64,000 nucleotides of DNA from Scytolyngbya sp. HA4215-MV1 (GTDB taxonomy: Bacteria; Cyanobacteriota; Cyanobacteriia; Leptolyngbyales; Leptolyngbyaceae), in the NCBI GenBank assembly GCA_019359045.1, contig JAHHIA010000013.1, positions 124,001-188,000 of the forward strand. Reading direction: 5' to 3'. The notes below the pieces were generated by a model. That model ran no database searches and was not told the origin of the DNA. It saw only the letters and a program-made list of their open reading frames with translations. The position numbers were made by a program, and so were the translations under genes. Shown here piece by piece: positions 1-64,000 of this stretch. Within the stretch, counting starts at the first letter, position 1; every line of letters begins with the position of its first letter.

Positions 1-3000
1 AAAGGTACTGCCGTTTGTCAAAGTCGTGGTACCCAACCGCAAACTGCCATTGAGCGGTCCACGGGTCAGGGTGTAGACCAGTTGTGCCGTAGTGTTGTCG
101 GGATCAATCGCTTTCAAGAACGCTGAGGTAATGGAAATATTGCCGTTCTCGTTGACCGTGACGGGGAGATTGAGCAGGGTAGGCACATCGTTTACTGGAG
201 AAACGGTGATGCTAAAAGGTGTGGCGGGAATACTGCTCCCGGCAGAATCACTAACGGTGAAGACAAAGCCATCGCTGGTATTTTCGCCACCCAGATGCAG
301 ATAGTTTATTAATCCGGCATCAATGTCTGCCTGGGTAAAGGTATCGCCTGAGTTGAGAATGGTCGTTCCGCGCCGCAAACTGCCATTGCTGGGAGCGGAT
401 TGTAAGGTGTAGGTAATTTGACCAGGGGCATCTTCCGCATCAGTGACTTTCAGGAGACTACCCGTAATCTTGAGCGATTTTCCTTCAACAACAAACAGGG
501 GATTGTTGTTAACTAAAAGGGGCGGATCATTGTCTGGGGCGACGACGATCGCGATCGTATCCAGGTCGCTCTTCGCTCCGCCACTGCCCGTATTGCCCTG
601 ATCATTGACATTGATGCTCAGTGTATCGTTACCAAAGAAGTTAAGCACGCCTCGGTATGTCAGGTTATTCAGTGCGGTATTAATATCCGTCAGGTTACCG
701 GTGAAGGTGAGCACGCTATCGTCGGTGCCATCTCCAGCCGTGAAAGTTAAACCATTAATCGAACTGAGAGTAATCACCCCATGGGTGACTGAAAGGGTAA
801 CTTTCACCGCACTCAGCCCAGCATCCACATCGGCAATGCTGATACCGCCAATGATTAGGTCAAGGTCTTCCAGGATATTTTGCGGTCCGGCGGGGACAGT
901 GATAATTGGGGCATCATTGGTAGGAGTTACCGTGACAGCGATCGTCTTGGTATCGCTGAGAGGACCGCCCACGCCTGTATTGCCCTGGTCATCGATCGCC
1001 AGGGTAATCGTATCGGCTCCATTGAAATCTTGATTGCCCCGATAGCGCAAGTTGGTCAAGGCAGCCTTAATATTCGCCAACGTGCCCGTAAAGGTCATGC
1101 TGCCATCTGCCGTGCCATCGCCCACGGTAAAGGTGAGACCTGTTAGCGCGCTCAGTGTCAAAACACCGTTTGCCGCAGACAGGGTGACGACAAGTTGCCC
1201 GGCAGCTGAATCCACATCATTGACATTAATGCCACTAATCACCAAATCTGTGTCTTCTGCCACGGTCTTGGCGCCTGGCACCGTAATCACAGGTGCGTCA
1301 TCCACCGCGTTGATGGTGATGTTGAGGGTATCGCTGTCAGTCTTGGCTCCGCCCGCTCCAGTGCTGCCCAGATCGCTCACACTCAAATTTAGGGTATCTG
1401 TGCCATTAAAGTTGGCATCGCCGCGATAGGTGAGGTCGTTGAGAGCCGTGTTGATGTTTGCCAGCGTGCCCGTGAAGGTCATACTCTTGCTGCCATTGCT
1501 GCCAGCCGTGAAGGTCAGCCCGGTGACGGAACTGAGGTTAATGAGGCCCTGGGCAACGGACAAGCTGACCCGCAGCGTACCAGAAAGGGCATCGATATCG
1601 GTAATGCTAATGCCGCTAAGGATGGCGATCGCATCCTCATCGACCGTAACTCCGCCAGTGGGCACCACGATCGCCGGAGCATCATTCACGGCGGTGACAT
1701 TGACATTAATTGTTTTGCTGGTGGAAAGGGGTGCTCCGCCTGTGTTGCCCTGATCATCCACACTGAGATTGATGATATCTGCGCCATTAAAGTCCAGATT
1801 GCCTTGATAGGTCAGTCCTGCGAGAGCTGCTTGAATATCACTCAAACTCCCTGTGAAAGTCATACTGCTATCGCTGGTGCCGTCCCCAGTGGTAAAGGTC
1901 AAGCCAGTCAGTGAACTGAGGGTGAGTTGTCCATTGGCAGCCGTTAGGGTAACCAGCAGTTGCCCACTGCCTGCATCAATGTCAGCGAGGGTGATGCCTG
2001 CCAGGGAAATTGGGGTATCTTCAGCAACTGTGACTGAAGCGGGTGTGGTAAGTACGGGCGCATCATTCACTGAATTAATGGTGAGGTTGATGACCTTCTG
2101 GTCGATTTGGGCGGCTCCGCCTGTGTTGCCGCGATCGTTAACTCCGATCGTTAGCGTATCCGCCCCGTTGTAATTGGCTTTGCCCCGGTAAATTAGGTTA
2201 TTGAGTGCTGTGTTAATATCCGCTAACGTGCCCCGGAAAACGAGATTGCTGTCAGCAGTGCCGTCCCCAGTGATGAAGCTCAAGCCATTAAAAGAACTGA
2301 GGGTGAGAACGCCCTGAGCCACACTCAAACTGACTTCCAGAATGCCATTGCCAGCATCCGCATCACTGATGCTAATGCCCGAAATGGTCAGATTGGTGTC
2401 TTCGTTGATGGATTGATCAATGGGAACCGTGATGATGGGTGGGTCATTGATGGGATTGATTGTCACAGCGATAGTTTTGCTAGCCGTTAGCGCACTCCCG
2501 CCCGTATTACCCAGATCATCGATCGTAATGGTGATGGTATCAGTACCGTTGTAGTTGGCTTTGCCGCGATAGACCAGGGTTGCCAGTGCGGCTGTAATCG
2601 CCGCCAGGGTTCCTGTGAAGGTCATGGTTTCGTCCGCAGCACCATCGCCAGTCGTGAATGTGAGGTTGGCTGGATTCAGCGTCAATAAACCATTCGTCGC
2701 AGCTAAGGTGACTTGTACCGGATTGGAATTAGCATCCACATCCGCGATCGTAATTCCTGCCAAGGGCAGATCCGTATCCTCATTCACCACCTGAGCTGCT
2801 GGCACAGTCAGGGTAGGCGCATCGTTCACAGGCGTGATGGTCAGCAAAATGCTCTTCGTATCGGTTAAACCGGGACCGCCTCCCGTAAAGCCACCATCGT
2901 TGACATTGATTGTGAGCGTGTCAGCACCGTTAAAGTTCAATCCACCTTTGTAAGAGAGGGTGTTGAACGCGGCATTGAGCGCGGTCAGTGAACCACTCAC

Positions 3001-6000
3001 TGTCACCGAGGCGCTGCCATTATTCGTGATAGTGAGACCCAGGGCAGAACCCAGCGTTAGTGTCCCATTGGTCACGCTCAAAGTAACGGTCAGTGGGTTC
3101 GTGCCCGCATCATCGGCGATGCTGATGCCACTGAAGGTGAGGCTGGTGTCTTCTGCTACAGACTGCGCTCCTGGCACAGTCAACACGGGGGCATCATTTA
3201 CTGGCGTAATGGCAAAGGTAAAGGTTTTGTTGGCAAGCGTGGTGGTGCCATCAGACAAATCGAAGAGGAAGCTATCGGTCAGCGTTTCGGTGCCATCATG
3301 TTGATATCGAACAGCGCCACTGTCTAACTCTGCCTGAGTAAAGGTGGCTCCTGCACCTAAGACAGTCGTGTTGCGGTATAGGGTGCCGTGGATGGGAGCA
3401 GTCTTGATGGTATAAAGCAGTTGAGCGGGACTGCTGTCTGGGTCGGTTGCCACCAAAAATCCTTGCAGCGGCACGGGATTGGGGTTTCCTTCCAGAACGG
3501 CTAATGGCGTATTAGTCGTGATAATAGGGGGATCGTCGATTGAGGTAATCGTAATCCCAAAGGTGAAAGGACCGATTGGTGTTGGAATTACACCATCTGT
3601 GATATTGAAGCTGAAGCTGTCATTGATTGCCTGGTTGCCATTGTGGGCATAGGAGAGACCGTTGGTATCAATGTCTGCTTGCGTAAATGTGCTACCGAGA
3701 ATCAGCGCAATCACTCCAGTGGGTGTTCTCAAGAACAAGGTGCCGTGATCTGGCAAATCGGTAACGATATAGGTTCGCTGTAGAACCGAATTATCCGGAT
3801 CGGTGATGTTGAGTTGAGCGTTGGTAATCACTTTGGTTTGCCGCTCAACGATCGTAAAGCCCGTATTGAGACTCAAGACGGGAACATCATTGACTGGGTT
3901 AATGGTGATATTGAAGGTTGTGTCCGGAATGGTACCACCTGCCCCATCGGTTACCGAGAAGACAAAGCTATCGCTGGTTGCTTCGTTCCCGTCATTGAGA
4001 TATGCGACTTTGCCCGCCAGCAGATCTGCTTTGGTAAAGCTGCCGCCTGCTGCCAGGGCAACTCCGTTCACCAATAAACTGCCCCTGGTGGGAATCGTCT
4101 TGACGATATAACGGATTTGATTGTCTGAGTTATCAACGTCGGTTACAGGTAGGTTGACCCCACTTAAGACAAAAGCTGGAGCACCTTCATTGACGGTGAT
4201 GGGAACGATCGTGCCTAAGACGGGCGGATCGTTGACCGGAGTAATGGTGATGTTGAAGGTAACCGGTCCAACCGGGGTGGTAACAATGCCATCAGAAACG
4301 GTGAACTGGAATTTGTCGCTAATGGCTTCAGTGCCATCGTTGAGATAGCTCAGTCGTCCAGCATCAATATCTGCCTGGGTAAAGGTTTGCCCAATCGTGA
4401 GTTGAGTGCCATTGAGGCGCAGGATACCTTTTGTTGGTAATACAGACAGCGTATAGGTGACCTGATCGGGAGGATTGTTGGCATCGCTAAACTGGAGTAG
4501 GGTGTTGGCGATCGTCGTCGCAGGCGCACCTTCATCTACAGTTAGCCCCAAATTGTTGACCACAACCGGAATGCTATTAGCAGACAGTTGCAGTGTGTAG
4601 TTCGTATTCTGTCCAGTAGCAGCTTGAGCTACTCGGATAAAATAGGTACCCGCAGTTAAAGTTCGCACCAGCGTCTCATTCGCATTACCCGCATTGGTGC
4701 CTACCGCAGGGGGAGTGAGGGGATTCCCTGAGCCGTCCAAAATCTGAATATCTGCATTTTGAGCCAAATCTTTTAAGACCAGACTGACATCAGCAGGTCC
4801 TGTCAGCGTGAACTGATAGAAATCGATCGGATCGACATCTCCCACGAAATCACGATAGGAGCCGCTGCCGTTTAAATTACCGATGACGAAAGGAGCAGTC
4901 GTGGGGGCATTGTCAGCAATGTCAAAGAGACCAGGTTGTTGCGATCGGCTGAGGGGCGCAACCAGTTGCCAATCCGGGGCGGGCACCTGCTGTAAAGTCG
5001 TACTAATTGCTAAAGCCGTTCCATTCATTTGCCAGATAGCATTGTTGCCTGTAGCGTAGTTACGCCAGACAATATCTGGTTGCCCATCACCGGTATAATC
5101 TCCTACACCAGCAATTTGCCAGTTAGTATCGGTTTGTGCAGGTAGATTCAGGGTTCCCGTAGGGGTATTGCCGTTCATACTCCAGAGTACGTTGACTCCG
5201 GTGGTATAGTTGCGCCAAACAATATCAGCTTGCCCGTCTTGCGTAAAGTCAGCTGCTCCCTGAATCCGCCAACTAGGATCAACAGTGGGACCATTGAGCG
5301 GCAGTGTGTTGACGGCAGTGGTGCCATTCATCTGCCAGATGACCGTTGCTCCCGTTGCCTGATTGCGCCAAACGATATCGGTTTGCCCATCCTTGGTAAA
5401 ATCACCCGTTGCCTGGATTCGCCAATTTGGATCGGTGACAGAGGGTAAGGCAATGTTAGCGGTTACCACCGTGCCATTGACTTGCCAGATAAGGTTTGCG
5501 CCAGTGGACAGGTTGCGCCAGAGAATGTCAGATTGCCCATCTCCGTTAAAATCTCCAGTCGTTTCGATGCGCCAGTTGGGGTCGGGAACCGCAGAGGGGA
5601 GGTCCAGGGTTGCGGTTGGCACAGTGCCTGACATCTGCCATGCCACATTTTTACCCGTTGTATAGTTGCGCCAGAGCAGGTCATTTTTGATACTGGATAA
5701 TGCTCGTATATTCAGGCTGTAGTTTGTACTGGCACCTATCGCAGGGGTTACCCGGATGTAATAGACTCCAGCATTGAGAATTGTATTGATCGATTCTGCC
5801 AGGGTGCCTAGATTAGTGGAACTCTGGGTGGCACCACCAATGACCACTGCTGCGCCTGAACTGTCAAGCAGTTCAACATTGGCGTCGCCACTCAAGTTGG
5901 TCAAAGAGAGACTAAAACTGCTTCGAGAACTCAATCGAAAACGATAGTAATCCAATGGATCTGCGGAACTGACAGCATCTGAAAAGGTTTGCGATGCAAA

Positions 6001-6054
6001 AGTTAGATTGAGTGCTCTAGCAGTATTTAGCGTATTCCCAGCATTATCAGCCAT
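1..6054 (-). CDS. Giant multi-domain adhesin, type I secretion substrate (partial, C-terminus beyond left edge)
   Basis: An open frame of 2018 codons starts at ATG 6054 and runs uninterrupted to base 1, so the C-terminus is missing. Domains read in order: a pre-peptidase C-terminal-like (PPC) domain (about residues 1-118), five FG-GAP/VCBS-type repeats with the motif D-x-N-G-D-G-x-x-D-I-L-W-R-N (about 120-370), a second PPC domain (375-495), four cadherin-like/CSPG repeats of about 113 residues (495-950), seven near-identical modules of about 127 residues (950-1843), then one further complete CSPG repeat and the start of another. Most modules end in (V/I)ND(A/P)P, the usual linker of calcium-binding adhesin repeats. 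There is no N-terminal signal peptide, which fits export by the type I exporter encoded just upstream on the same strand. A role as surface or extracellular adhesin is inference. The C-terminal secretion signal should lie outside the window. Confidence 0.88.
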   Translation of the reverse strand, partial: MADNAGNTLNTARALNLTFASQTFSDAVSSADPLDYYRFRLSSRSSFSLSLTNLSGDANVELLDSSGAAVVIGGATQSSTNLGTLAESINTILNAGVYYIRVTPAIGASTNYSLNIRALSSIKNDLLWRNYTTGKNVAWQMSGTVPTATLDLPSAVPDPNWRIETTGDFNGDGQSDILWRNLSTGANLIWQVNGTVVTANIALPSVTDPNWRIQATGDFTKDGQTDIVWRNQATGATVIWQMNGTTAVNTLPLNGPTVDPSWRIQGAADFTQDGQADIVWRNYTTGVNVLWSMNGNTPTGTLNLPAQTDTNWQIAGVGDYTGDGQPDIVWRNYATGNNAIWQMNGTALAISTTLQQVPAPDWQLVAPLSRSQQPGLFDIADNAPTTAPFVIGNLNGSGSYRDFVGDVDPIDFYQFTLTGPADVSLVLKDLAQNADIQILDGSGNPLTPPAVGTNAGNANETLVRTLTAGTYFIRVAQAATGQNTNYTLQLSANSIPVVVNNLGLTVDEGAPATTIANTLLQFSDANNPPDQVTYTLSVLPTKGILRLNGTQLTIGQTFTQADIDAGRLSYLNDGTEAISDKFQFTVSDGIVTTPVGPVTFNITITPVNDPPVLGTIVPITVNEGAPAFVLSGVNLPVTDVDNSDNQIRYIVKTIPTRGSLLVNGVALAAGGSFTKADLLAGKVAYLNDGNEATSDSFVFSVTDGAGGTIPDTTFNITINPVNDVPVLSLNTGFTIVERQTKVITNAQLNITDPDNSVLQRTYIVTDLPDHGTLFLRTPTGVIALILGSTFTQADIDTNGLSYAHNGNQAINDSFSFNITDGVIPTPIGPFTFGITITSIDDPPIITTNTPLAVLEGNPNPVPLQGFLVATDPDSSPAQLLYTIKTAPIHGTLYRNTTVLGAGATFTQAELDSGAVRYQHDGTETLTDSFLFDLSDGTTTLANKTFTFAITPVNDAPVLTVPGAQSVAEDTSLTFSGISIADDAGTNPLTVTLSVTNGTLTLGSALGLTITNNGSASVTVSGSLTALNAAFNTLSYKGGLNFNGADTLTINVNDGGFTGGGPGLTDTKSILLTITPVNDAPTLTVPAAQVVNEDTDLPLAGITIADVDANSNPVQVTLAATNGLLTLNPANLTFTTGDGAADETMTFTGTLAAITAALATLVYRGKANYNGTDTITITIDDLGNTGGSALTASKTIAVTINPINDPPIITVPIDQSINEDTNLTISGISISDADAGNGILEVSLSVAQGVLTLSSFNGLSFITGDGTADSNLVFRGTLADINTALNNLIYRGKANYNGADTLTIGVNDRGNTGGAAQIDQKVINLTINSVNDAPVLTTPASVTVAEDTPISLAGITLADIDAGSGQLLVTLTAANGQLTLSSLTGLTFTTGDGTSDSSMTFTGSLSDIQAALAGLTYQGNLDFNGADIINLSVDDQGNTGGAPLSTSKTINVNVTAVNDAPAIVVPTGGVTVDEDAIAILSGISITDIDALSGTLRVSLSVAQGLINLSSVTGLTFTAGSNGSKSMTFTGTLANINTALNDLTYRGDANFNGTDTLNLSVSDLGSTGAGGAKTDSDTLNITINAVDDAPVITVPGAKTVAEDTDLVISGINVNDVDSAAGQLVVTLSAANGVLTLSALTGLTFTVGDGTADGSMTFTGTLANIKAALTNLRYRGNQDFNGADTITLAIDDQGNTGVGGPLSDTKTIAVTVTPTNDAPIITVPAGPQNILEDLDLIIGGISIADVDAGLSAVKVTLSVTHGVITLSSINGLTFTAGDGTDDSVLTFTGNLTDINTALNNLTYRGVLNFFGNDTLSINVNDQGNTGSGGAKSDLDTIAIVVAPDNDPPLLVNNNPLFVVEGKSLKITGSLLKVTDAEDAPGQITYTLQSAPSNGSLRRGTTILNSGDTFTQADIDAGLINYLHLGGENTSDGFVFTVSDSAGSSIPATPFSITVSPVNDVPTLLNLPVTVNENGNISITSAFLKAIDPDNTTAQLVYTLTRGPLNGSLRLGTTTLTNGSTF
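530..3200 (-). repeat. Seven tandem ~381-bp coding repeats inside the adhesin gene
   Basis: Seven consecutive modules of about 127 codons share the pattern VPxxxxVxEDTxLxIxGI, then a G-L-T-F-T-x-G-D-G core, a YRGxxNFNGxDTL stretch and a closing VNDAP. They are far more alike to one another than to the flanking CSPG repeats, so they probably spread by recent in-gene duplication. Boundaries are approximate. Confidence 0.8.
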
Positions 6055-6168
6055 AGCTATTACTCGTACGTAGGCGAAGATAGAATTCCCCACGATATTG
6101 CCATAGCGATCAAGTGAAAATACTGAATTCTAAAAATTTCACGGAAATTGAGGGCGGCCTGATGCAAT

Positions 6169-8691
6169 TTATACAGAAGCTTGCTGACGCTGATAAAGCG
6201 ACCAGTAAAGTCCTTTTTGTTGAAGAAGTTCATCATGAGTGCCGCGTTCAGCCAGCACACCTTTCTCCAAAACTACGATGAGGTTGGCACGCTTCAAGGG
6301 AGCAAAGCGGTGAGAAATCAGAAAAACCGTACGATTCTGGGAAACTTTTTGAAGATTCTGTAAAACCTGCTGCTCAGTCTCGCTATCGAGGGCGCTGGTC
6401 GCCTCATCCAAAATCAAGATGGGCGCATTGGAGAGAAACAACCGTGCCAGGGCAATGCGCTGCCGCTGTCCTCCAGATAGGGCAGTACCTCGTTCCCCCA
6501 CATTAGTCTCGTAACCATGGGTCAGTTCGCTAATAAAATCATGTGCCGCTGCCATCCGGGCTGCCTCTACCACTTGTTCCGCAGTAATGTCGGGATCGCC
6601 GAGGGTAATGTTTTCCAGCACAGTGCCGTTGAACAGAAAGTCCTCTTGCAGGACCACTCCCATTTGCTGACGCAGGGAAGCAAGATCGGAACTTTTAATA
6701 TCAAACCCATCCACGAGGATGCGTCCCGATTCGACCTGATAAAGGCGTTGTAGCAGTTTAGACAGGGTACTTTTTCCAGAGCCGCTACGCCCCACAACAC
6801 CCACCAGCATTCCTGGTTCCACATTAAAGGAAATGCCGCGTAGGACAGGTTCTTGTTGAGGATGGTAGCGAAAGAATACCTGGTCGAAGACAGTTTGACC
6901 TTTGAGGGGGGGTAATACCAGCCCTGATCCGGCTTCGGCTTCGGGAGCAACGTTCAGGATATCGCCGATGCGATCGACCGACAACAACACCTGCTGAAGG
7001 GTTTGCCAAAGTTGTACCAGTCGCAGCAACGGACCTGTGACTCGACCCGAAAGCATCTGAAACGCCACCAACTGACCCACCGACAACTTTTGATCAATCA
7101 CTAGCTTTGCCCCAAACCAGAGGATCAGCAGGTAAGAAAGATTGGTCAAAAAGTCACCGATGTTGTTACTGATATTGGAGGTGGTGGAGGCTTTGAAGCC
7201 AGTGCGAATATAGCGAGCAAAGAGACCTTCCCAGCGCTCCCGAGAAACTTTTTCAGCAGTGTGGGCTTTGACTGCGTGAATTCCTGTAATGGTTTCTACC
7301 AGGAAGGATTGACTATCAGCACTGCGGTTAAAGGTTTCATTCAGCCAGTTACGCAGAATGGGGGTGGAAACCAGGGTCAAAATCGCAAATAGAGGTAATA
7401 CGGCAAGAGCTACCCAGGTGAGGGGGATACTGTAGTAGAACATCAGTGCCAGGTAAACGACCGCAAAGATGCTGTCCAGCACCACGGTAAGGGCAGTACC
7501 GGTCAAAAATTGGCGGATATTCTCTAGCTCGTGAACTCGTGCTACCGTGTCGCCGACCCGACGCGACTCGAAATATGCTAGTGGCAACCGCATCAGATGA
7601 CGGAATACCTGAGCCGAGAGGCTGAGATCCAGACGTCGAGCGGTATGGGTAAAAATAAACAACCGCAATATACCGAGAAAGGCTTCAAAGAAGGCAACAG
7701 ATAGCAAGGCGATCGCCATCACATCTAGCGTAGAGAGGCTACCATGCACCATCACCCGGTCAATCACTACTTGGGTAATGACCGGCGTTGCCAGCCCCAA
7801 CAATTGCAAGGTCAAAGAGGCTAGTAGGACTTCGCCCAGCAAGCGACGATATCGCCAAACGGCTGGCAAAAACCAAGTCAGGTTAAAGCGATCTTGGGTT
7901 TGGATTGGTTCAACTTGCCACAGGTTGCCATCCCAGCCAGGCGCTACCACCGATCGCGGTAGCGCTTCGCAAGTTTGGGTGGGGTTAGTAGGATCGCCAA
8001 TAATCAGTCGATCGCCCTTGCAACCATAGACCACCATCCAACGTTCCTGTTGCCAGTGCAGCAGGGCTGGAAAATTCAACTGGCGCAATTCTGCCCAACT
8101 GGTTTCAATATGCCGTAGTTGCATCCCCACTTTTTCAGCGGCTTCGGTCACATCAGCGGGGCGTTGCCCCCGCAACTGACGCTGCACCCACTCCAGTTGG
8201 GCAGAAATTTGCAAATGATAAGCTGCCATGGTTAGGCAGGCGGCAGCCGTATTAACGCTTGCCACAAAGGGAAACCCTAAAATGGGCTTGGGGCTGTTTT
8301 CGGTTTGAGGTTGGTAGCGCAATCGCTGCACTGCCCAAAACTGCTCGATTTCCGAAGAAGATAAAGTCGCCCAGAGATCAGGTCGCCAATGCATCACCAC
8401 GACATTGTCACTCGAAGCCCTGGCTTTCCAATAGCCCGATAACTCGAGTAACGGACCTAGCCAATCTCCCGCTTTGAGCATGGTCGATTGTCCCTCTTCA
8501 GGCACCAACCGAACTTTGCCAGATAGGACTAATACCTGACTATCTGGCGAATCAGTAGACCAAATGACTTGTCCTAGCGTGTAGCGACGAGTTTCAGCTT
8601 GTTGTTTAAACTGAACCTGTTGCTCAGAACTGAGGAAGCAGAGCGGTGGAGCATCCCAAGGAATGGCTATGGCGTTATCGTCGGTAATCAT
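6169..8691 (-). CDS. Type I secretion ABC transporter with degenerate C39 domain (HlyB-like)
   Basis: An 840-residue exporter subunit. Domains: a cyclic-nucleotide-binding-like fold (about 1-125), a C39-peptidase-like domain (about 135-270), a six-helix ABC transmembrane domain (about 285-550) and an ATPase domain (from about 600) with Walker A GRSGSGKST, signature LSGGQRQR, Walker B ILILDEATSALD and a switch histidine in LISHRF. The C39 domain has lost its catalytic residues: the usual D-C-G motif reads VNTAAAC, and the His position lies in a region reading QERWMVVYG. It is therefore a C39-like domain as in HlyB, which binds substrate without cleaving a leader. The start ATG overlaps the stop of the upstream isomerase gene by 4 bp, so the two are translationally coupled. 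The giant adhesin begins 114 bp downstream and is the likely cargo. No HlyD-type adaptor is in the window. Confidence 0.93.
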   Translation of the reverse strand: MITDDNAIAIPWDAPPLCFLSSEQQVQFKQQAETRRYTLGQVIWSTDSPDSQVLVLSGKVRLVPEEGQSTMLKAGDWLGPLLELSGYWKARASSDNVVVMHWRPDLWATLSSSEIEQFWAVQRLRYQPQTENSPKPILGFPFVASVNTAAACLTMAAYHLQISAQLEWVQRQLRGQRPADVTEAAEKVGMQLRHIETSWAELRQLNFPALLHWQQERWMVVYGCKGDRLIIGDPTNPTQTCEALPRSVVAPGWDGNLWQVEPIQTQDRFNLTWFLPAVWRYRRLLGEVLLASLTLQLLGLATPVITQVVIDRVMVHGSLSTLDVMAIALLSVAFFEAFLGILRLFIFTHTARRLDLSLSAQVFRHLMRLPLAYFESRRVGDTVARVHELENIRQFLTGTALTVVLDSIFAVVYLALMFYYSIPLTWVALAVLPLFAILTLVSTPILRNWLNETFNRSADSQSFLVETITGIHAVKAHTAEKVSRERWEGLFARYIRTGFKASTTSNISNNIGDFLTNLSYLLILWFGAKLVIDQKLSVGQLVAFQMLSGRVTGPLLRLVQLWQTLQQVLLSVDRIGDILNVAPEAEAGSGLVLPPLKGQTVFDQVFFRYHPQQEPVLRGISFNVEPGMLVGVVGRSGSGKSTLSKLLQRLYQVESGRILVDGFDIKSSDLASLRQQMGVVLQEDFLFNGTVLENITLGDPDITAEQVVEAARMAAAHDFISELTHGYETNVGERGTALSGGQRQRIALARLFLSNAPILILDEATSALDSETEQQVLQNLQKVSQNRTVFLISHRFAPLKRANLIVVLEKGVLAERGTHDELLQQKGLYWSLYQRQQASV

Positions 8692-9449
8692 TCATTTACC
8701 TGTAATTTGACGGTCATTTTTTGTAACTTTTCAGCAATCCAGCGTTCAAACAACTCATTTTGTAACGCTTGCTTGAGTTTCGGATCTTCTAACGAAGCGG
8801 GGAGTAGTTGTTCTACCCGGAACAATCCCCAGTTTTTCTCAATTTCAACTGGTCCTACTAAATCGCCCGCAACGGCTGCATCGACCAAGGCCCTAAGAGT
8901 GTCCGGCATCGTTCCTCGGCTAACCGGACCCATCATGCCATTGGCTACTCGATCTTCCGCGATCGAATACTGCTGCGCCAAATTTTCAAACTTGGCTCCT
9001 TCATCAATTTGGCTTCTGAGTTCTTCAGCCAATTCTTTGCTGTCTACGACAATGCGCGACACAACGACCCGATCCAAAAAAAGTTTGCGCTCAATAAAAT
9101 ATTCTTGCAACTTGGATTCGGAAAGCTGAGTTTTGAGTTTTTCTAACTTAAACCCATTTACAATCTGACTGTGGAACGCGTTGTAGTCTAGTCCATTCCG
9201 GGTCAGCCACTCTTGAAAGGCTTTGGGCTCAGTTAATTTTTGTTGTAATCGAAAATTAATCACTGCTTGCTCAATGACTGCTGAGCTGATATCGATATCT
9301 TCGCGCGTTTGCAGTTCTTGCTCCAAAACGTACTGGCGCAGAATATCGCTTAAAAAGGATTGCAGCTTACCCGAAGATTGCAGATATTTCAAACACTGGG
9401 AAAGGGAAAGGGGTTGTTCGTCAACCGTGAGAAAGGGGGTCGCTGCCAT
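8688..9449 (-). CDS. Parvulin-type peptidylprolyl isomerase (SurA/PrsA-like)
   Basis: A 253-residue protein. The N-terminal half is helical and charged, like the chaperone part of SurA. A rotamase (parvulin) domain follows at about residues 120-225, with the recognisable stretch GAKFENLAQQYS, then MMGPVSRGTMP and GPVEIEKNWGLFRVE. There is no signal peptide, so it should act in the cytoplasm or at the inner membrane. In cyanobacteria such isomerases are commonly encoded beside type I exporters; here the stop codon overlaps the exporter's ATG. A role in keeping the large adhesin export-competent is inference. ATG 9449 is preferred over an in-frame TTG six bases upstream. Confidence 0.88.
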   Translation of the reverse strand: MAATPFLTVDEQPLSLSQCLKYLQSSGKLQSFLSDILRQYVLEQELQTREDIDISSAVIEQAVINFRLQQKLTEPKAFQEWLTRNGLDYNAFHSQIVNGFKLEKLKTQLSESKLQEYFIERKLFLDRVVVSRIVVDSKELAEELRSQIDEGAKFENLAQQYSIAEDRVANGMMGPVSRGTMPDTLRALVDAAVAGDLVGPVEIEKNWGLFRVEQLLPASLEDPKLKQALQNELFERWIAEKLQKMTVKLQVNE

Positions 9450-9820
9450 ATTCAATCCAAATTAACCTATGTGGAACTACTGTTATCTTGCCCAGAACAT
9501 CCAAGATTGATTCTAGTCTTACAGAGCTTTCAGAGATTTCAAGGAAAAATTTGCCCTGCTTAATATCTTTTGGGCAATTTTTATTCGGACGGAGTGAATT
9601 TTTTGCGCTTCGATCATTTGGTTGGTCATCCTAGCAAACCTGATTCTCTTTCAACAGGGCAGATGGCTCAAATTTCACCTCGGTTCGTAAGCTCGTTTTC
9701 TCGGTGCACCAGGTCACAGTTTAAGCGGTTCTTATCTCACCGATGAAAGGGATGTTCATCACTTCATGAATGAAAAACATGCTGGATGATCAATCCCGTT
9801 AGTCCTCAAAGGAAATCGTC
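9450..9820. other. Intergenic region, divergent promoters
   Basis: A 371-bp gap between the divergent isomerase (-) and DUF4278 (+) genes. It must hold promoters for both. I see no gene, clear terminator or repeat in it. An AAAGGA ribosome-binding site lies just before ATG 9821. Confidence 0.5.
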
Positions 9821-10012
9821 ATGAAACTCTCGTATCGTGGTGTTCGTTACGACTATAAATCTATCAATGCAGAAATTTTAAGCAGCAGAACGATTGATCA
9901 ATATGAGGGGATTTCTACGGATCTGAAAACTTCCAGAGAAGAGCATTTGTCCGATACTCTGGTAAGACTGAAGTATCGTGGGATCGTCTACATTGGGTTT
10001 TGTGAATTTTAA
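9821..10012 (+). CDS. DUF4278 domain-containing small protein
   Basis: A 63-residue protein beginning MKLSYRGVRYDY and ending with a second, similar block RLKYRGIVYIGF. This is the hallmark of the DUF4278 family of small cyanobacterial proteins, whose function is unknown. The two short Y-R-G blocks bracket a charged middle. It stands alone, with about 200 bp to the next gene on the opposite strand. Confidence 0.85.
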   Translation: MKLSYRGVRYDYKSINAEILSSRTIDQYEGISTDLKTSREEHLSDTLVRLKYRGIVYIGFCEF

Positions 10013-10220
10013 TCCAAGTTTAGTATTTTCCAAGGAGGCGCAAAACCTGACGCTCCTGAGTACCTATCAATATTTTTTGTAGGTATGAAAAGCCGCACGC
10101 CCTGCGGTGAAAAAATGGTTGGATTGAATTCAGGTTTCTCAGTCTTGCGATCCGATAGTCAAGCTTTGCGTCCCTACGATTGCGCTGTTCTTTCAGGAGC
10201 TACCTCATTTCTGGCTTAGC

Positions 10221-10790
10221 TTAGGGTGAAGGTATGACTTGGGCTAAAGAATCGGTAATCAGCGCTAATTCAATGCGTTGGTCGGTTAGCGGTTTAATCT
10301 CAACTCGAATCTGGGGACCAAAAAAGCTGGTTAGCTTAGCTTGCTTTTGTTGCCAATTTTCCAGTGAGATGAAAGGTGAGGCAAACTCCAGAATTAACCC
10401 ATAGTTACCTGCAATATTCTCTTCTCGCAGTCCACTCAACAAAGGCCGTTCTTCATCGGTAGGACTGAGACCCAGACGTTTTAATGCTTCATCTAAATGT
10501 GCCGATTGCCCATAGCGATAGCGGGTCACGTCTTTCCGAATCTGATTTTGTGTCTCTGTGGCTTGCTGATTTCGGAGTGCCAAAACTTCTGGAGCAGTGG
10601 GTTGAGTGATGGGAACAGGCTTCAGTTCAGAGGCTTTGAGCGCCAGACCTCCCAGTAAGAGCGGAATGCCATAGAAGAAGCCAACTAAGTTGAGTGTTGG
10701 TTCTCTAAAGACGTAAGCGCCGAAGCCTAAAAGCGTTAGGATGCCACCTACCCATAGACCCAGTGTTCCCAGAGAAGTTTGACGTAACAT
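10221..10790 (-). CDS. DUF2854 family membrane protein
   Basis: A 189-residue protein. Two hydrophobic segments (about residues 8-27 and 33-51) include the family-typical NLVGFFYGIPLLLGGLALKA, followed by ELKPVP and a soluble C-terminal domain. DUF2854 proteins are conserved in cyanobacteria and plastid-bearing plants; their function is not established. The topology suggests two N-terminal membrane helices with a soluble domain of about 130 residues. ATG 10790 gives the family's usual N-terminus. Confidence 0.88.
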   Translation of the reverse strand: MLRQTSLGTLGLWVGGILTLLGFGAYVFREPTLNLVGFFYGIPLLLGGLALKASELKPVPITQPTAPEVLALRNQQATETQNQIRKDVTRYRYGQSAHLDEALKRLGLSPTDEERPLLSGLREENIAGNYGLILEFASPFISLENWQQKQAKLTSFFGPQIRVEIKPLTDQRIELALITDSLAQVIPSP

Positions 10791-11206
10791 AAGAGATAGT
10801 AGAGGTGAATCTGAGATCGATCGCTATTGCTTAGTCTCGCTGATCTTGGTGCTTCTGGATAGCCCCGAAAAGCTGACAATCCGCAACATAGACGATTTTT
10901 GACTGCCAGAGATGGGCTTTTGAGCCAAGGTCAAAAATGGATTGGGTGGACTTTGGGATAGAGGAGTGAATGGATATGATGGCGAATAACTCTTACTTTC
11001 AAGCACAGGTATGACTCAGTGAAGCAATCGTTGAATTTGTTCTCAATTTGCGATCGAGTGGGTCGGTGGGGGAAGCATTTAGCGATTTGGCTGAAGTGCG
11101 ACGGAACCGACGAAAAGCCCTTATACTAACTTGATGTAGTAAATGCGACTACGATTTTTCGGTATGTTGGGGTTGTCTGCTACCGTATTTCTATCTGGTT
11201 TTCATA
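10791..11206. other. Intergenic region between divergent genes
   Basis: 416 bp between DUF2854 (-) and the next gene (+). A 60-codon minus-strand reading frame (10824-11006) has no recognisable features. No repeat or RNA gene seen. Confidence 0.4.
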
Positions 11207-11461
11207 ATGTTAAAAGACGACAGTCATACCACTCAGAATGGTTCGCTGCTTGATCAGATAGATTCGCTCAAGCGAGAAGATGAGACACTCTACAATATTC
11301 TTGCTGTGGACGTTTGGGCATTGGCAAAAACGATGGACGAGTTTCAGCCAGGGTTTTGGGCAGCTTTTATGAAAAATCGAGAGAAAGCGTTAAAGCGATT
11401 TATCGATGAGGTGATTAAGACGAAGCCTGCCGATACGAAGCGCCCTCCTTTTTTGCGTTAG
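11207..11461 (+). CDS. Conserved-looking hypothetical protein, 84 aa
   Basis: A short acidic, soluble protein with a coherent helical pattern. Its centre reads LYNILAVDVWALAKTMDEF, then PGFWAAFMKNREKALKRFIDE. No transmembrane segment or signal peptide is visible and I do not recognise the family. The start ATG at 11207 is the only sensible one. A small hairpin lies 20 bp after the stop. Confidence 0.6.
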   Translation: MLKDDSHTTQNGSLLDQIDSLKREDETLYNILAVDVWALAKTMDEFQPGFWAAFMKNREKALKRFIDEVIKTKPADTKRPPFLR

Positions 11462-11479
11462 ATCGTTCAAGCTGCGGTT

Positions 11480-11499
11480 ACAAACCGGTTCTGGTTTGT
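11480..11499 (+). terminator. Weak hairpin after the 84-aa gene
   Basis: ACAAACC and GGTTTGT pair across a 6-base loop just after the stop at 11461. No T-run follows, so factor-independent termination is uncertain. It sits between convergent genes. Confidence 0.35.
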
Positions 11500-11654
11500 C
11501 GTTAGGAGCGACCGAACGAATGATTTGCTCGAGATCGCACATTTTTCAGGCTTGCAAATTACCATCGCAGTTGCTTCAAGTGATACCTACGAGGGCTGGG
11601 CTTGCCCTCCAGGTCAGAGAATTCATGGGTTTAATGGGTGGTTTGCGGTGGAAA

Positions 11655-13652
11655 TCAGAGATTCTCGATCGCCAAAGACGGAACCGGATCGGCTAACTCG
11701 AACCCAAATACGCGCGAGTAGAAAAATAGTTCCCCATCTAGCGCACTTTTAATATTTTCAGCTTTGCGGAAACCGTGCTGTTCTCCCTGAAACAGGACAT
11801 AAGCAACGGGTAATTTCTTCGATCGTAAAGCATTCACCATCAGCTCTGACTGGCTTGGGGGGACAACTTTATCTTCATCCCCCTGAAAGAAGATCACGGG
11901 ACAGGACAGGAGATCGGTAGCATAAATGGGCGATCGCTCCCTATAAAGATCTTCCTGTTCAGGATAGGGACCAATCAGGCTATCCAGATAACGCGACTCA
12001 AACTTATGGGTATCGGTTGCCAGTGCCGCCAGATCACTGACCCCATAGTAGCTCGCACCGGCTTTGAAGGTATCGCGAAAAGTGAGGGCACAGAGCGTCG
12101 TATAGCCCCCCGCACTGCCTCCCGAAATTACCAGACGATCGCCATCCACACTGCCTAACGCCACCAGATACTTCGCTCCATTGGCACAGTCATCCACATC
12201 TACAATGCCCCATTGTCCTTTCAAGCGTTCTCGATAAGCACGTCCATAGCCTGTACTACCGCCATAGTTGACATCCAGGACCCCAATGCCGCGACTCGTC
12301 CAGTACTGGATACTCAAGCTAAAAGCCGCAGAGGTGGCTGCGGTCGGTCCACCATGGCTTTTGACCAACAAAGGAGGACGTTCATTTTCAGGGGCAGTAA
12401 ACGCTCCATTCTTAGGTGGATAGAAATAGCCATAAGCGGTAAGTCCGTTTTCGGTTGGAAAGGCAATCGCCTCTGGCACCGAAAGATACGCTTCATCAAT
12501 GACTAACTCACTCGCACGGCGCAACACTTCTAAAGTTTGAGTTGCCAAATCGACACGGACGATCGCCCCTGGCTGAATCGGCGACCCCGCACCCAACACC
12601 AACACTCCGGGCGCGGCTTGAATGCTGCCACTGCGAAAATAGGGCAACGACAGTGGCGAGAGTTTCCCCGTCGCCGTATCCAGGCTCGCGATGTGGCTTT
12701 CTCCAGCTTCGGTATAGGTACAGAGGATCTGTCCGCTCGATTCAAAAGCATACGTTGTCATGCCAAACACCCATTGAGGCAAGCCAAACTCTGCTTCCAT
12801 CGGACATACAGGTTCCAACCAGCCATAGGCTTCGGCATCCGAATCATCGGGTCTCCCCTGCCCACCCTTAAACAGTGGGGGTTCCGGCAACCAGCGATAG
12901 AGATTCCACCAACCCGATCGATCGGAAATTAAATACAACACTCCATCCGGCGACCACTCTGGCTGAAAGATCGACTCTTCCAACCCGCCTGCCACCTGAT
13001 GCACCTCGCCCAAAGAGCCATCTGCCAGCACATCTGCCACCCAAAGCTCAGTCCCATCCCAAGGCATCAAGGGATGATTCCAGCAAATCCAGGCAAGTTG
13101 TTTGCCATCCGGGCTGAGGCGGGGGGAGGCATAAAAATCTTTGCCAGTTGCCAGAATGGCTTGTTCGCTTCCATCTGCCAGATTAATGCTGACCAGGGTA
13201 TTGATAATTTCTGACTCGGTTAGGGTGTGATCTTCACGCACACAAATGAAACGGTTGCGATCGCGATCGACCAATCCATCGGCATAGCGGTAGGCAACCT
13301 CCGGCGTAAGTGGCTCAGGTGCCTGCCCAGGAATTTGGCGATAGAGCCGTTGGTTGGCAAAGTTAGAAAAATAAACTGTGCCATCGACCACTAAAAATGC
13401 GCCCCCCCCATACTCATGCGCTCGCGTCCGCACATTAAACGGTGCTGGTGTAACATCCCTGATCTGTCCGTCTGGGGTTCGCTGCACAATGACATTCCGT
13501 CCGCCTTCATTAGGGCGAGATTCGCTCCAGTAGATGTCTTCACCATCTAAAACTACGGTTCCCAGACCGACGCTTCCAGCCACAATCAGCTCAGAAGTAA
13601 TAGGTGATTTCCAGGAACCGTAAGGTGCTACTTGAAGTTCAGAGATAGCCAT
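11655..13652 (-). CDS. S9 family peptidase (prolyl oligopeptidase / acylaminoacyl peptidase type)
   Basis: A 665-residue enzyme from ATG 13652. An upstream in-frame ATG at 13736 would add 28 residues unlike the family. The N-terminal two thirds form a WD/PD40-type beta-propeller with SPDGKQLAW and WSPDG signatures. The C-terminal alpha/beta hydrolase carries the catalytic triad: Ser513 in GGSAGGY, Asp in GDEDKVVPP and His in GEQHGFR. Such enzymes cleave short peptides and the propeller limits substrate size. It is probably cytoplasmic, as no signal peptide is present. It is divergent from the RRM protein gene and convergent with the 84-aa gene. Confidence 0.93.
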
Positions 13653-13710
13653 CAACTTTGAAGGTTTGAAGAACAACTGTTCAAGTTTACTGTCCAAATT
13701 GACTGGTGTG

Positions 13711-13830
13711 TATGGGGTCAGAACAAGTCGTCTCAATCAGCATTTTTATCTATCCTCAAACCAAATTGGCTGGGGAATATGGGCTTAGAACCAGTTATTT
13801 GAATCCGCAATTTTACCTATTCTCAAACGG
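13711..13830. repeat. Imperfect ~67-bp tandem duplication upstream of the RRM gene
   Basis: The segment ending TATCCTCAAAC (to 13761) recurs 67 bp later, ending TATTCTCAAAC (to 13828). Shared landmarks are TATGGG..AGAAC(A/C)AG and the A/T-rich TTTTA(T/C)CTAT. It lies in the divergent promoter region of the S9 peptidase and RRM genes. Confidence 0.55.
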
Positions 13831-13990
13831 TTTCTAAGAAATTATGTGAGGATTTTTGCTATCATCGCGGTTTACGTGTTAGGTTAAGCCCTGAGCTTTG
13901 AAATTCGGCTGACAGCATTGCTCTGTAATGACAAGCATTTCTCCGAATCTTTAATCTCTTATCCTGTTTGTTGGTTCCGGAGGAATATCC

Positions 13991-14299
13991 ATGTCGATTT
14001 ACGTTGGTAACTTGTCTTACGAAGTTACGCAAGAGGACTTGAGCAATGTTTTTGCTGAGTACGGTACTGTAAAACGAGTCCAACTTCCCACCGATCGCGA
14101 AACTGGGCGGATGCGTGGTTTTGGGTTTGTTGAAATGGAGGAAGAAGCTCAAGAAGAAGCTGCGATCGCTGCCCTGGATGGGGCGGAATGGATGGGGCGT
14201 GACCTCAAAGTCAATAAAGCCAAACCCCGTGAGGAAAGAAGTCCCGGGGGGGGTGGTAACCGTCGGAACAATCGGGATGGATTCTCTCGCCGCTATTAA
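13991..14299 (+). CDS. RNA-binding protein with one RRM domain (cyanobacterial Rbp type)
   Basis: A 102-residue protein with a single RNA recognition motif over about residues 1-80: RNP2 is IYVGNLSY and RNP1 is RGFGFVEM. A short Gly/Arg/Asn-rich tail follows (GGGGNRRNNR). This is the glycine-rich-tail class of cyanobacterial Rbp proteins, several of which are cold-inducible in studied strains and bind RNA. It has a strong GGAGG site 8 bp before ATG 13991. It is followed by a hairpin terminator and then rpsU, an order seen in other cyanobacteria. Cold regulation here is inference. Confidence 0.95.
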   Translation: MSIYVGNLSYEVTQEDLSNVFAEYGTVKRVQLPTDRETGRMRGFGFVEMEEEAQEEAAIAALDGAEWMGRDLKVNKAKPREERSPGGGGNRRNNRDGFSRRY

Positions 14300-14338
14300 A
14301 TCGAGCGATCGAGTTTTCACAATCATCAATGGATAGGT

Positions 14339-14366
14339 GGGTAAAGTAGATCAGTCTACTTTACCC
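14339..14366 (+). terminator. Hairpin terminator after the RRM gene
   Basis: A perfect 12-bp stem, GGGTAAAGTAGA / TCTACTTTACCC, with loop TCAG, lies 40 bp after the stop. It is followed by an A/T-rich stretch (CCAAATTTT). It probably ends or attenuates transcription before rpsU. Confidence 0.75.
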
Positions 14367-14521
14367 TCCAAATTTTCGTGTTAAGAATAGGAGTTAGCGC
14401 TGGCAGTGTCCCCCTGACTCCTAATATCTTTGATAAATCAAGAAATTGATGATTTCAGGTTTGTGTTTCAGAACCTTGTTGTGCTCAGAGTCCAGTCCAT
14501 CCGTACCCAAGGAAAAGCCGC

Positions 14522-14704
14522 ATGACCCAAATCACCGTTGGCGAAAACGAAGGCATCGATTCGGCGCTTCGTCGGTTCAAACGTCAAGTTTCTAGAGCCG
14601 GAATTTTTTCGGATATTAAGCGTTTGCGTCATTTTGAAACTCCGATTGAAAAGCGCAAGCGCAAAGAAATCGCCAGACGACGTAAAAAGCGGTTTAATCA
14701 CTAA
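14522..14704 (+). CDS. rpsU: 30S ribosomal protein S21
   Basis: A 60-residue, strongly basic protein with the S21 signature: [16 protein letters not shown] near the N-terminus and a C-terminal cluster [16 protein letters not shown]21 sits on the small subunit near the 3' end of 16S rRNA and supports initiation. Length and sequence are typical for cyanobacteria. It follows the RRM protein gene, separated by a terminator hairpin. Confidence 0.96.
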
Positions 14705-14745
14705 TCGATTGCAACCTGTTCAAACCCTATTTGGCCGCCTTACCA

Positions 14746-15135
14746 ATGGATGTCCATGAATTTCAGAGCCGTTATGCAGCGGGGCAACGAAACTTCAGCG
14801 GAATTAATTTGATGGGAGCAAAATTGCGGAATGTAAATCTCAAAAATGTAAATTTGAGTGGCGCAAATTTGACCAAGGCAAATCTAAGTCATGCCAGCCT
14901 AAGTAGCGCCGATCTCCGCAACGCAATTCTCCTGCATGTTGATTTTAGTGAAGCCAATCTGACAGGGGCAGATCTGACAGGAGCCAATTTGGTGGGGTCG
15001 AAGTTGACCAATACCAAATTGAACGATGCCAACCTGACTCAGGCTAACCTTACAGATGTTAACCTGAACGAGGCTCAATTTCGTCGTGTTACGATGCCTG
15101 ATGGAACTCGACAACAGTTCTCTCAACACAAATAA
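14746..15135 (+). CDS. Pentapeptide repeat protein
   Basis: A 129-residue protein with about 15 tandem A(D/N)LxX pentapeptides from about residue 20 to 115, for example LSGANLTKANLSHASLSSAD. These form a right-handed quadrilateral beta-helix. No signal peptide is visible, so it is probably cytoplasmic. Function of such stand-alone proteins in cyanobacteria is mostly unknown. ATG 14746 is chosen over an upstream TTG at 14731. A strong terminator follows. Confidence 0.9.
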   Translation: MDVHEFQSRYAAGQRNFSGINLMGAKLRNVNLKNVNLSGANLTKANLSHASLSSADLRNAILLHVDFSEANLTGADLTGANLVGSKLTNTKLNDANLTQANLTDVNLNEAQFRRVTMPDGTRQQFSQHK

Positions 15136-15181
15136 ACCCATTGGGGTGACTACGAAAGAATTGTAAAAAATTGATTGAAAC

Positions 15182-15219
15182 CAGGTGTGATACGCGAGAT
15201 TTATCACACCTGATTTTTT
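15182..15219 (+). terminator. Rho-independent terminator
   Basis: The stem CAGGTGTGATA / TATCACACCTG (11 bp, 9-base loop) is followed by ATTTTTTATT, a classical intrinsic terminator for the pentapeptide gene. Confidence 0.88.
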
Positions 15220-15229
15220 ATTGGACTCT

Positions 15230-15541
15230 ATGAATCCCACTTTTATGAGGGCAAAAATCGAGCATCAGATTGTGTTTTTGCACCATGAAGATGTACCAAC
15301 TTATAAAAAAGGGGGATCGGTGGTGCGAAATAGTTATTTTTGGGCACTCCGCTCGATCGCGGCGCGAGCAGTGCGAAATCAGGACTGGGAGTTTGAGGCA
15401 GAAGTCTGGGTTGCCCTACAACGAATGCTTTTATCTTTTGCGGAATCAGGCTATTTGGGTTTGCACGAAACTCTACTCGAGTTTCCAATCGAACAAGGAG
15501 AAATCCCACTCGTCCTCCAACCGATTTCAACCTGGCAGTAG
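15230..15541 (+). CDS. Hypothetical protein, 103 aa
   Basis: A soluble protein of 103 residues from ATG 15230, preferred over a TTG at 15221 that overlaps the terminator's end. It has a mixed N-terminus (MNPTFMRAKIEH) and a helical centre (NSYFWALRSIAARAVRNQDW). I do not recognise a family. It lies 96 bp upstream of the Hsp70-like gene on the same strand and could share its transcript. Confidence 0.6.
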   Translation: MNPTFMRAKIEHQIVFLHHEDVPTYKKGGSVVRNSYFWALRSIAARAVRNQDWEFEAEVWVALQRMLLSFAESGYLGLHETLLEFPIEQGEIPLVLQPISTWQ

Positions 15542-15637
15542 GGCAGAAAGCCACTCCGAAAAACCAGGAAACTGGAGAAGCGGAGGGATAAGACGTAAAA
15601 TACGGGTTACGCCGACTGATTCTTCATCTGATTTGAA

Positions 15638-17224
15638 ATGGGAATTGCGATCGATTTTGGCACCAGCAATACAGTCGTTGCTCGCTGGAACCGAGCAACT
15701 CAGCAATCGGAAACATTGTCTCTGCCCGGTTTTTCGCTGCGCTCTGGGCAGAACCCTCCTCTGATCCCCAGTCTGGTCTATGTAGAAGATGCCACAACGG
15801 GCAAAGTCGTGACCGGACAACAGGTACGCGATCGGGGACTGGATCTGAGCAGTGATCCCCGTTTTTTCCGTAACTTCAAGCGGGGGATTGGGTCATCAGT
15901 TCAGGGCTTTTTGCCTGAAGTGGATAGGAAAACCGTTTCTTTTGAGCAAGTTGGACAATGGTTTCTCAGCCAGATCATTACCGCCATTCCAGAAGCCTCG
16001 GAATCGCTGATCTTTACGGTGCCTGTCGATAGTTTCGAGGCATATCGCCACTGGTTGGGACAGGTGTGCCAGTCGCTGCGGGTGGAGCAGGTGAGGATGC
16101 TGGATGAGCCAACTGCAGCCGCGCTGGGCTACGGATTGGCAGACCGAGAAACCTTACTGGTCATTGACTTTGGCGGTGGGACACTTGATCTGTCGCTGGT
16201 TCGGTTAGGCAGTCATGCGACACAACAAAAACCGCTGGGCTTTGTGCTGAAATGGGGACAAAAGTCTTTTGCAGAAAAATCGGGGCAGAAGCCGAAAGTT
16301 GCCAGAGTGCTGGCAAAAGCGGGACAAAATCTGGGGGGTTCGGATATCGACCATTGGTTGGTGGACTATTTTGTCCAAACGCAGGGGCTCACGCCTTCTC
16401 CTCTCATCACCCGACTGGCAGAGCGGTTAAAAATTCAGCTTTCACTGCAACCTCAGGCAGCAGAAGTTTACTTTAACGACGAGACGTTGGATAGCTATGA
16501 ACTGAAGCTTGATCGTCCCCAATTTGAAGCCCTGCTCACAGACCATCTGTTTTTTGAAACCCTGGATGACATGATGATGCAGGTGCTGCAACAAGCCCGC
16601 CGACAGGGGTTGGAAGTTGCCGATATTGATGCGGTGTTACTGGTTGGCGGCACGGCACAAATTCCGTCAGTGCAGACCTGGGTTCAGCAATATTTTGAGC
16701 CTGCCAAAATTCGCTGCGAACGCCCGTTTGAGGCGATCGCTCAGGGGGCATTGCAAGTGAGCCAGGGAGTTGAGCTAAAGGATTTTCTTTACCACGGCTA
16801 CGGTATTCGCTATTGGGATCGACGCAATCACTGCCACAACTGGCATGCTTTGATCAAACCAGGACAACCCTATCCCATGAACGAACCGATCGAACTGGTG
16901 CTGGGTGCGTCGATCGAAAATCAACCCAGTATTGAGTTGGTCTTAGGCGAACTAGGCACCGCCGCAGAGCAGACGGAAGTTTACTTTGATGGAGATCGGC
17001 TCGTGACCCGACGGCTGTCGGGACCTCAAGCCCAAGTGCAAGCTCTCAACGATCGCGATGGCGCCAGAAGCATTGCCCAACTGGCTCCTCCAGGACATCC
17101 TGGCAGCGATCGCATCAAAGTTCAGTTTTTGGTGGATGATCAGCGGTTTTTGCGGATCACGGTAGAAGATTTGTTAACCCATCAGACGTTGTTAGAAAAC
17201 CGGGTAGTGGTGCAGTTAAGTTAA
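15638..17224 (+). CDS. Hsp70-family ATPase (DnaK-like)
   Basis: A 528-residue protein with a full actin-fold ATPase domain: phosphate 1 motif IDFGTSNTVVA at the N-terminus, DEPTAAALGYG in the middle, phosphate 2 motif VIDFGGGTLDLSLV, and the adenosine motif VLLVGGTAQIPSV. The remaining C-terminal part is about 150 residues and unlike the canonical DnaK substrate-binding domain with lid. It is therefore one of the divergent Hsp70 proteins common in cyanobacteria rather than housekeeping DnaK. No grpE or dnaJ is nearby. Confidence 0.9.
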   Translation: MGIAIDFGTSNTVVARWNRATQQSETLSLPGFSLRSGQNPPLIPSLVYVEDATTGKVVTGQQVRDRGLDLSSDPRFFRNFKRGIGSSVQGFLPEVDRKTVSFEQVGQWFLSQIITAIPEASESLIFTVPVDSFEAYRHWLGQVCQSLRVEQVRMLDEPTAAALGYGLADRETLLVIDFGGGTLDLSLVRLGSHATQQKPLGFVLKWGQKSFAEKSGQKPKVARVLAKAGQNLGGSDIDHWLVDYFVQTQGLTPSPLITRLAERLKIQLSLQPQAAEVYFNDETLDSYELKLDRPQFEALLTDHLFFETLDDMMMQVLQQARRQGLEVADIDAVLLVGGTAQIPSVQTWVQQYFEPAKIRCERPFEAIAQGALQVSQGVELKDFLYHGYGIRYWDRRNHCHNWHALIKPGQPYPMNEPIELVLGASIENQPSIELVLGELGTAAEQTEVYFDGDRLVTRRLSGPQAQVQALNDRDGARSIAQLAPPGHPGSDRIKVQFLVDDQRFLRITVEDLLTHQTLLENRVVVQLS

Positions 17225-17265
17225 CAGATTTGGGATTCGCAATTTGGGATTGATGATTTGGGAAC

Positions 17266-18852
17266 ATGAAAATAATCCGCCATGAACGTTCGAGTAGGGT
17301 AAAAATGGGTCATCGGCTAAATTCCCGAATGCGCAATTCTGGTTGCGGATTATTCGTGACTGGATGGCTATCGGCGATCGCAACTGCAACTGTGTGGTTG
17401 CCCAACACTGCGCCTGCTTGGGCACAAAGTTTAGCCCACGCCTCCCCTCAGTTTTTGGCACAGGCTACTGGTTCGATAATTTGTCCAGCCCAGTTAGGCG
17501 CCGCAATTTCTGCCATTGTGGAGCGTCCCCAATTTGCCCGCTCTCGTTGGGGCATTGTAGTACAACCTCTATCGGTCAAGGGAACCAGCCCCCCACTCTA
17601 CACCCGCGATGCTCGGTACTATTTCGTACCTGCTTCCAACGCTAAACTGCTGAGCACCGCTGCGATTCTTTATCGTCTCAAATCGCAATACCGCATTCGT
17701 ACATCGGTTTATCGAGTGGCAGATCCGACCGGACAAATCGTGCTACGCGTCGTGGGACGCGGCGATCCCAGCCTCACCAACGCAGCGTTGAAACTGCTAG
17801 CCCAACAACTGAGCCAACAGGGCATTCGTCGCATAGATCGTTTGCTTGGCGACGATAGCTACTTTAACGGGGCAGAAGTGAATCCCAATTGGGAATGGGG
17901 CGACCTTCAAGGCGGCTATGGCGCAACGGTCAACGGATTAATGGTGAACCAAAATGCGATCGACCTGCAAATTGTGCCCCAAGGCTTGGGACAACCCTTG
18001 CAAGTCCGTTGGGAAAATCCCAGCGAGGCAGCTGGTTGGCAAATCATCAATACCGCTCGCACCGTTGCAGCAACAGAACCCGAGTTTCTCGACGTAGGGC
18101 GTGACCTGAGCAAACCCATTTTGCGGGTACAGGGGCAACTTCGGGTCGGATCTGCCGCAGAACCCGTTGCCGTTTCCATCTCCGACCCGGCGCAAAACTT
18201 TCTGCAACAGTTTCGCACCGCGCTCGCAGCCGAAAAAATCACCGTTGCTCAAGCAGAAGTAACCACCCGCCCTGCCAGTCAATCCGAACCCGAAATCGCC
18301 TTTGTGCAATCCCCCCCCTTAGCAACATTGCTGGCAGAAACCAACCAGGAAAGCAATAATCTCTATGCAGAGGCGCTGTTACGGACTCTCGGCAAGGTGT
18401 CTGTCAACGCCAGCAATAGTTCGCCGCTAGAGCTGGGATTAAGCAATGTTAAAGCCACACTAGCGGGATTGGGGGTAGATGGGAGCGGCTTCATTTTGGT
18501 GGATGCGTCGGGGTTGGCGCGACAAGATCGGGTGAGCCCGGACGCGATCGTCCAAACCCTCCAGGTCATGTCCAAAGTACCAGAATCTTCCATTTACCGA
18601 GCATCTTTGGCAGTAGCAGGCAAAAGCGGGACGCTCCGCGATCGGTTTATCGGCACCCCTGTGCAGGGAATTCTTCAGGGGAAGACGGGCACCATTCAAG
18701 GAGCCGTGTCCTTATCGGGCTATTTAACACCCGCCAATTACTCACCACTGGTGTTCAGTATTCTGGTGAACCAGTCTGATGCCTCGTTTTCAACCTTGCG
18801 AGGCGCGATCGATGACATCGTTCTGGTCTTGGCGCGCCTGAAACCCTGTTAG
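17266..18852 (+). CDS. dacB: D-alanyl-D-alanine carboxypeptidase/endopeptidase, PBP4 type
   Basis: A 528-residue serine peptidase of family S13. Its three active-site motifs are visible: SxxK (Ser124-Asn-Ala-Lys127 in PASNAKLL), SxN (ESNNLYAE) and KTG (GKTGTIQGAVSLSGYL). A signal peptide with hydrophobic core at about residues 28-45 and cleavage near AWAQ sends it to the periplasm, where it trims peptidoglycan peptides. The large insert between the SxxK and SxN motifs is typical of PBP4. The gene ends in a strong hairpin shared with the convergent Hli gene. Confidence 0.93.
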   Translation: MKIIRHERSSRVKMGHRLNSRMRNSGCGLFVTGWLSAIATATVWLPNTAPAWAQSLAHASPQFLAQATGSIICPAQLGAAISAIVERPQFARSRWGIVVQPLSVKGTSPPLYTRDARYYFVPASNAKLLSTAAILYRLKSQYRIRTSVYRVADPTGQIVLRVVGRGDPSLTNAALKLLAQQLSQQGIRRIDRLLGDDSYFNGAEVNPNWEWGDLQGGYGATVNGLMVNQNAIDLQIVPQGLGQPLQVRWENPSEAAGWQIINTARTVAATEPEFLDVGRDLSKPILRVQGQLRVGSAAEPVAVSISDPAQNFLQQFRTALAAEKITVAQAEVTTRPASQSEPEIAFVQSPPLATLLAETNQESNNLYAEALLRTLGKVSVNASNSSPLELGLSNVKATLAGLGVDGSGFILVDASGLARQDRVSPDAIVQTLQVMSKVPESSIYRASLAVAGKSGTLRDRFIGTPVQGILQGKTGTIQGAVSLSGYLTPANYSPLVFSILVNQSDASFSTLRGAIDDIVLVLARLKPC

Positions 18853-18860
18853 AAACCGAA

Positions 18861-18891
18861 AGAGGCGATGATTTTAGCAATCATCGCCTCT
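18861..18891. terminator. Bidirectional hairpin between dacB and the Hli gene
   Basis: A perfect 13-bp stem, AGAGGCGATGATT / AATCATCGCCTCT, with a 5-base loop, starts 9 bp after the dacB stop. It lies between convergent genes and probably terminates both, although the T-run is weak. Confidence 0.7.
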
Positions 18892-19014
18892 GAATCCATG
18901 CGCGTAGTGAATGAGTTCGCTCTTAGGGCTGTCCAGCAGCGCTACCGTCCATCCCAAACAGGACTTTGCCTCAGCACGCACAGAATCGAACAACTGCCAG
19001 AATCAGTCGATCGC

Positions 19015-19185
19015 TTAGTGCAAACCGAGCCAGTTCAGTACACCTTGTCCAGTCAAAAACTCGATCAACAAAGCCATCGAAAAACCGACCATAGCAGCCC
19101 GCCCATTCAAGCGTTCTGCATATCCGTTAAAACCAAATTTGGGTTCTACAGACTTGGGAGCAACAGTGGGTTGAGATTGCGTCAT
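19015..19185 (-). CDS. High-light-inducible protein (Hli/Scp, one-helix chlorophyll-binding)
   Basis: A 56-residue protein from ATG 19185; a longer frame to 19224 is less likely. The helix contains the chlorophyll a/b-binding signature: GYAERLNGRAAMVGFSMALL, with Glu, Asn, Arg spaced as in LHC helices, then EFLTGQGVLNWLGL. Hli proteins bind chlorophyll and carotenoid in the thylakoid membrane and protect photosystem II assembly under high light. The short soluble N-terminus (TQSQPTVAPKSVEPKFGF) is typical. Confidence 0.95.
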   Translation of the reverse strand: MTQSQPTVAPKSVEPKFGFNGYAERLNGRAAMVGFSMALLIEFLTGQGVLNWLGLH

Positions 19186-19358
19186 AGTGGAATTCCTCTG
19201 AATGAGTGTTGCAAGTATCCGCAATGTCGCAACGCTAGAACTGATGACTCAATGGCAGAGACCGCTGCCTTCAGCCATTTTGCTCCGCCTTGTTACATTT
19301 CTTTACTATTCCATTGTAGGGATGCTGAAGGCTGTGTCAACCGGTTCCGTCCGACTTC

Positions 19359-19907
19359 CTACCATTTGCGCACATAAATCTGGGTGAAGTAGGTGGCTCC
19401 TCGGTGGTCTTGCGCAACACCCACGCCTGTCAATGTGTAGCGTCGTTCTTCCATATTTTGTCGATGTCCAGGGCTGCGCATCCAGCCATTGAAGGCACGC
19501 GCTGCCGGATCATTTTGGCTAAAGATGTAGGCGACATTTTCTCCCACTCGCCGCACTAAAACACCTCGCAGGGCGATCGCTCGTGCCCGTCGCTTTAAGC
19601 CATCGTGCCCCACAGGTACTCGCCCCTCTGCCATCGCACGGCTGTGTTTCCGTGCCTCAGCACTGACTCGGGCGTCCAGTTTGAGCAACGGTAGTTGCCG
19701 CGAACGTCGATATTCATTGACTTGCAAAAAAATTGCCTGCTCCAACGTTTCGGGAGTAGGCTGCACTCGAGGCGAAGCCATTGGGCTTGCTTGGGGAGTA
19801 GCAACGATCGGCGATTCTGGATGGCCTGCCTGTGCCATTAGCAGCAGCCCTGGCAGCACAAAACTACTGAAACCCAAAAAATAACGGTTCAGGCTCAATT
19901 GCTTCAT
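19359..19907 (-). CDS. CAP-domain (SCP/PR-1, YkwD-like) secreted protein
   Basis: A 182-residue protein with a signal peptide or N-terminal anchor (FLGFSSFVLPGLLLMAQA) and a short Pro/Ser-rich linker. A CAP domain follows from about residue 55: VNEYRRSRQLPLL, ARKHSRAMAEG, GHDGLKRR, GENVAY, GWMRSPGHRQNM and GVGVAQD. The His and Glu residues of the CAP cavity are present. Bacterial CAP proteins are extracytoplasmic; their biochemical role is largely unknown. Confidence 0.9.
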   Translation of the reverse strand: MKQLSLNRYFLGFSSFVLPGLLLMAQAGHPESPIVATPQASPMASPRVQPTPETLEQAIFLQVNEYRRSRQLPLLKLDARVSAEARKHSRAMAEGRVPVGHDGLKRRARAIALRGVLVRRVGENVAYIFSQNDPAARAFNGWMRSPGHRQNMEERRYTLTGVGVAQDHRGATYFTQIYVRKW

Positions 19908-20006
19908 TTTAGGAAAATTGAGGAAGAAGTAATGGGGAATTTACAATGACAAGCAATCCCCAGTTACTTCGACTGCTGGCACGATAGTGCAAGTTCCCAT
20001 GCCAGC

Positions 20007-21260
20007 TTAAAGCGCCAACCGCTTAGCAACGGTTTGTACATCCTTATCTCCCCGCCCAGAGCAGTTGATGACAATCCGAGGATTACCCGTCAGTTGGGGA
20101 CACAGGGTTTCCAGATAGGCGATCGCGTGGGCAGTTTCCAGTGCCGGAATAATGCCTTCGAGTTGGGAGATTTGTTGAAATGCATCCAGGGCCTGTTGAT
20201 CGGTCACACTGTAGTACTCGGCGCGACCCAAATCCTTCAAGTAGCTGTGTTCGGGGCCAACACCGGGATAATCCAACCCAGCACTGATAGAGTGGGCTTC
20301 TACAACCTGACCATCCTCATCTTGCAGCAGGTAGCTCATTGCACCATGCAGGACCCCAATACGCCCCTGAGTGAGTGTGGCTGCATGACGCTCGGACATG
20401 ACCCCTTCTCCTGCCGCTTCGATGCCAATTAGACGCACACTAGGTTCGTCGATGAATTCATTGAATAGCCCGATCGCATTCGACCCCCCACCGACACAAG
20501 CCAGCAAAATATCAGGCAACCCGCCCCACTTTTCTAGACATTGCGCACGAGTCTCTTGGCCAATAATGGTCTGAAATTCGCGCACAATCATAGGGTAAGG
20601 ATGAGGACCTGCGACCGATCCCAAAATGTAATGGGTAGTTTCGACATTCGTTACCCAGTCGCGAATCGCTTCCGAAGTAGCATCTTTTAACGTGCCAGTG
20701 CCCGCCTCCACTGGACGCACTTCAGCTCCCATCAGCCGCATCCGAAAGACATTCAGGGCTTGCCGTTCCATGTCGTGCACACCCATGTAAATAACACAGC
20801 TCAAGCCAAAACGGGCACAAACCGTAGCAGTTGCCACGCCATGCTGTCCTGCCCCGGTTTCGGCGATAATGCGCTGTTTGCCCATACGTCTTGCCAGCAG
20901 CACTTGTCCCAGGGAATTGTTGATTTTGTGCGCACCCGTATGGTTCAAGTCTTCGCGTTTGAGATAAATTTCGACACCTGTGCCATCAGAGCGGCTATAG
21001 CAGGCGGTGAGTCGTTCTGCAAAGTAAAGCGGACTGGGTCTACCCACATAGTCTCGCAACAGCCCACGCAATTCTTGCTGAAATTCTGGATCGTGCCAGT
21101 ACTGCTGAAAAGCGGACTCCAACTCACTGAGTGCAGGCATGAGGGTTTCAGGCACATACTTACCGCCAAATCGCCCAAACCGCCCCAAGGCATCGGGTCG
21201 AGATGAGGTGCGATCGCTGATGGACGGTTGCAGGTTGGAGGAGAGCGGTGTTGTGGTCAC
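20007..21260 (-). CDS. trpB: Tryptophan synthase beta subunit
   Basis: A 417-residue PLP enzyme that condenses indole with L-serine to give L-tryptophan. The PLP lysine is Lys112 in [14 protein letters not shown], and the phosphate-binding loop is GGGSNAIG. The C-terminal NCSGRGDKD is typical. A GTG start at 21260 fits the family's N-terminus ([13 protein letters not shown] near residues 26-38). No trpA or other trp gene is adjacent, as is usual in cyanobacteria where trp genes are dispersed. The GNAT gene lies 79 bp upstream on the same strand. Confidence 0.97.
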
Positions 21261-21339
21261 AGGTCAGACGCAGAAATGGGACAGATCTTAATTATAAGTC
21301 TCGGCTTGAAGGCGAACAGTCTTCCGCTTCTCTGTTCTG

Positions 21340-22038
21340 TCACAAATTCCGCAAATCCTCGCTCAAATGCTTAGCCCCGACTTCGTCCGATTCTGCCAAA
21401 AACAGCGGCTTGATCATGCGGCTCAGCCCCCCGGATCGGGTCATCTGATGAAAGCGATCGCTGGTTTTGTTGCAAATCACCCGATACCCATTACGCTCAA
21501 ATAACTTACGAGCACGCACATTGGCATAAGTCACATCTAGACACATTGCCTGGCAATGGGCATTCGCTGCCAACCGTTCTGCATGAGCTAATAAATAGTG
21601 ACCGATCCCCTGATTGCGAAATTCTGGCAAAACGCTCAGGCTCAGGATGTAATAGTCATGGGGGAAAACATCTTGCTTAATTCGGCTCAGATCTGCCAGG
21701 TTGACCAAAATTCGGGGCAACTTACGTAGGGGCAACAACCTTGCCATGACAGACTGCATTCTTTCCTCTGCCTGCCGCTTCACTTTGCCAGAATAGCTCA
21801 GGATCAGCCCGACAGGTCGTCCTTCCACTTCCACCACCTGCGTGTATTCGTAGCTAAAGGCATGTCCCGGATAGACAAAAGCCTGCTGAAAAATCTTTCG
21901 GGATTCTTCCGGAGTGGAGGCAAAAACATAACCGAAGAGTGCGGGACCCGACGCAAAAACAGCAGACGCTCCCCAATCGACATCAGCAGCAGTTGCCGGA
22001 CGCAAAACTAAATTTTGTGTAGAAGGTTGGGGTTGCAT
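21340..22038 (-). CDS. GNAT family N-acetyltransferase
   Basis: A 232-residue protein with the GNAT fold. Motif A is ILSLSVLPEFRNQGIGHYLLAHAE (R/Q-x-x-G-x-G/A for acetyl-CoA), and LDVTYANVRARKLFERNGYRV matches motif B. The substrate cannot be read from sequence. The N-terminal part (GPALFGYVF, EYTQVVEVEGRPVGLIL) is typical of GNATs acting on small molecules or proteins. It lies upstream of trpB on the same strand; functional linkage is not implied. Confidence 0.88.
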   Translation of the reverse strand: MQPQPSTQNLVLRPATAADVDWGASAVFASGPALFGYVFASTPEESRKIFQQAFVYPGHAFSYEYTQVVEVEGRPVGLILSYSGKVKRQAEERMQSVMARLLPLRKLPRILVNLADLSRIKQDVFPHDYYILSLSVLPEFRNQGIGHYLLAHAERLAANAHCQAMCLDVTYANVRARKLFERNGYRVICNKTSDRFHQMTRSGGLSRMIKPLFLAESDEVGAKHLSEDLRNL

Positions 22039-22336
22039 ACCTCGTCATTCTAAAGGGGAGCAGAAATTTTTGCCGAGAACACTATAAGTGACTTTAGACT
22101 TTGATTGCTAACGCTAAACTGTCAGCAGTCAATCTCGCTCATTTTTTGGACTTTCTAATTTTTGGACTTCCGACTCTCAACCCTGGACGATAACATCCCA
22201 GACGCTTGAGCCTCAAACAAGAGACGTCACTCGTCTCAGGTCTCGTGTTGTTGCCTTGTGTTATTAGTCTAAACTCCAAATAATGAGAGTTTAAGTTCCA
22301 ATTGTCCAGGCTGATTCGGTCAAACAGTCACAAGTT
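22039..22336. other. Intergenic region with short hairpin
   Basis: 298 bp between the divergent GNAT (-) and YgjP-like (+) genes. A short inverted repeat GAGACG / CGTCTC lies at 22221-22237. Promoters for both flanking genes are expected here. Nothing else is recognised. Confidence 0.4.
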
Positions 22337-23056
22337 ATGGTGTTGCCAAACTATACAGTGCGAGAAAGCGATCGGGCAAAGCACGTCAACCTCAAGATTT
22401 CTCGATTGGGGAAGCTCGAAGTCATTGTGCCCAGGGGATTTGACCAGCGACGTATTCCTGGCATCTTACAACGCAAACAAGACTGGATTCACAAAGCCAC
22501 CCAGCGAATTGAGCAACAACGATCGCTTGCCTCAGCCACACCTGCCGAAATCCTACCCAAACAGATTTCCTTATTGGCGATCAGCGAAACGCTACGAGTG
22601 GCCTATTGCAACGGTTCCAGATTGCGGGTCAGTACTTTTGAAAAGGGCAATAACCTGACCGTCTGGGCAAATGAAGGTCAACCAGAAATTTGCCAGGAGA
22701 TTCTTCGTCGCTGGTTAGGTCGCAAAGCCGAGGAGCATTTAATTCCCTGGCTGCGATCGGTGAGTGGCGAAATTGATTTACCCTTCACCAGCGCTTCAGT
22801 GCGAGGGCAAAAAACCCTGTGGGGGAGTTGCTCTCGCCGTAAAACCATTAGCCTCAACTACAAGCTATTATTCTTGCCCGATCCCCTGGTTCGCTATGTC
22901 TTTGTGCATGAACTTTGCCACACCGTGCATCTCAATCATTCCAAAGATTTTTGGTATCTGGTGGGTGAGTATGAACCAGACTACAAAAATCTGGATAAAG
23001 AACTGAATCACGCCCAACGATATGTACCATTGTGGGCTGAGCCATGGCAGGGGTAG
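22337..23056 (+). CDS. YgjP-like metallopeptidase (DUF45, M48-related)
   Basis: A 239-residue protein with the zinc-binding HExxH motif in VHELCHTVHLNHSKDFW, where the third ligand follows as in WLM/YgjP enzymes. The stretch KTLWGSCSRRKTISLNYKL just before it is diagnostic for the DUF45 family. The N-terminal region (DRAKHVNLKISRLGKLEVIVPRGFD) is the usual beta-rich part. No signal peptide, so probably cytoplasmic. Physiological substrate unknown. Confidence 0.92.
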   Translation: MVLPNYTVRESDRAKHVNLKISRLGKLEVIVPRGFDQRRIPGILQRKQDWIHKATQRIEQQRSLASATPAEILPKQISLLAISETLRVAYCNGSRLRVSTFEKGNNLTVWANEGQPEICQEILRRWLGRKAEEHLIPWLRSVSGEIDLPFTSASVRGQKTLWGSCSRRKTISLNYKLLFLPDPLVRYVFVHELCHTVHLNHSKDFWYLVGEYEPDYKNLDKELNHAQRYVPLWAEPWQG

Positions 23057-23263
23057 AGGATTGAAGAAGTGGAGAGGTGGAGAAGTAAATGTCTAGAGGA
23101 GAATGGGGGAATTGTGTGGATTGCGAATTGAAGGCTGCGGGCTGATACACTCTGTTTCCAGGGAATTGTTCCTGATTAATCCAGCTTTTGCAGAATGACC
23201 CAATGGTAGACATCTGCTTCTGTAAGGCAGAATGGGAGCGTTTGGCTTTTGCTGGCAAATTTT

Positions 23264-25003
23264 ATGAATCGTCATTTTCTGTCCGCACCGTTTTCTTCAC
23301 AGCGGGTTGATCGATGGGTGGGTCGGTTGAATTGGGGTGGGGTGCTGCTGGGAGCGATCGCGGGAGTCCTGTTAGGAGGCATTAAACCAGAGTCTGCGAT
23401 CGCCGCAGAGCGAGTTTATTTGTCTTATGAATTTTTTGAGCGATCAGTTGCCGTTGACGATCTCGAAACCTATGCCAGGACAGGTCAAATTAGTGATGAC
23501 CTGTATGTCTACACCCAATATGCTGATCCCAAGACACTAGAGCAATTGCGTAGCATTTTGCTAGAGCCAGCAAATCTTGACCAGGTAGCGGTTTCTCAGT
23601 TTCTTTATACCCCCCAGGGCAAGATTTTGTTGGAACGATTGGGAGAGGTGATTCAATCCGAATCTCACCAGACAGGTTTTTATGCCATTCGAGCTGCATT
23701 GATTCTGGCGGCGTCCGATCGTCGAGAGGGCTTAACCCTGCTCAATGTGTTGAAGAAATTTCCAACTCGGGCGATCCGAATCGATATCCAACGTGGGCTA
23801 AAGGTTGCCAAAGATCTGGAGCAAGCCATCAATCAGACGAATCGAGCAACGGCTGAAATTATTCGTCGCTCTGACTTGGAAGCCAGCTTGGGCGAACGTT
23901 TCATAAGCAATCCGTTTCTCTTTGAAAGCACAGGTTCCTGGCAACAAATCACCCTCAATTTATCTGATCCAAATCGGTCAACATCTGCGCTCAAAGCCTC
24001 TGGACGTAATTTCCCAGTCGATATTTATATCCCACAAAATAAAATTACGCGATCGGGGCAGCTCATTGCAGCCCCCGTCATCGTGATTTCGCACGGGTTG
24101 GGATCAGACCGCAAAACCTTTCAGTACTTAGCACAATATTTGGTTGCGCATGGATTTGCAGTTGCAGTACCGGAGCATCCCGGTAGCAATGCCCAACAAA
24201 TCCAGGCATTGCTGAATGGTATTGTCAACGAAGCCGCAGAACCCGGCGAGTTCGCCAATCGCCCCCTCGATATCACATACTTGTTAAATGAGCTAGAGCA
24301 TCGCTCTCAAACTGATCCCCAATTAAAGGGACGCCTGAACCTGAAAAAAGTCGGTGTACTGGGGCAATCCTTTGGAGGCTATACAGCCTTAACAATTGCC
24401 GGAGCACCCATCAATTTTCTAGGGTTACAAAAAGATTGCCTCGCCCAGAGCGCCTCTTTGAACCTTTCGTTGTTGCTGCAATGTCGTGCCCTGGGGTTGC
24501 CCTCCGAAAATGCCACGTTCAGTGATCCCCGGGTAAAAGCCATCATTGCCATTAATCCAGTAGATAGTAGTATTTTGGGCAAAGAAGGACTCAGTCAAAT
24601 CCAAGTCCCAACGATGATTGTGGCAGGAAGTGCGGACACGGTTGCCCCAGCCTTGCCTGAGCAGATTCGTCCCTTTACCTGGCTCACCACGCCCGATCGC
24701 TACCTGGTTCTGATCGATCAGGGAACTCACTTCTCAACTCTCGAAGATTCGGGTGGAGAAAATCAACGCATTGCCTTTCCCCCTGAAATTACCGGTCCTC
24801 AACCCGCGATCGCCCGCCGTTATATGAACCTTCTGAGCCTGGTATTTTTCCAAACCTATCTTGCCGATCGCCCTGACTACCGTCCTTACTTGAGTGCTGC
24901 CTACGCCCAAAGCATCAGTCAAAATCCGCTTAAACTCAGCCTCATTAAGAATTTGACTGAAGAAGAACTGGAACAAGCAGTCAACAGTTCTGGGCGACCC
25001 TAA
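23264..25003 (+). CDS. DUF1400 alpha/beta hydrolase (secreted)
   Basis: A 579-residue protein from ATG 23264; an upstream TTG at 23249 is less likely. A signal peptide is followed by the cyanobacterial DUF1400 domain (about residues 48-180, starting AAERVYLSYEFFERSVAVDDL), then an alpha/beta hydrolase domain. The nucleophile elbow is GQSFGG, the oxyanion region is VISHGLGSDRKTF, the acid lies near IVAGSADTVAP, and the histidine in QGTHFSTLED. The class is annotated as putative lipase or dienelactone-type hydrolase in cyanobacteria; the substrate is unknown. Its stop codon overlaps the ribosome-binding site of truB. Confidence 0.9.
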   Translation: MNRHFLSAPFSSQRVDRWVGRLNWGGVLLGAIAGVLLGGIKPESAIAAERVYLSYEFFERSVAVDDLETYARTGQISDDLYVYTQYADPKTLEQLRSILLEPANLDQVAVSQFLYTPQGKILLERLGEVIQSESHQTGFYAIRAALILAASDRREGLTLLNVLKKFPTRAIRIDIQRGLKVAKDLEQAINQTNRATAEIIRRSDLEASLGERFISNPFLFESTGSWQQITLNLSDPNRSTSALKASGRNFPVDIYIPQNKITRSGQLIAAPVIVISHGLGSDRKTFQYLAQYLVAHGFAVAVPEHPGSNAQQIQALLNGIVNEAAEPGEFANRPLDITYLLNELEHRSQTDPQLKGRLNLKKVGVLGQSFGGYTALTIAGAPINFLGLQKDCLAQSASLNLSLLLQCRALGLPSENATFSDPRVKAIIAINPVDSSILGKEGLSQIQVPTMIVAGSADTVAPALPEQIRPFTWLTTPDRYLVLIDQGTHFSTLEDSGGENQRIAFPPEITGPQPAIARRYMNLLSLVFFQTYLADRPDYRPYLSAAYAQSISQNPLKLSLIKNLTEEELEQAVNSSGRP

Positions 25004-25008
25004 GGAGA
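25003..25008 (+). promoter_or_regulatory. Ribosome-binding site of truB overlapping the upstream stop
   Basis: The sequence TAAGGAG joins the stop of the hydrolase gene to an AAGGAG site 10 bases before a GTG codon. This supports GTG 25019 as the start of truB and suggests coupling of the two genes. Confidence 0.7.
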
Positions 25009-25018
25009 TAAACGGCAC

Positions 25019-25909
25019 GTGGATGGTTTTCTCAATCTGAACAAACCCGCTGGCTTGACTTCTCACGATTGTGTCGCCAAGCTCAGGCGATTGTTGCGAC
25101 TGAAGCGAGTGGGACATGCCGGTACGCTTGATCCGGCTGCAACGGGAGTCTTGCCTATCGCAATCGGTAAAGCGACACGCTTACTCCAATTTCTGCGCCA
25201 CGACAAAGCCTATCGAGCAACCCTACGGTTGGGGATTTGCACCACGACGGATGATTTAGAAGGCGAAATTCTCCAAACTCGATCAGCGGCAGGACTTACC
25301 CTAGAAGATATTCTGAGTGCACTTGCCACTTTTAAGGGCACGATTCAGCAAATTCCACCAAACTACAGCGCAGTTCAGGTCCAAGGGCAACGGCTATACG
25401 ATTTGGCGCGGCAGGGTAAGGAAATTGCGGTTGAGCCAAGAACGGTGGAGGTTTTTCAGATTGACGTGCTGGATTGGCGATCGGGAGAACAAGCCGAACT
25501 CGATCTGGCGATCTCCTGTGGACCTGGCACCTATATCCGCGCGATCGCTCGGGATTTGGGGCAAATGCTGCAAACCGGCGGCACCCTGACTACCCTGCTC
25601 CGCACTCAGAGCAGCGGCTTTCTTCTCAAAGACAGCTTCACCTTAGAAGCCTTGGACACGCAACTGCAACAGGCAGCATTTCATCCTATTCCGCCAGAAG
25701 TTGCCGTCGCCCATTTGCCCATCCTTTGCCTCAACGCGGAAACTGCTCGTCGTTGGTGCTGTGGACAACGAATTTTTTGGTCCGATGCCCCTCTGTCTGA
25801 AATCGTCCGCGTTCATCATGAATCGGGACAATTCCTGGGAATCAGCCGTGCAGTCGCGATTGAAACTGGCTTTGTCCTCAGCCCTGAGATGGTATTTGAG
25901 CCGGGCTGA
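25019..25909 (+). CDS. truB: tRNA pseudouridine(55) synthase
   Basis: A 296-residue enzyme that makes pseudouridine 55 in the T-loop of tRNAs. The catalytic aspartate is Asp38 in GHAGTLDPAATG. The N-terminus DGFLNLNKPAGLTSHDCV and the internal KFKG-like block (FKGTIQQIPPNYSAVQVQGQRLYDLAR) are diagnostic, as is CGPGTYIRAIARDLG. The start is a GTG supported by a good Shine-Dalgarno. The gene directly follows the DUF1400 hydrolase on the same strand. Confidence 0.96.
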   Translation: MDGFLNLNKPAGLTSHDCVAKLRRLLRLKRVGHAGTLDPAATGVLPIAIGKATRLLQFLRHDKAYRATLRLGICTTTDDLEGEILQTRSAAGLTLEDILSALATFKGTIQQIPPNYSAVQVQGQRLYDLARQGKEIAVEPRTVEVFQIDVLDWRSGEQAELDLAISCGPGTYIRAIARDLGQMLQTGGTLTTLLRTQSSGFLLKDSFTLEALDTQLQQAAFHPIPPEVAVAHLPILCLNAETARRWCCGQRIFWSDAPLSEIVRVHHESGQFLGISRAVAIETGFVLSPEMVFEPG

Positions 25910-25953
25910 AAGGAGAGAAACAAGAATATTTTCACTCGAATGAACACAATCAC

Positions 25954-26559
25954 TTATTCGTTTGCCAAATAGCCTGCTGCAACAGAATGTTCAAGAATTT
26001 CCTGCACCATTTTCCAAAGCACAGGAGTACCCTCCTGAACAGGGAGCATGCGTTGCTGGACACGATCGCGAGTAATGCCGTGTAGCCGCCAAGTGCCCCC
26101 CTGCGTTTGCCAATTGTGCAATAGCGGTTGCAGGCGATCGAGCGCATTGGCAAACTGAGCATCGGGAGTGGTATGGGCTTCAAATTCTTCCCACAGGCTG
26201 CGTAGCTCAAGTCCTTGGTTAGCTGGCAACAAACCAAACAGGCGATCGGCTGCCTGTTGTTCACGAGTTGCTTTGTTCTGGTTACCCTGTACGTCGTAGC
26301 AAAAGGTATCGCCAGCATCCACTTCAACGAGATCATGCACCAGCATCATTTTAATCACTCGCAGCATATCAACAGGGTGCGGCACATATTCTGCTAGTAA
26401 AATCGCCATAATTGCTAAATGCCAGGAATGCTCAGCACTATTTTCCTGCCGCGATCCATCTATCAGCAAAGTTTGACGTAGCACCCCCTTCAACTGATCA
26501 ATTTCCAGAATAAATTGAATTTGCTGGGCTAGCTTGCTGCCCTGTTCCAAAGCTTTCAT
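25954..26559 (-). CDS. HD-domain phosphohydrolase (YfbR/HDDC2-like)
   Basis: A 201-residue protein from ATG 26559; a longer frame begins at 26625 without support. HD-domain metal ligands are visible: His in ENSAEHSWHLA, HD in LVHDLVEVDAGD and a later Asp in ANALDRLQPLL. The closest recognised relatives are YfbR/HDDC2-type 5'-deoxynucleotidases that dephosphorylate nucleoside monophosphates. The exact substrate is inferred, not shown. It is convergent with truB. Confidence 0.87.
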   Translation of the reverse strand: MKALEQGSKLAQQIQFILEIDQLKGVLRQTLLIDGSRQENSAEHSWHLAIMAILLAEYVPHPVDMLRVIKMMLVHDLVEVDAGDTFCYDVQGNQNKATREQQAADRLFGLLPANQGLELRSLWEEFEAHTTPDAQFANALDRLQPLLHNWQTQGGTWRLHGITRDRVQQRMLPVQEGTPVLWKMVQEILEHSVAAGYLANE

Positions 26560-26806
26560 GAATTGCTTTTCCCCTCTTTTCCGCATTGTGGACGACTGAG
26601 CAATCTCCGAGCCCCATTGAAACATGCTTTAAAATTTGCGGCGCAGGGACAAGATTTGTCGGATTTGTCCTGGTAACAAAACGCACGGAGCAAAATGTTT
26701 AGTTTAATGGAAGAGCGCAGCAGACATAGCGATCCTATTTGGATTGTGAGAAAAGTTTTTACAGAGACTTTTCTCACAACGCATCTCAACGCTCACAAAT
26801 CTTAGG

Positions 26807-27643
26807 ATGCTATCAGGAGAAAAGACCTTGAGAAATCAGCAATTACAAAGTTTGCAAACCACGATCGCAGCCGTGCTCGTGACGATCGTTGCCATCATCG
26901 GTCTCAATTCCTTCGTCATCATTAACCCCGGCGAGGCAGGGGTCATCAGCATTTTGGGCAAAGCCCAGGATGGAGCCTTACTCGAAGGCATCCACCTCAA
27001 ACCCCCTCTGGTTTCCAGAGTTGATGTGTATGATGTCACCGTGCAAAAGTTTGAAGTGCCTGCCCAAAGCTCCACCCGTGACCTGCAAGATCTTACTGCC
27101 AGTTTTGCTATCAACTTTCGGCTTGATCCCATGCAAGTAGTCGAAATTCGGCGGAAACAGGGCAGCTTGCAGAATATTGTCTCCAAGATTATTGCACCCC
27201 AAACGCAAGAATCCTTCAAAATCGCCGCGGCTCGCCGCACCGTCGAAGAAGCCATTACCAAGCGGGATGAGCTGAAACAGGACTTTGATGCTGCCCTGGG
27301 AGAACGATTGGATAAGTACGGCATCATTGTGCTCGATACCAGCGTGGTTGACCTGGCATTTTCGCCCGAATTCTCCAAAGCGGTTGAGGAGAAGCAAATT
27401 GCCGAGCAACGAGCACAGCGAGCAGTCTATGTGGCGCAAGAGGCTGAACAAGAAGCCGAGGCAACCGTGAACCGAGCAAAAGGGCAGGCAGAGTCACAGC
27501 GGCTCTTACGCGAGACCCTGACCACGGAACTTTTGCAAAAACAAGCGATCGAAAAATGGGATGGTCATTTTCCTCAAGTATTGGGCGGAAATGGGGCGTT
27601 GCCTTTCATAAATTTAGAAACTGAGAAATTTCAACCCAAATAA
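26807..27643 (+). CDS. Prohibitin/SPFH (band 7) family membrane protein
   Basis: A 278-residue protein with one N-terminal membrane helix (ATIAAVLVTIVAIIGLNSF region) and an SPFH domain starting VIINPGEAGVISILGKAQ. A C-terminal coiled coil (EEKQIAEQRAQRAVYVAQEAEQ region, residues about 190-240) completes the prohibitin layout. Such proteins form large ring assemblies in the plasma or thylakoid membrane of cyanobacteria. ATG 26807 is used here, but an AGGAGA site eight bases before TTG 26828 suggests that the true start could be this TTG, seven codons later. Confidence 0.92.
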   Translation: MLSGEKTLRNQQLQSLQTTIAAVLVTIVAIIGLNSFVIINPGEAGVISILGKAQDGALLEGIHLKPPLVSRVDVYDVTVQKFEVPAQSSTRDLQDLTASFAINFRLDPMQVVEIRRKQGSLQNIVSKIIAPQTQESFKIAAARRTVEEAITKRDELKQDFDAALGERLDKYGIIVLDTSVVDLAFSPEFSKAVEEKQIAEQRAQRAVYVAQEAEQEAEATVNRAKGQAESQRLLRETLTTELLQKQAIEKWDGHFPQVLGGNGALPFINLETEKFQPK

Positions 27644-27721
27644 TGGATCGAAGGTGTTGACAGAAGCATCTCGCATTCGTTAACCTTATGAAGGTCTGAA
27701 TGATGAAGGACTGAACACCAA

Positions 27722-27794
27722 GCCCCCATCGTCTAGAGGCCTAGGACACCTCCCTTTCACGGAGGCGACGGGGATTCGAATTCCCCTGGGGGTA
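27722..27794 (+). tRNA. tRNA-Glu (anticodon TTC)
   Basis: 73 nt without encoded CCA. The acceptor GCCCCCA pairs with TGGGGGT, the T-arm is GGGGATTCGAATTCCCC, and the anticodon loop CTTTCAC gives TTC. In cyanobacteria tRNA-Glu also supplies glutamate for tetrapyrrole synthesis. Confidence 0.96.
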
Positions 27795-27832
27795 TGCTTC
27801 TTAGGTAACTAAAAATAGACTTCGGTCTTGCT

Positions 27833-27859
27833 AAAAGCCTCCTGATCCAGGAGGCTTTT
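27833..27859 (+). terminator. Terminator after tRNA-Glu
   Basis: AAAAGCCTCCTG / CAGGAGGCTTTT forms a 12-bp stem with a 3-base loop, running into TTTTGTAT. A good intrinsic terminator. Confidence 0.85.
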
Positions 27860-28031
27860 GTATATCAGAGAGTATCAGGTTTGTAATATGGCTATTCATC
27901 TGGTTCAGATTCCTGTTCAAATTAGCTATGGCTGAATCAGCGTTTGCTATCCCAAACCAAGAGCGCTGAGAGAGGCGTAAAGAAAAAGGCACTGCTCAAC
28001 GACATTCCCTTGAAATAGCAGTAGAGGATTA

Positions 28032-28065
28032 GAACCTCTAGGAAATCAAGATTTCCTAGAGGTTC
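28032..28065. repeat. 16-bp perfect palindrome near the tRNA-Arg 3' end
   Basis: GAACCTCTAGGAAATC and GATTTCCTAGAGGTTC are exact reverse complements separated by AA. No T-run follows in the tRNA-Arg direction. It could be a terminator or processing hairpin for tRNA-Arg. Confidence 0.7.
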
Positions 28066-28071
28066 CACTAA

Positions 28072-28145
<74 letters not shown>

Positions 28146-28328
28146 AGTACACAGCGATCATAAGCTAATGTGCTTTGAAGTAGTCGGATCTGAAGTTTTT
28201 TTTGAAAATAATTTAATAAGTTGCAATAGAGCCGTCTTCTCCCTTGAATATGACGCTCTGTCTTCTGAATGATGAGTCAGTGCCAAAACGCTTGCACGAT
28301 AGCGGTAATGCCAATCACTGCTTTAGAA

Positions 28329-29885
28329 TTACTCACCAATTTTATCCTGCACTCCTCGAACGATCCGAGACAATTCACTCTTCTCATCCACCGAAACGCG
28401 ACTGGGAGAACCGCTAATAATCCGCTCAAAGTTACGGAACGAATCTTTAATTTCGGGTCCGCGTTCGCTGATTGTGTATTCGCGAATGCCTTTATCGTGC
28501 CAAGAACCACGCATTTTGAAGACGTTGATCGCACGGGACATTTCCCCACGAATTTCTACATATTGCAACATCAAAATAGTGTCGGTAATGGTAGAAATAT
28601 GGGAATCAGTAATCGAGTGCGACCCCATGAACTGATCGGTGGTATTGGTGAAGAAACCGGTAATTTCTTCCTGTTTGGCAAAGCCAGTCACCCCAATCAC
28701 AAACTGGCGAAAGGCGTTGTTGCTGACGCCACGTGCCAAGGCAGATAACGAATCGATCGCAATTCGAGACGGCTTAAACTCAGCGATTTCCGACTTGATG
28801 ATTTGCAAGTGATCCTCCAACCCTGCGGACTCGGGATAGGCACAGAGGATCTTGAGTAAGCCCTTTTGTTCCAAATCTTCAAAATCAATGCCCCAGGAAT
28901 AAGCGTTGCGTGATAACTGAGCACGGGACTCTTCGTAAGCAAACAAAATTGCGCGCTCACCGCGGACACAGGCGTCTTGCAAAAATTTGCTGACCAGCAG
29001 GGTTTTGCCCGTTCCGGTTGCGCCGGTTGCCAGAATGATAGAGTCTTTGAAAAAGCCGCCGCCACACATTTCATCCAGCGTTTTGACTCCCGAAGAAACG
29101 CGAGCATTGGACGATCGCTGGGTCAAGCGCATTGCCCCCAGCGGGAAGATATTAATGCCGTCATTGGTGATCGTGAAGGGATACTCCCCTTTCATGTGAG
29201 TGGTGCCGCGTAGCTTCAGAATTTCGACCGTACGCCGTCGCCGTTCACCTTCCAGAACATTACGCACAATCACCACATTATCTGAGACAAATTCCTCCAC
29301 TCCAAAGCGGGCAACGGGTCCGTACTCTTCAACCCGTTCTGTGGTCATGATGGTCGTCGCTCCAACCTGCTTCAGTCGCGCCACCAGGCGGAAGATTTCG
29401 CGCCGCACTACTGAAGCCGCATCATATTGTTGAAAGACCGCGGTTACAGAGTCGATCGAAACACGCTTTGCCTTGTATTTGAGAATTGCATACTGAATCC
29501 GCTCAATGAGCGCAGACAGGTCAAAATTACCCACCACGTCCTGCCCTTCTGGATCAGGAGATGCATCTAAAATAAATAACTTGCCTTCATCAACCAGTTT
29601 TTGCAAATCCCAGCCAAAGCTGCGGGCATTTTTAATAATATCGGCAGGTGATTCTTCAAAGGTGACAAAGATGCCAGCTTCATCAAAATGAATAATCCCG
29701 CTGTAGAGGAACTGAACCGCAAAAAGGGTTTTTCCAGTGCCTGAGGTACCACTAACCAACGTAGTTCTGCCAACGGGTAAGCCACCATGACTAATATCAT
29801 CGAATCCTTCGATGAGGGTTCGTAGTTTTTGGACTCCAGTGATGGGGGCTTCGTTCAAGTGCTCTGCCTGGCTCAACTGACTCAT
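28329..29885 (-). CDS. kaiC: Circadian clock ATPase/autokinase KaiC
   Basis: A 518-residue protein with two RecA-like halves. The CI Walker A is GTSGTGKT (residues 46-53), with the catalytic EE pair in FEESPADI. The CII Walker A is GATGTGKT. The phosphorylation sites of the Synechococcus protein are conserved at the same numbers: Ser431 and Thr432 in SHISTITDT, plus Thr426. The C-terminal A-loop and tail that bind KaiA (ISGSPSRVSVDEKSELSR) are intact. KaiC is the hexameric core of the circadian oscillator. It lies 103 bp downstream of kaiB, so the two are likely co-transcribed. Confidence 0.99.
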   Translation of the reverse strand: MSQLSQAEHLNEAPITGVQKLRTLIEGFDDISHGGLPVGRTTLVSGTSGTGKTLFAVQFLYSGIIHFDEAGIFVTFEESPADIIKNARSFGWDLQKLVDEGKLFILDASPDPEGQDVVGNFDLSALIERIQYAILKYKAKRVSIDSVTAVFQQYDAASVVRREIFRLVARLKQVGATTIMTTERVEEYGPVARFGVEEFVSDNVVIVRNVLEGERRRRTVEILKLRGTTHMKGEYPFTITNDGINIFPLGAMRLTQRSSNARVSSGVKTLDEMCGGGFFKDSIILATGATGTGKTLLVSKFLQDACVRGERAILFAYEESRAQLSRNAYSWGIDFEDLEQKGLLKILCAYPESAGLEDHLQIIKSEIAEFKPSRIAIDSLSALARGVSNNAFRQFVIGVTGFAKQEEITGFFTNTTDQFMGSHSITDSHISTITDTILMLQYVEIRGEMSRAINVFKMRGSWHDKGIREYTISERGPEIKDSFRNFERIISGSPSRVSVDEKSELSRIVRGVQDKIGE

Positions 29886-29988
29886 AGGGTTAAATGTAGA
29901 AATGTAAAAAAGTTTGAAAATTTAGAAACTAAATCTCTATCTTGCCATACTTGTTGACCAAATCAGAATCGAAATCACACCAAATTAT

Positions 29989-30303
29989 TCAGATTTCTGT
30001 TCCTCCTTCTAAGAGTTCTTCATAGAGTAGATCTAACCCAATCAAAACTTTTTCACGATCGGACAAATCGCCAATAATTTTACGAACGGGAGGCGGTAAA
30101 ATTTTTGCTAGCGTGGGGGTCGCTAAGATTTTATCTTCCTCAGCCAGTTGCGGGTTTTTTAAGACATCAATTACTTTGAGTGCGTAAACGCCCTGAAACT
30201 CGTTTTCTAGAATTTCATTGAGCGTCTTGAGTGCGCGGACAGAGTTTGGCGTGTTGCCAGCAACGTAGAGCTTAAGAACGTAGGTCTTTTTGAATGAACT
30301 CAT
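29989..30303 (-). CDS. kaiB: Circadian clock protein KaiB
   Basis: A 104-residue thioredoxin-like, fold-switching protein that binds the CI ring of KaiC and sequesters KaiA. The sequence [20 protein letters not shown] and the later [20 protein letters not shown] are characteristic. ATG 30303 matches the family; a longer frame to 30432 would add 43 unrelated residues. The acidic C-terminal tail ([10 protein letters not shown]) is present. It sits 89 bp downstream of kaiA. Confidence 0.98.
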
Positions 30304-30392
30304 AAATGCAAAGTTTAATCTGAGTCGGAACAGGGGACAAGTCAGGGATACAAGACTAGGGTCTTCTGTTTCCTGATCTCTCAAATCACTGT

Positions 30393-31259
30393 TTAATCTT
30401 CTCGGGGAATTGTGCGCCGGTACATTTCGCACAAATGAGCAATCACATCAATCAAAGTTAATCGGTAATCGAGTAAGATTTCATCACTTCGCCCTTCTAA
30501 CTTTAACTGGGTTGAAAATTCATCCATTAATTCCATATGAATTTCTACAATTTGAGAAACTGGAATATCTGCGAAAAAAGCAGTATTCACAAAATCATCA
30601 ATTTTTTGATTGGGAGTATTATCTTTTCCAAAATAATGAAGAATGATTTCCCGATAGCTGAATCGAAGTTCTTCCAACAATTCTTGCTGTTGCTGTAACG
30701 GCAGATGTCGAAAAAAGTTTTTGGGGTTTCGTTTGTAATACACCCCTAAATACCCTAGTCTTTCTTTTAGTTTCTCGGTCAAACGACGTTGCTGAAGCAG
30801 GATAAAGTTTTGCCTAGTCAGGTCAGTAACCAGATCAGTTGTGGCTGGTTGGCTAGTCAGATGACAGGTCGGGGAAAGGTTGAGAAATTTCTCAATTGCC
30901 TGATTGATCGTGGAGGCAATTTGATCCAGGTGATCAATTGATAGATGAATTTCAGCCGTGTGATAAATCGAGTTTAGATGATCCAGACTCTCCGGGAGGG
31001 AAGCGATCGCCGATGACACTGAGCCAACTTCGCCAGCAGGCTCTTGCAGCGGGGATGGCAGCAGCAACACAGCAGGCAAAAGAATAATTTGTCGATGCAA
31101 GTGAGTTGCCAGTTTTGGCAACTCATCGTCTGCCTGCAATATTAAACAATCGACTTGCTGCTTTTCTTGCTCCATCAGGCTAAAAAGCGCTTCTGTGGAT
31201 TTGGGTTCAGCAATGAAATAACGTTCTCTACCCAGATAGTTTTTAAGCTTCTGGGACAT
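30393..31259 (-). CDS. kaiA: Circadian clock protein KaiA
   Basis: A 288-residue protein from ATG 31259; the frame extends to 31346 but the family begins near MSQKLKNYL. It has the full-length architecture: an N-terminal pseudoreceiver-like domain (about 1-140), a linker, and a C-terminal four-helix domain (from about 175, with [15 protein letters not shown] and [23 protein letters not shown]) that binds the KaiC tail and stimulates its autophosphorylation. Some cyanobacteria carry only the C-terminal part; here the long form is present. It precedes kaiB and diverges from the large sensor kinase. Confidence 0.97.
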
Positions 31260-31882
31260 AGAGTCAGATTTTAGAAACAAGCAGATAAAGATTGGGGAAC
31301 GCAAGGGTAATTCTGGGGAAAGTAAGGTTATCGAACAAGCTTTCAAAGCAATACTGAAATAAGTTACAAAACAACAGACTTGGAAGCCAAAACTAAACTT
31401 AAATTAATTAATTGTAACCATTATGCTTTCTGGAAACAGGTGACACATAATAGTTAAAGTCGAATCATTTAGGGACTCTATCTGAATCGCGAGAGATTTT
31501 ATTTCAGAAAATTTTCTTACTGGAAGCTTCTCAGAAAGTCTTTGATTTTTACCCATGACTTTTACAGACAGCCGAGGGATGTTATTGCTTGAGGGCTTTA
31601 GTCGGCTTGGTGATTAGTCATCATGAGTCCTGATTGAGTGGTGGTGGCCTTGTTGTAATAGAGAGAGGATTAGTCAGTCCCTCGTAAAATCATTTTTGAT
31701 CTTGACGTTAAATTTTAGCTTCAGATCTCAATTCACCATTTAAACTCAGAATTGAATCCAGCCCTTGAGCGCATTGGCATACTCTGAATCGTCAATGAGG
31801 AGATTTAAACGAGAAGTTTTAAGACTCCCGTAATGGTGTTCGCTGAAGTTTCCCCTTATCTTGAAGGCAGGCGATTAAGGTC
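31260..31882. other. Divergent promoter region between kaiA and the hybrid kinase
   Basis: 623 bp with no supported gene. It must hold the kaiA promoter (minus) and the kinase promoter (plus). The A/T-rich patch AAATTAATTAATTG at 31401-31414 is a possible promoter core. I see no clear conserved clock operator. Confidence 0.45.
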
Positions 31883-34800
31883 ATGGATAAAACCTGTCTA
31901 AAGAATTTTATTGCAATTGTTCCAAGGTGTGTCCAGAATGACCCCCTTGAGGTTGTCTTGGGGATTTTGCACCAAAGCGAGTGCGATCGCGTCGTGGTGG
32001 TCAACAGTCAAGAAGAGCCGCTAGGACTCATTTACCTTCATCAACTTTTGCCTTATTGGCTTGCGACCCAATTGCCCGTTCCCCCCTGCAATTTTGAATC
32101 TTCTACGACTAACCTGGGTGATCTACTTTCGACAAAGCAGCCCCTCACTACTATAGAGCCACAACGGCCGTTGGCGGAACTGGAATCAACGCTTCTCGTT
32201 CCGCTCACTTGCTTGTCTGCCAATCTGACACTTGAAAAAGTCTGGGTCAAGCTACAGCAGATCAAATCTCCGCTGGCGTTGGTCGATCTCAAGGGGCGCT
32301 TTGTGGGATTGCTCGATCCTTTGAAGGTATTGAAATTTCTGAAAGATTCTGTACCGGCACGATCGGAACGAGATGCCCCCACCGATCGTGCTGTATCCGC
32401 AGAACCCGCTCCGGAATTTGCTGCCTGGCATTCTCATCAGCCTATTCTGGATGCTCCCACTCAAGTACTCTTGCTGAGTCCCCTAGCACAATTGCTAGAA
32501 CAACTTCCCTTGCCACTGATGTTGCAAACGGGCAACGGGCAGATGGTGACTCAAAATTCAGCCTGGCACAAGCAGGTTGGAGAAATCCTCGATCCAGCCT
32601 GGGTAGGACGGGATGCAGCAGCGGAGTTTTCTCGTCGAAACTTGCCCGGAAATGATGGGGCAATGCATGCTTCCATGGGGCTGACAGCGGCAGAAACAAC
32701 CTCACCCAGCCTCTGTCAGTTGGGAGCAGAACCAAATACTTGCATTTGTACTTGCCTGATGAAGAATGGGCAGGAACGATCGTTGCAATTTATTAAAATC
32801 CCTTTGGGCAAAGCATTGCCGGGAGCCTTGCTGTCTAAGTTGGGTTGGCAGGCAGCGAGTCGGGCAGGAGAGAGTGCGGAGCTAAAAGAGTTTCAATTAG
32901 CCGCTCTGGAGATTGAACAGGCAAATTCGCTCCAACATGGGTTTGAAATTGCCGCTGCCAATGAGTCAGTGATGGTCAATCGAATGCGTTCGGAGGCGAT
33001 CGAGACCCGCAATCAGCCCACTGCCGATGTATTGTGGCTGGTGCTAGCACAAGATGTGACAGAACAACAACAATTGGCAAAGGAACTCACTGCCAAAAAT
33101 GCCGATCTGATTCAGCTAAACCGTTTAAAGGATGAATTTCTCGCCTGCATTAGCCACGAGTTGAAAACACCACTTACGGCAGTGCTGGGGCTGTCGAGTT
33201 TGCTCAAGGATCAGGCATCCGCAGGTTTGAGCGATCGCCAAATTCGCTATGCCCAGTTGATTTATCAGAGCGGTCGCCATTTGATGACAGTGGTCAATGA
33301 CATTCTGGATTTGACCCGGATCGAAACTGGACAGTTGGAATTGACTCCAGAACCTGTGCAAATTGCTTTGGTCTGTAGTCGCGCGATCGAACAATCCCTT
33401 CATCTCAAGAAAACTGACGATACCCCTCCATCCGGGCATTTCCCGGCTGCTGACCCTCCCCCTGCTCCAGCCTTAGAGATTGACTTAGATCTGGAGAACC
33501 TGGTTGCAGATGAACTCCGACTACGACAAATGCTGGTAAATCTCCTCTCGAACGCGCTCAAATTTACAGACACGCATGGGCAAGTTGGCTTAAAAGTCAG
33601 TCAATGGGCAGGTTGGATTGCCTTTACGGTTTGGGATACCGGAATTGGCATCCCGGCTGAAAAACAACATCTCATTTTTCAAAAATTCCAACAGCTTGAA
33701 AATCCTTTAACCCGACGGTTTGAAGGCACTGGATTAGGGTTAGTGTTGACCCAGCGTCTGGCACGATTGCATGGGGGGGATGTTACATTTATTTCTAAAG
33801 AAGGGGTGGGGAGCCAGTTTACGCTGCTGCTACCACCGCTACCGCCCAAACAATACGAAAACCGAGACAGCAGTAATCTCGAAGCGATGCCCAGCTTTGC
33901 TGCTGAAGTTGCCCCCAGTCAGGCGGGCTTAACCCGATCGGGCACTGCCAATTGTCTGGTGTTGGTGGTTGAAACGGTTCCTCGTTTTATTGAAGAACTC
34001 ACTGAACAATTGAGTGAAGCAGGCTATCCGGTGGTAGTAGCGCGATCGGGGACAGAAGCCCTCGAAAAAGCTCGTAAACTTCAGCCTTGTATTATCTTTC
34101 TGAATCCGCTGCTACCTTTGCTGTCAGGATGGGATGTATTGACCTTGCTCAAATCAGATACCGAAACTTGCCATATCCCTGCGGTGGTCACTGCGACCCG
34201 CGTTGAGAAAAAGCAAGCCTACCAAAACCAGGCGGATGGTTTTCTGAGCTTACCGATCCAAGCGGATGCTTTGCAAGAAACCCTGGAACAGCTAATTGCG
34301 GATGTGCCCTCAACCACCTCGACCAAGCCTCCGAGCGCGCTGAACCTTTCGGTGTTGCGGTTGAGTGTAACTCCGCTTTCAGAAAATTCGATCGCGCAGC
34401 AGAATCGGTTAGCCCACTCTCACCCATCAGCCAGCCCGGATCTCAACAGCTTGCTACACGCCTATCACTACCGCGTGCTAGAAGCAGATGACCTCGACCA
34501 GGCAGAACTGCTGGCGCGCGTTTGGAAACCCCAAGTCATTTTGTTAGACGGGTTTCTTCCCAATCCACAAGACTATTTAAAACAATTGGGACAGCACGCT
34601 TTTCTGGTATCGCTTCCGATCGTCACGTTGGATCATGCCATGACCCAGGCAGCGAATCAGGTTCCCGGTCTTTCTGTATTTCCTTGCCTGGTCGATCCCA
34701 TCGCTGAAGTCCATGCTGGCACGACGAACCCCAAAAACTCTGCCTTACTGCAAGCTATTCAGGTGGCGGCTGGATATGCCTGGCGACCCTTAATTTTAGC

Positions 34801-35254
34801 GGTCGATGTTTTGGCACTTCCTGATCTGGCAGAACCCCACAGTTCTGATTCTGCCTCTGACTTTTCTGAACTTGAGCTTTCGGAGTCAGAGGTTGCAGTG
34901 CAGCCAAGAGAATGGCTTCAAGTTTTGGTACAGTATGTCCACACAGCAGGTTATCGAAGTTTGCTCGGGCGCTCCTGGACAGAAGTCTTACGACAACTTC
35001 AGCACAAAAGTGCAGACCTCCTGTTGATTTACTGGCAAGATCTGGCTCCTAACCCCGTATTGATCCAGGCGATCGCCAACCTGCGACGGCTGCCGACCTG
35101 CCCTCCCATTCTCATCATCGATCGCCACTGGCAACCCGGAGAACCTACTCCCCCTAGCCTGCCCGAAGCCATCCGCGCCATCGCTACCCTCGTCCTCCCC
35201 GCTTCCACCCCCCTCAACGACCTGTTTGAGCAAATTAAGCAAATGCTGAAATAG
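31883..35254 (+). CDS. CBS-PAS hybrid sensor histidine kinase with three degenerate receiver-like domains
   Basis: An 1123-residue, apparently soluble protein. The N-terminus (about 1-155) resembles a CBS-domain pair (ECDRVVVVNSQEEPLGLIYL, LALVDLKGRFVGLLDPLKVL). A PAS-like region follows (about 200-390). The kinase core has the H-box ISHELKTPLTAVLG with His near residue 425, N-box NLLSNALKF (about 553), G1 DTGIGIP (about 587) and G2 GTGLGLVL, so it should be active. Three receiver-like domains follow (about 690-805, 850-960, 990-1123). In the first the phospho-acceptor Asp is replaced (IIFLNPLLPLLSGWD). The second has an Asp at 889 (ILLDGFLP) but is otherwise poor, and the third lacks the normal acidic pocket. 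It is divergent from kaiA, so a role in clock input or output is plausible but unproven. Confidence 0.88.
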   Translation: MDKTCLKNFIAIVPRCVQNDPLEVVLGILHQSECDRVVVVNSQEEPLGLIYLHQLLPYWLATQLPVPPCNFESSTTNLGDLLSTKQPLTTIEPQRPLAELESTLLVPLTCLSANLTLEKVWVKLQQIKSPLALVDLKGRFVGLLDPLKVLKFLKDSVPARSERDAPTDRAVSAEPAPEFAAWHSHQPILDAPTQVLLLSPLAQLLEQLPLPLMLQTGNGQMVTQNSAWHKQVGEILDPAWVGRDAAAEFSRRNLPGNDGAMHASMGLTAAETTSPSLCQLGAEPNTCICTCLMKNGQERSLQFIKIPLGKALPGALLSKLGWQAASRAGESAELKEFQLAALEIEQANSLQHGFEIAAANESVMVNRMRSEAIETRNQPTADVLWLVLAQDVTEQQQLAKELTAKNADLIQLNRLKDEFLACISHELKTPLTAVLGLSSLLKDQASAGLSDRQIRYAQLIYQSGRHLMTVVNDILDLTRIETGQLELTPEPVQIALVCSRAIEQSLHLKKTDDTPPSGHFPAADPPPAPALEIDLDLENLVADELRLRQMLVNLLSNALKFTDTHGQVGLKVSQWAGWIAFTVWDTGIGIPAEKQHLIFQKFQQLENPLTRRFEGTGLGLVLTQRLARLHGGDVTFISKEGVGSQFTLLLPPLPPKQYENRDSSNLEAMPSFAAEVAPSQAGLTRSGTANCLVLVVETVPRFIEELTEQLSEAGYPVVVARSGTEALEKARKLQPCIIFLNPLLPLLSGWDVLTLLKSDTETCHIPAVVTATRVEKKQAYQNQADGFLSLPIQADALQETLEQLIADVPSTTSTKPPSALNLSVLRLSVTPLSENSIAQQNRLAHSHPSASPDLNSLLHAYHYRVLEADDLDQAELLARVWKPQVILLDGFLPNPQDYLKQLGQHAFLVSLPIVTLDHAMTQAANQVPGLSVFPCLVDPIAEVHAGTTNPKNSALLQAIQVAAGYAWRPLILAVDVLALPDLAEPHSSDSASDFSELELSESEVAVQPREWLQVLVQYVHTAGYRSLLGRSWTEVLRQLQHKSADLLLIYWQDLAPNPVLIQAIANLRRLPTCPPILIIDRHWQPGEPTPPSLPEAIRAIATLVLPASTPLNDLFEQIKQMLK

Positions 35255-35259
35255 CGCTG

Positions 35260-35275
35260 AGTCCTACTGAGGACT
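35260..35275. terminator. Small hairpin between convergent genes
   Basis: AGTCCT / AGGACT with a 4-base loop lies between the kinase and the GT39 gene. It lacks a T-run, so it is only a weak terminator candidate. Confidence 0.3.
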
Positions 35276-35301
35276 AAAGTCCCCACCCTCCCTAGAATTT
35301 A

Positions 35302-36936
35302 TTACACTCCATAACGTCTGGGATAGGGTTTCAAGAGCTTCTTCGCCTGATAGATAAAAAAGACCTCCGTCACAGTGCCACCCCGGCGGATAGGGATAGC
35401 GCCAATTTCTTGCATGGACTCAAAGTAAGACTGATAGAGTGCCAGAAGGCTTTGGCGTTTCTGGAATTGGCGAGTAGTGATATAGAGCGCGTCTTGCCCA
35501 ACCCATTGATCGGCTTTTGACCAAAATGCCAGTCCTCGGAGGTCTCGATCGAAGCAGGTGATCGGTTTTGGCTCCAGAGGCATAATTGCCATCGCCACCT
35601 GCCCTGCCAGGTAATAGCGATTGGTAAATACAAAGTCGGTGTTTTTTAGCGCTGCCATGAGTTCGGGCGATTGGACAAACCCTTGACGCAATTGCTGAAT
35701 ATCGATCAGTTGCACAGAGGCATCGGCACTGGGGGGTAAGAATCCGCCCAGCAGCGCGTATTGACCCGGTTTTTGAAAGGTCCCTGCGGCGATGTGAGAA
35801 AGCGCGATCGCCAAAATAGTGACAATCACCAGAGCGGAACCAACCAACCAACGCCGAATCAGACGCGGTGATCGTCGCTGCCTTTCTGCAGCCTGTTGCC
35901 CCAACAACAGCGTCGCCGTCCAAAAGCCAGGAATTTGCCAAGTAGGAAGAACCTGGGTGTAGCCCGAAACAAAGGCAAAGCCCAGAATCAGCGGCAGCGA
36001 TAACCAGAGGATCAAGGACTGCTTATCGGGCAAATGGGCAATCGTTGCCGTGTCCAAACGCAGCGCATTTTTTTTATTCCATTTAGAAGAAAGGTTTTGC
36101 CAGAGAGTTTTCAGGCTAACCCACCAGAGGGGAATCCCGATCGTCGGAAACAGATACAGCACACCCGTTAAAAAAGTGCCAATCACCTCTAGCAGGTTAT
36201 AGCCCCCATCCGGCACACCTCGTGCCGACTGGAACCGAATGGAGATCCATTCATGCTGAGCATTCCAAAACAAAATCGGACCAATGGCGATCAGAAACAA
36301 GCCAAACCCCAATCCAGTCCAGGGAGAAGCGAGTGCAGGGCGATAGCGACGATTCGTCAGACAAAAGCCGATCAACCCCACACCCAAGACAAAACCGTGA
36401 TATTTACCCAGACAAGCTAACCCCACCACCAACCCAATGATTGCCAGTCGATAACTGGGGCAGTAGGCATCAGGTTGGCGAAAAAATTCGTGGGCAGTCA
36501 CATACAGACACAGCGCCCAAAAAAACATCAGGGGACTATCCGGCAGAGTCAACAGCCCAAAGCCAATCAGAAAAATAGGCGCCATACTGGCGATCGCTAG
36601 CGTCAAGCGGGCAGCTCGCTGATTGAACAAAAATGCCCCAGTCTGATATAGAAAAATCAAGCTGCCGGTATACAAAATCAGCGTGCCGAGGCGCAGAGTA
36701 AACTGACTGATACTGCCCGTTAGCCAGGGACCAAACCCAGTAGTCAGCGCCACCAATACGGGATGGTCGAAATAGCTCCAATCGGGATGCAACGTGTAGA
36801 GATAGTAATAGGCTTCATCAAAACCCGGGTAGAGCCAGAGGGCAATCAGCACTCGCGCCAACAGTCCACCCACTAGTAAACCTAAAATCTGCTGGTGCGC
36901 TCTGTTTGCCAACCATTTCTGTAGTTCCAGAATCAA
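35302..36936 (-). CDS. GT39/ArnT-type membrane glycosyltransferase (first of pair)
   Basis: A 544-residue polytopic membrane protein with about ten hydrophobic segments, followed by a soluble C-terminal domain of about 120 residues. The first extracytoplasmic loop holds the acidic pair of the PMT/ArnT superfamily: YPGFDEAYYYLYT, followed by DWSYFDHPVLVAL. These enzymes transfer a sugar from a polyprenyl-phosphate donor on the periplasmic face. The start is a TTG whose last two bases join the TGA stop of the upstream GT39 gene (TTGA), indicating coupled translation. Acceptor and sugar are unknown. Confidence 0.88.
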   Translation of the reverse strand: MILELQKWLANRAHQQILGLLVGGLLARVLIALWLYPGFDEAYYYLYTLHPDWSYFDHPVLVALTTGFGPWLTGSISQFTLRLGTLILYTGSLIFLYQTGAFLFNQRAARLTLAIASMAPIFLIGFGLLTLPDSPLMFFWALCLYVTAHEFFRQPDAYCPSYRLAIIGLVVGLACLGKYHGFVLGVGLIGFCLTNRRYRPALASPWTGLGFGLFLIAIGPILFWNAQHEWISIRFQSARGVPDGGYNLLEVIGTFLTGVLYLFPTIGIPLWWVSLKTLWQNLSSKWNKKNALRLDTATIAHLPDKQSLILWLSLPLILGFAFVSGYTQVLPTWQIPGFWTATLLLGQQAAERQRRSPRLIRRWLVGSALVIVTILAIALSHIAAGTFQKPGQYALLGGFLPPSADASVQLIDIQQLRQGFVQSPELMAALKNTDFVFTNRYYLAGQVAMAIMPLEPKPITCFDRDLRGLAFWSKADQWVGQDALYITTRQFQKRQSLLALYQSYFESMQEIGAIPIRRGGTVTEVFFIYQAKKLLKPYPRRYGV

Positions 36937-38786
36937 AGTACACCTTCCCTGGCAACCCGAATCAGTTGATAGATGCCATCCTGGCGGATGACCTGATATT
37001 GCCCTGGAGAAAGTTTACTTTTTTGCAAAATTCGGGGAGAAAGAATCACGAGAACGGACTGAGCGGTCGGTTTTTGCTGAAACCATTGTTGAAGATAGGC
37101 GATCGTATTGCGGGGACGATCGAGATATCGGATCGACTGGCGAGTATAGAACACCAGGCTATGTTTATCAAAACCATCATCCACCATGATCACTGCTTCA
37201 TTCGGTCTTTCGGACTGCACCACCGTTTGGGCAATCTGTCGCAACGGCAACTGCCGCTCCACATCAATAATGTGCGTCACAGGAATCAACACAAATCCTA
37301 AAAAGATAACAAAGCTGACGAAGTGGGTGACTAACAGCCAGGGACGACGACGACTTAACCACAACCCCGCACCTGCGATCGCGCCAGTCCCCCAAATCAC
37401 AGCACCGATCATCGGCAACCCTGCCTGCTGAATCCGATCTCCCAGATTGGGCATAGAGGAGTCATTATCCAGCCAGTGGGGGCAATAGTAACAAACGATC
37501 GCAAGCGTCACCGTGCCAGCAAGACTCAGCACACTGCTGGCAGTGAGGCTGCGCACAATCGGTTGAGTCCCCGGCAAACGGACGATCGTATCGCGCCACC
37601 AGAGTGCGATCAAAATCGCTGCAGCTGCCACTGATGGCAAAACGTAGCTGAAGTATTTAGTGCTGGCAATGGTAAAGAAGCTCAGCACTGAGAAAAACCA
37701 GAACCAGGCAAAGACGGGCAAGTGGGTGGGGCGAGGTTGTTCTTGCCAATAGGCACGCGATCGCGGCAAGAAACGGACGATCGCGCCTGGCAAAAACAGC
37801 GACCAGGGCAAAAATGCCAGCAAAATCACCACCCAATGATAGAACCAGGGTCCCGCGTGGTCATTCACCACTTGAGTAAACCGCTCAATATTATGGAAGC
37901 CAAAAAACGCATTGAGATAAGTCGAGCCATTCCGCCAGGTGACCAAGACATACCAGGGCAGGCTAATCACCACCACCAATAGCAACCCTGGCAGCAGCAG
38001 CAGTTCTCGCGACACCTGTCTGAATTTGCCCAAATACGCCAGAAATAGGGCAATAATTAGTCCCGGTAAAACAATGCCAATGGGTCCCTTGGTCAACACT
38101 GCCAATGCGATAAAAACATATAATGCCAAATACCAGCGCACCTGCACCGATCGTCGTTCTGGCTGAGCATAACCTAGAAAAAACGACAGCAACGCCCCCC
38201 CCAGGCAGAAATTCAGCAGCATATCCGAATAACCCGTCCGCCCGAAGAAGAGCATGTAAGGGTTGAGAGCGGCGATCGCAGACCCTAGGAAAGGGGTGAG
38301 GGATGAGGGAAAAATTTTGGATTTTGGCTGAGCAATGTTGGATTGGCTCACTTCCCCCTCTCCCTCTCTCTCCACCTCCCTATCCCCGCGTCCCCGCGTC
38401 CCCCTCTCCCTGCATCCCTCCTCTCCCCGATCTCCCACCCACCAGAGCACATAAAAACACAGCCCCGTCAGCAGTAACCCCGCCAGGGCAGACGGTAGAC
38501 GTGCTGACCATTCGTTCACTCCTAAGATTTGGTAGGAGATCGCCATGAGCCAGTAAATCAACGGTGGCTTATCGAAGCGGGTTTGCTCGTTGAAATAGGG
38601 AGTGATCCAATCGCCGGTGACGGTCATCTGCCGTGCGGCTTCGGCAAAGAGGGGTTCGGTTTCATCAATCAACCCGGTGTTGCCTAACTGCCAGAAAAAT
38701 GCCAATCCTCCCACCAACAAGACCCAAAGAATGGACAGCATTCTGAAGACAGTTGGCTTTTGCCCAATTTTCAACAAACGACCCAT
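36933..38786 (-). CDS. GT39/ArnT-type membrane glycosyltransferase (second of pair) with low-complexity insert
   Basis: A 617-residue polytopic protein from ATG 38786; the frame extends upstream to a TTG at 38864 without family support. The catalytic loop reads GLIDETEPLFAEAARQM, then RFDKPPLIYWLM, typical of ArnT-like transferases. About ten membrane segments and a soluble C-terminus follow. Between two membrane segments it carries a charged low-complexity insert (DRGEEGCRERGTRGRGDREV and onward, nt about 38277-38442) that looks like intergenic filler read in frame. It directly precedes and overlaps the other GT39 gene. Confidence 0.9.
   Translation of the reverse strand: MGRLLKIGQKPTVFRMLSILWVLLVGGLAFFWQLGNTGLIDETEPLFAEAARQMTVTGDWITPYFNEQTRFDKPPLIYWLMAISYQILGVNEWSARLPSALAGLLLTGLCFYVLWWVGDRGEEGCRERGTRGRGDREVEREGEGEVSQSNIAQPKSKIFPSSLTPFLGSAIAALNPYMLFFGRTGYSDMLLNFCLGGALLSFFLGYAQPERRSVQVRWYLALYVFIALAVLTKGPIGIVLPGLIIALFLAYLGKFRQVSRELLLLPGLLLVVVISLPWYVLVTWRNGSTYLNAFFGFHNIERFTQVVNDHAGPWFYHWVVILLAFLPWSLFLPGAIVRFLPRSRAYWQEQPRPTHLPVFAWFWFFSVLSFFTIASTKYFSYVLPSVAAAAILIALWWRDTIVRLPGTQPIVRSLTASSVLSLAGTVTLAIVCYYCPHWLDNDSSMPNLGDRIQQAGLPMIGAVIWGTGAIAGAGLWLSRRRPWLLVTHFVSFVIFLGFVLIPVTHIIDVERQLPLRQIAQTVVQSERPNEAVIMVDDGFDKHSLVFYTRQSIRYLDRPRNTIAYLQQWFQQKPTAQSVLVILSPRILQKSKLSPGQYQVIRQDGIYQLIRVAREGVL
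38277..38442. repeat. Low-complexity purine-rich insertion within a coding sequence
   Basis: On the minus strand the segment is made of GGGGACGCGGGGAC, GGAGGTGGAGAGAGAGGG and a CCAATCCAACATTGCTCAGCC..AAATCCAAAAT stretch. Similar CCAAAATC-type short repeats occur between genes (for example near 48320), so this looks like an intergenic filler repeat that landed inside the gene without breaking frame. Confidence 0.65.
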
Positions 38787-38929
38787 CCAGTAGTCCAGCC
38801 TAAATTTCACGCGCCTGATTATTAAAGTTGAAGGATGCTTGCAAAGTCTTATCGCCTGTTGCAAGACCCGGAGATTCCCCTAAAGTCCCCTTTGTTAAGA
38901 GGACTTTCAGACTGATTCCCCTTTTGAAG

Positions 38930-39163
38930 GCTACCGTGTACACACAAGTAATCAGTAATGTCATTGAGTGGGTTGATCCCCCTAAAACCCCCTGAAAAAA
39001 GGGGACTTTGAAATCTGAAGCCCCCTTTTTCAGGGGGTTTGGGGGATCTCCAGGAGTCTTGCCTTGAATCTGAGATTTGTGTGTACACCGTAGCTTTTTA
39101 AGGGGGGTTGGGGGGATCTCCAGGGGTTCATCTTGAATCTGAAATTTGTGTGTACACCGTAGC
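38930..39163. mobile_element. MITE-like element with terminal inverted repeats and a partial tandem duplication
   Basis: GCTACCGTGTACACACAA at 38930-38947 is the reverse complement, with one mismatch, of TTGTGTGTACACCGTAGC at 39077-39094. The same right end is repeated at 39146-39163, with the preceding 50 bp (GGGGGATCTCCAGG..TTGAATCTGA) also duplicated. The interior has a large imperfect palindrome of CCCCCT/AGGGGG blocks around 38985-39040. No coding capacity is present, so this is a non-autonomous element or repeat. Confidence 0.65.
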
Positions 39164-39422
39164 CTTTGGAAGGAGAGCTAAGAGGGTTCTCCGAGACCTC
39201 AGCATCACACCATTTCCTTTCTCAAATCATCTCTAAAATCTTGGTTCGACGATCGATATCCCAAACCTTAACTTTACCGGAAAGCACCCACTTGATGACT
39301 GAGCCACGAGTGTTCAGTTCCCAAACTGGATGACTACCGCCCAGAAGCGAGGCTGACTCCGGTATAGAGATCGCCCTGTCAAGTTACACTCACGTAGAGA
39401 AATCGATCCCTTGTGTGAGTAG

Positions 39423-39635
39423 ACCCATGAACCTGTTTATCGACCTCAACGAAGTACTTACGTCGAGTGCGGTACCCAGTTCGACGGCAATTATTCAGGT
39501 GATAACATCTGGCATAAGTTCTACGATCGCATCGACTGGAGAATGAATAACCGCTACATCAGCTATACCGAAGTAACTTTTAGCACCTCACTACCTCAGG
39601 GGCACATCCCTAGTGAGTTGGTGGAAATGAGGTAG
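39423..39635 (+). pseudogene. Gene remnant, stop-to-stop frame without a start
   Basis: Seventy codons between stops read as plausible protein: HEPVYRPQRSTYVECG, then NIWHKFYDRIDW and NNRYISYTEVTFSTSLPQ. The pattern (W-x-K-F-Y then RYISYTEV) is reminiscent of a small SH3-like extracellular domain, but I cannot assign a family. There is no start codon or ribosome-binding site, so it is likely a 3' remnant of a lost gene. Confidence 0.35.
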
Positions 39636-39737
39636 TGAAATCTCTTCTCTCGCGTCTAAACTTGTGAAGTTTAACCGATCGGGGCTTTCAGATTTTTCTA
39701 AAGTTTTTTTAACGGTGCGGTTTGGCTATGACATTTT

Positions 39738-39772
39738 TAAGCTCCCCGGCTTTTTTAAAAAGCCGAGGAGCT
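39738..39772. repeat. Imperfect hairpin
   Basis: AGCTCCCCGGCTTTTT pairs with AAAAAGCCGAGGAGCT with one mismatch. It resembles the subterminal hairpins of IS200/IS605-type elements, but no transposase is present, so it may only be a terminator for flanking transcription. Confidence 0.4.
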
Positions 39773-39927
39773 GCGCTAGTCCAGTATTGCTTGATATTCC
39801 CTGCCCTGTCTCAAACACAAGGCTGGAACCCCCCACAGGCATTGCACAGTAATGCTTCGGGACAAGAGAATATCTACTCTCGTCCCGTGTTAACACGTCG
39901 CTGCGCTAGAAACAAAGAAGAAATTCT

Positions 39928-39953
39928 GAAATCCCTCTTAAAAAGGGGGATTT
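39928..39953. repeat. Short inverted repeat AAATCCC..GGGATTT
   Basis: GAAATCCCTCTTAAAAAGGGGGATTT is an imperfect palindrome of a kind common between cyanobacterial genes. It lies 50 bp past the stop of the DUF4347 gene and may act as its terminator. Confidence 0.5.
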
Positions 39954-40003
39954 AGAGCGATCGTGTCTGTTGCTACTCGCACCACGACTTTTAAAGCATC
40001 CCT

Positions 40004-43000
40004 TTAGATAGCGGGAAACCGTCGGCGAGGATCTAGAGGTTGCCCAGCCCCTTCCACAATCACATCTTCAACATCCCATTGCGCCGAGGTCACAGTAAGG
40101 AACGTTTGCTGGGCAACTGCAACCGTATTGATGTTAAACCAGATTAAGTTGACACCAGTACTGTAGTTACGCCAAACAATATCGTTCATACCATCTTTGT
40201 TGTAGTCGCCACAGGCTTCCACTACCCAACTAGTATCGAAGACATTGTTTGCCATGACCACTGTAGAGGTCGGTGTAGTCCCCTTCATTGTCCAGAAAAC
40301 CACCTGACCCACTTGTGGCCCCGTTGTGCCGTAGTAGTGCCAGAGGATATCCGGGGAATCGTCACCGTTATAATCTCCCACCGACTCAATCACCCACTTC
40401 GGATCAGTGACTCGAAGTGGCAGGACAACGGTTGAAGTTGGCGTCACTCCATTCATCGTCCAGATCGAGACCATCCCGGCTTCGGGACCAGTACTCTCGT
40501 AATTGCGCCAGAGGATATCCAGTTCGCAATCCCCATTAAAGTCACCGATGCCATCAATGCGCCAGAGGGGATTAGTGACAGCCAACGGTAATACAACGGT
40601 GGCGACGGGAGTTGTTCGGTTCATTAACCAGATGTAAACCTTTCCGGCTTCGGGCCCCGTTGTGTCATAGTTACGCCAGACAATATCTGCCATCCCATCC
40701 CCATTGAAGTCTCCCGTACCTTCCACCACCCAGTTAGGATTGAGGATGTCAAACGGCAGCGCTACAGTCGAAGTGGGCACAGGTCCATCCATTGTCCAGA
40801 TATAGGTCTTGCCAGCTTCTGCGCCAGTGGTGCCGTAGTTGCGCCAAACAATATCTGCCAGACCATCCCCATTGAAATCATTAATATCGTTGATCAACAC
40901 CTTCAGTGTGCCTAGTGCCCCCGCTGTGCCAAAGCCCCCAATTGTATTGCTGACCTGATTGGCTTCCAGACTGAAAACATAGGTTCCATTATCACTCATG
41001 CCCCAGGTGCCGCCAGGTGCGGTAAAGCGATAGGTGGCTGTCAGGGTTGTGTTGTTGCCGGAAGGGGTTACGCTGACGAGTGTTGCCAGTTGATTAAAGC
41101 CTCGGGGGCCGGTCACCCGAATATCTTGACTATCCAGGCTAGCAAAATTGACACTGTTGGCAGAGTTGTAGGTCACGGTAAAGGTCTGGTCGATACCGCA
41201 ACCTACTCGAAGATCGGGAATGGCAGTGAGCAATGCTGACGGATTCCCACCGCCGCCACCGCCACCACCACCGCCACCATCGTCATCTAGAATGGTGATG
41301 GTTTGCACCTTGTTCAGGCCCACCCCAGCTGTCGTAGACGGTTGCAAGGTGAGAATGATCGTTTCATTAGGTTCAACCAGCGTATCGTTAATGATGTTGA
41401 AGTTGGCTGTTGCAGTGGTGCTACCCGCCGTAATCACGAAGTTGCCAGTACCAACCGTGTAGTCAACCCCATTTTGAGCAGTCCCTGTGAGCGTAAAGGG
41501 GACGGTGACATTACTAGCTACTGCATTCGAGAGTTGTACGGTGGTGGTAGCAGTGCCGATCGCCTCAGGCACCGTGATCGAAGGCGCTGTAAAATCCAGA
41601 ATAGGCAGAATACTCTGTACATCCAGCGATCGAATTTCATGGATATTCGTGGATGACCCCGTCGAAGCAGCAAAGCCTAACTTGAAGGTCGCCGGTAAGG
41701 CTCCATTGACTGTGGCAACGTTAAAGTTCGTAATCGGTTGCTCACCTGCGTCGGCAAAATCATTGTCCTGGTTGAGATCAATCTGCACCGACAGCGCCCC
41801 TGCTTGGGTCAGATTAATCTGCACCAGGTGACGAGAGTTGGTACGATTGCCACCATTTGCCGCAGTCACATCCAGCGCACTGGACAAAGGCTGACCCGTT
41901 AAAAACCCATAGTTCGTTGCTTGCCCGCCCCGAACCGCAACCGAGTCAGGGCGATTCCCAGGCCCTCCCCGAGAGACCGACGTCTGCCCGCCCAGTGTAG
42001 GACTCGAAAAGTTACCAAAGGCATCAAATCCGATCCCCAGATAGCCCCCAACGATATCGACATACCCTAAGCCACCGCCCGAAAGACCCGCCTGCGTTGG
42101 GTTAGAATTGCCATCGACCAGGAAGAAACTAATGCCATCCGCGCCCGTACCGCCATACTGGAAGATTTCAAAAGAAATCGTCAACCCCCCACTCGCAGTA
42201 AACGGTTGGTTATAGATAACAAATCCGCCCTGGTTGGTCGAATTATCGGTCAGGCGCAGAAATCCATTCCCGTTCGTATCGATCGCGGGTGAAGACGATC
42301 GACCCGGCAGCCCCCCCGGTGCAGAAGGCGGACCCACCCTTGCAGTAAGGAAGGGATCTTGGGCACTCCCACCACTGTTGCCAAACAGCCAGGTAAATTG
42401 GCTAACATCATTATTTCGGAAACTTTCAGCGACCAGGGGTGCAAGCGTAAACCCGTACTCTGCTAGCGTCCAGGGGTCAAACACCAGGGAACTGGTAATT
42501 GCCCCAACTTGGGTTTCCAGATTCCAACTTCCCCCCAAAGCAACATTGCCAATCAGATGACGAGACGCTGCAATATTGGCTCCAGTTAGCTGTGCCAGTT
42601 GTTGCACAAAAGCTTGACCTTCAGCCCCCTCAGCGACCTGACAGCCATACAAAAGAATATCTGCCTTGTCCGTCAGTGCTTTACTCCAGGTGCGGATTTG
42701 GTCAGCCTTTTGACGTAGGGCAGCCAGATTGAGGCAAGATTTTCCCAAAAGTAAATTGCCAGGTTGCCCATGAGAAACCAAGTGTAGACTCGTAATGCCT
42801 GTACGCCCTTGCAAAACTTGGGTAATTTGAGCGATCGCATCCTTTTCGGTATCTAAAACATAGACCTCTACCCCTGGAACAACCCCCTCAATCAGCCTTG
42901 AGTAATTTACAACTGCGGAATCAATAAAGAGCACAGTCGCAGGAGTGTTGAACGCAGATGCAAACCATTGAAAGGTAGGCGAACTGAATAAGCGACCAGC

Positions 43001-43066
43001 CAGAGAAGAAAACACCACTTGAGAAGACCAAACAGATAGGTTGGTAGATAGCCTGATCGTGTCCAT
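40004..43066 (-). CDS. DUF4347 surface/secreted protein with lectin-like, Calx-beta and FG-GAP repeats
   Basis: A 1020-residue protein from ATG 43066; a longer frame to 43129 has no support. Domains: DUF4347 (about 35-205; ATVLFIDSAV, LHLVSHGQPGNLLLG, ILLYGCQVAEGAEGQAFV), an L-type-lectin-like region (about 215-470; LTISFEIFQYGGTGADGISF), a Calx-beta domain (about 489-592; ending TITILDDD), a run of 11 glycines, an Ig-like segment, and five FG-GAP repeats (about 725-1010) with DFNGDGxADIVWRNY. DUF4347 proteins in cyanobacteria are usually large exported adhesin-like proteins. The FG-GAP part is closely similar in wording to that of the adhesin at the left edge. It lacks a classical signal peptide; export route is unknown. 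Confidence 0.88.
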   Translation of the reverse strand: MDTIRLSTNLSVWSSQVVFSSLAGRLFSSPTFQWFASAFNTPATVLFIDSAVVNYSRLIEGVVPGVEVYVLDTEKDAIAQITQVLQGRTGITSLHLVSHGQPGNLLLGKSCLNLAALRQKADQIRTWSKALTDKADILLYGCQVAEGAEGQAFVQQLAQLTGANIAASRHLIGNVALGGSWNLETQVGAITSSLVFDPWTLAEYGFTLAPLVAESFRNNDVSQFTWLFGNSGGSAQDPFLTARVGPPSAPGGLPGRSSSPAIDTNGNGFLRLTDNSTNQGGFVIYNQPFTASGGLTISFEIFQYGGTGADGISFFLVDGNSNPTQAGLSGGGLGYVDIVGGYLGIGFDAFGNFSSPTLGGQTSVSRGGPGNRPDSVAVRGGQATNYGFLTGQPLSSALDVTAANGGNRTNSRHLVQINLTQAGALSVQIDLNQDNDFADAGEQPITNFNVATVNGALPATFKLGFAASTGSSTNIHEIRSLDVQSILPILDFTAPSITVPEAIGTATTTVQLSNAVASNVTVPFTLTGTAQNGVDYTVGTGNFVITAGSTTATANFNIINDTLVEPNETIILTLQPSTTAGVGLNKVQTITILDDDGGGGGGGGGGGNPSALLTAIPDLRVGCGIDQTFTVTYNSANSVNFASLDSQDIRVTGPRGFNQLATLVSVTPSGNNTTLTATYRFTAPGGTWGMSDNGTYVFSLEANQVSNTIGGFGTAGALGTLKVLINDINDFNGDGLADIVWRNYGTTGAEAGKTYIWTMDGPVPTSTVALPFDILNPNWVVEGTGDFNGDGMADIVWRNYDTTGPEAGKVYIWLMNRTTPVATVVLPLAVTNPLWRIDGIGDFNGDCELDILWRNYESTGPEAGMVSIWTMNGVTPTSTVVLPLRVTDPKWVIESVGDYNGDDSPDILWHYYGTTGPQVGQVVFWTMKGTTPTSTVVMANNVFDTSWVVEACGDYNKDGMNDIVWRNYSTGVNLIWFNINTVAVAQQTFLTVTSAQWDVEDVIVEGAGQPLDPRRRFPAI

Positions 43067-43920
43067 AAATATTGGATGACTCCTGAAAGGGTTACGCCCT
43101 TCACAAAATGAGCATGGCAAATTGGGCATCAGATCAATTGCCTTAATGCCATTCAGTATGAGCGCTCAAAGATCAACAAGTTTCAAAAAAATCAGCTTTT
43201 CTAGTCTTTGCGACTACAGATCTAGAACAGCTCCAGGGAACCACAGCAAAATTACGCCATTAGACAGAGCTCCGTAGTCTTAGCATCCTAGATCAATCTA
43301 TATCACCGATCGATCTATTCACTGATTCGATAGCTGTCATGTTAGATTATTCCAAACTTACGTACTTGTACGCAGGAAATGTGCACCCTTGTATGTAGGA
43401 GTACTTTACAACAAGTCGAAGAGAAAAACTTTTCAGATTTTCTGATATTAATGACACTTAATAGTTCTAGTGAACTTTCATAAAATATATGAGTCAAATG
43501 GCAAAAACACTGGCAAGATTTGTTTTTTTGTGTATCTAATCTTTCTTGTAATTTTCGTAAAGGGCAAGCGCACTCGGAAGAAAATTCATTAAAAGGGGTA
43601 GTAAGTTTCTAATCTAGAAAAATGAGTCTTAAACTACAAATTCTCAAAAAGCAGAGCTTGAGTGCATGATTCTCACCGCAAAAGTCCCAACCGAATTGCC
43701 ATCTCATCTGAATTAAATCGGACTGTAAATTTACTGAGAATGGAATTACGGGTATCAAAAATGAAAATCTGCTTTCGCTAGTCATTGAAAACATGAGCCA
43801 GATCGAGTCGGAATCTCGCCAACAGTATCTCTTTTGGGGGGGTGAACGATACACCATGCCTCTTTCGCAAAGGGGTTCACCCTCCGCCTGAAATCGGTGC
43901 TCAGATTTTTGCGATTTTTT
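43067..43920. other. Intergenic region
   Basis: About 850 bp with no supported gene. It is A/T-rich from 43400 to 43600. Short frames here (for example 43609-43857 minus) show no protein-like features. It must contain the promoter of the DUF4347 gene. Confidence 0.45.
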
Positions 43921-44751
43921 TTACTGATGTAGATGTCCGTGCATGACAATGAGTGCTTCTGAGAGTTGACTGAGGCGTGTTTCTAGCTCTTGTTTCCGAG
44001 TCAAAAGCTGTCGCAATTTATGATAGCGAGCGATCGCCAAACTCACGCTGGGGACTTGCTCCGGTGGACAATCGCGACACCACAACTGCCCATCTGGGTT
44101 AAGACCACAGAGCCGATAGCCAGCCGTACGCACAGACTCTTTTTCTCCCTTTGTCTGTGGATTGCAAACCTCATCCACAAAGTGCAACAACCGTTCCACC
44201 TCTGTATGGCGTAAGGGGGAAACATCCGTTTCCGACTCTTGCGGTTGAGATTCTAGCCAGCCATCGACAATGGGACCTTCTAAATAGAGATCTTGAATTT
44301 GTCGCAAAATCTGCTGCAATTCGTCTTGCCAACTCACCACAACTTGCTCAATTTCCCGCAACAGATTCACCGCTAGAGCCGGATTTGCCCCATTCCGATG
44401 GCTGGTAAAGTTGAGCGGCTTCAGTTTGGGTAGCATGGGGAGAGGGGGCTGCCTTGAAGCGACGGAGTCGGGTTGTACCCATTCGGGATTGACGGGAACG
44501 GGTTCGGGTCGAGGAGACACCGCAAAGCTAGGAATGGCTGGCGCGATCGGCGCTGCTTCTAGCAGGGGTGGGCTGGACTTGAGCACCGGGGCTTTGTCTG
44601 AAATTGCTGAATCTAGAAGCAGCGGAATGAGAGAAACCGCTCGATGAAAGGTACTAGTTTTAGGAACCGTCGAATTGAGGTGTTGAGCATCAAAGCCCTG
44701 ACTTTCCAGGTGATCTAACGTTGCCTCAATCCGCTTCAATGCCTGCCTCAT
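43921..44751 (-). CDS. Conserved-looking cyanobacterial hypothetical protein, 276 aa
   Basis: A soluble protein of 276 residues. The N-terminus is helical (RQALKRIEATLDHLESQGFD), followed by a Pro/Ser-rich linker (about 50-110). A helical region around 125-160 leads to a C-terminal module TAGYRLCGLNPDGQLWCRDC, then a coiled-coil segment (RYHKLRQLLTRKQELETRLS). Two Cys residues in LWCRDCPP could bind metal. I do not know the function. It ends only about 60 bp after an AraC-free gap and stands alone on its strand. Confidence 0.65.
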   Translation of the reverse strand: MRQALKRIEATLDHLESQGFDAQHLNSTVPKTSTFHRAVSLIPLLLDSAISDKAPVLKSSPPLLEAAPIAPAIPSFAVSPRPEPVPVNPEWVQPDSVASRQPPLPMLPKLKPLNFTSHRNGANPALAVNLLREIEQVVVSWQDELQQILRQIQDLYLEGPIVDGWLESQPQESETDVSPLRHTEVERLLHFVDEVCNPQTKGEKESVRTAGYRLCGLNPDGQLWCRDCPPEQVPSVSLAIARYHKLRQLLTRKQELETRLSQLSEALIVMHGHLHQ

Positions 44752-45210
44752 GATTGCCTCTCAACTAAATCCCAAAAACAAAATTGGTCTAAAATCTCAA
44801 TTTTTCTAATCAACGAACCACCCTTGCTAAACAGCAATTGATGATTAACTGGCTGGTGGAAATACTGATTACCGACTGGATGAAATTTAGATGGGCATTC
44901 CCTCCTTGAATTAGACCTTTTCTTGGGGGTGATCGACCAAACCATTCTGAAAGAATAGACTGAATAAACTCATAGCCTCCTCCAATTTCCTCACTTTAAT
45001 CCAACTCAGAAACCTCAATCAGATTTTTGGAAATCGTAGAACCAGGGTAATCTAATTTTGGGAAAATAAGACATTTTGCCTGAAATTTATCCTGACTTTT
45101 GTCGATTGGCAACTTTACTGGATCGAGAAAAAAGCCCCAAACGCTGCGGGATTGGACGAGTGCTCGTAGGATAACAATAGCTTTCTCATCTATCCCCAGG
45201 CTCGTGTCAG
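44752..45210. other. Intergenic region between divergent genes
   Basis: 459 bp between the hypothetical gene (-) and cobU (+). I looked for a cobalamin riboswitch before cobU and could not identify the B12-box. No other feature seen. Confidence 0.45.
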
Positions 45211-45774
45211 ATGACTGATTCCTCGATTATCTTAGTGACGGGTGCTGCCCGATCGGGCAAAAGTGAATGGGCAGAAATCTTAGCTGCCCGATCGCATAAA
45301 TCAGTAATCTATGTAGCAACAGCTAGCTGTGATCCTGCTGATGCGGAATGGCAACAAAGAATTGCACAACACCGTCAACGCCGCCCCAAAAGTTGGCAAA
45401 CCCTGCAAGAGTCGATCGCGCTCTCGGCAACCCTAACCACAACGCCTGCCAACACCTGCCTGTTGATAGATTCGCTCGGTACCTGGTTAGCCAATATCCT
45501 GGAACAAGATAACGAGACTTGGGCAAATACCTTGGCACAATTTCTTGCGTCGCTCCAGCGAACCCAGAGCGATGTCATTTTAGTAGCAGAAGAGGTGGGA
45601 TGGGGCGTTGTGCCTGTCTATCCAGCGGGCAGACTGTTCCGCGATCGCCTGGGTGAGTTAGTGCGTCAAGTCGGTGCGATCGCCCATCCCGTTTATTTAG
45701 TTACAGGCGGACACGTACTCAACTTGAGTAGGTTAGGAACCCCACTGGATACATCCTCTGAGGAACGCACCTGA
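45211..45774 (+). CDS. cobU: Adenosylcobinamide kinase / adenosylcobinamide-phosphate guanylyltransferase
   Basis: A 187-residue bifunctional enzyme of the lower cobamide pathway, phosphorylating adenosylcobinamide and attaching GMP. The P-loop is GAARSGKS (residues 11-18) with the family's AARS(G)KSxWAE continuation. Later motifs are IDSLGTWLAN, VAEEVGWGVVPVYPAGRLFRD and the C-terminal HPVYLVTGG. Length is typical. No other cob gene is adjacent. A cobalamin riboswitch was not found. Confidence 0.95.
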   Translation: MTDSSIILVTGAARSGKSEWAEILAARSHKSVIYVATASCDPADAEWQQRIAQHRQRRPKSWQTLQESIALSATLTTTPANTCLLIDSLGTWLANILEQDNETWANTLAQFLASLQRTQSDVILVAEEVGWGVVPVYPAGRLFRDRLGELVRQVGAIAHPVYLVTGGHVLNLSRLGTPLDTSSEERT

Positions 45775-45995
45775 GCACTAATTCGGTTGAATGAGGATCA
45801 AGTCTGTAGCTTGTGTTATGAGATCAACGCACAGGCAAAGCAAACGATAAGATAAGCTCTGAGTTACTAGGGCGCTGACCGACGAACCCTCCCTGCTCTT
45901 GAACCCCGGTTTGAAAGTCTCTATTCTCCCCAAATATCTGCTTTCAGAAGGTTTCCCCATCCCAGTTTCAGCTTTATTGAAGAGCAATTAAAATC

Positions 45996-46418
45996 ATGGC
46001 ATCCGAACAGCAAGTCAAGCAGTATTTGGCATATTGGTTTCAACTGGGTAAAAAAATTGTGCTGAACAATGGGCAGTCAGCGTTGTTGCCTCAACCCGTC
46101 ATTCAAGGAAATTTCTATAGTCCTGAGTTTGATGCTTGTTGGCAACAAATTCAGTCTGCCGATACAGGGGATTGTTATCTGGAAGGGACGGCGCAAACGA
46201 TCGCTGAGTTGCTCTCTCCTGCCTGGGAAATCACGCCTTGTTCACGGTGCTCAATGCCAGTCCCAGTAAAAATGGTCGGCATGACTCCGCCAGAATGTCC
46301 TTGCTTTGACTTGCCAGGATGGCCTAATTTAGAAATTCCAACTCCTAGAGCGCCGATCAATACCCAACAATTACTGTCCAAGATTCGCGATCGCTTGCGT
46401 CAGCCCAAGCCAGACTGA
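45996..46418 (+). CDS. Hypothetical protein with Cys cluster, 140 aa
   Basis: A 140-residue soluble protein. A central cluster CSRCSMPVPVKMVGMTPPEC followed by PCFDLPGWPN contains four Cys that could bind a metal. The N-terminus (VKQYLAYWFQLGKKIVL) and LLPQPVIQGNFYSPEF look like a conserved cyanobacterial family, which I cannot name. The C-terminus is helical and basic. It is convergent with the sensor-like gene downstream. Confidence 0.65.
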   Translation: MASEQQVKQYLAYWFQLGKKIVLNNGQSALLPQPVIQGNFYSPEFDACWQQIQSADTGDCYLEGTAQTIAELLSPAWEITPCSRCSMPVPVKMVGMTPPECPCFDLPGWPNLEIPTPRAPINTQQLLSKIRDRLRQPKPD

Positions 46419-46468
46419 GCAAGCCACTCATCGGTTCTCACACATCACAATCGAGACAATAAGCTGCA

Positions 46469-47422
46469 TTATTCTTCAGTTTCTGGTGGCACCAGGGGCA
46501 GCGAGCATAACAACTGGTTCAAAGCGGCAGGATTGTCTGAAGAAACTGCCAAAAGTTGTAGTTGCCCGTTCATTAACTCCAAAAGCGTCTGGTTCATGAG
46601 CAGTGTCATGCCAGACGATCGTCCAAGTGACTGTGCCTCAGCCTGCACAGCTTTGACCGTGAGCTTGTTGGGCAGGGAAAAAGAGGGCTTTGCAACCGTC
46701 TGCAATAAATCGATCGCTTCTTGCCAATATTGTTTGGGGCGATCGTCCTCCAGATAGATATTTGCATACCTTGCTGCTAAGTCAAACTGCACAGAAACGC
46801 GAATATCGCCTTCAGACATTAAGACGATCGCATCATCAATCAGGCTGATGAGAATCTGTTTGACCCAGCGAGGATCTGCCAGGATATAGAAATCTGGGTC
46901 CGGCAAGGAAACCTGAAACCGAATATTGCGATTTTTTGCCTGAAGGTAAGTGCGTCGGTAGACCTCGTCCAAAACTTTTGCGAGTTGCAAGGGTTGAATC
47001 TCTAACGACAGAGATCCTTGCTCCAACTTGGCGACCTCAATAATTTCATCCAACACCTTAACCATCTTGAGTGCCGAATTATGTGCTTGCCCAACGAAGT
47101 CCCGTTCTTCTTCGGGGCTATCGCACAAATCAGACAGAATGAGCTGGTGCATTCCAATCATGCCATTGAGTGGAGACCGCAATTCGTGAGAAGTGCGTGC
47201 CAAAAAGCCTGCCTTGAATTGGCTCATTTCCAATGCCATCTGATAAGCCAGCCGAGTGCGCTGTAGCTCTGCCAAAACGTTTGCTGATGGTTCGCTGCTG
47301 GGTACGAGCGGCACCAGGACGGGGGCGGTCGCCTCGGGCAGATGTGGTCGAGATCGTTGTCCTAACCACCAACCGAATAGTCCACTCAACCCCAAACCTG
47401 CCAGCAACCATTCTGGGTTCAT
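46469..47422 (-). CDS. Membrane-anchored sensor kinase-like protein with degenerate ATP-binding domain
   Basis: A 317-residue protein with a short N-terminal membrane segment (WLLAGLGLSGLFGWWLG), then a dimerisation/HisKA domain with an intact H-box FLARTSHELRSPLNGMIG (His about residue 97). The following HATPase-like domain is badly degenerate: the N-box is LISLIDDAIVLM with the Asn replaced, no DxGxG G1 motif appears, and G2 is reduced to SSGMTLL. It probably cannot bind ATP in the usual way. It could be a phosphotransfer or signalling adaptor. No response regulator is adjacent. Confidence 0.85.
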   Translation of the reverse strand: MNPEWLLAGLGLSGLFGWWLGQRSRPHLPEATAPVLVPLVPSSEPSANVLAELQRTRLAYQMALEMSQFKAGFLARTSHELRSPLNGMIGMHQLILSDLCDSPEEERDFVGQAHNSALKMVKVLDEIIEVAKLEQGSLSLEIQPLQLAKVLDEVYRRTYLQAKNRNIRFQVSLPDPDFYILADPRWVKQILISLIDDAIVLMSEGDIRVSVQFDLAARYANIYLEDDRPKQYWQEAIDLLQTVAKPSFSLPNKLTVKAVQAEAQSLGRSSGMTLLMNQTLLELMNGQLQLLAVSSDNPAALNQLLCSLPLVPPETEE

Positions 47423-47504
47423 AAGACTCCTATCATCGCGGCATTTTTTAGCAAAAAACTATGCTAGCTTGCTTTTGAGTCGCTGGGGGGTGATTTAACA
47501 GACT

Positions 47505-48116
47505 CTACACACCAACCGCAGCGTCAAATAAAATCGCGCCCTGCCTGAGCACCTTCCAGGACTCTCCACTCCACTGAATCACGGTAGATGGAATTCCACT
47601 AGCTGCTTCTGAACCAGGGACTGTTTCTGTTTCTAGCGAGGAAAGAGTAGACACATCAGGAAATTGGGCGGCGATTTCAGCCATTGTGCGTAAAGTGGGC
47701 TGGCTAGAAAGGTTGGCGCTGGTGGTTGCCAGCGGTCCAGTTTCTTGCAAAATTGCCTGGGCAATCGCATGATCAGGCACCCGCACCCCGATCGTCGAGG
47801 GATCTTGGGGATTCATGACCCTGGGCACTAGAGAACTGGCGGGTAACACTAACGTCAGTGCTCCCGGTAAATAGCGTGTTGCCACCTGCTGCCAGATCCG
47901 TCGCTCCTGCTCACTGCCCATTACGTAATCCCAAAGAGTTTCCAACGTTGCTCCCATCAAAATCAGCGGTTTGCTTCCATCTCGTTGTTTGGTAATGAAC
48001 AGTTGGTCCGCTCGATCGGGCAGCACTGCCAAGGCAGGCACAGTATCAGTGGGAAAGCTAACTAAACGCCCCGATCGAGCATCTGCGATAAGAGTTGTGA
48101 GAGAAACTTGAGCCAT
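47505..48116 (-). CDS. L-threonylcarbamoyladenylate synthase family (YrdC/Sua5)
   Basis: A 203-residue protein with the YrdC fold. The N-terminal SFPTDTVPALAVLPDRADQLFITKQRDGSKPL matches the family's TDTxYGL/KxR region, and PLATTSANLSSQP matches its SAN signature. The reaction makes threonylcarbamoyl-AMP from threonine, bicarbonate and ATP for t6A37 tRNA modification. The usual TxYG is VPAL here, so it may be one of the slightly divergent cyanobacterial paralogs. It is downstream of prmC on the same strand with a 222-bp gap. Confidence 0.88.
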   Translation of the reverse strand: MAQVSLTTLIADARSGRLVSFPTDTVPALAVLPDRADQLFITKQRDGSKPLILMGATLETLWDYVMGSEQERRIWQQVATRYLPGALTLVLPASSLVPRVMNPQDPSTIGVRVPDHAIAQAILQETGPLATTSANLSSQPTLRTMAEIAAQFPDVSTLSSLETETVPGSEAASGIPSTVIQWSGESWKVLRQGAILFDAAVGV

Positions 48117-48338
48117 AAGAGAAAAGAATAAAGATGCAGGAAAAGGTAGACCAAGGTTCGCCGAGATCAGGAAGAGAACTTAAAACTAGATAGCATGTTG
48201 TCAGGGTGCGGCATTTAGGCAAAAATCCTAGCAAGGGTTGCAGAATTGACTTGCCAAATGCCACGCTCCTACTGCCAAATCGTTGGTTTTATTGAATCCT
48301 CGATCCTCAGCAAGACACACTAAAATCCAAAATCTTCC

Positions 48339-49241
48339 CTACCGGCGTTTTGCTAGAGCAAAGCGATCAATCCCTGATAGGTCTGGGTAGATTTCTATTT
48401 GATCGTAACTACCTTGGTCATTGAGTAATTGGTGGACTACAGCGGCTTGCCCTGCCATCATTTCAATCAACCAGATGCCACCCGGTTGCAAAAACTGGGG
48501 AGCGGTGGTGATGAGATGGCGGATGCAGTCCAGTCCGTCGGTGCCGCCGTCAAGTGCCAGATGGGGTTCATGCTGAAAGACTTCCGGCTGCAAGGTGGGT
48601 AACTCCGCTGTGGGAATATAGGGCGGGTTGGAGACCATGCCGCTGAGCTGACCCTGGAGTGCCGCGATCGGCTCAAACCAGGAGCCTTGATAAAACTGGA
48701 TACGGGCAGCCAGCCCCAGTTGCTCGGCGTTTTGCTGAGCGACCGCGAGGGCTGCGGCACTGCGATCGATGGCATGAAGGGTGGCTTGCGGCAAGGCTTT
48801 TGCTAGTGCCAGGGCGATCGCACCGCTGCCAGTCCCCAAGTCTGCCCAATGTCCACAAGAGAGTGCAGGGTTTGATGCCTGAGTGATCGTTGACAGTACC
48901 CGATCAATCAGACATTCAGTTTCGGGACGCGGAATTAGCACTGCCGGCGACACGGTTAGGGAAAAATTTCGCCAGGGGGCGCGCCCAGTTAAATACTGAA
49001 CGGGCACTCGGGCTTGAGTGCGTTGCTGCCAGAGCACTGCCAAGGTGGATGGGGGAAAGGGTAGGGCAATCTGAGGCAAATCTTTGAAAGATTCTAGCCG
49101 CAGGGAGAGGCGATCGATGCCTACCAACTCTCGCAGTAGCCAGTCAACTTCGGCAGCCGAAATCCCGGCTGCGATCGCCTGTTGCTGAGCTTCTTGTCGC
49201 CAGCACCAGAGATCCCAACCGGGAATGAAGTACCCCTTCAC
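48339..49241 (-). CDS. prmC: Peptide chain release factor N5-glutamine methyltransferase
   Basis: A 300-residue AdoMet-dependent enzyme that methylates the Gln of the GGQ motif in release factors. The SAM motif is DLGTGSG (residues 134-140) and the catalytic NPPY is at 205-208 (SNPPYIP). The N-terminal helical domain (VDWLLRELVGIDRL) and PVQYLTGRAPW are characteristic. A GTG start at 49241 gives the full family N-terminus. It starts 10 bp after the stop of the Tic22-like gene, so the two are probably co-transcribed. Confidence 0.95.
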   Translation of the reverse strand: MKGYFIPGWDLWCWRQEAQQQAIAAGISAAEVDWLLRELVGIDRLSLRLESFKDLPQIALPFPPSTLAVLWQQRTQARVPVQYLTGRAPWRNFSLTVSPAVLIPRPETECLIDRVLSTITQASNPALSCGHWADLGTGSGAIALALAKALPQATLHAIDRSAAALAVAQQNAEQLGLAARIQFYQGSWFEPIAALQGQLSGMVSNPPYIPTAELPTLQPEVFQHEPHLALDGGTDGLDCIRHLITTAPQFLQPGGIWLIEMMAGQAAVVHQLLNDQGSYDQIEIYPDLSGIDRFALAKRR

Positions 49242-49251
49242 GATCTGGCGC

Positions 49252-50169
49252 TTACTTCTTCGCAGGGGTCAGTTGGGACGCACCTGAGGAACCTGTGGGA
49301 GCCTTCGGTTGTTGTTGTCCGGCAGGAGCAGGAGCTTGCTGAGGCAACACAGATCGGGCATAGTCCAACGCATCTTGAGAAGGCACCAGTACCAGCAATG
49401 GAGCCAATTCCTTGAAGAACGGCACCTGCTTGTCAAACTCAGCGTCGCTAGCGTTTGTCCAGCCGTAGATGATGGTTTCTAGGGACAAAAACGGCACAAT
49501 CTCAATCGTTCCTGCTTCAGCCGGTTTGTCTTTTTTGATCTGATCGACCACCGATTGCAATTCTTGCTTATTGAAGAACAGCGGAATCACTTCTTGATTG
49601 TCTTGCTTAATCCGCATCGGCACTTTATCTTTACCGCCCAGTGCCAGGAAAAGAGGGGTGCCAATTTTGGTTTGATCGACCTGTTGACCTTGTTGACGCA
49701 ATAGAGCCGCAGCTGCTTCCACCTGTTGCTTACTGGGTTCTAAATCAATAATCAAGGAGATCTTTTTCTTACGAGTCTCTTGAATTTGTTGATAAACTCG
49801 CGAGAGTGGCACAGGCATGATTTTGGCGGTATTGGGCAGTGAAGGGTTTTTCTTCTTCAGGTCTGCCAGGAAAGCCTGTGCATCGGTTTGGCTGTAGAAA
49901 AAGCGAATACCCGGAACTTTCTCAGTGGTTGCGGGGGTGCTAGTGTTTTGGTTAGCAGGGGGCTTTTTGACTTCGTAGGTCAAAGGCAGTGGTACCTGCT
50001 GGTTGTTTTGCTGGACAGCAATGGTAAATACAGGAACAGTCCGAAGTTTTTGAACGACCTGCTCTTCAGTCAACGCCGATGCGGACAGGTTGCCATTCAA
50101 AACGGGGACAGCCAAGGCTCCACCAATTGCGAAGCTTAAAATTGCACTCCAGCGAGTTAACGCTTTCAT
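49252..50169 (-). CDS. Tic22-like family protein
   Basis: A 305-residue protein with a signal peptide (LSFAIGGALAVPVLNGNLSASA). The mature part has the Tic22 layout with an internal duplication: KVPGIRFFYSQTDAQAFLADL in the first half and IPLFFNKQELQSVVDQIKK in the second, each with a preceding 'V/TPVFLAL-type' strand. Cyanobacterial Tic22 homologues are periplasmic and are thought to help outer-membrane biogenesis. A Pro/Gln-rich tail (QAPAPAGQQQPKAPTG) ends the protein. It is upstream of prmC in a likely operon. Confidence 0.9.
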   Translation of the reverse strand: MKALTRWSAILSFAIGGALAVPVLNGNLSASALTEEQVVQKLRTVPVFTIAVQQNNQQVPLPLTYEVKKPPANQNTSTPATTEKVPGIRFFYSQTDAQAFLADLKKKNPSLPNTAKIMPVPLSRVYQQIQETRKKKISLIIDLEPSKQQVEAAAALLRQQGQQVDQTKIGTPLFLALGGKDKVPMRIKQDNQEVIPLFFNKQELQSVVDQIKKDKPAEAGTIEIVPFLSLETIIYGWTNASDAEFDKQVPFFKELAPLLVLVPSQDALDYARSVLPQQAPAPAGQQQPKAPTGSSGASQLTPAKK

Positions 50170-50643
50170 AACTGCTCCTGGGAAAAAACTTTAGGGTTGG
50201 ACAAAGGGTAAAACATTTATACACTGAAGCTGACAAATTTAATGATCCCTGATTCAGTGGCGAGGTGAACAACGATCGTGCCCCTTCATTCTGAGGTACG
50301 AATTCCAAATCGTGTTGCGATGAGGCATGAAAATTCCAATCTTAAGGGCAGGGGCACTCTTTTCAAACAGGCATTTTTTCTCAGAAAACGTGACCTGCTT
50401 CTTTAGATTCACTCAGGTGCTCTGGGTTCACCTAAACCGTCAATTCTGGATCTCTCAACTTAGCGAATGTGGCTTTGGCTGGGAGGGGGCTTGATGACTG
50501 AGAACCTGCTCATGCATCATCAAGGACTGCTATAGAATCGATAAGTTCAGTTCAAAGCCAATTTACCCAGATTACCTATTTTGCCATGACTCTTGCGGAT
50601 CGCAAAGAGTTCCGATGTTCCTGCTTTTCCTGAAGTGATTACT
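50170..50643. other. Intergenic region between divergent genes
   Basis: 474 bp between the Tic22-like gene (-) and the ABC solute-binding gene (+). I see no gene, repeat or riboswitch. Promoters for both flanking genes are expected. Confidence 0.4.
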
Positions 50644-51969
50644 ATGTCTAGCTTTTCGCGTTTTTTTGCAATTCATATCGCTGGGCAAATCGGGTTGCGT
50701 CATGTTCGGTTAAGCAGACGAGTCACTTCTCTGGGCATCGTCAGCGTGCTGTTGGTTTTGTCTGCTTGCCAGAATGTGCCACCAACTCCCCCTGCCCTGA
50801 AGTTGGGTACTTTGTTGCCGCTCACAGGTGATCTGGCTGCGTATGGTGGTTCAATGCAGGATGCTGCCAGCTTGATGGTGAAGACGGTGAACGGCTGTGG
50901 TGGGGTGGTGGGGCAACCAATTGCGTTAGTTGCAGCGGATGACCAAACCGAACCGGCAGCGGGGGCGGCGGCGATGACGAAACTAGCAGAGGTTGATCGT
51001 GTAGCAGCGGTGGTGGGGGCGTCTGCCAGTGCGGTTTCAGCAGTGGCGATCGACATTGCAGTCCGCAACCAGGTGGTGTTGATGTCGCCTGCCAGCACCA
51101 GTCCGACCTTTACCGAGCGGGCAAAAAAAGGAGAATTCCAGGGATTTTGGTTCCGTACAACACCTCCGGACACGTTTCAGAGCAAGGCATTGGCGGAGCT
51201 AGCGAAAGCACAAGGATATCAAACAGTTTCAGTGCTAACTATTAATGATGATTATGGCAATGGTTTGCTCAACAGTTTTATTCCGGCATTTGAAGCCTTG
51301 GGCGGTAAAGTGCTCAATAAAGCCAAGCCCGCTCTTTATGCACCGCAGAGTTCTACTTTTGAATCAGAGGTGCAAGCGGCTTTTCGCGGTAATCCTGATG
51401 CAGTATTGCTCATTAGCTTTCCAGAAACCGGGAGTTTGATCCTCAAAACGGCGTACCAACAGGGGTTGTTGAACCAGAGAACGAAAGTTTTGGCAACGGA
51501 TGGCATCAAAAATCCCAAAATTGCTGCTCTGGCTGGCAAAAATCGCGAAGGCAAATATATTGCCGCGGGGATTATTGGTACGGCTCCCACAGCGGGTGGA
51601 CCTGCCTTTGCGGCGTTTCGCGATCGCTACAAAGCTGCCTACCAGCGAGAACCTGGACTCTTTGTAGCTAACACCTGGGATGCAGCAGCCCTGTTGGCGT
51701 TGGCAGCGGAATCCGCCAAAACCACGATCGGTGCAGCCATCAAAGATCAGATTCGCACGGTTGCCAACCCGCCGGGACAGATCGTGACCGATGTGTGTGA
51801 AGCGCTTAGCCTGATTCGCCAGGGCAAAGACATTAATTATCAGGGGGCTAGCAGTACCTTAGATTTGGATGCTCAAGGGGATGTGGTGGGAAGTTACGAG
51901 ATTTGGATCATTACAGATGATGCCAAAATCAAGAATTTAGGTAGCATCACGATCGGCAGTTCTGAATAG
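50644..51969 (+). CDS. ABC transporter solute-binding lipoprotein, branched-chain amino-acid (LivJ/Peripla_BP_6) type
   Basis: A 441-residue protein from ATG 50644. An in-frame TTG at 50593 is upstream but less likely. A lipoprotein signal peptide ends in the lipobox LSAC (VLLVLSACQNVP). The mature protein is a type I periplasmic binding fold: LKLGTLLPLTGDLAAYGGSM, VVGASASAVSAVAIDIAV, MSPASTSPTF and AGIIGTAPTAGGPAFAAF. These are hallmarks of branched-chain or amide/urea binding proteins. The permease and ATPase genes are not in the window. The ligand is unknown. Confidence 0.9.
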   Translation: MSSFSRFFAIHIAGQIGLRHVRLSRRVTSLGIVSVLLVLSACQNVPPTPPALKLGTLLPLTGDLAAYGGSMQDAASLMVKTVNGCGGVVGQPIALVAADDQTEPAAGAAAMTKLAEVDRVAAVVGASASAVSAVAIDIAVRNQVVLMSPASTSPTFTERAKKGEFQGFWFRTTPPDTFQSKALAELAKAQGYQTVSVLTINDDYGNGLLNSFIPAFEALGGKVLNKAKPALYAPQSSTFESEVQAAFRGNPDAVLLISFPETGSLILKTAYQQGLLNQRTKVLATDGIKNPKIAALAGKNREGKYIAAGIIGTAPTAGGPAFAAFRDRYKAAYQREPGLFVANTWDAAALLALAAESAKTTIGAAIKDQIRTVANPPGQIVTDVCEALSLIRQGKDINYQGASSTLDLDAQGDVVGSYEIWIITDDAKIKNLGSITIGSSE

Positions 51970-52143
51970 CGAGCATTCTGATCTAATAATGTCAATACAC
52001 CGATCAAGTGAGATTTCTAAGATTGCTTCTCCCAAGTGTTAATTGCCAAGTTAAATTGGTGACAACGATCGCATTCTAGGACAGAACCGCTTCAGTATCA
52101 CTACCAACTCGACGCGCATTCTTTCCGCTATGAGCTGTGCCCA

Positions 52144-55047
52144 ATGACCCATGAAGAATTACTGCAAATTATCGTACAGGCTGCAAGAGATAAGTCGGAA
52201 ACACTGGATCTTTCCGGTCAAGATTTAATTGATTTACCAGCGGAAATTAGCAAACTGACCTACCTCCGGAAACTGGATCTAAGTGACAATCAACTAACGA
52301 CGCTACCTGCCGAAATTAGTCACCTGATTAGTCTGAGTGGATTAGATCTCAGCCATAACCAACTTACGACCTTGCCTGCCGAAATCGGCACGCTGATCAA
52401 CCTCAGTGGTTTAAATCTGAGTCACAATCAAATCAACACATTACCGAGTGCAATTGGACACCTAAGCAACCTCAGTGAGCTGGATTTGAGCCATAATCAA
52501 CTCAGCAACCTGCCAGTGGCGATCGGTCGGTTAACAAATCTGACAGGGCTTTATTTGAGTGCCAATCAACTAACAGCATTGCCGCCGGAAATTGGCAACC
52601 TGACCCATCTAAGCTTGCTCTATCTGCGTGCCAATCGACTGCGTTCATTACCACCTGAAATTGGCAGTCTCGCGCGCCTCAGTTGGCTCTATCTGCGGGC
52701 AAATCAATTGGTTGTTTTACCGAGTGAAATTGGTAATCTTTCTTACTTAAGCGAATTGGATCTGCGAGATAACCAACTAACCGCTTTGCCGACAGAAATT
52801 GGTAACCTCATCGATCTCAGTGAGATGGATCTTAGCCATAACCAATTGATCACCTTGCCGACGGAAATTAGACGACTGAATCATTTGCAAAAACTAGATT
52901 TGCGTGGCAATCCACTCCCCATCCCACCAGAAATTTTGGAGGAATGCTGGTACAAACTGGGAGAACCTGCCAAAATTTTGGACTACTATTTTCAGCTACA
53001 AATTCATCCTGATCAGTCTCTCAACGAAGCCAAAGTATTGATTGTAGGTCAGGGCAGTGTTGGCAAAACCTCATTAATTAAGCGACTGATCGAAAATCGC
53101 TTTGATCCTCAAGAACGCAAGACTGAAGGTATCAACATTCAAAACTGGCGGGTCGCTGTTAATAACCAAGCCATTCGCTTGAATATTTGGGATTTTGGTG
53201 GGCAAGAGATTATGCACGCTACCCACCAGTTTTTTCTTACCAAGCGATCGCTCTACTTGCTAGTTCTAGATGCTCGTTTGGGCGAAGACGAAAACCGGAT
53301 TGAATATTGGCTCAAGATGATCCAGAGCTATGGCGGAGATTCTCCGGTCATCATTGTGGGTAACAAAATTGACCAGAATCCCCTTGATATTGACCAACGC
53401 GGATTACAAACGAAGTACGCCAATGTGCAGGCGATTGTGATGGTTTCTTGTGAAACAGGTGCAGGACTAGAAACCCTGAAGAACACACTCATTCAAGCGA
53501 TCAGCAATCTGGAGCATATTCACGATCCGCTGCCTCAATCGTGGTTTGAGGTGAAAAATTGCCTGGAACAGATGCAGCAAGACTACATTCCTTACAGCGA
53601 CTATGAACATCTGTGTCAGCAATGGCAAATTACCGATATCCTTAGCCGCAACACCCTGATTGAACTTTTGCATCGCCTCGGCATCGTGCTAAATTTTCGC
53701 GATGATCCGCGTTTGGCAGAGATGGGAGTGCTCAATCCGGAGTGGGTAACCAATGGCGTTTACAAAATCCTGAATGATAATTTACTGATTACAGAATATC
53801 GCGGCATTTTAGATGGTGCCCATCTCAACCGCATTTTGGATAGTCCTCGCTATCCGCCCAGCAAGCAACTGTTTATTGTGGATATGATGCGACGGTTTGA
53901 GTTGTGTTTTTTGCTGGAAGAGGGAAAGGGCGATCGCTTTTTGATCCCAGATCTGTTGCCCAAAGAAGAACCTGCAACCGGGGATTGGGACGATGCTCTC
54001 GCGTTTCAATATGCCTATGAGGTGCTACCCAATAGTGTGATTTCACGCTTCATTGTGCGAATGCATCATCTGGCAGAAAAGTGTACTTGGTGGCGCAGTG
54101 GCATTGTGTTGAAGTATCGCCATAACCGCGCTCTGATCAAAGCCGATCGTGAAGATCGGCGCATGTTCATTTGGGTGAATGGGGCACCTAATTCTCGCCG
54201 TGAGTTACTGGCAATGATTCGATCTCAGTTCAATGCGATTCACAACAGCATTAAAGGCTTGAAGATCCAGGAAAAGGTGCCTCTACCATACCAGCCTAAA
54301 ATTATGGTTGATTACACTCATTTACTAAACCTGGAGGAAATTGGTGAGACGATGTTTGTTCCGGAAGGGCTAAAAGAACGAGTCAGTGTGCAATATTTAC
54401 TGGATGGCGTGATTACGGAACAAGAACGCTATCAGCAAAGACAATCTCGAGAAAATGAGCCACGTCTGGATCTGCCCAAACCGGATTTGGAAAAGGAAAT
54501 TTTTCTGTCTTATGCCTGGGGGGGAGAAAGTGAGGCATTGGTCGATCGTCTAGACCAAACCTTTCGTCAGCAGGGCATGATGATTGTTCGCGATCGGCAT
54601 GATCTGGGCTACAAAGGACTGATTCAGGCATTTATGGAACGGATCGGTCGAGGCAAATGTGTGGTGGCGGTGATTAGTGACAAGTATCTCAAATCGCCCA
54701 ACTGCATGTTTGAGTTGGTACAAATTGCTAAACAGGGTCAGTTTTACCACCGGATTTTTCCGGTGGTGCTGGCAGATGCCCAAATCTATCGCCCAGTTGA
54801 ACGAATTCGATACATTAAACATTGGGAAGATCAAATCCAGGAATTGGATGAGGCAATGCGAAGTGTCGGTGCTGCCAATTTGCAAGGCTTCCGCGAAGAA
54901 ATTGATCAATACACTGAGATTCGCAACACGATCGCAGAACTCACGAGTATTCTCAAGAATATGAATACGCTCAACTCAGAAGTCCATCATCAATCTGAAT
55001 TTGAAGTATTAATTCAATCAATTCAAGAGTCACTGAATAGAGGATAA
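52144..55047 (+). CDS. Roco-family NLR-like protein: LRR-ROC-COR-TIR
   Basis: A 967-residue protein. About ten leucine-rich repeats of 23 residues (about 15-270; consensus LxxLxxLDLSHNQLTTLPxEI) are followed by a ROC GTPase domain with P-loop GQGSVGKTS (about 302-310), switch II DFGGQE (about 350) and NKID (about 407). A COR domain fills about 460-740. The C-terminal TIR_2 domain (about 786-930) begins EIFLSYAWGG, and the putative catalytic Glu of NAD-cleaving TIRs is at about 857 in NCMFELVQI. This is a sensor-switch-effector layout as in NLR-like defence proteins. Whether it is a defence gene or a signalling protein cannot be decided from sequence. Confidence 0.92.
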   Translation: MTHEELLQIIVQAARDKSETLDLSGQDLIDLPAEISKLTYLRKLDLSDNQLTTLPAEISHLISLSGLDLSHNQLTTLPAEIGTLINLSGLNLSHNQINTLPSAIGHLSNLSELDLSHNQLSNLPVAIGRLTNLTGLYLSANQLTALPPEIGNLTHLSLLYLRANRLRSLPPEIGSLARLSWLYLRANQLVVLPSEIGNLSYLSELDLRDNQLTALPTEIGNLIDLSEMDLSHNQLITLPTEIRRLNHLQKLDLRGNPLPIPPEILEECWYKLGEPAKILDYYFQLQIHPDQSLNEAKVLIVGQGSVGKTSLIKRLIENRFDPQERKTEGINIQNWRVAVNNQAIRLNIWDFGGQEIMHATHQFFLTKRSLYLLVLDARLGEDENRIEYWLKMIQSYGGDSPVIIVGNKIDQNPLDIDQRGLQTKYANVQAIVMVSCETGAGLETLKNTLIQAISNLEHIHDPLPQSWFEVKNCLEQMQQDYIPYSDYEHLCQQWQITDILSRNTLIELLHRLGIVLNFRDDPRLAEMGVLNPEWVTNGVYKILNDNLLITEYRGILDGAHLNRILDSPRYPPSKQLFIVDMMRRFELCFLLEEGKGDRFLIPDLLPKEEPATGDWDDALAFQYAYEVLPNSVISRFIVRMHHLAEKCTWWRSGIVLKYRHNRALIKADREDRRMFIWVNGAPNSRRELLAMIRSQFNAIHNSIKGLKIQEKVPLPYQPKIMVDYTHLLNLEEIGETMFVPEGLKERVSVQYLLDGVITEQERYQQRQSRENEPRLDLPKPDLEKEIFLSYAWGGESEALVDRLDQTFRQQGMMIVRDRHDLGYKGLIQAFMERIGRGKCVVAVISDKYLKSPNCMFELVQIAKQGQFYHRIFPVVLADAQIYRPVERIRYIKHWEDQIQELDEAMRSVGAANLQGFREEIDQYTEIRNTIAELTSILKNMNTLNSEVHHQSEFEVLIQSIQESLNRG

Positions 55048-55565
55048 ATCAGTTTAGCTTTCTTTGTGAATGCATTGAATGATTAACCGAGAGATATTCA
55101 CCCACCTATGTTTGTCCCAACCTCAAACCGTGTTTCGACTACGCTCAACACTCGTTATGCCCATGCATTGAACGGAGCCGAAACCCAACTTATAGCCATA
55201 GTTATTCAGGTTAGGACAAGAGGCTTAAGCCCCTTGCTGCTTCCAGCCTTCGAAACGTCCTAATGATCGTGACTACCGCTATACAATGCAAGATTTTTTG
55301 TTGCCAGATGAATAGCTCTGAGTTTTCTACGACATCCCAGTCAACTTAGTCGTCCCGATCGGCTAGGTCATTCGAACACCCGCATAGATTGAATGGAGGC
55401 ACATAGTGAGTGCAGTATGGTTGATGGTGCTAACGAATAGGTGGGTTGTGCACTTACGACCTTGCAGATTCATCAACCAACTTGATTCAGTCAGTGTGCA
55501 ACGGGATTGTTATACTGCCGTCTCTTAGCAACAGGTTCATACAATGGATTGCCAGTCCAACACTG
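55048..55565. other. Intergenic region between Roco gene and IS630
   Basis: 518 bp. No intact gene. It contains short degraded-looking stretches but I cannot assign a remnant. Confidence 0.4.
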
Positions 55566-56662
55566 TAGCAGTCCTAAATGAGTTGTGAGAAACAGCCATA
55601 GGTAAAAAGCTTGGGAAAATTAAAGATCTGACAATGTGTGACAAACTCAAATAGAAACTTAACCACATTGAATCATGTACACAGGTGATAGTACTCTCGA
55701 ATAAATCGTTTTGCCTGTAACCAAATATCCTCAATCGGATTCTGCTTGGGGTCATTCGGGGCAAACTGAATACAGGTAATTTTCCAGTTGGATTTATCCA
55801 ATCCTTGATCGAGCAACTTTAAATGCGCCTTCACTTCCTTAGATCGATGGTAGTGGCCCCATCCCAGAACAAGGCAATTCGGTTATCAGGATATTGAGCC
55901 ACTAGATACTTCACGAAGGCAATGGTGTGCTCAGAATTGCCCGTTTCAGCCGTTTGAATTAGGCATTGTTGGGTATGAAGATTCACTGCTCCATCATACG
56001 TTTGCTTGCTCCGTTCGTTGGTGATAGGAACCTCAATGCGCTCATCCGTTTTCCCACACACATACCCACAAACTTCTCCCCACAACAGATGACACTCATC
56101 CTCGAACAAGACGACCAACGAACCAGAGTGAATTTCACCCTGATGAGCCTCCAACCAGGCACTAATCTCCTGTTTTTTTCTCGACCAATTCGGGGTCTGC
56201 CTTGGGATTACGCTTTTGCGTCTTCTTCCAGCTAATGCCAGCCTCCTCAAACAAGGTGTAGTAACTCTGCTTGGAGTTAAACACGACCTCATACTCCTGC
56301 TCAAGGTGCTGTTGTAACTCCGGAAGATTCCAGTAATTTTTGCGCTTCAACCAGGCAATCACCTCTTGGCGTTGCCTACTGTCGAGATACCCAACAGAGC
56401 CAGGGTATCCCAATCGCAACCCTGACACCCCTGATTGCTCATAGCGTCTAGTCCATTTGCTAATGAAGCCAGAACTCACCCCTAAACTCTCGCCAATCTC
56501 GCGGTGTTTATAGCCCTTGAAAAACATCTGGACGGCGACGGCTCGTTTGAGTTCACGCGCATCAGGATTAGAGTGAATGAAGGCATTGAGTTCTTCTAGC
56601 ATGGAACAGGTTTTAGACCTACATGCCCCCTCTAGATTCTTACAACTGATTTGGGATTGCTA
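55566..56662. mobile_element. IS630-family insertion sequence, decayed
   Basis: The element is about 1.1 kb with imperfect inverted ends TAGCAGTCCTAAATGAGTTG (left) and TAGCAATCCCAAATCAGTTG (right, reverse complement), and TA at both edges, the target duplicated by IS630/Tc1-type transposons. The transposase inside is broken. The right end lies 62 bp upstream of the AraC regulator's start. Confidence 0.82.
55673..56602 (-). pseudogene. IS630 transposase, two frame changes
   Basis: Three frames together give a whole transposase. Frame one (from ATG 56602, 146 codons) has the helix-turn-helix YKHREIGESLGVSSGFISKW. A run of seven A near 56173 moves into the second frame, which has the first catalytic Asp (LFEDECHLLWGE) and the second in LFWDGATT. 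A lost base just after that Asp (expected CCCATCG, found CCATCG, near 55852) sends the frame to an early stop. The rest (SKEVKAHLKLLDQGLDK, then NPIEDIW with the third catalytic Glu) continues in the last frame to a stop at 55673. The first shift may be programmed; the second is a true defect. Confidence 0.85.
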
Positions 56663-56723
56663 TAGTAACTCACCTGTTATAGAATCGGGCACAGCTCTAA
56701 TTCTACAACATCAACGAATACTG

Positions 56724-57482
56724 ATGACTCGGTCCGAAGACATTTTAGCCATACTGGTTAAAAACATTGGAGTGAATCTCCATCATCACCATGCAGTTCA
56801 GCTTGTTATCAGTTTAGACGAACCTTATAAGGCAATCTTAGATTGTCAAGAATTTGAGGACATCCGAGGATTTTTGATTGATTCAGATATCCCTCATGCA
56901 TGTCAGTCGGCAAACGCAACCGTGTTAGTAATCAGCATTGATGCAACCTCTACAAAAGGCAGAATACTAAAGCAGCAATTATCAAATGATAAGTTTGCAT
57001 TGATTGACAAAATCTTTTCTGCTGAGGAGATTGATCACTTCTCAATAAACTATTGGCGTTATTGTAATGCTTTCAATACCGAATTTGATCCTCTTGATCT
57101 CATTTATAGCCTCTACGATGAACAAAATAATGTTGTTTCACTCGATGGGCGATCGCTCGCTGCGATCGAGTTTATCAACCAAAATATTAGCCAAACCATC
57201 CAGGTCATTAATATTGCACAGCATGTTGATTTATCTGAGAGTCGTTTACGACATTTATTTTCAGAGCAAATTGGTATTCCGATCACATCCTACATTCTGT
57301 GGACTCGGATCAAAGTCGCTTTAAGAGAAATGCTAACTCCAGGTGTATCCTTAGCGGATGCTGCCCATCGAGCTAACTTTGCAGACCATGCCCATTTCAC
57401 TCGCACCTTCAAACGAATGTTTGGGGTTTCTCCCTCTTTGCTCTTGAAGCATGGTCAATTTCTTCAGGTTTTCGGTTTGTAA
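56724..57482 (+). CDS. AraC-family transcriptional regulator
   Basis: A 252-residue regulator from ATG 56724. The open frame extends upstream into the insertion sequence, but those residues are element-derived. The N-terminal part (ILAILVKNIGVNLHHHHAVQ, VISLDEPYKAIL) is a cupin-like sensing domain. The C-terminal pair of helix-turn-helix motifs (IAQHVDLSESRLRHLFSEQI and AAHRANFADHAHFTRTFKRM) ends in FGVSPSLL, typical of the family. It is convergent with the SDR gene 33 bp away, which is a possible target. The insertion element next to its start has probably altered its promoter. Confidence 0.88.
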   Translation: MTRSEDILAILVKNIGVNLHHHHAVQLVISLDEPYKAILDCQEFEDIRGFLIDSDIPHACQSANATVLVISIDATSTKGRILKQQLSNDKFALIDKIFSAEEIDHFSINYWRYCNAFNTEFDPLDLIYSLYDEQNNVVSLDGRSLAAIEFINQNISQTIQVINIAQHVDLSESRLRHLFSEQIGIPITSYILWTRIKVALREMLTPGVSLADAAHRANFADHAHFTRTFKRMFGVSPSLLLKHGQFLQVFGL

Positions 57483-57514
57483 GACAAATTGTTACCCTGT
57501 ATCAAGACGAACGA

Positions 57515-58144
57515 TCAGTATGTCAAAAGTGGAGTTTGCTTGCTGTACCGCATTTCAGCGGCTTCACGTAACATGAAGTCAGCCACATCAGCACGAGAGA
57601 TGTTCCCCACCTTCACTCCACTCAAATTGGTCAGGATGCGATACTTTCCAGTGCGTGCTCCGTTGGTCAAAAACCCAGGGCGGATAATTTCCCAATCCAG
57701 TTCTGACTGTCGGACGATTGCTTCCTGTCGATCTTTATCTTCGTAACCTGTTTTGAGCAATAGCGGATTGATAATTTTGTCGTAAAAGAAGCCACCGTGA
57801 CCTCGACTATCTCCCGCCCCAATACCAGTCACACAGAGGAGTCGGCGACAGGACGATTTTTTCATCGCTTCGATCACCGTTTTTGTGCCTTCCGAATAAA
57901 CGGACACGGGTTTACGCGTCGGTTTGATGCCAATAGTAATACACACTGCATCCTGCCCATTCACGGTTTGCTCAAGCACGCTTTTGTTGAGAATGTCTCC
58001 CTTGACAACATTGAGACGTTCGTGACTGATTTCCAAGCGATCAGGATTGCGGGCAATCAATGTAACTTCATGCCCTGCTTGAAGTGCCTGCTGTAAAAGC
58101 TCAAAACCTATCCCTTGAGATGCGCCAATCAATAATAATTTCAT
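57515..58144 (-). CDS. NAD(P)-binding SDR-type protein (NmrA-like)
   Basis: A 209-residue Rossmann-fold protein. The nucleotide-binding loop is GASQGIGFELLQQALQAGH, followed by LIARNPDRL. The later region WEIIRPGFLTNG matches atypical SDR proteins that lack the YxxxK active site. It may be a redox sensor or a reductase; the substrate is unknown. Proximity to the AraC regulator suggests a regulator/effector pair, but this is only positional. Confidence 0.87.
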   Translation of the reverse strand: MKLLLIGASQGIGFELLQQALQAGHEVTLIARNPDRLEISHERLNVVKGDILNKSVLEQTVNGQDAVCITIGIKPTRKPVSVYSEGTKTVIEAMKKSSCRRLLCVTGIGAGDSRGHGGFFYDKIINPLLLKTGYEDKDRQEAIVRQSELDWEIIRPGFLTNGARTGKYRILTNLSGVKVGNISRADVADFMLREAAEMRYSKQTPLLTY

Positions 58145-58664
58145 GCCTCGAGTCCATCCTTGTTATGTTATTCAGGCTGTATTTTAGGCACTAGTTCCTG
58201 CTTGAAACTGAGCCAATAGTGGAAAACTTAGATCGACATCGATTTGACGTGAGGTGAGACACCATTAACTTGAGAGCAACCAACTCTTCTGTTGGAGAGT
58301 TATTTTTGGCATTGCCCTAACGCCATTTCTCCGTCGTTAACTTCATCATTGACTTCTTGCTTAGGGATGACCCAATTCAGAATTCAGACTATTTCACCAT
58401 CGCCGAGCAAGAATAACATTGATAGCCACTGCTAGGCTTGAACAAAACGGCTATTGTTCCGATTGCCTCGTTTAGGTTCAGCATTTTTTACAGCAGCTAC
58501 CTATCACAGACTATTTCGTTGATTAATGCTTCGGATAAACTCGATCACTTCCTGGAACCCGTACAACCCTTTACGTAGAGTCAAGATAACAGTTCGCTTG
58601 AGCGGCTGTAAGTAACCTTGAATTCAAAACCAAGATTTTTTGTCAGTCCGTTCCAAGCGAATTG
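58145..58664. other. Intergenic region
   Basis: 520 bp between the SDR gene and the broken antitoxin gene. No intact gene or clear repeat recognised. Confidence 0.4.
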
Positions 58665-58928
58665 CTATACTGCTGGCTGTTCACCTTGACTTTCAATGTA
58701 ATGACGCAAAATTGAGTTGATTAAAGCTTTGTATTCACCACCTTGAGCTTGGAACCACTTCAACACATCAGGCTCAATCTGGACTAACTCCTGTGCTTAG
58801 GACGCAGGAATTCTTAAAGTAGCCTTCTCAAAAAACTCCTCTGTCAATGGTGGGATATCGGAGTAATCAATTCCTTCATCATCCATTGCCTCTAGGGCTG
58901 CCCAATTAGTACGAGAGGTATTGGTCAT
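58665..58928 (-). pseudogene. BrnA-type antitoxin with internal stop
   Basis: Read from ATG 58928: TNTSRTNWAALEAMDDEGID, DIPPLTEEFFEKATLRIPAS, then TAA at 58797-58799, then EPDVLKWFQAQGGEYKALIN, SILRHYIESQ. This is the BrnA antitoxin pattern (the DIPPLTEEFF and DVLEWFQAQG blocks) interrupted by one nonsense change. No BrnT toxin gene is found next to it. An orphan, inactivated antitoxin. Confidence 0.78.
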
Positions 58929-59264
58929 TTACATATATTTCTTCATGGTGGAGTGTGTCGTACCAAGCGAATCCATATCCCACCATCCCATCGTTTACCA
59001 AGAGAGGTATGTGTGGCGAGATCGCAGCTTCTATGTGTGTACGTGGGAGAAATGCACTCAGGTATGTCTCAAATCTGCTCCACGGAGCAAGCAATGCGGA
59101 TATACTCGCCCCTACTTCTCCCAGCGGTAATATGAGCCATGTAGCCAGCCTTAGGGGTAAAAATTACGCCAGATGCCGAAGGATAAAGGCAAACTCCGCG
59201 TGGCATTTAAAAAGTATGGTTCATAGTTAAATTGCAGTCGAACGACCAAGGCAGCGTGTAAAAA
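58929..59264. other. Intergenic stretch between broken toxin-antitoxin genes
   Basis: 336 bp. A minus-strand 62-codon frame (58906-59094) and three overlapping plus-strand frames show no recognisable protein. The expected BrnT toxin is not here. Confidence 0.4.
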
Positions 59265-59531
59265 TAACTTGAGCAACTTCTCTACAATAACTACTATGAA
59301 GCAGCCATTTCGAGCTTTTCTTTAGGAAATTTATTTTTACAAGGTCAGTGTGGTGGTCGTCCTTGCATCCAAGGGATGCGAATTCGAGTGACTGATATTT
59401 TAGAAATGTTGGCTGATAACGTTAGCTTTAATGAAATTTTAGAAGACTTCCCCGATTTGGAACTAGCAGATATCCAAGCTTGTTTGCTCTTTGCAGCTCG
59501 CCGTACTGATTTCCCCAGACTAACGGCATGA
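59265..59531 (+). pseudogene. DUF433 antitoxin, lacking a start codon
   Basis: The conserved core CGGRPCIQGMRIRVTDILEM, then EILEDFPDLELADIQACL and AARRTDFPRLTA, is intact and ends at the stop overlapping the toxin ATG by 4 bp (ATGA). Upstream of the core the frame reads LEQLLYNNYYEAAISSFSLGN without any ATG, GTG or TTG start after the stop at about 59262. That N-terminus resembles a different small antitoxin family, so the gene may be a deletion fusion. Expression is doubtful. Confidence 0.65.
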
Positions 59532-59989
59532 AGATTTGGATTGATGCTCAACTACCTCCAACACTAGCGAACTGGTTATCAGCGACTTTTGGTTAAGAAG
59601 CGTCTACCCTACGAGACTTGTCCCTTCGAGATGCTCAAGACATCGAGATTTTTGAAGTAGCACAAGCCGAAAATGCCGTGATTATGACTAAAGATAGCGA
59701 CTTCATTGATTTGGTCTGTCGCCTGGAAACACCTCCTCAAATTTTATGGTTAACCTGTGGTAATGTCACGAATCGGAATCTGCAACAATTGCTGTTAGCT
59801 ACTTTACCTGAGGCACTAGAACAACTACGGCAACGAACGATCGTCTCTACATTCGCTCCAACACCGGAATCCCCAACAACGACAAGCCCAACTTCAGCGT
59901 GCGTGCCGTCAAATCACATAACATCAACCGCGACGTGCGATCGGGTTCCTCTGCCTGGAGCACTGGACAACGATCGTAAAACTGATTGA
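59528..59989 (+). pseudogene. DUF5615 PIN-like toxin with internal stop
   Basis: Starts at ATG 59528 overlapping the DUF433 stop: KIWIDAQLPPTLANWLSATF, then G and an in-frame TAA at 59594-59596, then EASTLRDLSLRDAQDIEIF, VIMTKDSDFIDLVCRLETPP and ILWLTCGNVTNRNLQQLL. These are the DUF5615 blocks with the acidic residues of a PIN nuclease (D6, D-x-D). The family usually ends near 59850; here the frame runs on antisense into argS to 59989. A nonsense-mutated, 3'-blurred toxin partner of the DUF433 gene. Confidence 0.78.
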
Positions 59990-61607
59990 ACTTCTGACTC
60001 AACTCAAACAAGTACTGACAGAGTCGATTGGGCAACAAATCTTGCGTCACCAGATCCAACACCTCACCCAATTGCAGCAGATGTTTTGCCAACACCAGTT
60101 CCGTCTCCTCTTGCAACACAATCTTGGCATCTGCGCCCAAATTCTCAAAATCAATCTGCCCCTTACGACTAATGCCCTGCACGCGTACATAGGCATAAAT
60201 CATGTAGGGTGCAGTATTGCCCTGCAACGCCAGCATCTTGCCATAGCTAAAGATATAGTTACTGGTGCGGTTTTGACTCAAGTCCGCATACTTCACCGCA
60301 CTAATGCCCACCACCTGAGCTACATGGTCAATAAAGTCTGCGCTTTCCTGCCGCCCTTCCTCTTGCAACCGCTTTTCCAGGTCTTGACGAGCATGGGCGA
60401 TCGCTCCATCCAACAATTCCTTGAGGGGAACGGCATCTCCTGACCGGGTCTTTAGTTTTTGTCCATCATCTCCCAAAATCAGACCAAATGGAGTATGCAC
60501 AAACTCCATCTCATCCGTGATCCAGCCTGCCCGCCGCCCCACCTGAAAAATTTGGATAAAGTGATTAATTTGTTCAGAACCGACGGGATAGATCACCCGC
60601 TGCACCCGATCGACCTGCACCCGATAACGAATTGCTGCCAGATCAGTCGTTGCGTAGTTATAGCCGCCATCCGTCTTCTTAACAATCAAAGGCAGCGGCT
60701 TGCCATCTTTATTGGTAAACCCTTCCAAAAACACACACTGCGCGCCGCTATCTTCCACCAGTAACCCCAACTGCTGCAACTCTGCTACCACTTCCGGCAA
60801 AAAAGGGTTATAGAACGATTCACCTCGTTCTATAAAGCTCAAAATTCCCATCAAGTCATACGTCGCTCGGTAGGAACGACTGGAAAGCTCGCAGACGATC
60901 TTCCAGGCACGCAGCGTTTCCACATCTCCCGCCTGCAACTGCACCACCGAGAGCCGCGCCGCTTCACGAAACTCGGCATCGGCATCAAATCGTTGCTTCG
61001 CCTGTCGATAGAAAGTAGAGAGATCGCCTAAATCCAGATTTTCTGTACTGGTCAATGCTTCTGGATAAGACAGTCGCAAGTGGGCGATCAACATGCCGAA
61101 CGGCGTGCCCCAGTCGCCCACATGGCTGATTCGTTGCACATCATGTCCAACAAATGCCAAAATTCGCGCGATGCAGTCGCCAATGATGGCAGAGCGCAAA
61201 TGCCCGACATGCATCTCTTTGGCGATGTTGGGGCTGGGATAATCGACAATTACCCGTTGGGGTGACTCAACAGGCGCAACCCCCAAGCGAGGATCAAATT
61301 GCATTGCCTGGAGTTCAGCTTGCAAATATTCGGGTTTGAGGGTGAGGTTAATGAAACCGGGTCCTGCGATCGTAGGAGGGTGGCATAAATCAGAGACATC
61401 GAGATTTTGCACCAGTTGTTCGGCGATCGCTCTTGGGGGTTTGCCCACCTTCTTAGTCAGCGACATGGCAACATTTGCCTGATAGTCGCCAAACTTGGGA
61501 TTACTGGCAGGCACCAAAATCGGATCGACATTAGCATAGTCATCCCCAAATGTTGCGACAAGAGCCTGGGCAAGACATATTTTGAGTTGGGCGATCGTCG
61601 AATTCAT
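59847..61607 (-). CDS. argS: Arginyl-tRNA synthetase
   Basis: A 586-residue class I synthetase charging tRNA-Arg. The N-terminal additional domain is followed by the HIGH-type motif MHVGHLRS (His133-His136) and the ArgRS signature [15 protein letters not shown]. The anticodon-binding domain ends [13 protein letters not shown] 61607 gives the usual N-terminus ([15 protein letters not shown]). The 3' end is overlapped antisense by the run-on frame of the broken DUF5615 gene. A hairpin lies in the leader 19 bp upstream of the start. Confidence 0.97.
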
Positions 61608-61625
61608 AACCAGTTATAAATCTCA

Positions 61626-61652
61626 ATAAAAGCTTGGCTTTGGTGCTTTTAT
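61626..61652. repeat. Hairpin in the argS leader
   Basis: ATAAAAGC / GCTTTTAT pair across an 11-base loop just upstream of the argS start codon. It could act in the mRNA leader or be a remnant terminator. Confidence 0.4.
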
Positions 61653-62006
61653 ACAGTAGCATTGACTGATTTTAAGTCTGATGGGGGTGAACTGAAAGCA
61701 TTCTTGGGTCTCAGTTTTACTGCTTGAATTAAATCCAGAAGCATTTGAGATCGGTTCTAGACCAAAGGTTGATGTTTTGGCAACATCCGACTCATTGACT
61801 GCCAGATGGCTTTCATCGGTTCGACACACAACCCACCTAAAATTGCCACAGCGAGCTTGTATCTTACATCGTGAATGGCGCAGGTGTGACTGACATAAGA
61901 GCGTTGATCGGGTTTAGCCACTCTGAGCGACCGATCGCAGGAAGTGCCAGGAACTGCTGCCTTAAAATTATCTTAGAAGATCAAATACTAAAAAAGGGAT
62001 GCAAAT
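61653..62006. other. Intergenic region
   Basis: About 350 bp between divergent argS (-) and the C39 peptidase gene (+). A short minus frame (61623-61829) has no protein-like features. Promoters for both genes are expected. Confidence 0.4.
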
Positions 62007-62777
62007 ATGCCAATGTTCCTCAAAGTGATTACCAACACAACCTTAAAAAGGAAGCCGATCGCCTCGACTGACTTGCCAGATGACCTCAAACAACCGATTG
62101 AACGTGGGAAAGAATTGGAAATCAGTTCTTATCTGATTGAGCGCGATCATCTCAAAATCTCACTGGCAAAAGATAAATTCAAAGGGTTTAACACCTGGTA
62201 TGCCTTTGGGGGACACGTGCAGGTCATACAGGATGGCAAGGTCATTGTTCCGAAGCCAAGAATTCCCTCTGTAAAACTCAATATTCCTTACAAATCGCAG
62301 TTAGATAATGAGGAAAATCCAACCGGATCTTGTAATGTCACGTCTTTGGCAATGTGTTTACAATTTTTGGGTGCTCAACGGAAAACTAGTTCTGGGCAGT
62401 TTGAGGACGAACTGTATCGGTATGCCCAAGATCACGGCTTAAGTCGCCATGATCCCCATGATTTAGCGGTTGTTGTAGAAGCTTATGGTTGTCGAGACGA
62501 CTTTCGCAGCGACGCGACGATCGATCAGGTCAAAGATTGGCTAGCGGATGGTAAACCGATCGTCACCCATGGTTACTTCACCACCTTCGGTCACGTCGTG
62601 GTATTTGCAGGCTATGACAGCACCGGATTTCTGGTGCATGACCCCTATGGGGAATGGACGCCCTATGGCTATCGCACCGATCTTAGTGGTCAGTATGTTC
62701 ATTATTCTTACAACATGATCAAGAGTGTTTGTATCCCCGATGGCAGCTTCTGGGTACATTTTCTTTCCAAAAAATAA
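62007..62777 (+). CDS. C39-family peptidase (YvpB/Peptidase_C39_2-like)
   Basis: A 256-residue protein. The N-terminal part (about 1-75; ending FNTWYAFGGHVQVIQ) is SH3-like, and a C39-type cysteine peptidase domain follows from about residue 88. The catalytic Cys109 lies in TGSCNVTSLAMCLQFL, the His in FGHVVVFAGYD and the Asp in FLVHDPYGEW, so the triad is intact, unlike that of the exporter at 6.2-8.7 kb. There is no signal peptide or membrane segment. Similar stand-alone proteins are widespread in bacteria with unclear substrates. Confidence 0.88.
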   Translation: MPMFLKVITNTTLKRKPIASTDLPDDLKQPIERGKELEISSYLIERDHLKISLAKDKFKGFNTWYAFGGHVQVIQDGKVIVPKPRIPSVKLNIPYKSQLDNEENPTGSCNVTSLAMCLQFLGAQRKTSSGQFEDELYRYAQDHGLSRHDPHDLAVVVEAYGCRDDFRSDATIDQVKDWLADGKPIVTHGYFTTFGHVVVFAGYDSTGFLVHDPYGEWTPYGYRTDLSGQYVHYSYNMIKSVCIPDGSFWVHFLSKK

Positions 62778-62890
62778 GGACGCCTGGCCTTAGACTCTGA
62801 CGAACAATCACCACAAGCAGAGACGCAAGGCTTTGCGTCCTAAATGTAAGGCTTACGTCCTGATGTCTCATGGGTTTATGTTGTGGACAT

Positions 62891-62945
62891 GTTGTTGGTA
62901 TTTTTGAAAGCTTTGCTGAGCAAAACTTTCAAAAATACCAACAAC
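62891..62945. terminator. 27-bp inverted repeat between convergent genes
   Basis: GTTGTTGGTATTTTTGAAAG plus CTTTGCT pairs with AGCAAAACTTTCAAAAATAC plus CAACAAC, with one mismatch and a single loop base. It lies between the C39 gene and nadC and could terminate both. Its length is unusual for a simple terminator, so a small palindromic repeat element is also possible. Confidence 0.65.
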
Positions 62946-62977
62946 ACCTTTGAAACACGACCTATCTCATCATGGGA

Positions 62978-63844
62978 TTAAAGCATTCTCATACTGAGAT
63001 CGAGCCAGGTCGATCGGGTAATGGGAGCACTACTGGAAATGTAGTCCACACCCGTCTCAGCCACAGAACGAATCGTTTCCAGAGTGATGTTGCCAGAAGC
63101 CTCGATTTTGATGCGATCGCTGGTTTTGCGAATCATTGCTACAGCTTGTCTCATCATCGTTAGCGACATATTGTCTAACATAATGATGTCGGCTCCCTGG
63201 TGCAAAGCGGCTTCGACTTGTTCGAGGGTTTCGGTTTCCACTTCGATCGTCAAGGGATAGGGGATGCGTGAGCGAATTTGCGCGATCGCTGGCTCAATCC
63301 CTCCGGCAGCAGCAATATGGTTGTCTTTAATCATCACGGCATCATCCAACCCGACCCGATGGTTCACCGCGCCTCCCACCTGGGTAGCATACTTTTCTAG
63401 GGCTCTTAAGCCGGGCGTGGTTTTGCGGGTATCGGTCAAGCGGGTGGGCAAATCGGCAATCTGATCCCCATATTGACGGGTTAGGGAGGCAATACCACTC
63501 AGTCGCATTGCCAGATTCAATGCCACTCGTTCGCCCATCAGCAAGGCATCTAAGGGACCCCTGAGAGCTGCAATCACAGTACCCCGATCGCAGGTTGCGC
63601 CCTCTGCCACCAGCGTCGTAAAAGTCACATCCGGACTGAGCAGAGAAAAAACTCGCGCTGAGATCGGCAAGCCTGCGATGATCCCCGCTTCTTTGACAAT
63701 CCATTGTGCCTCACCAGGGGGCGCTCCAGTCGGAAAAAGTCCTTGAGTAGTGCGATCGCCCCGACCGATATCTTCCAACAGCCAGGTTTGTAACCAGGAG
63801 TCCAACAGCAAAAAAGGGGGCAGCACCACCGTAGAAACGTTCAT
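62978..63844 (-). CDS. nadC: Nicotinate-nucleotide pyrophosphorylase (carboxylating)
   Basis: A 288-residue enzyme converting quinolinate and PRPP into nicotinate mononucleotide in NAD synthesis. Signatures: WLLEDIGRGDRTTQGLFP, RVALNLAMRLSGIASLTRQY, DTRKTTPGLRALEKYATQVG with the catalytic Arg/Lys, GGAVNHRVGLDDAVMIKDNH, and EVETETLEQVEAAL, IIMLDNMS. Full length. It is convergent with the C39 gene. Confidence 0.97.
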   Translation of the reverse strand: MNVSTVVLPPFLLLDSWLQTWLLEDIGRGDRTTQGLFPTGAPPGEAQWIVKEAGIIAGLPISARVFSLLSPDVTFTTLVAEGATCDRGTVIAALRGPLDALLMGERVALNLAMRLSGIASLTRQYGDQIADLPTRLTDTRKTTPGLRALEKYATQVGGAVNHRVGLDDAVMIKDNHIAAAGGIEPAIAQIRSRIPYPLTIEVETETLEQVEAALHQGADIIMLDNMSLTMMRQAVAMIRKTSDRIKIEASGNITLETIRSVAETGVDYISSSAPITRSTWLDLSMRML

Positions 63845-64000
63845 ACATCACCAAAATCCTGAAATTTTTAAGTTGAGATTCTTCAAGCTTGTTCAAAAAT
63901 CCCTAAGAACCCGCTTGAATGAAAGAAGCAATGATACGATCAAAATTCATCAGTAATCCGACCGGATTATCGGGGATCAGGAGTCTGTTTCAGGCTCTTA
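63845..64000. other. Right-edge sequence upstream of nadC
   Basis: 156 bp with no supported feature apart from the expected nadC promoter. Confidence 0.4.

Follow-up and report, generated by a model that had tools for sequence, protein, structure and literature searches.

A hybrid histidine kinase encoded head-to-head with kaiA in Scytolyngbya sp. HA4215-MV1 is a member of a conserved family with a conserved position, beyond what chance would produce. We lean, by a modest degree, towards its being a KaiA-linked hybrid histidine kinase that constitutes a third clock-associated kinase, beside SasA and CikA, in non-model cyanobacteria. The relevant features of the window (the whole stretch of 64,000 nucleotides that was analyzed) are as follows.

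28329-29885, minus strand: kaiC (TIGR02655, 1051 bits)
29989-30303, minus strand: kaiB (TIGR02654, 2.9e-55; taken from Met44 of the called sequence)
30393-31346, minus strand: kaiA (PF07688, 5.7e-64; PF21714, 5.9e-34; called from TTG, true start uncertain)
31347-31882, no strand: divergent intergenic region between kinase and kaiA (536 bp between called starts, that of kaiA being uncertain)
31883-35254, plus strand: KaiA-linked hybrid histidine kinase (1123 aa, ATG to stop)
31883-32350, plus strand: two CBS motifs forming a Bateman module (aa 1-156), without the canonical S/T and D/N that contact the nucleotide
32456-33055, plus strand: PAS-like domain (aa ~192-391) containing a long insert modeled at low confidence (assigned from the model's secondary structure and from PAS-like motifs)
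33128-33331, plus strand: DHp (HisKA) with phospho-accepting His425 at 33155-33157 (Pfam, alignment)
33509-33838, plus strand: catalytic ATP-binding domain, N, G1 and G2 boxes intact (Pfam, alignment, fold search)
33950-34300, plus strand: pseudoreceiver 1 (PsR1); V-E at the acidic pair, N741 for Asp (34103-34105), Leu for Lys, conserved LNPxLPLLSGWDV
34340-34777, plus strand: pseudoreceiver 2 (PsR2), the family hallmark; RxLEADDLxQAELLARVWxPDVxLLD...LPLVTLDxxTTxAANQ...VFPCL
34787-35251, plus strand: pseudoreceiver 3 (PsR3), present only in a subset of orthologues

The domain order CBS-CBS-PAS-HisKA-HATPase-PsR1-PsR2-PsR3 was derived from Pfam, from an alignment of 56 family sequences (on which the conservation counts are based) and from an AlphaFold2 model of the 1123-residue protein (mean pLDDT 77). 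When the whole protein was scanned, Pfam reported HisKA (416-483), HATPase_c (543-652) and one receiver (693-801), while three receiver folds were apparent in the model (690-806, 820-965 and 969-1123). Fold searches with the whole model were swamped by kinase cores and receivers and therefore did not probe the CBS and PAS parts; the CBS region was judged by profile instead.

The kinase lies on the plus strand and kaiA, kaiB and kaiC on the opposite strand, in agreement with the head-to-head arrangement described in the initial annotation, which had also named a lack of conserved kai linkage as a result that would refute its proposal; the linkage proved strongly conserved. Among named genomes, a divergent kinase orthologue was located directly upstream of kaiA at 66 of 78 testable, KaiA-anchored loci (two contigs that were too short are left out of the 78), and in 58 relatives the matches to the kinase N-terminus and to KaiA fell side by side. 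The carriers include Nostocales, Thermosynechococcus, Microcystis and Prochloron. The test was extended to the class by searching 390 genomes with a profile of the PsR2 domain, KaiA being searched in the same set. KaiA was present in 146 of the 150 strongest genomes (E <= 1e-28), the other four being 69-85% complete assemblies. Where both genes shared a contig in these strongest genomes, 131 of 132 pairs were head-to-head within 7 kb, the single exception being genome G042; in 14 genomes they were on different contigs. Weaker matches to the profile gave a similar picture (17 of 18 same-contig pairs). The next gene past the kinase served as a control and was common to no more than 11 of 46 loci. 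The class-wide linkage, together with this weaker conservation of the next gene, led us to reject chance adjacency and local gene order.

The adjacency of the two genes is nevertheless not proof of physical interaction between their products. The kinase could be unrelated to the clock mechanism, the two genes staying paired because they share a divergent promoter region or because an old gene order has persisted. The divergent orientation and the intergenic gap of a few hundred bases are in keeping with such an explanation, as is the fact that the ancestral order reaches one gene further in some lineages: a PMT_2-family glycosyltransferase is encoded at 36933-38864 of the window, and its relatives just past the kinase in the 11 loci mentioned suggest an old order kaiCBA-kinase-PMT. 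However, the link between kinase and kaiA outlasts that of the next gene and spans the class, and strong kinase matches lacking KaiA occurred only in incomplete assemblies. Moreover, a few lineages have broken the linkage yet retain the kinase, with KaiA still present (away from kaiA in G042 and G145, and on other contigs in G157, G234 and G240); these unlinked cases weigh, conversely, against our preferred reading as well. We consider the absence of any clock role unlikely.

The kinase orthologue was missing from the kaiA loci of Synechocystis and Crocosphaera, among others of the named genomes. It was also absent from genome G045, whose KaiA is that of PDB 1r8j (555 bits over the full length), which identifies the organism as S. 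elongatus or a very near relative. The ORFs upstream of kaiA in G045 are presumably L27, L21 and TruB, plus a stand-alone receiver. A stand-alone receiver protein was observed at the S. elongatus locus L179 (4162-4545), about 1 kb upstream of kaiA and past ribosomal protein genes. Since the clocks of S. elongatus and Synechocystis run without the gene, the kinase is not part of the core clock machinery. It is in place beside kaiA in Thermosynechococcus, whose KaiA matches 1q6a and 1v2z, and in genomes whose KaiA is of the short, Nostocales-typical form.

The parallel with CikA drawn in the initial annotation holds for the architecture, i.e., a kinase followed by a C-terminal pseudoreceiver, and does not extend to identity. 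This genome encodes a separate CikA (G000:C14:275-2518; 44% identity over residues 17-739), recognized via the S. elongatus protein with a C-terminal match to PDB 2j48, and a separate SasA (G000:C7:290027-291256; 544 bits). In a maximum-likelihood tree of 64 kinase cores, 39 family members formed one group, including three that have moved away from kaiA, and the CikA cores formed another, each supported at 100/98 against the other. Orthology with CikA, or a relocation of these organisms' own CikA to a site beside kaiA, could be argued from the shared layout (input domains, HisKA, ATPase, pseudoreceiver) and from the alignment of PsR1 with the CikA pseudoreceiver (98.7%), a value that is indistinguishable from general receiver homology. 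The tree and the coexistence with CikA in one genome refute this proposition, and no Pfam match to a GAF domain was detected before the kinase core, where CBS and PAS-like domains are located instead; we regard it as extremely improbable. Identity with SasA is likewise excluded, as the N-terminus is CBS rather than KaiB-like and the true SasA lies elsewhere in the genome.

By analogy, the family would resemble CikA as a soluble, clock-associated HisKA kinase ending in one or more pseudoreceivers, for which use in docking and in autoinhibition is plausible. It differs from CikA in its CBS-CBS-PAS (rather than GAF) input, its two or three pseudoreceivers and its linkage to kaiA. With SasA it would share the category of clock-associated histidine kinase, SasA having a KaiB-like N-terminal domain and no receiver. 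Among the curated NCBIfam models, that of the HrmK-type hybrid kinases (NF038297) comes nearest to the HisKA-ATPase-receiver core; the protein scored 282 bits against it, far under the cut-off of 725 bits. The receiver domains recall the N-terminal domain of KaiA and the receiver of KaiA3, as non-canonical receivers tied to the Kai oscillator, but none of PsR1-3 was detectably similar to the KaiA N-domain in any specific way, a result that counts against our preferred reading.

All of the boxes of a histidine kinase (HisKA/HATPase_c) are intact in the window protein (H425, N557, D585-x-G587 and GTGLGL at 615-620), as first described. The core is likewise intact in most members of the 56-sequence alignment, and the phospho-accepting histidine is invariant (56 of 56). 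Residues of the N, G1 or G2 boxes are lost in 10 of the 56 rows (Thermosynechococcus, Nodosilinea, Hyella and others), two of which are near-identical Thermosynechococcus sequences, so that the independent losses number fewer than ten. Such repeated loss with retention of the histidine was seen at loci L181, L182, L139, L143, L191, L083 and L126, including Thermosynechococcus. Relative to the intact members, the consensus was retained in the broken rows to 0.81 and 0.87 in the two CBS motifs and to 0.80 in PsR2, while the catalytic domain and PsR1 showed the lowest retention among the large domains (0.51 for both). This pattern implies that PsR1 evolves with the catalytic core, and that PsR2 and the CBS end are under separate constraint. 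The family also provides a natural series of cases with pseudoreceivers that persist after kinase activity has gone.

A phosphorylatable receiver carries an acidic pair, an Asp and a Lys. PsR1 of the window protein has V-E at the acidic pair, Asn-Pro at the Asp position (N741-P, as originally read) and L790 at the Lys position, a register confirmed by a residue-by-residue match to PleD. Its fold superposes on the PleD and RpaA receivers (Z about 19). PsR2 has kept the Asp (D889), lacks the acidic pair and has Phe at the Lys position; its receiver fold is a prediction, drawn from the models, from a Pfam match of marginal score and from Foldseek hits that cover both receivers. PsR3 superposes on KdpE (Z 15.8) and is devoid of phosphorylation residues. 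The three domains had initially been described as decayed, and the phosphorylation chemistry is indeed absent from all of them. They are, however, not decaying: the PsR1 substitutions are family-wide (Val-Glu at the acidic pair, Asn at the Asp position in 41 of 56 sequences, Leu at the Lys position in 48 of 56), and the domain is conserved, with a mean column identity of 59%. They are thus conserved pseudoreceivers.

The CBS input proposed in the initial annotation proved real as a fold. A CBS match (18-56), sub-threshold in the Pfam scan of the whole kinase, exceeded the cut-off once the N-terminus was scanned alone (29.5 versus 24 bits), and Pfam CBS was found in 36 of 40 family members. The N-terminal family profile matched CBS proteins in the PDB (best 1.5e-24), AMPK gamma among them, and most of the region was modeled at pLDDT >90. 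The N-terminus carries both CBS motifs of a Bateman module; in addition, there is a PAS-like domain at ~192-391 that had previously been missed. The latter was recognized from the motifs LLEQLPLPLMLQ...QN and LWLVLAQDVTEQ, and no Pfam PAS match was found for this region.

CBS motifs that bind adenosine nucleotides usually bear G-h-x-[S/T]-x-x-[D/N], and none of the 55 orthologues examined has this signature at either motif. The suggested link between energy state and clock is weakened by this absence of the adenosyl-binding Ser/Thr and Asp/Asn. An energy sensor, whose CBS pair would bind AMP, ADP or ATP and relay the energy state of the cell to the clock, could claim the genuine CBS fold, the AMPK gamma match and the retention of the module where the catalytic domain has eroded; the missing motif speaks against it, as does the fact that KaiC by itself already reports ATP/ADP, and such a sensor seems rather improbable. 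The input may come from a different ligand or from a partner protein, or there may be no input at all.

In the reading that we prefer, the kinase would act as follows. The CBS/PAS end would sense some input. PsR2 would serve as a docking surface for a Kai protein, either KaiA or KaiB on KaiC. PsR1 would pack on the kinase core and gate catalysis, a proposal that draws on its joint erosion with the catalytic domain and on the analogy with CikA, whose pseudoreceiver is a binding partner of fold-switched KaiB and, as modeled by structural superposition, blocks the kinase histidine (PMC6378743). The core would exchange phosphate, in one direction or the other, with a distinct output regulator, for which RpaA is the first candidate; an external partner is called for because none of the kinase's own receivers can accept phosphate. 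In lineages with a broken ATP site, the kinase would serve as a docking protein or as a phosphotransfer or phosphatase DHp.

Alternatively, the kinase might control transcription at the shared intergenic region (kaiA/kaiBC feedback) via RpaB or RpaA, rather than docking to the oscillator. HLR1-like direct repeats (TTACA-N5-TTACA) occurred in 8 of 27 kinase-kaiA intergenic regions (loci L069-L148), versus 0.08 expected from mononucleotide shuffles, and are possible RpaB sites; RpaB is known to act on the S. elongatus kaiBC promoter (PMC13421787). Nevertheless, no HLR1-like repeat was found in the window's own region, where a promoter scan (31347-31882) returned matches at chance level, and such feedback would leave the retention of PsR2 in the absence of a working ATP site unexplained. 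This alternative appears improbable, slightly more so than an energy sensor.

Knowledge of the cyanobacterial clock comes mostly from S. elongatus, in which input and output proceed via KaiA, CikA and SasA. Judging from the sequences, most cyanobacterial lineages carry a kaiA-adjacent kinase with receivers that are unphosphorylatable yet strongly conserved. If most lineages other than the models use this kinase, the standard clock wiring lacks a component in these groups, among them the nitrogen-fixing Nostocales and the bloom-forming Microcystis. It is an even call whether the family represents a widespread, kaiA-linked third clock kinase, overlooked since both main models lack the gene, in which PsR2, as a novel type of pseudoreceiver, serves to read the oscillator, and which survives in several lineages as a catalytically dead docking protein with its histidine retained.

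No description of a kaiA-linked CBS kinase was found in the open-access literature, and a subscription paper may exist; this may reflect the absence of the gene from S. elongatus and Synechocystis, the usual laboratory clock species. Anabaena all2883, which we take to be the neighbor of kaiA in that organism, turned up only in a list of the predicted CRP regulon (PMC2633013). A CBS kinase of Arthrospira is phosphorylated at S210 (PMC7291507), but is probably a different protein, as the CBS region of the kaiA-linked kinase ends at residue 156. What is new here is the hybrid kinase family with conserved pseudoreceivers and its conserved tie to kaiA, with the proviso that an open-access search is not proof of novelty.

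Several minor observations were also made. The kinase is broken into at least two ORFs at loci L085 (4482-7837) and L140 (1474-4695), owing to a frameshift, a pseudogene or a sequencing error. The tRNA-Gly(ccc) that ARAGORN called at 28015-28108 of the window overlaps a tRNA-Arg, lacks Rfam support and is probably spurious. A large protein encoded at 40004-43129, in which Calx-beta-like and FG-GAP-like repeats were read by eye, is probably a surface protein.
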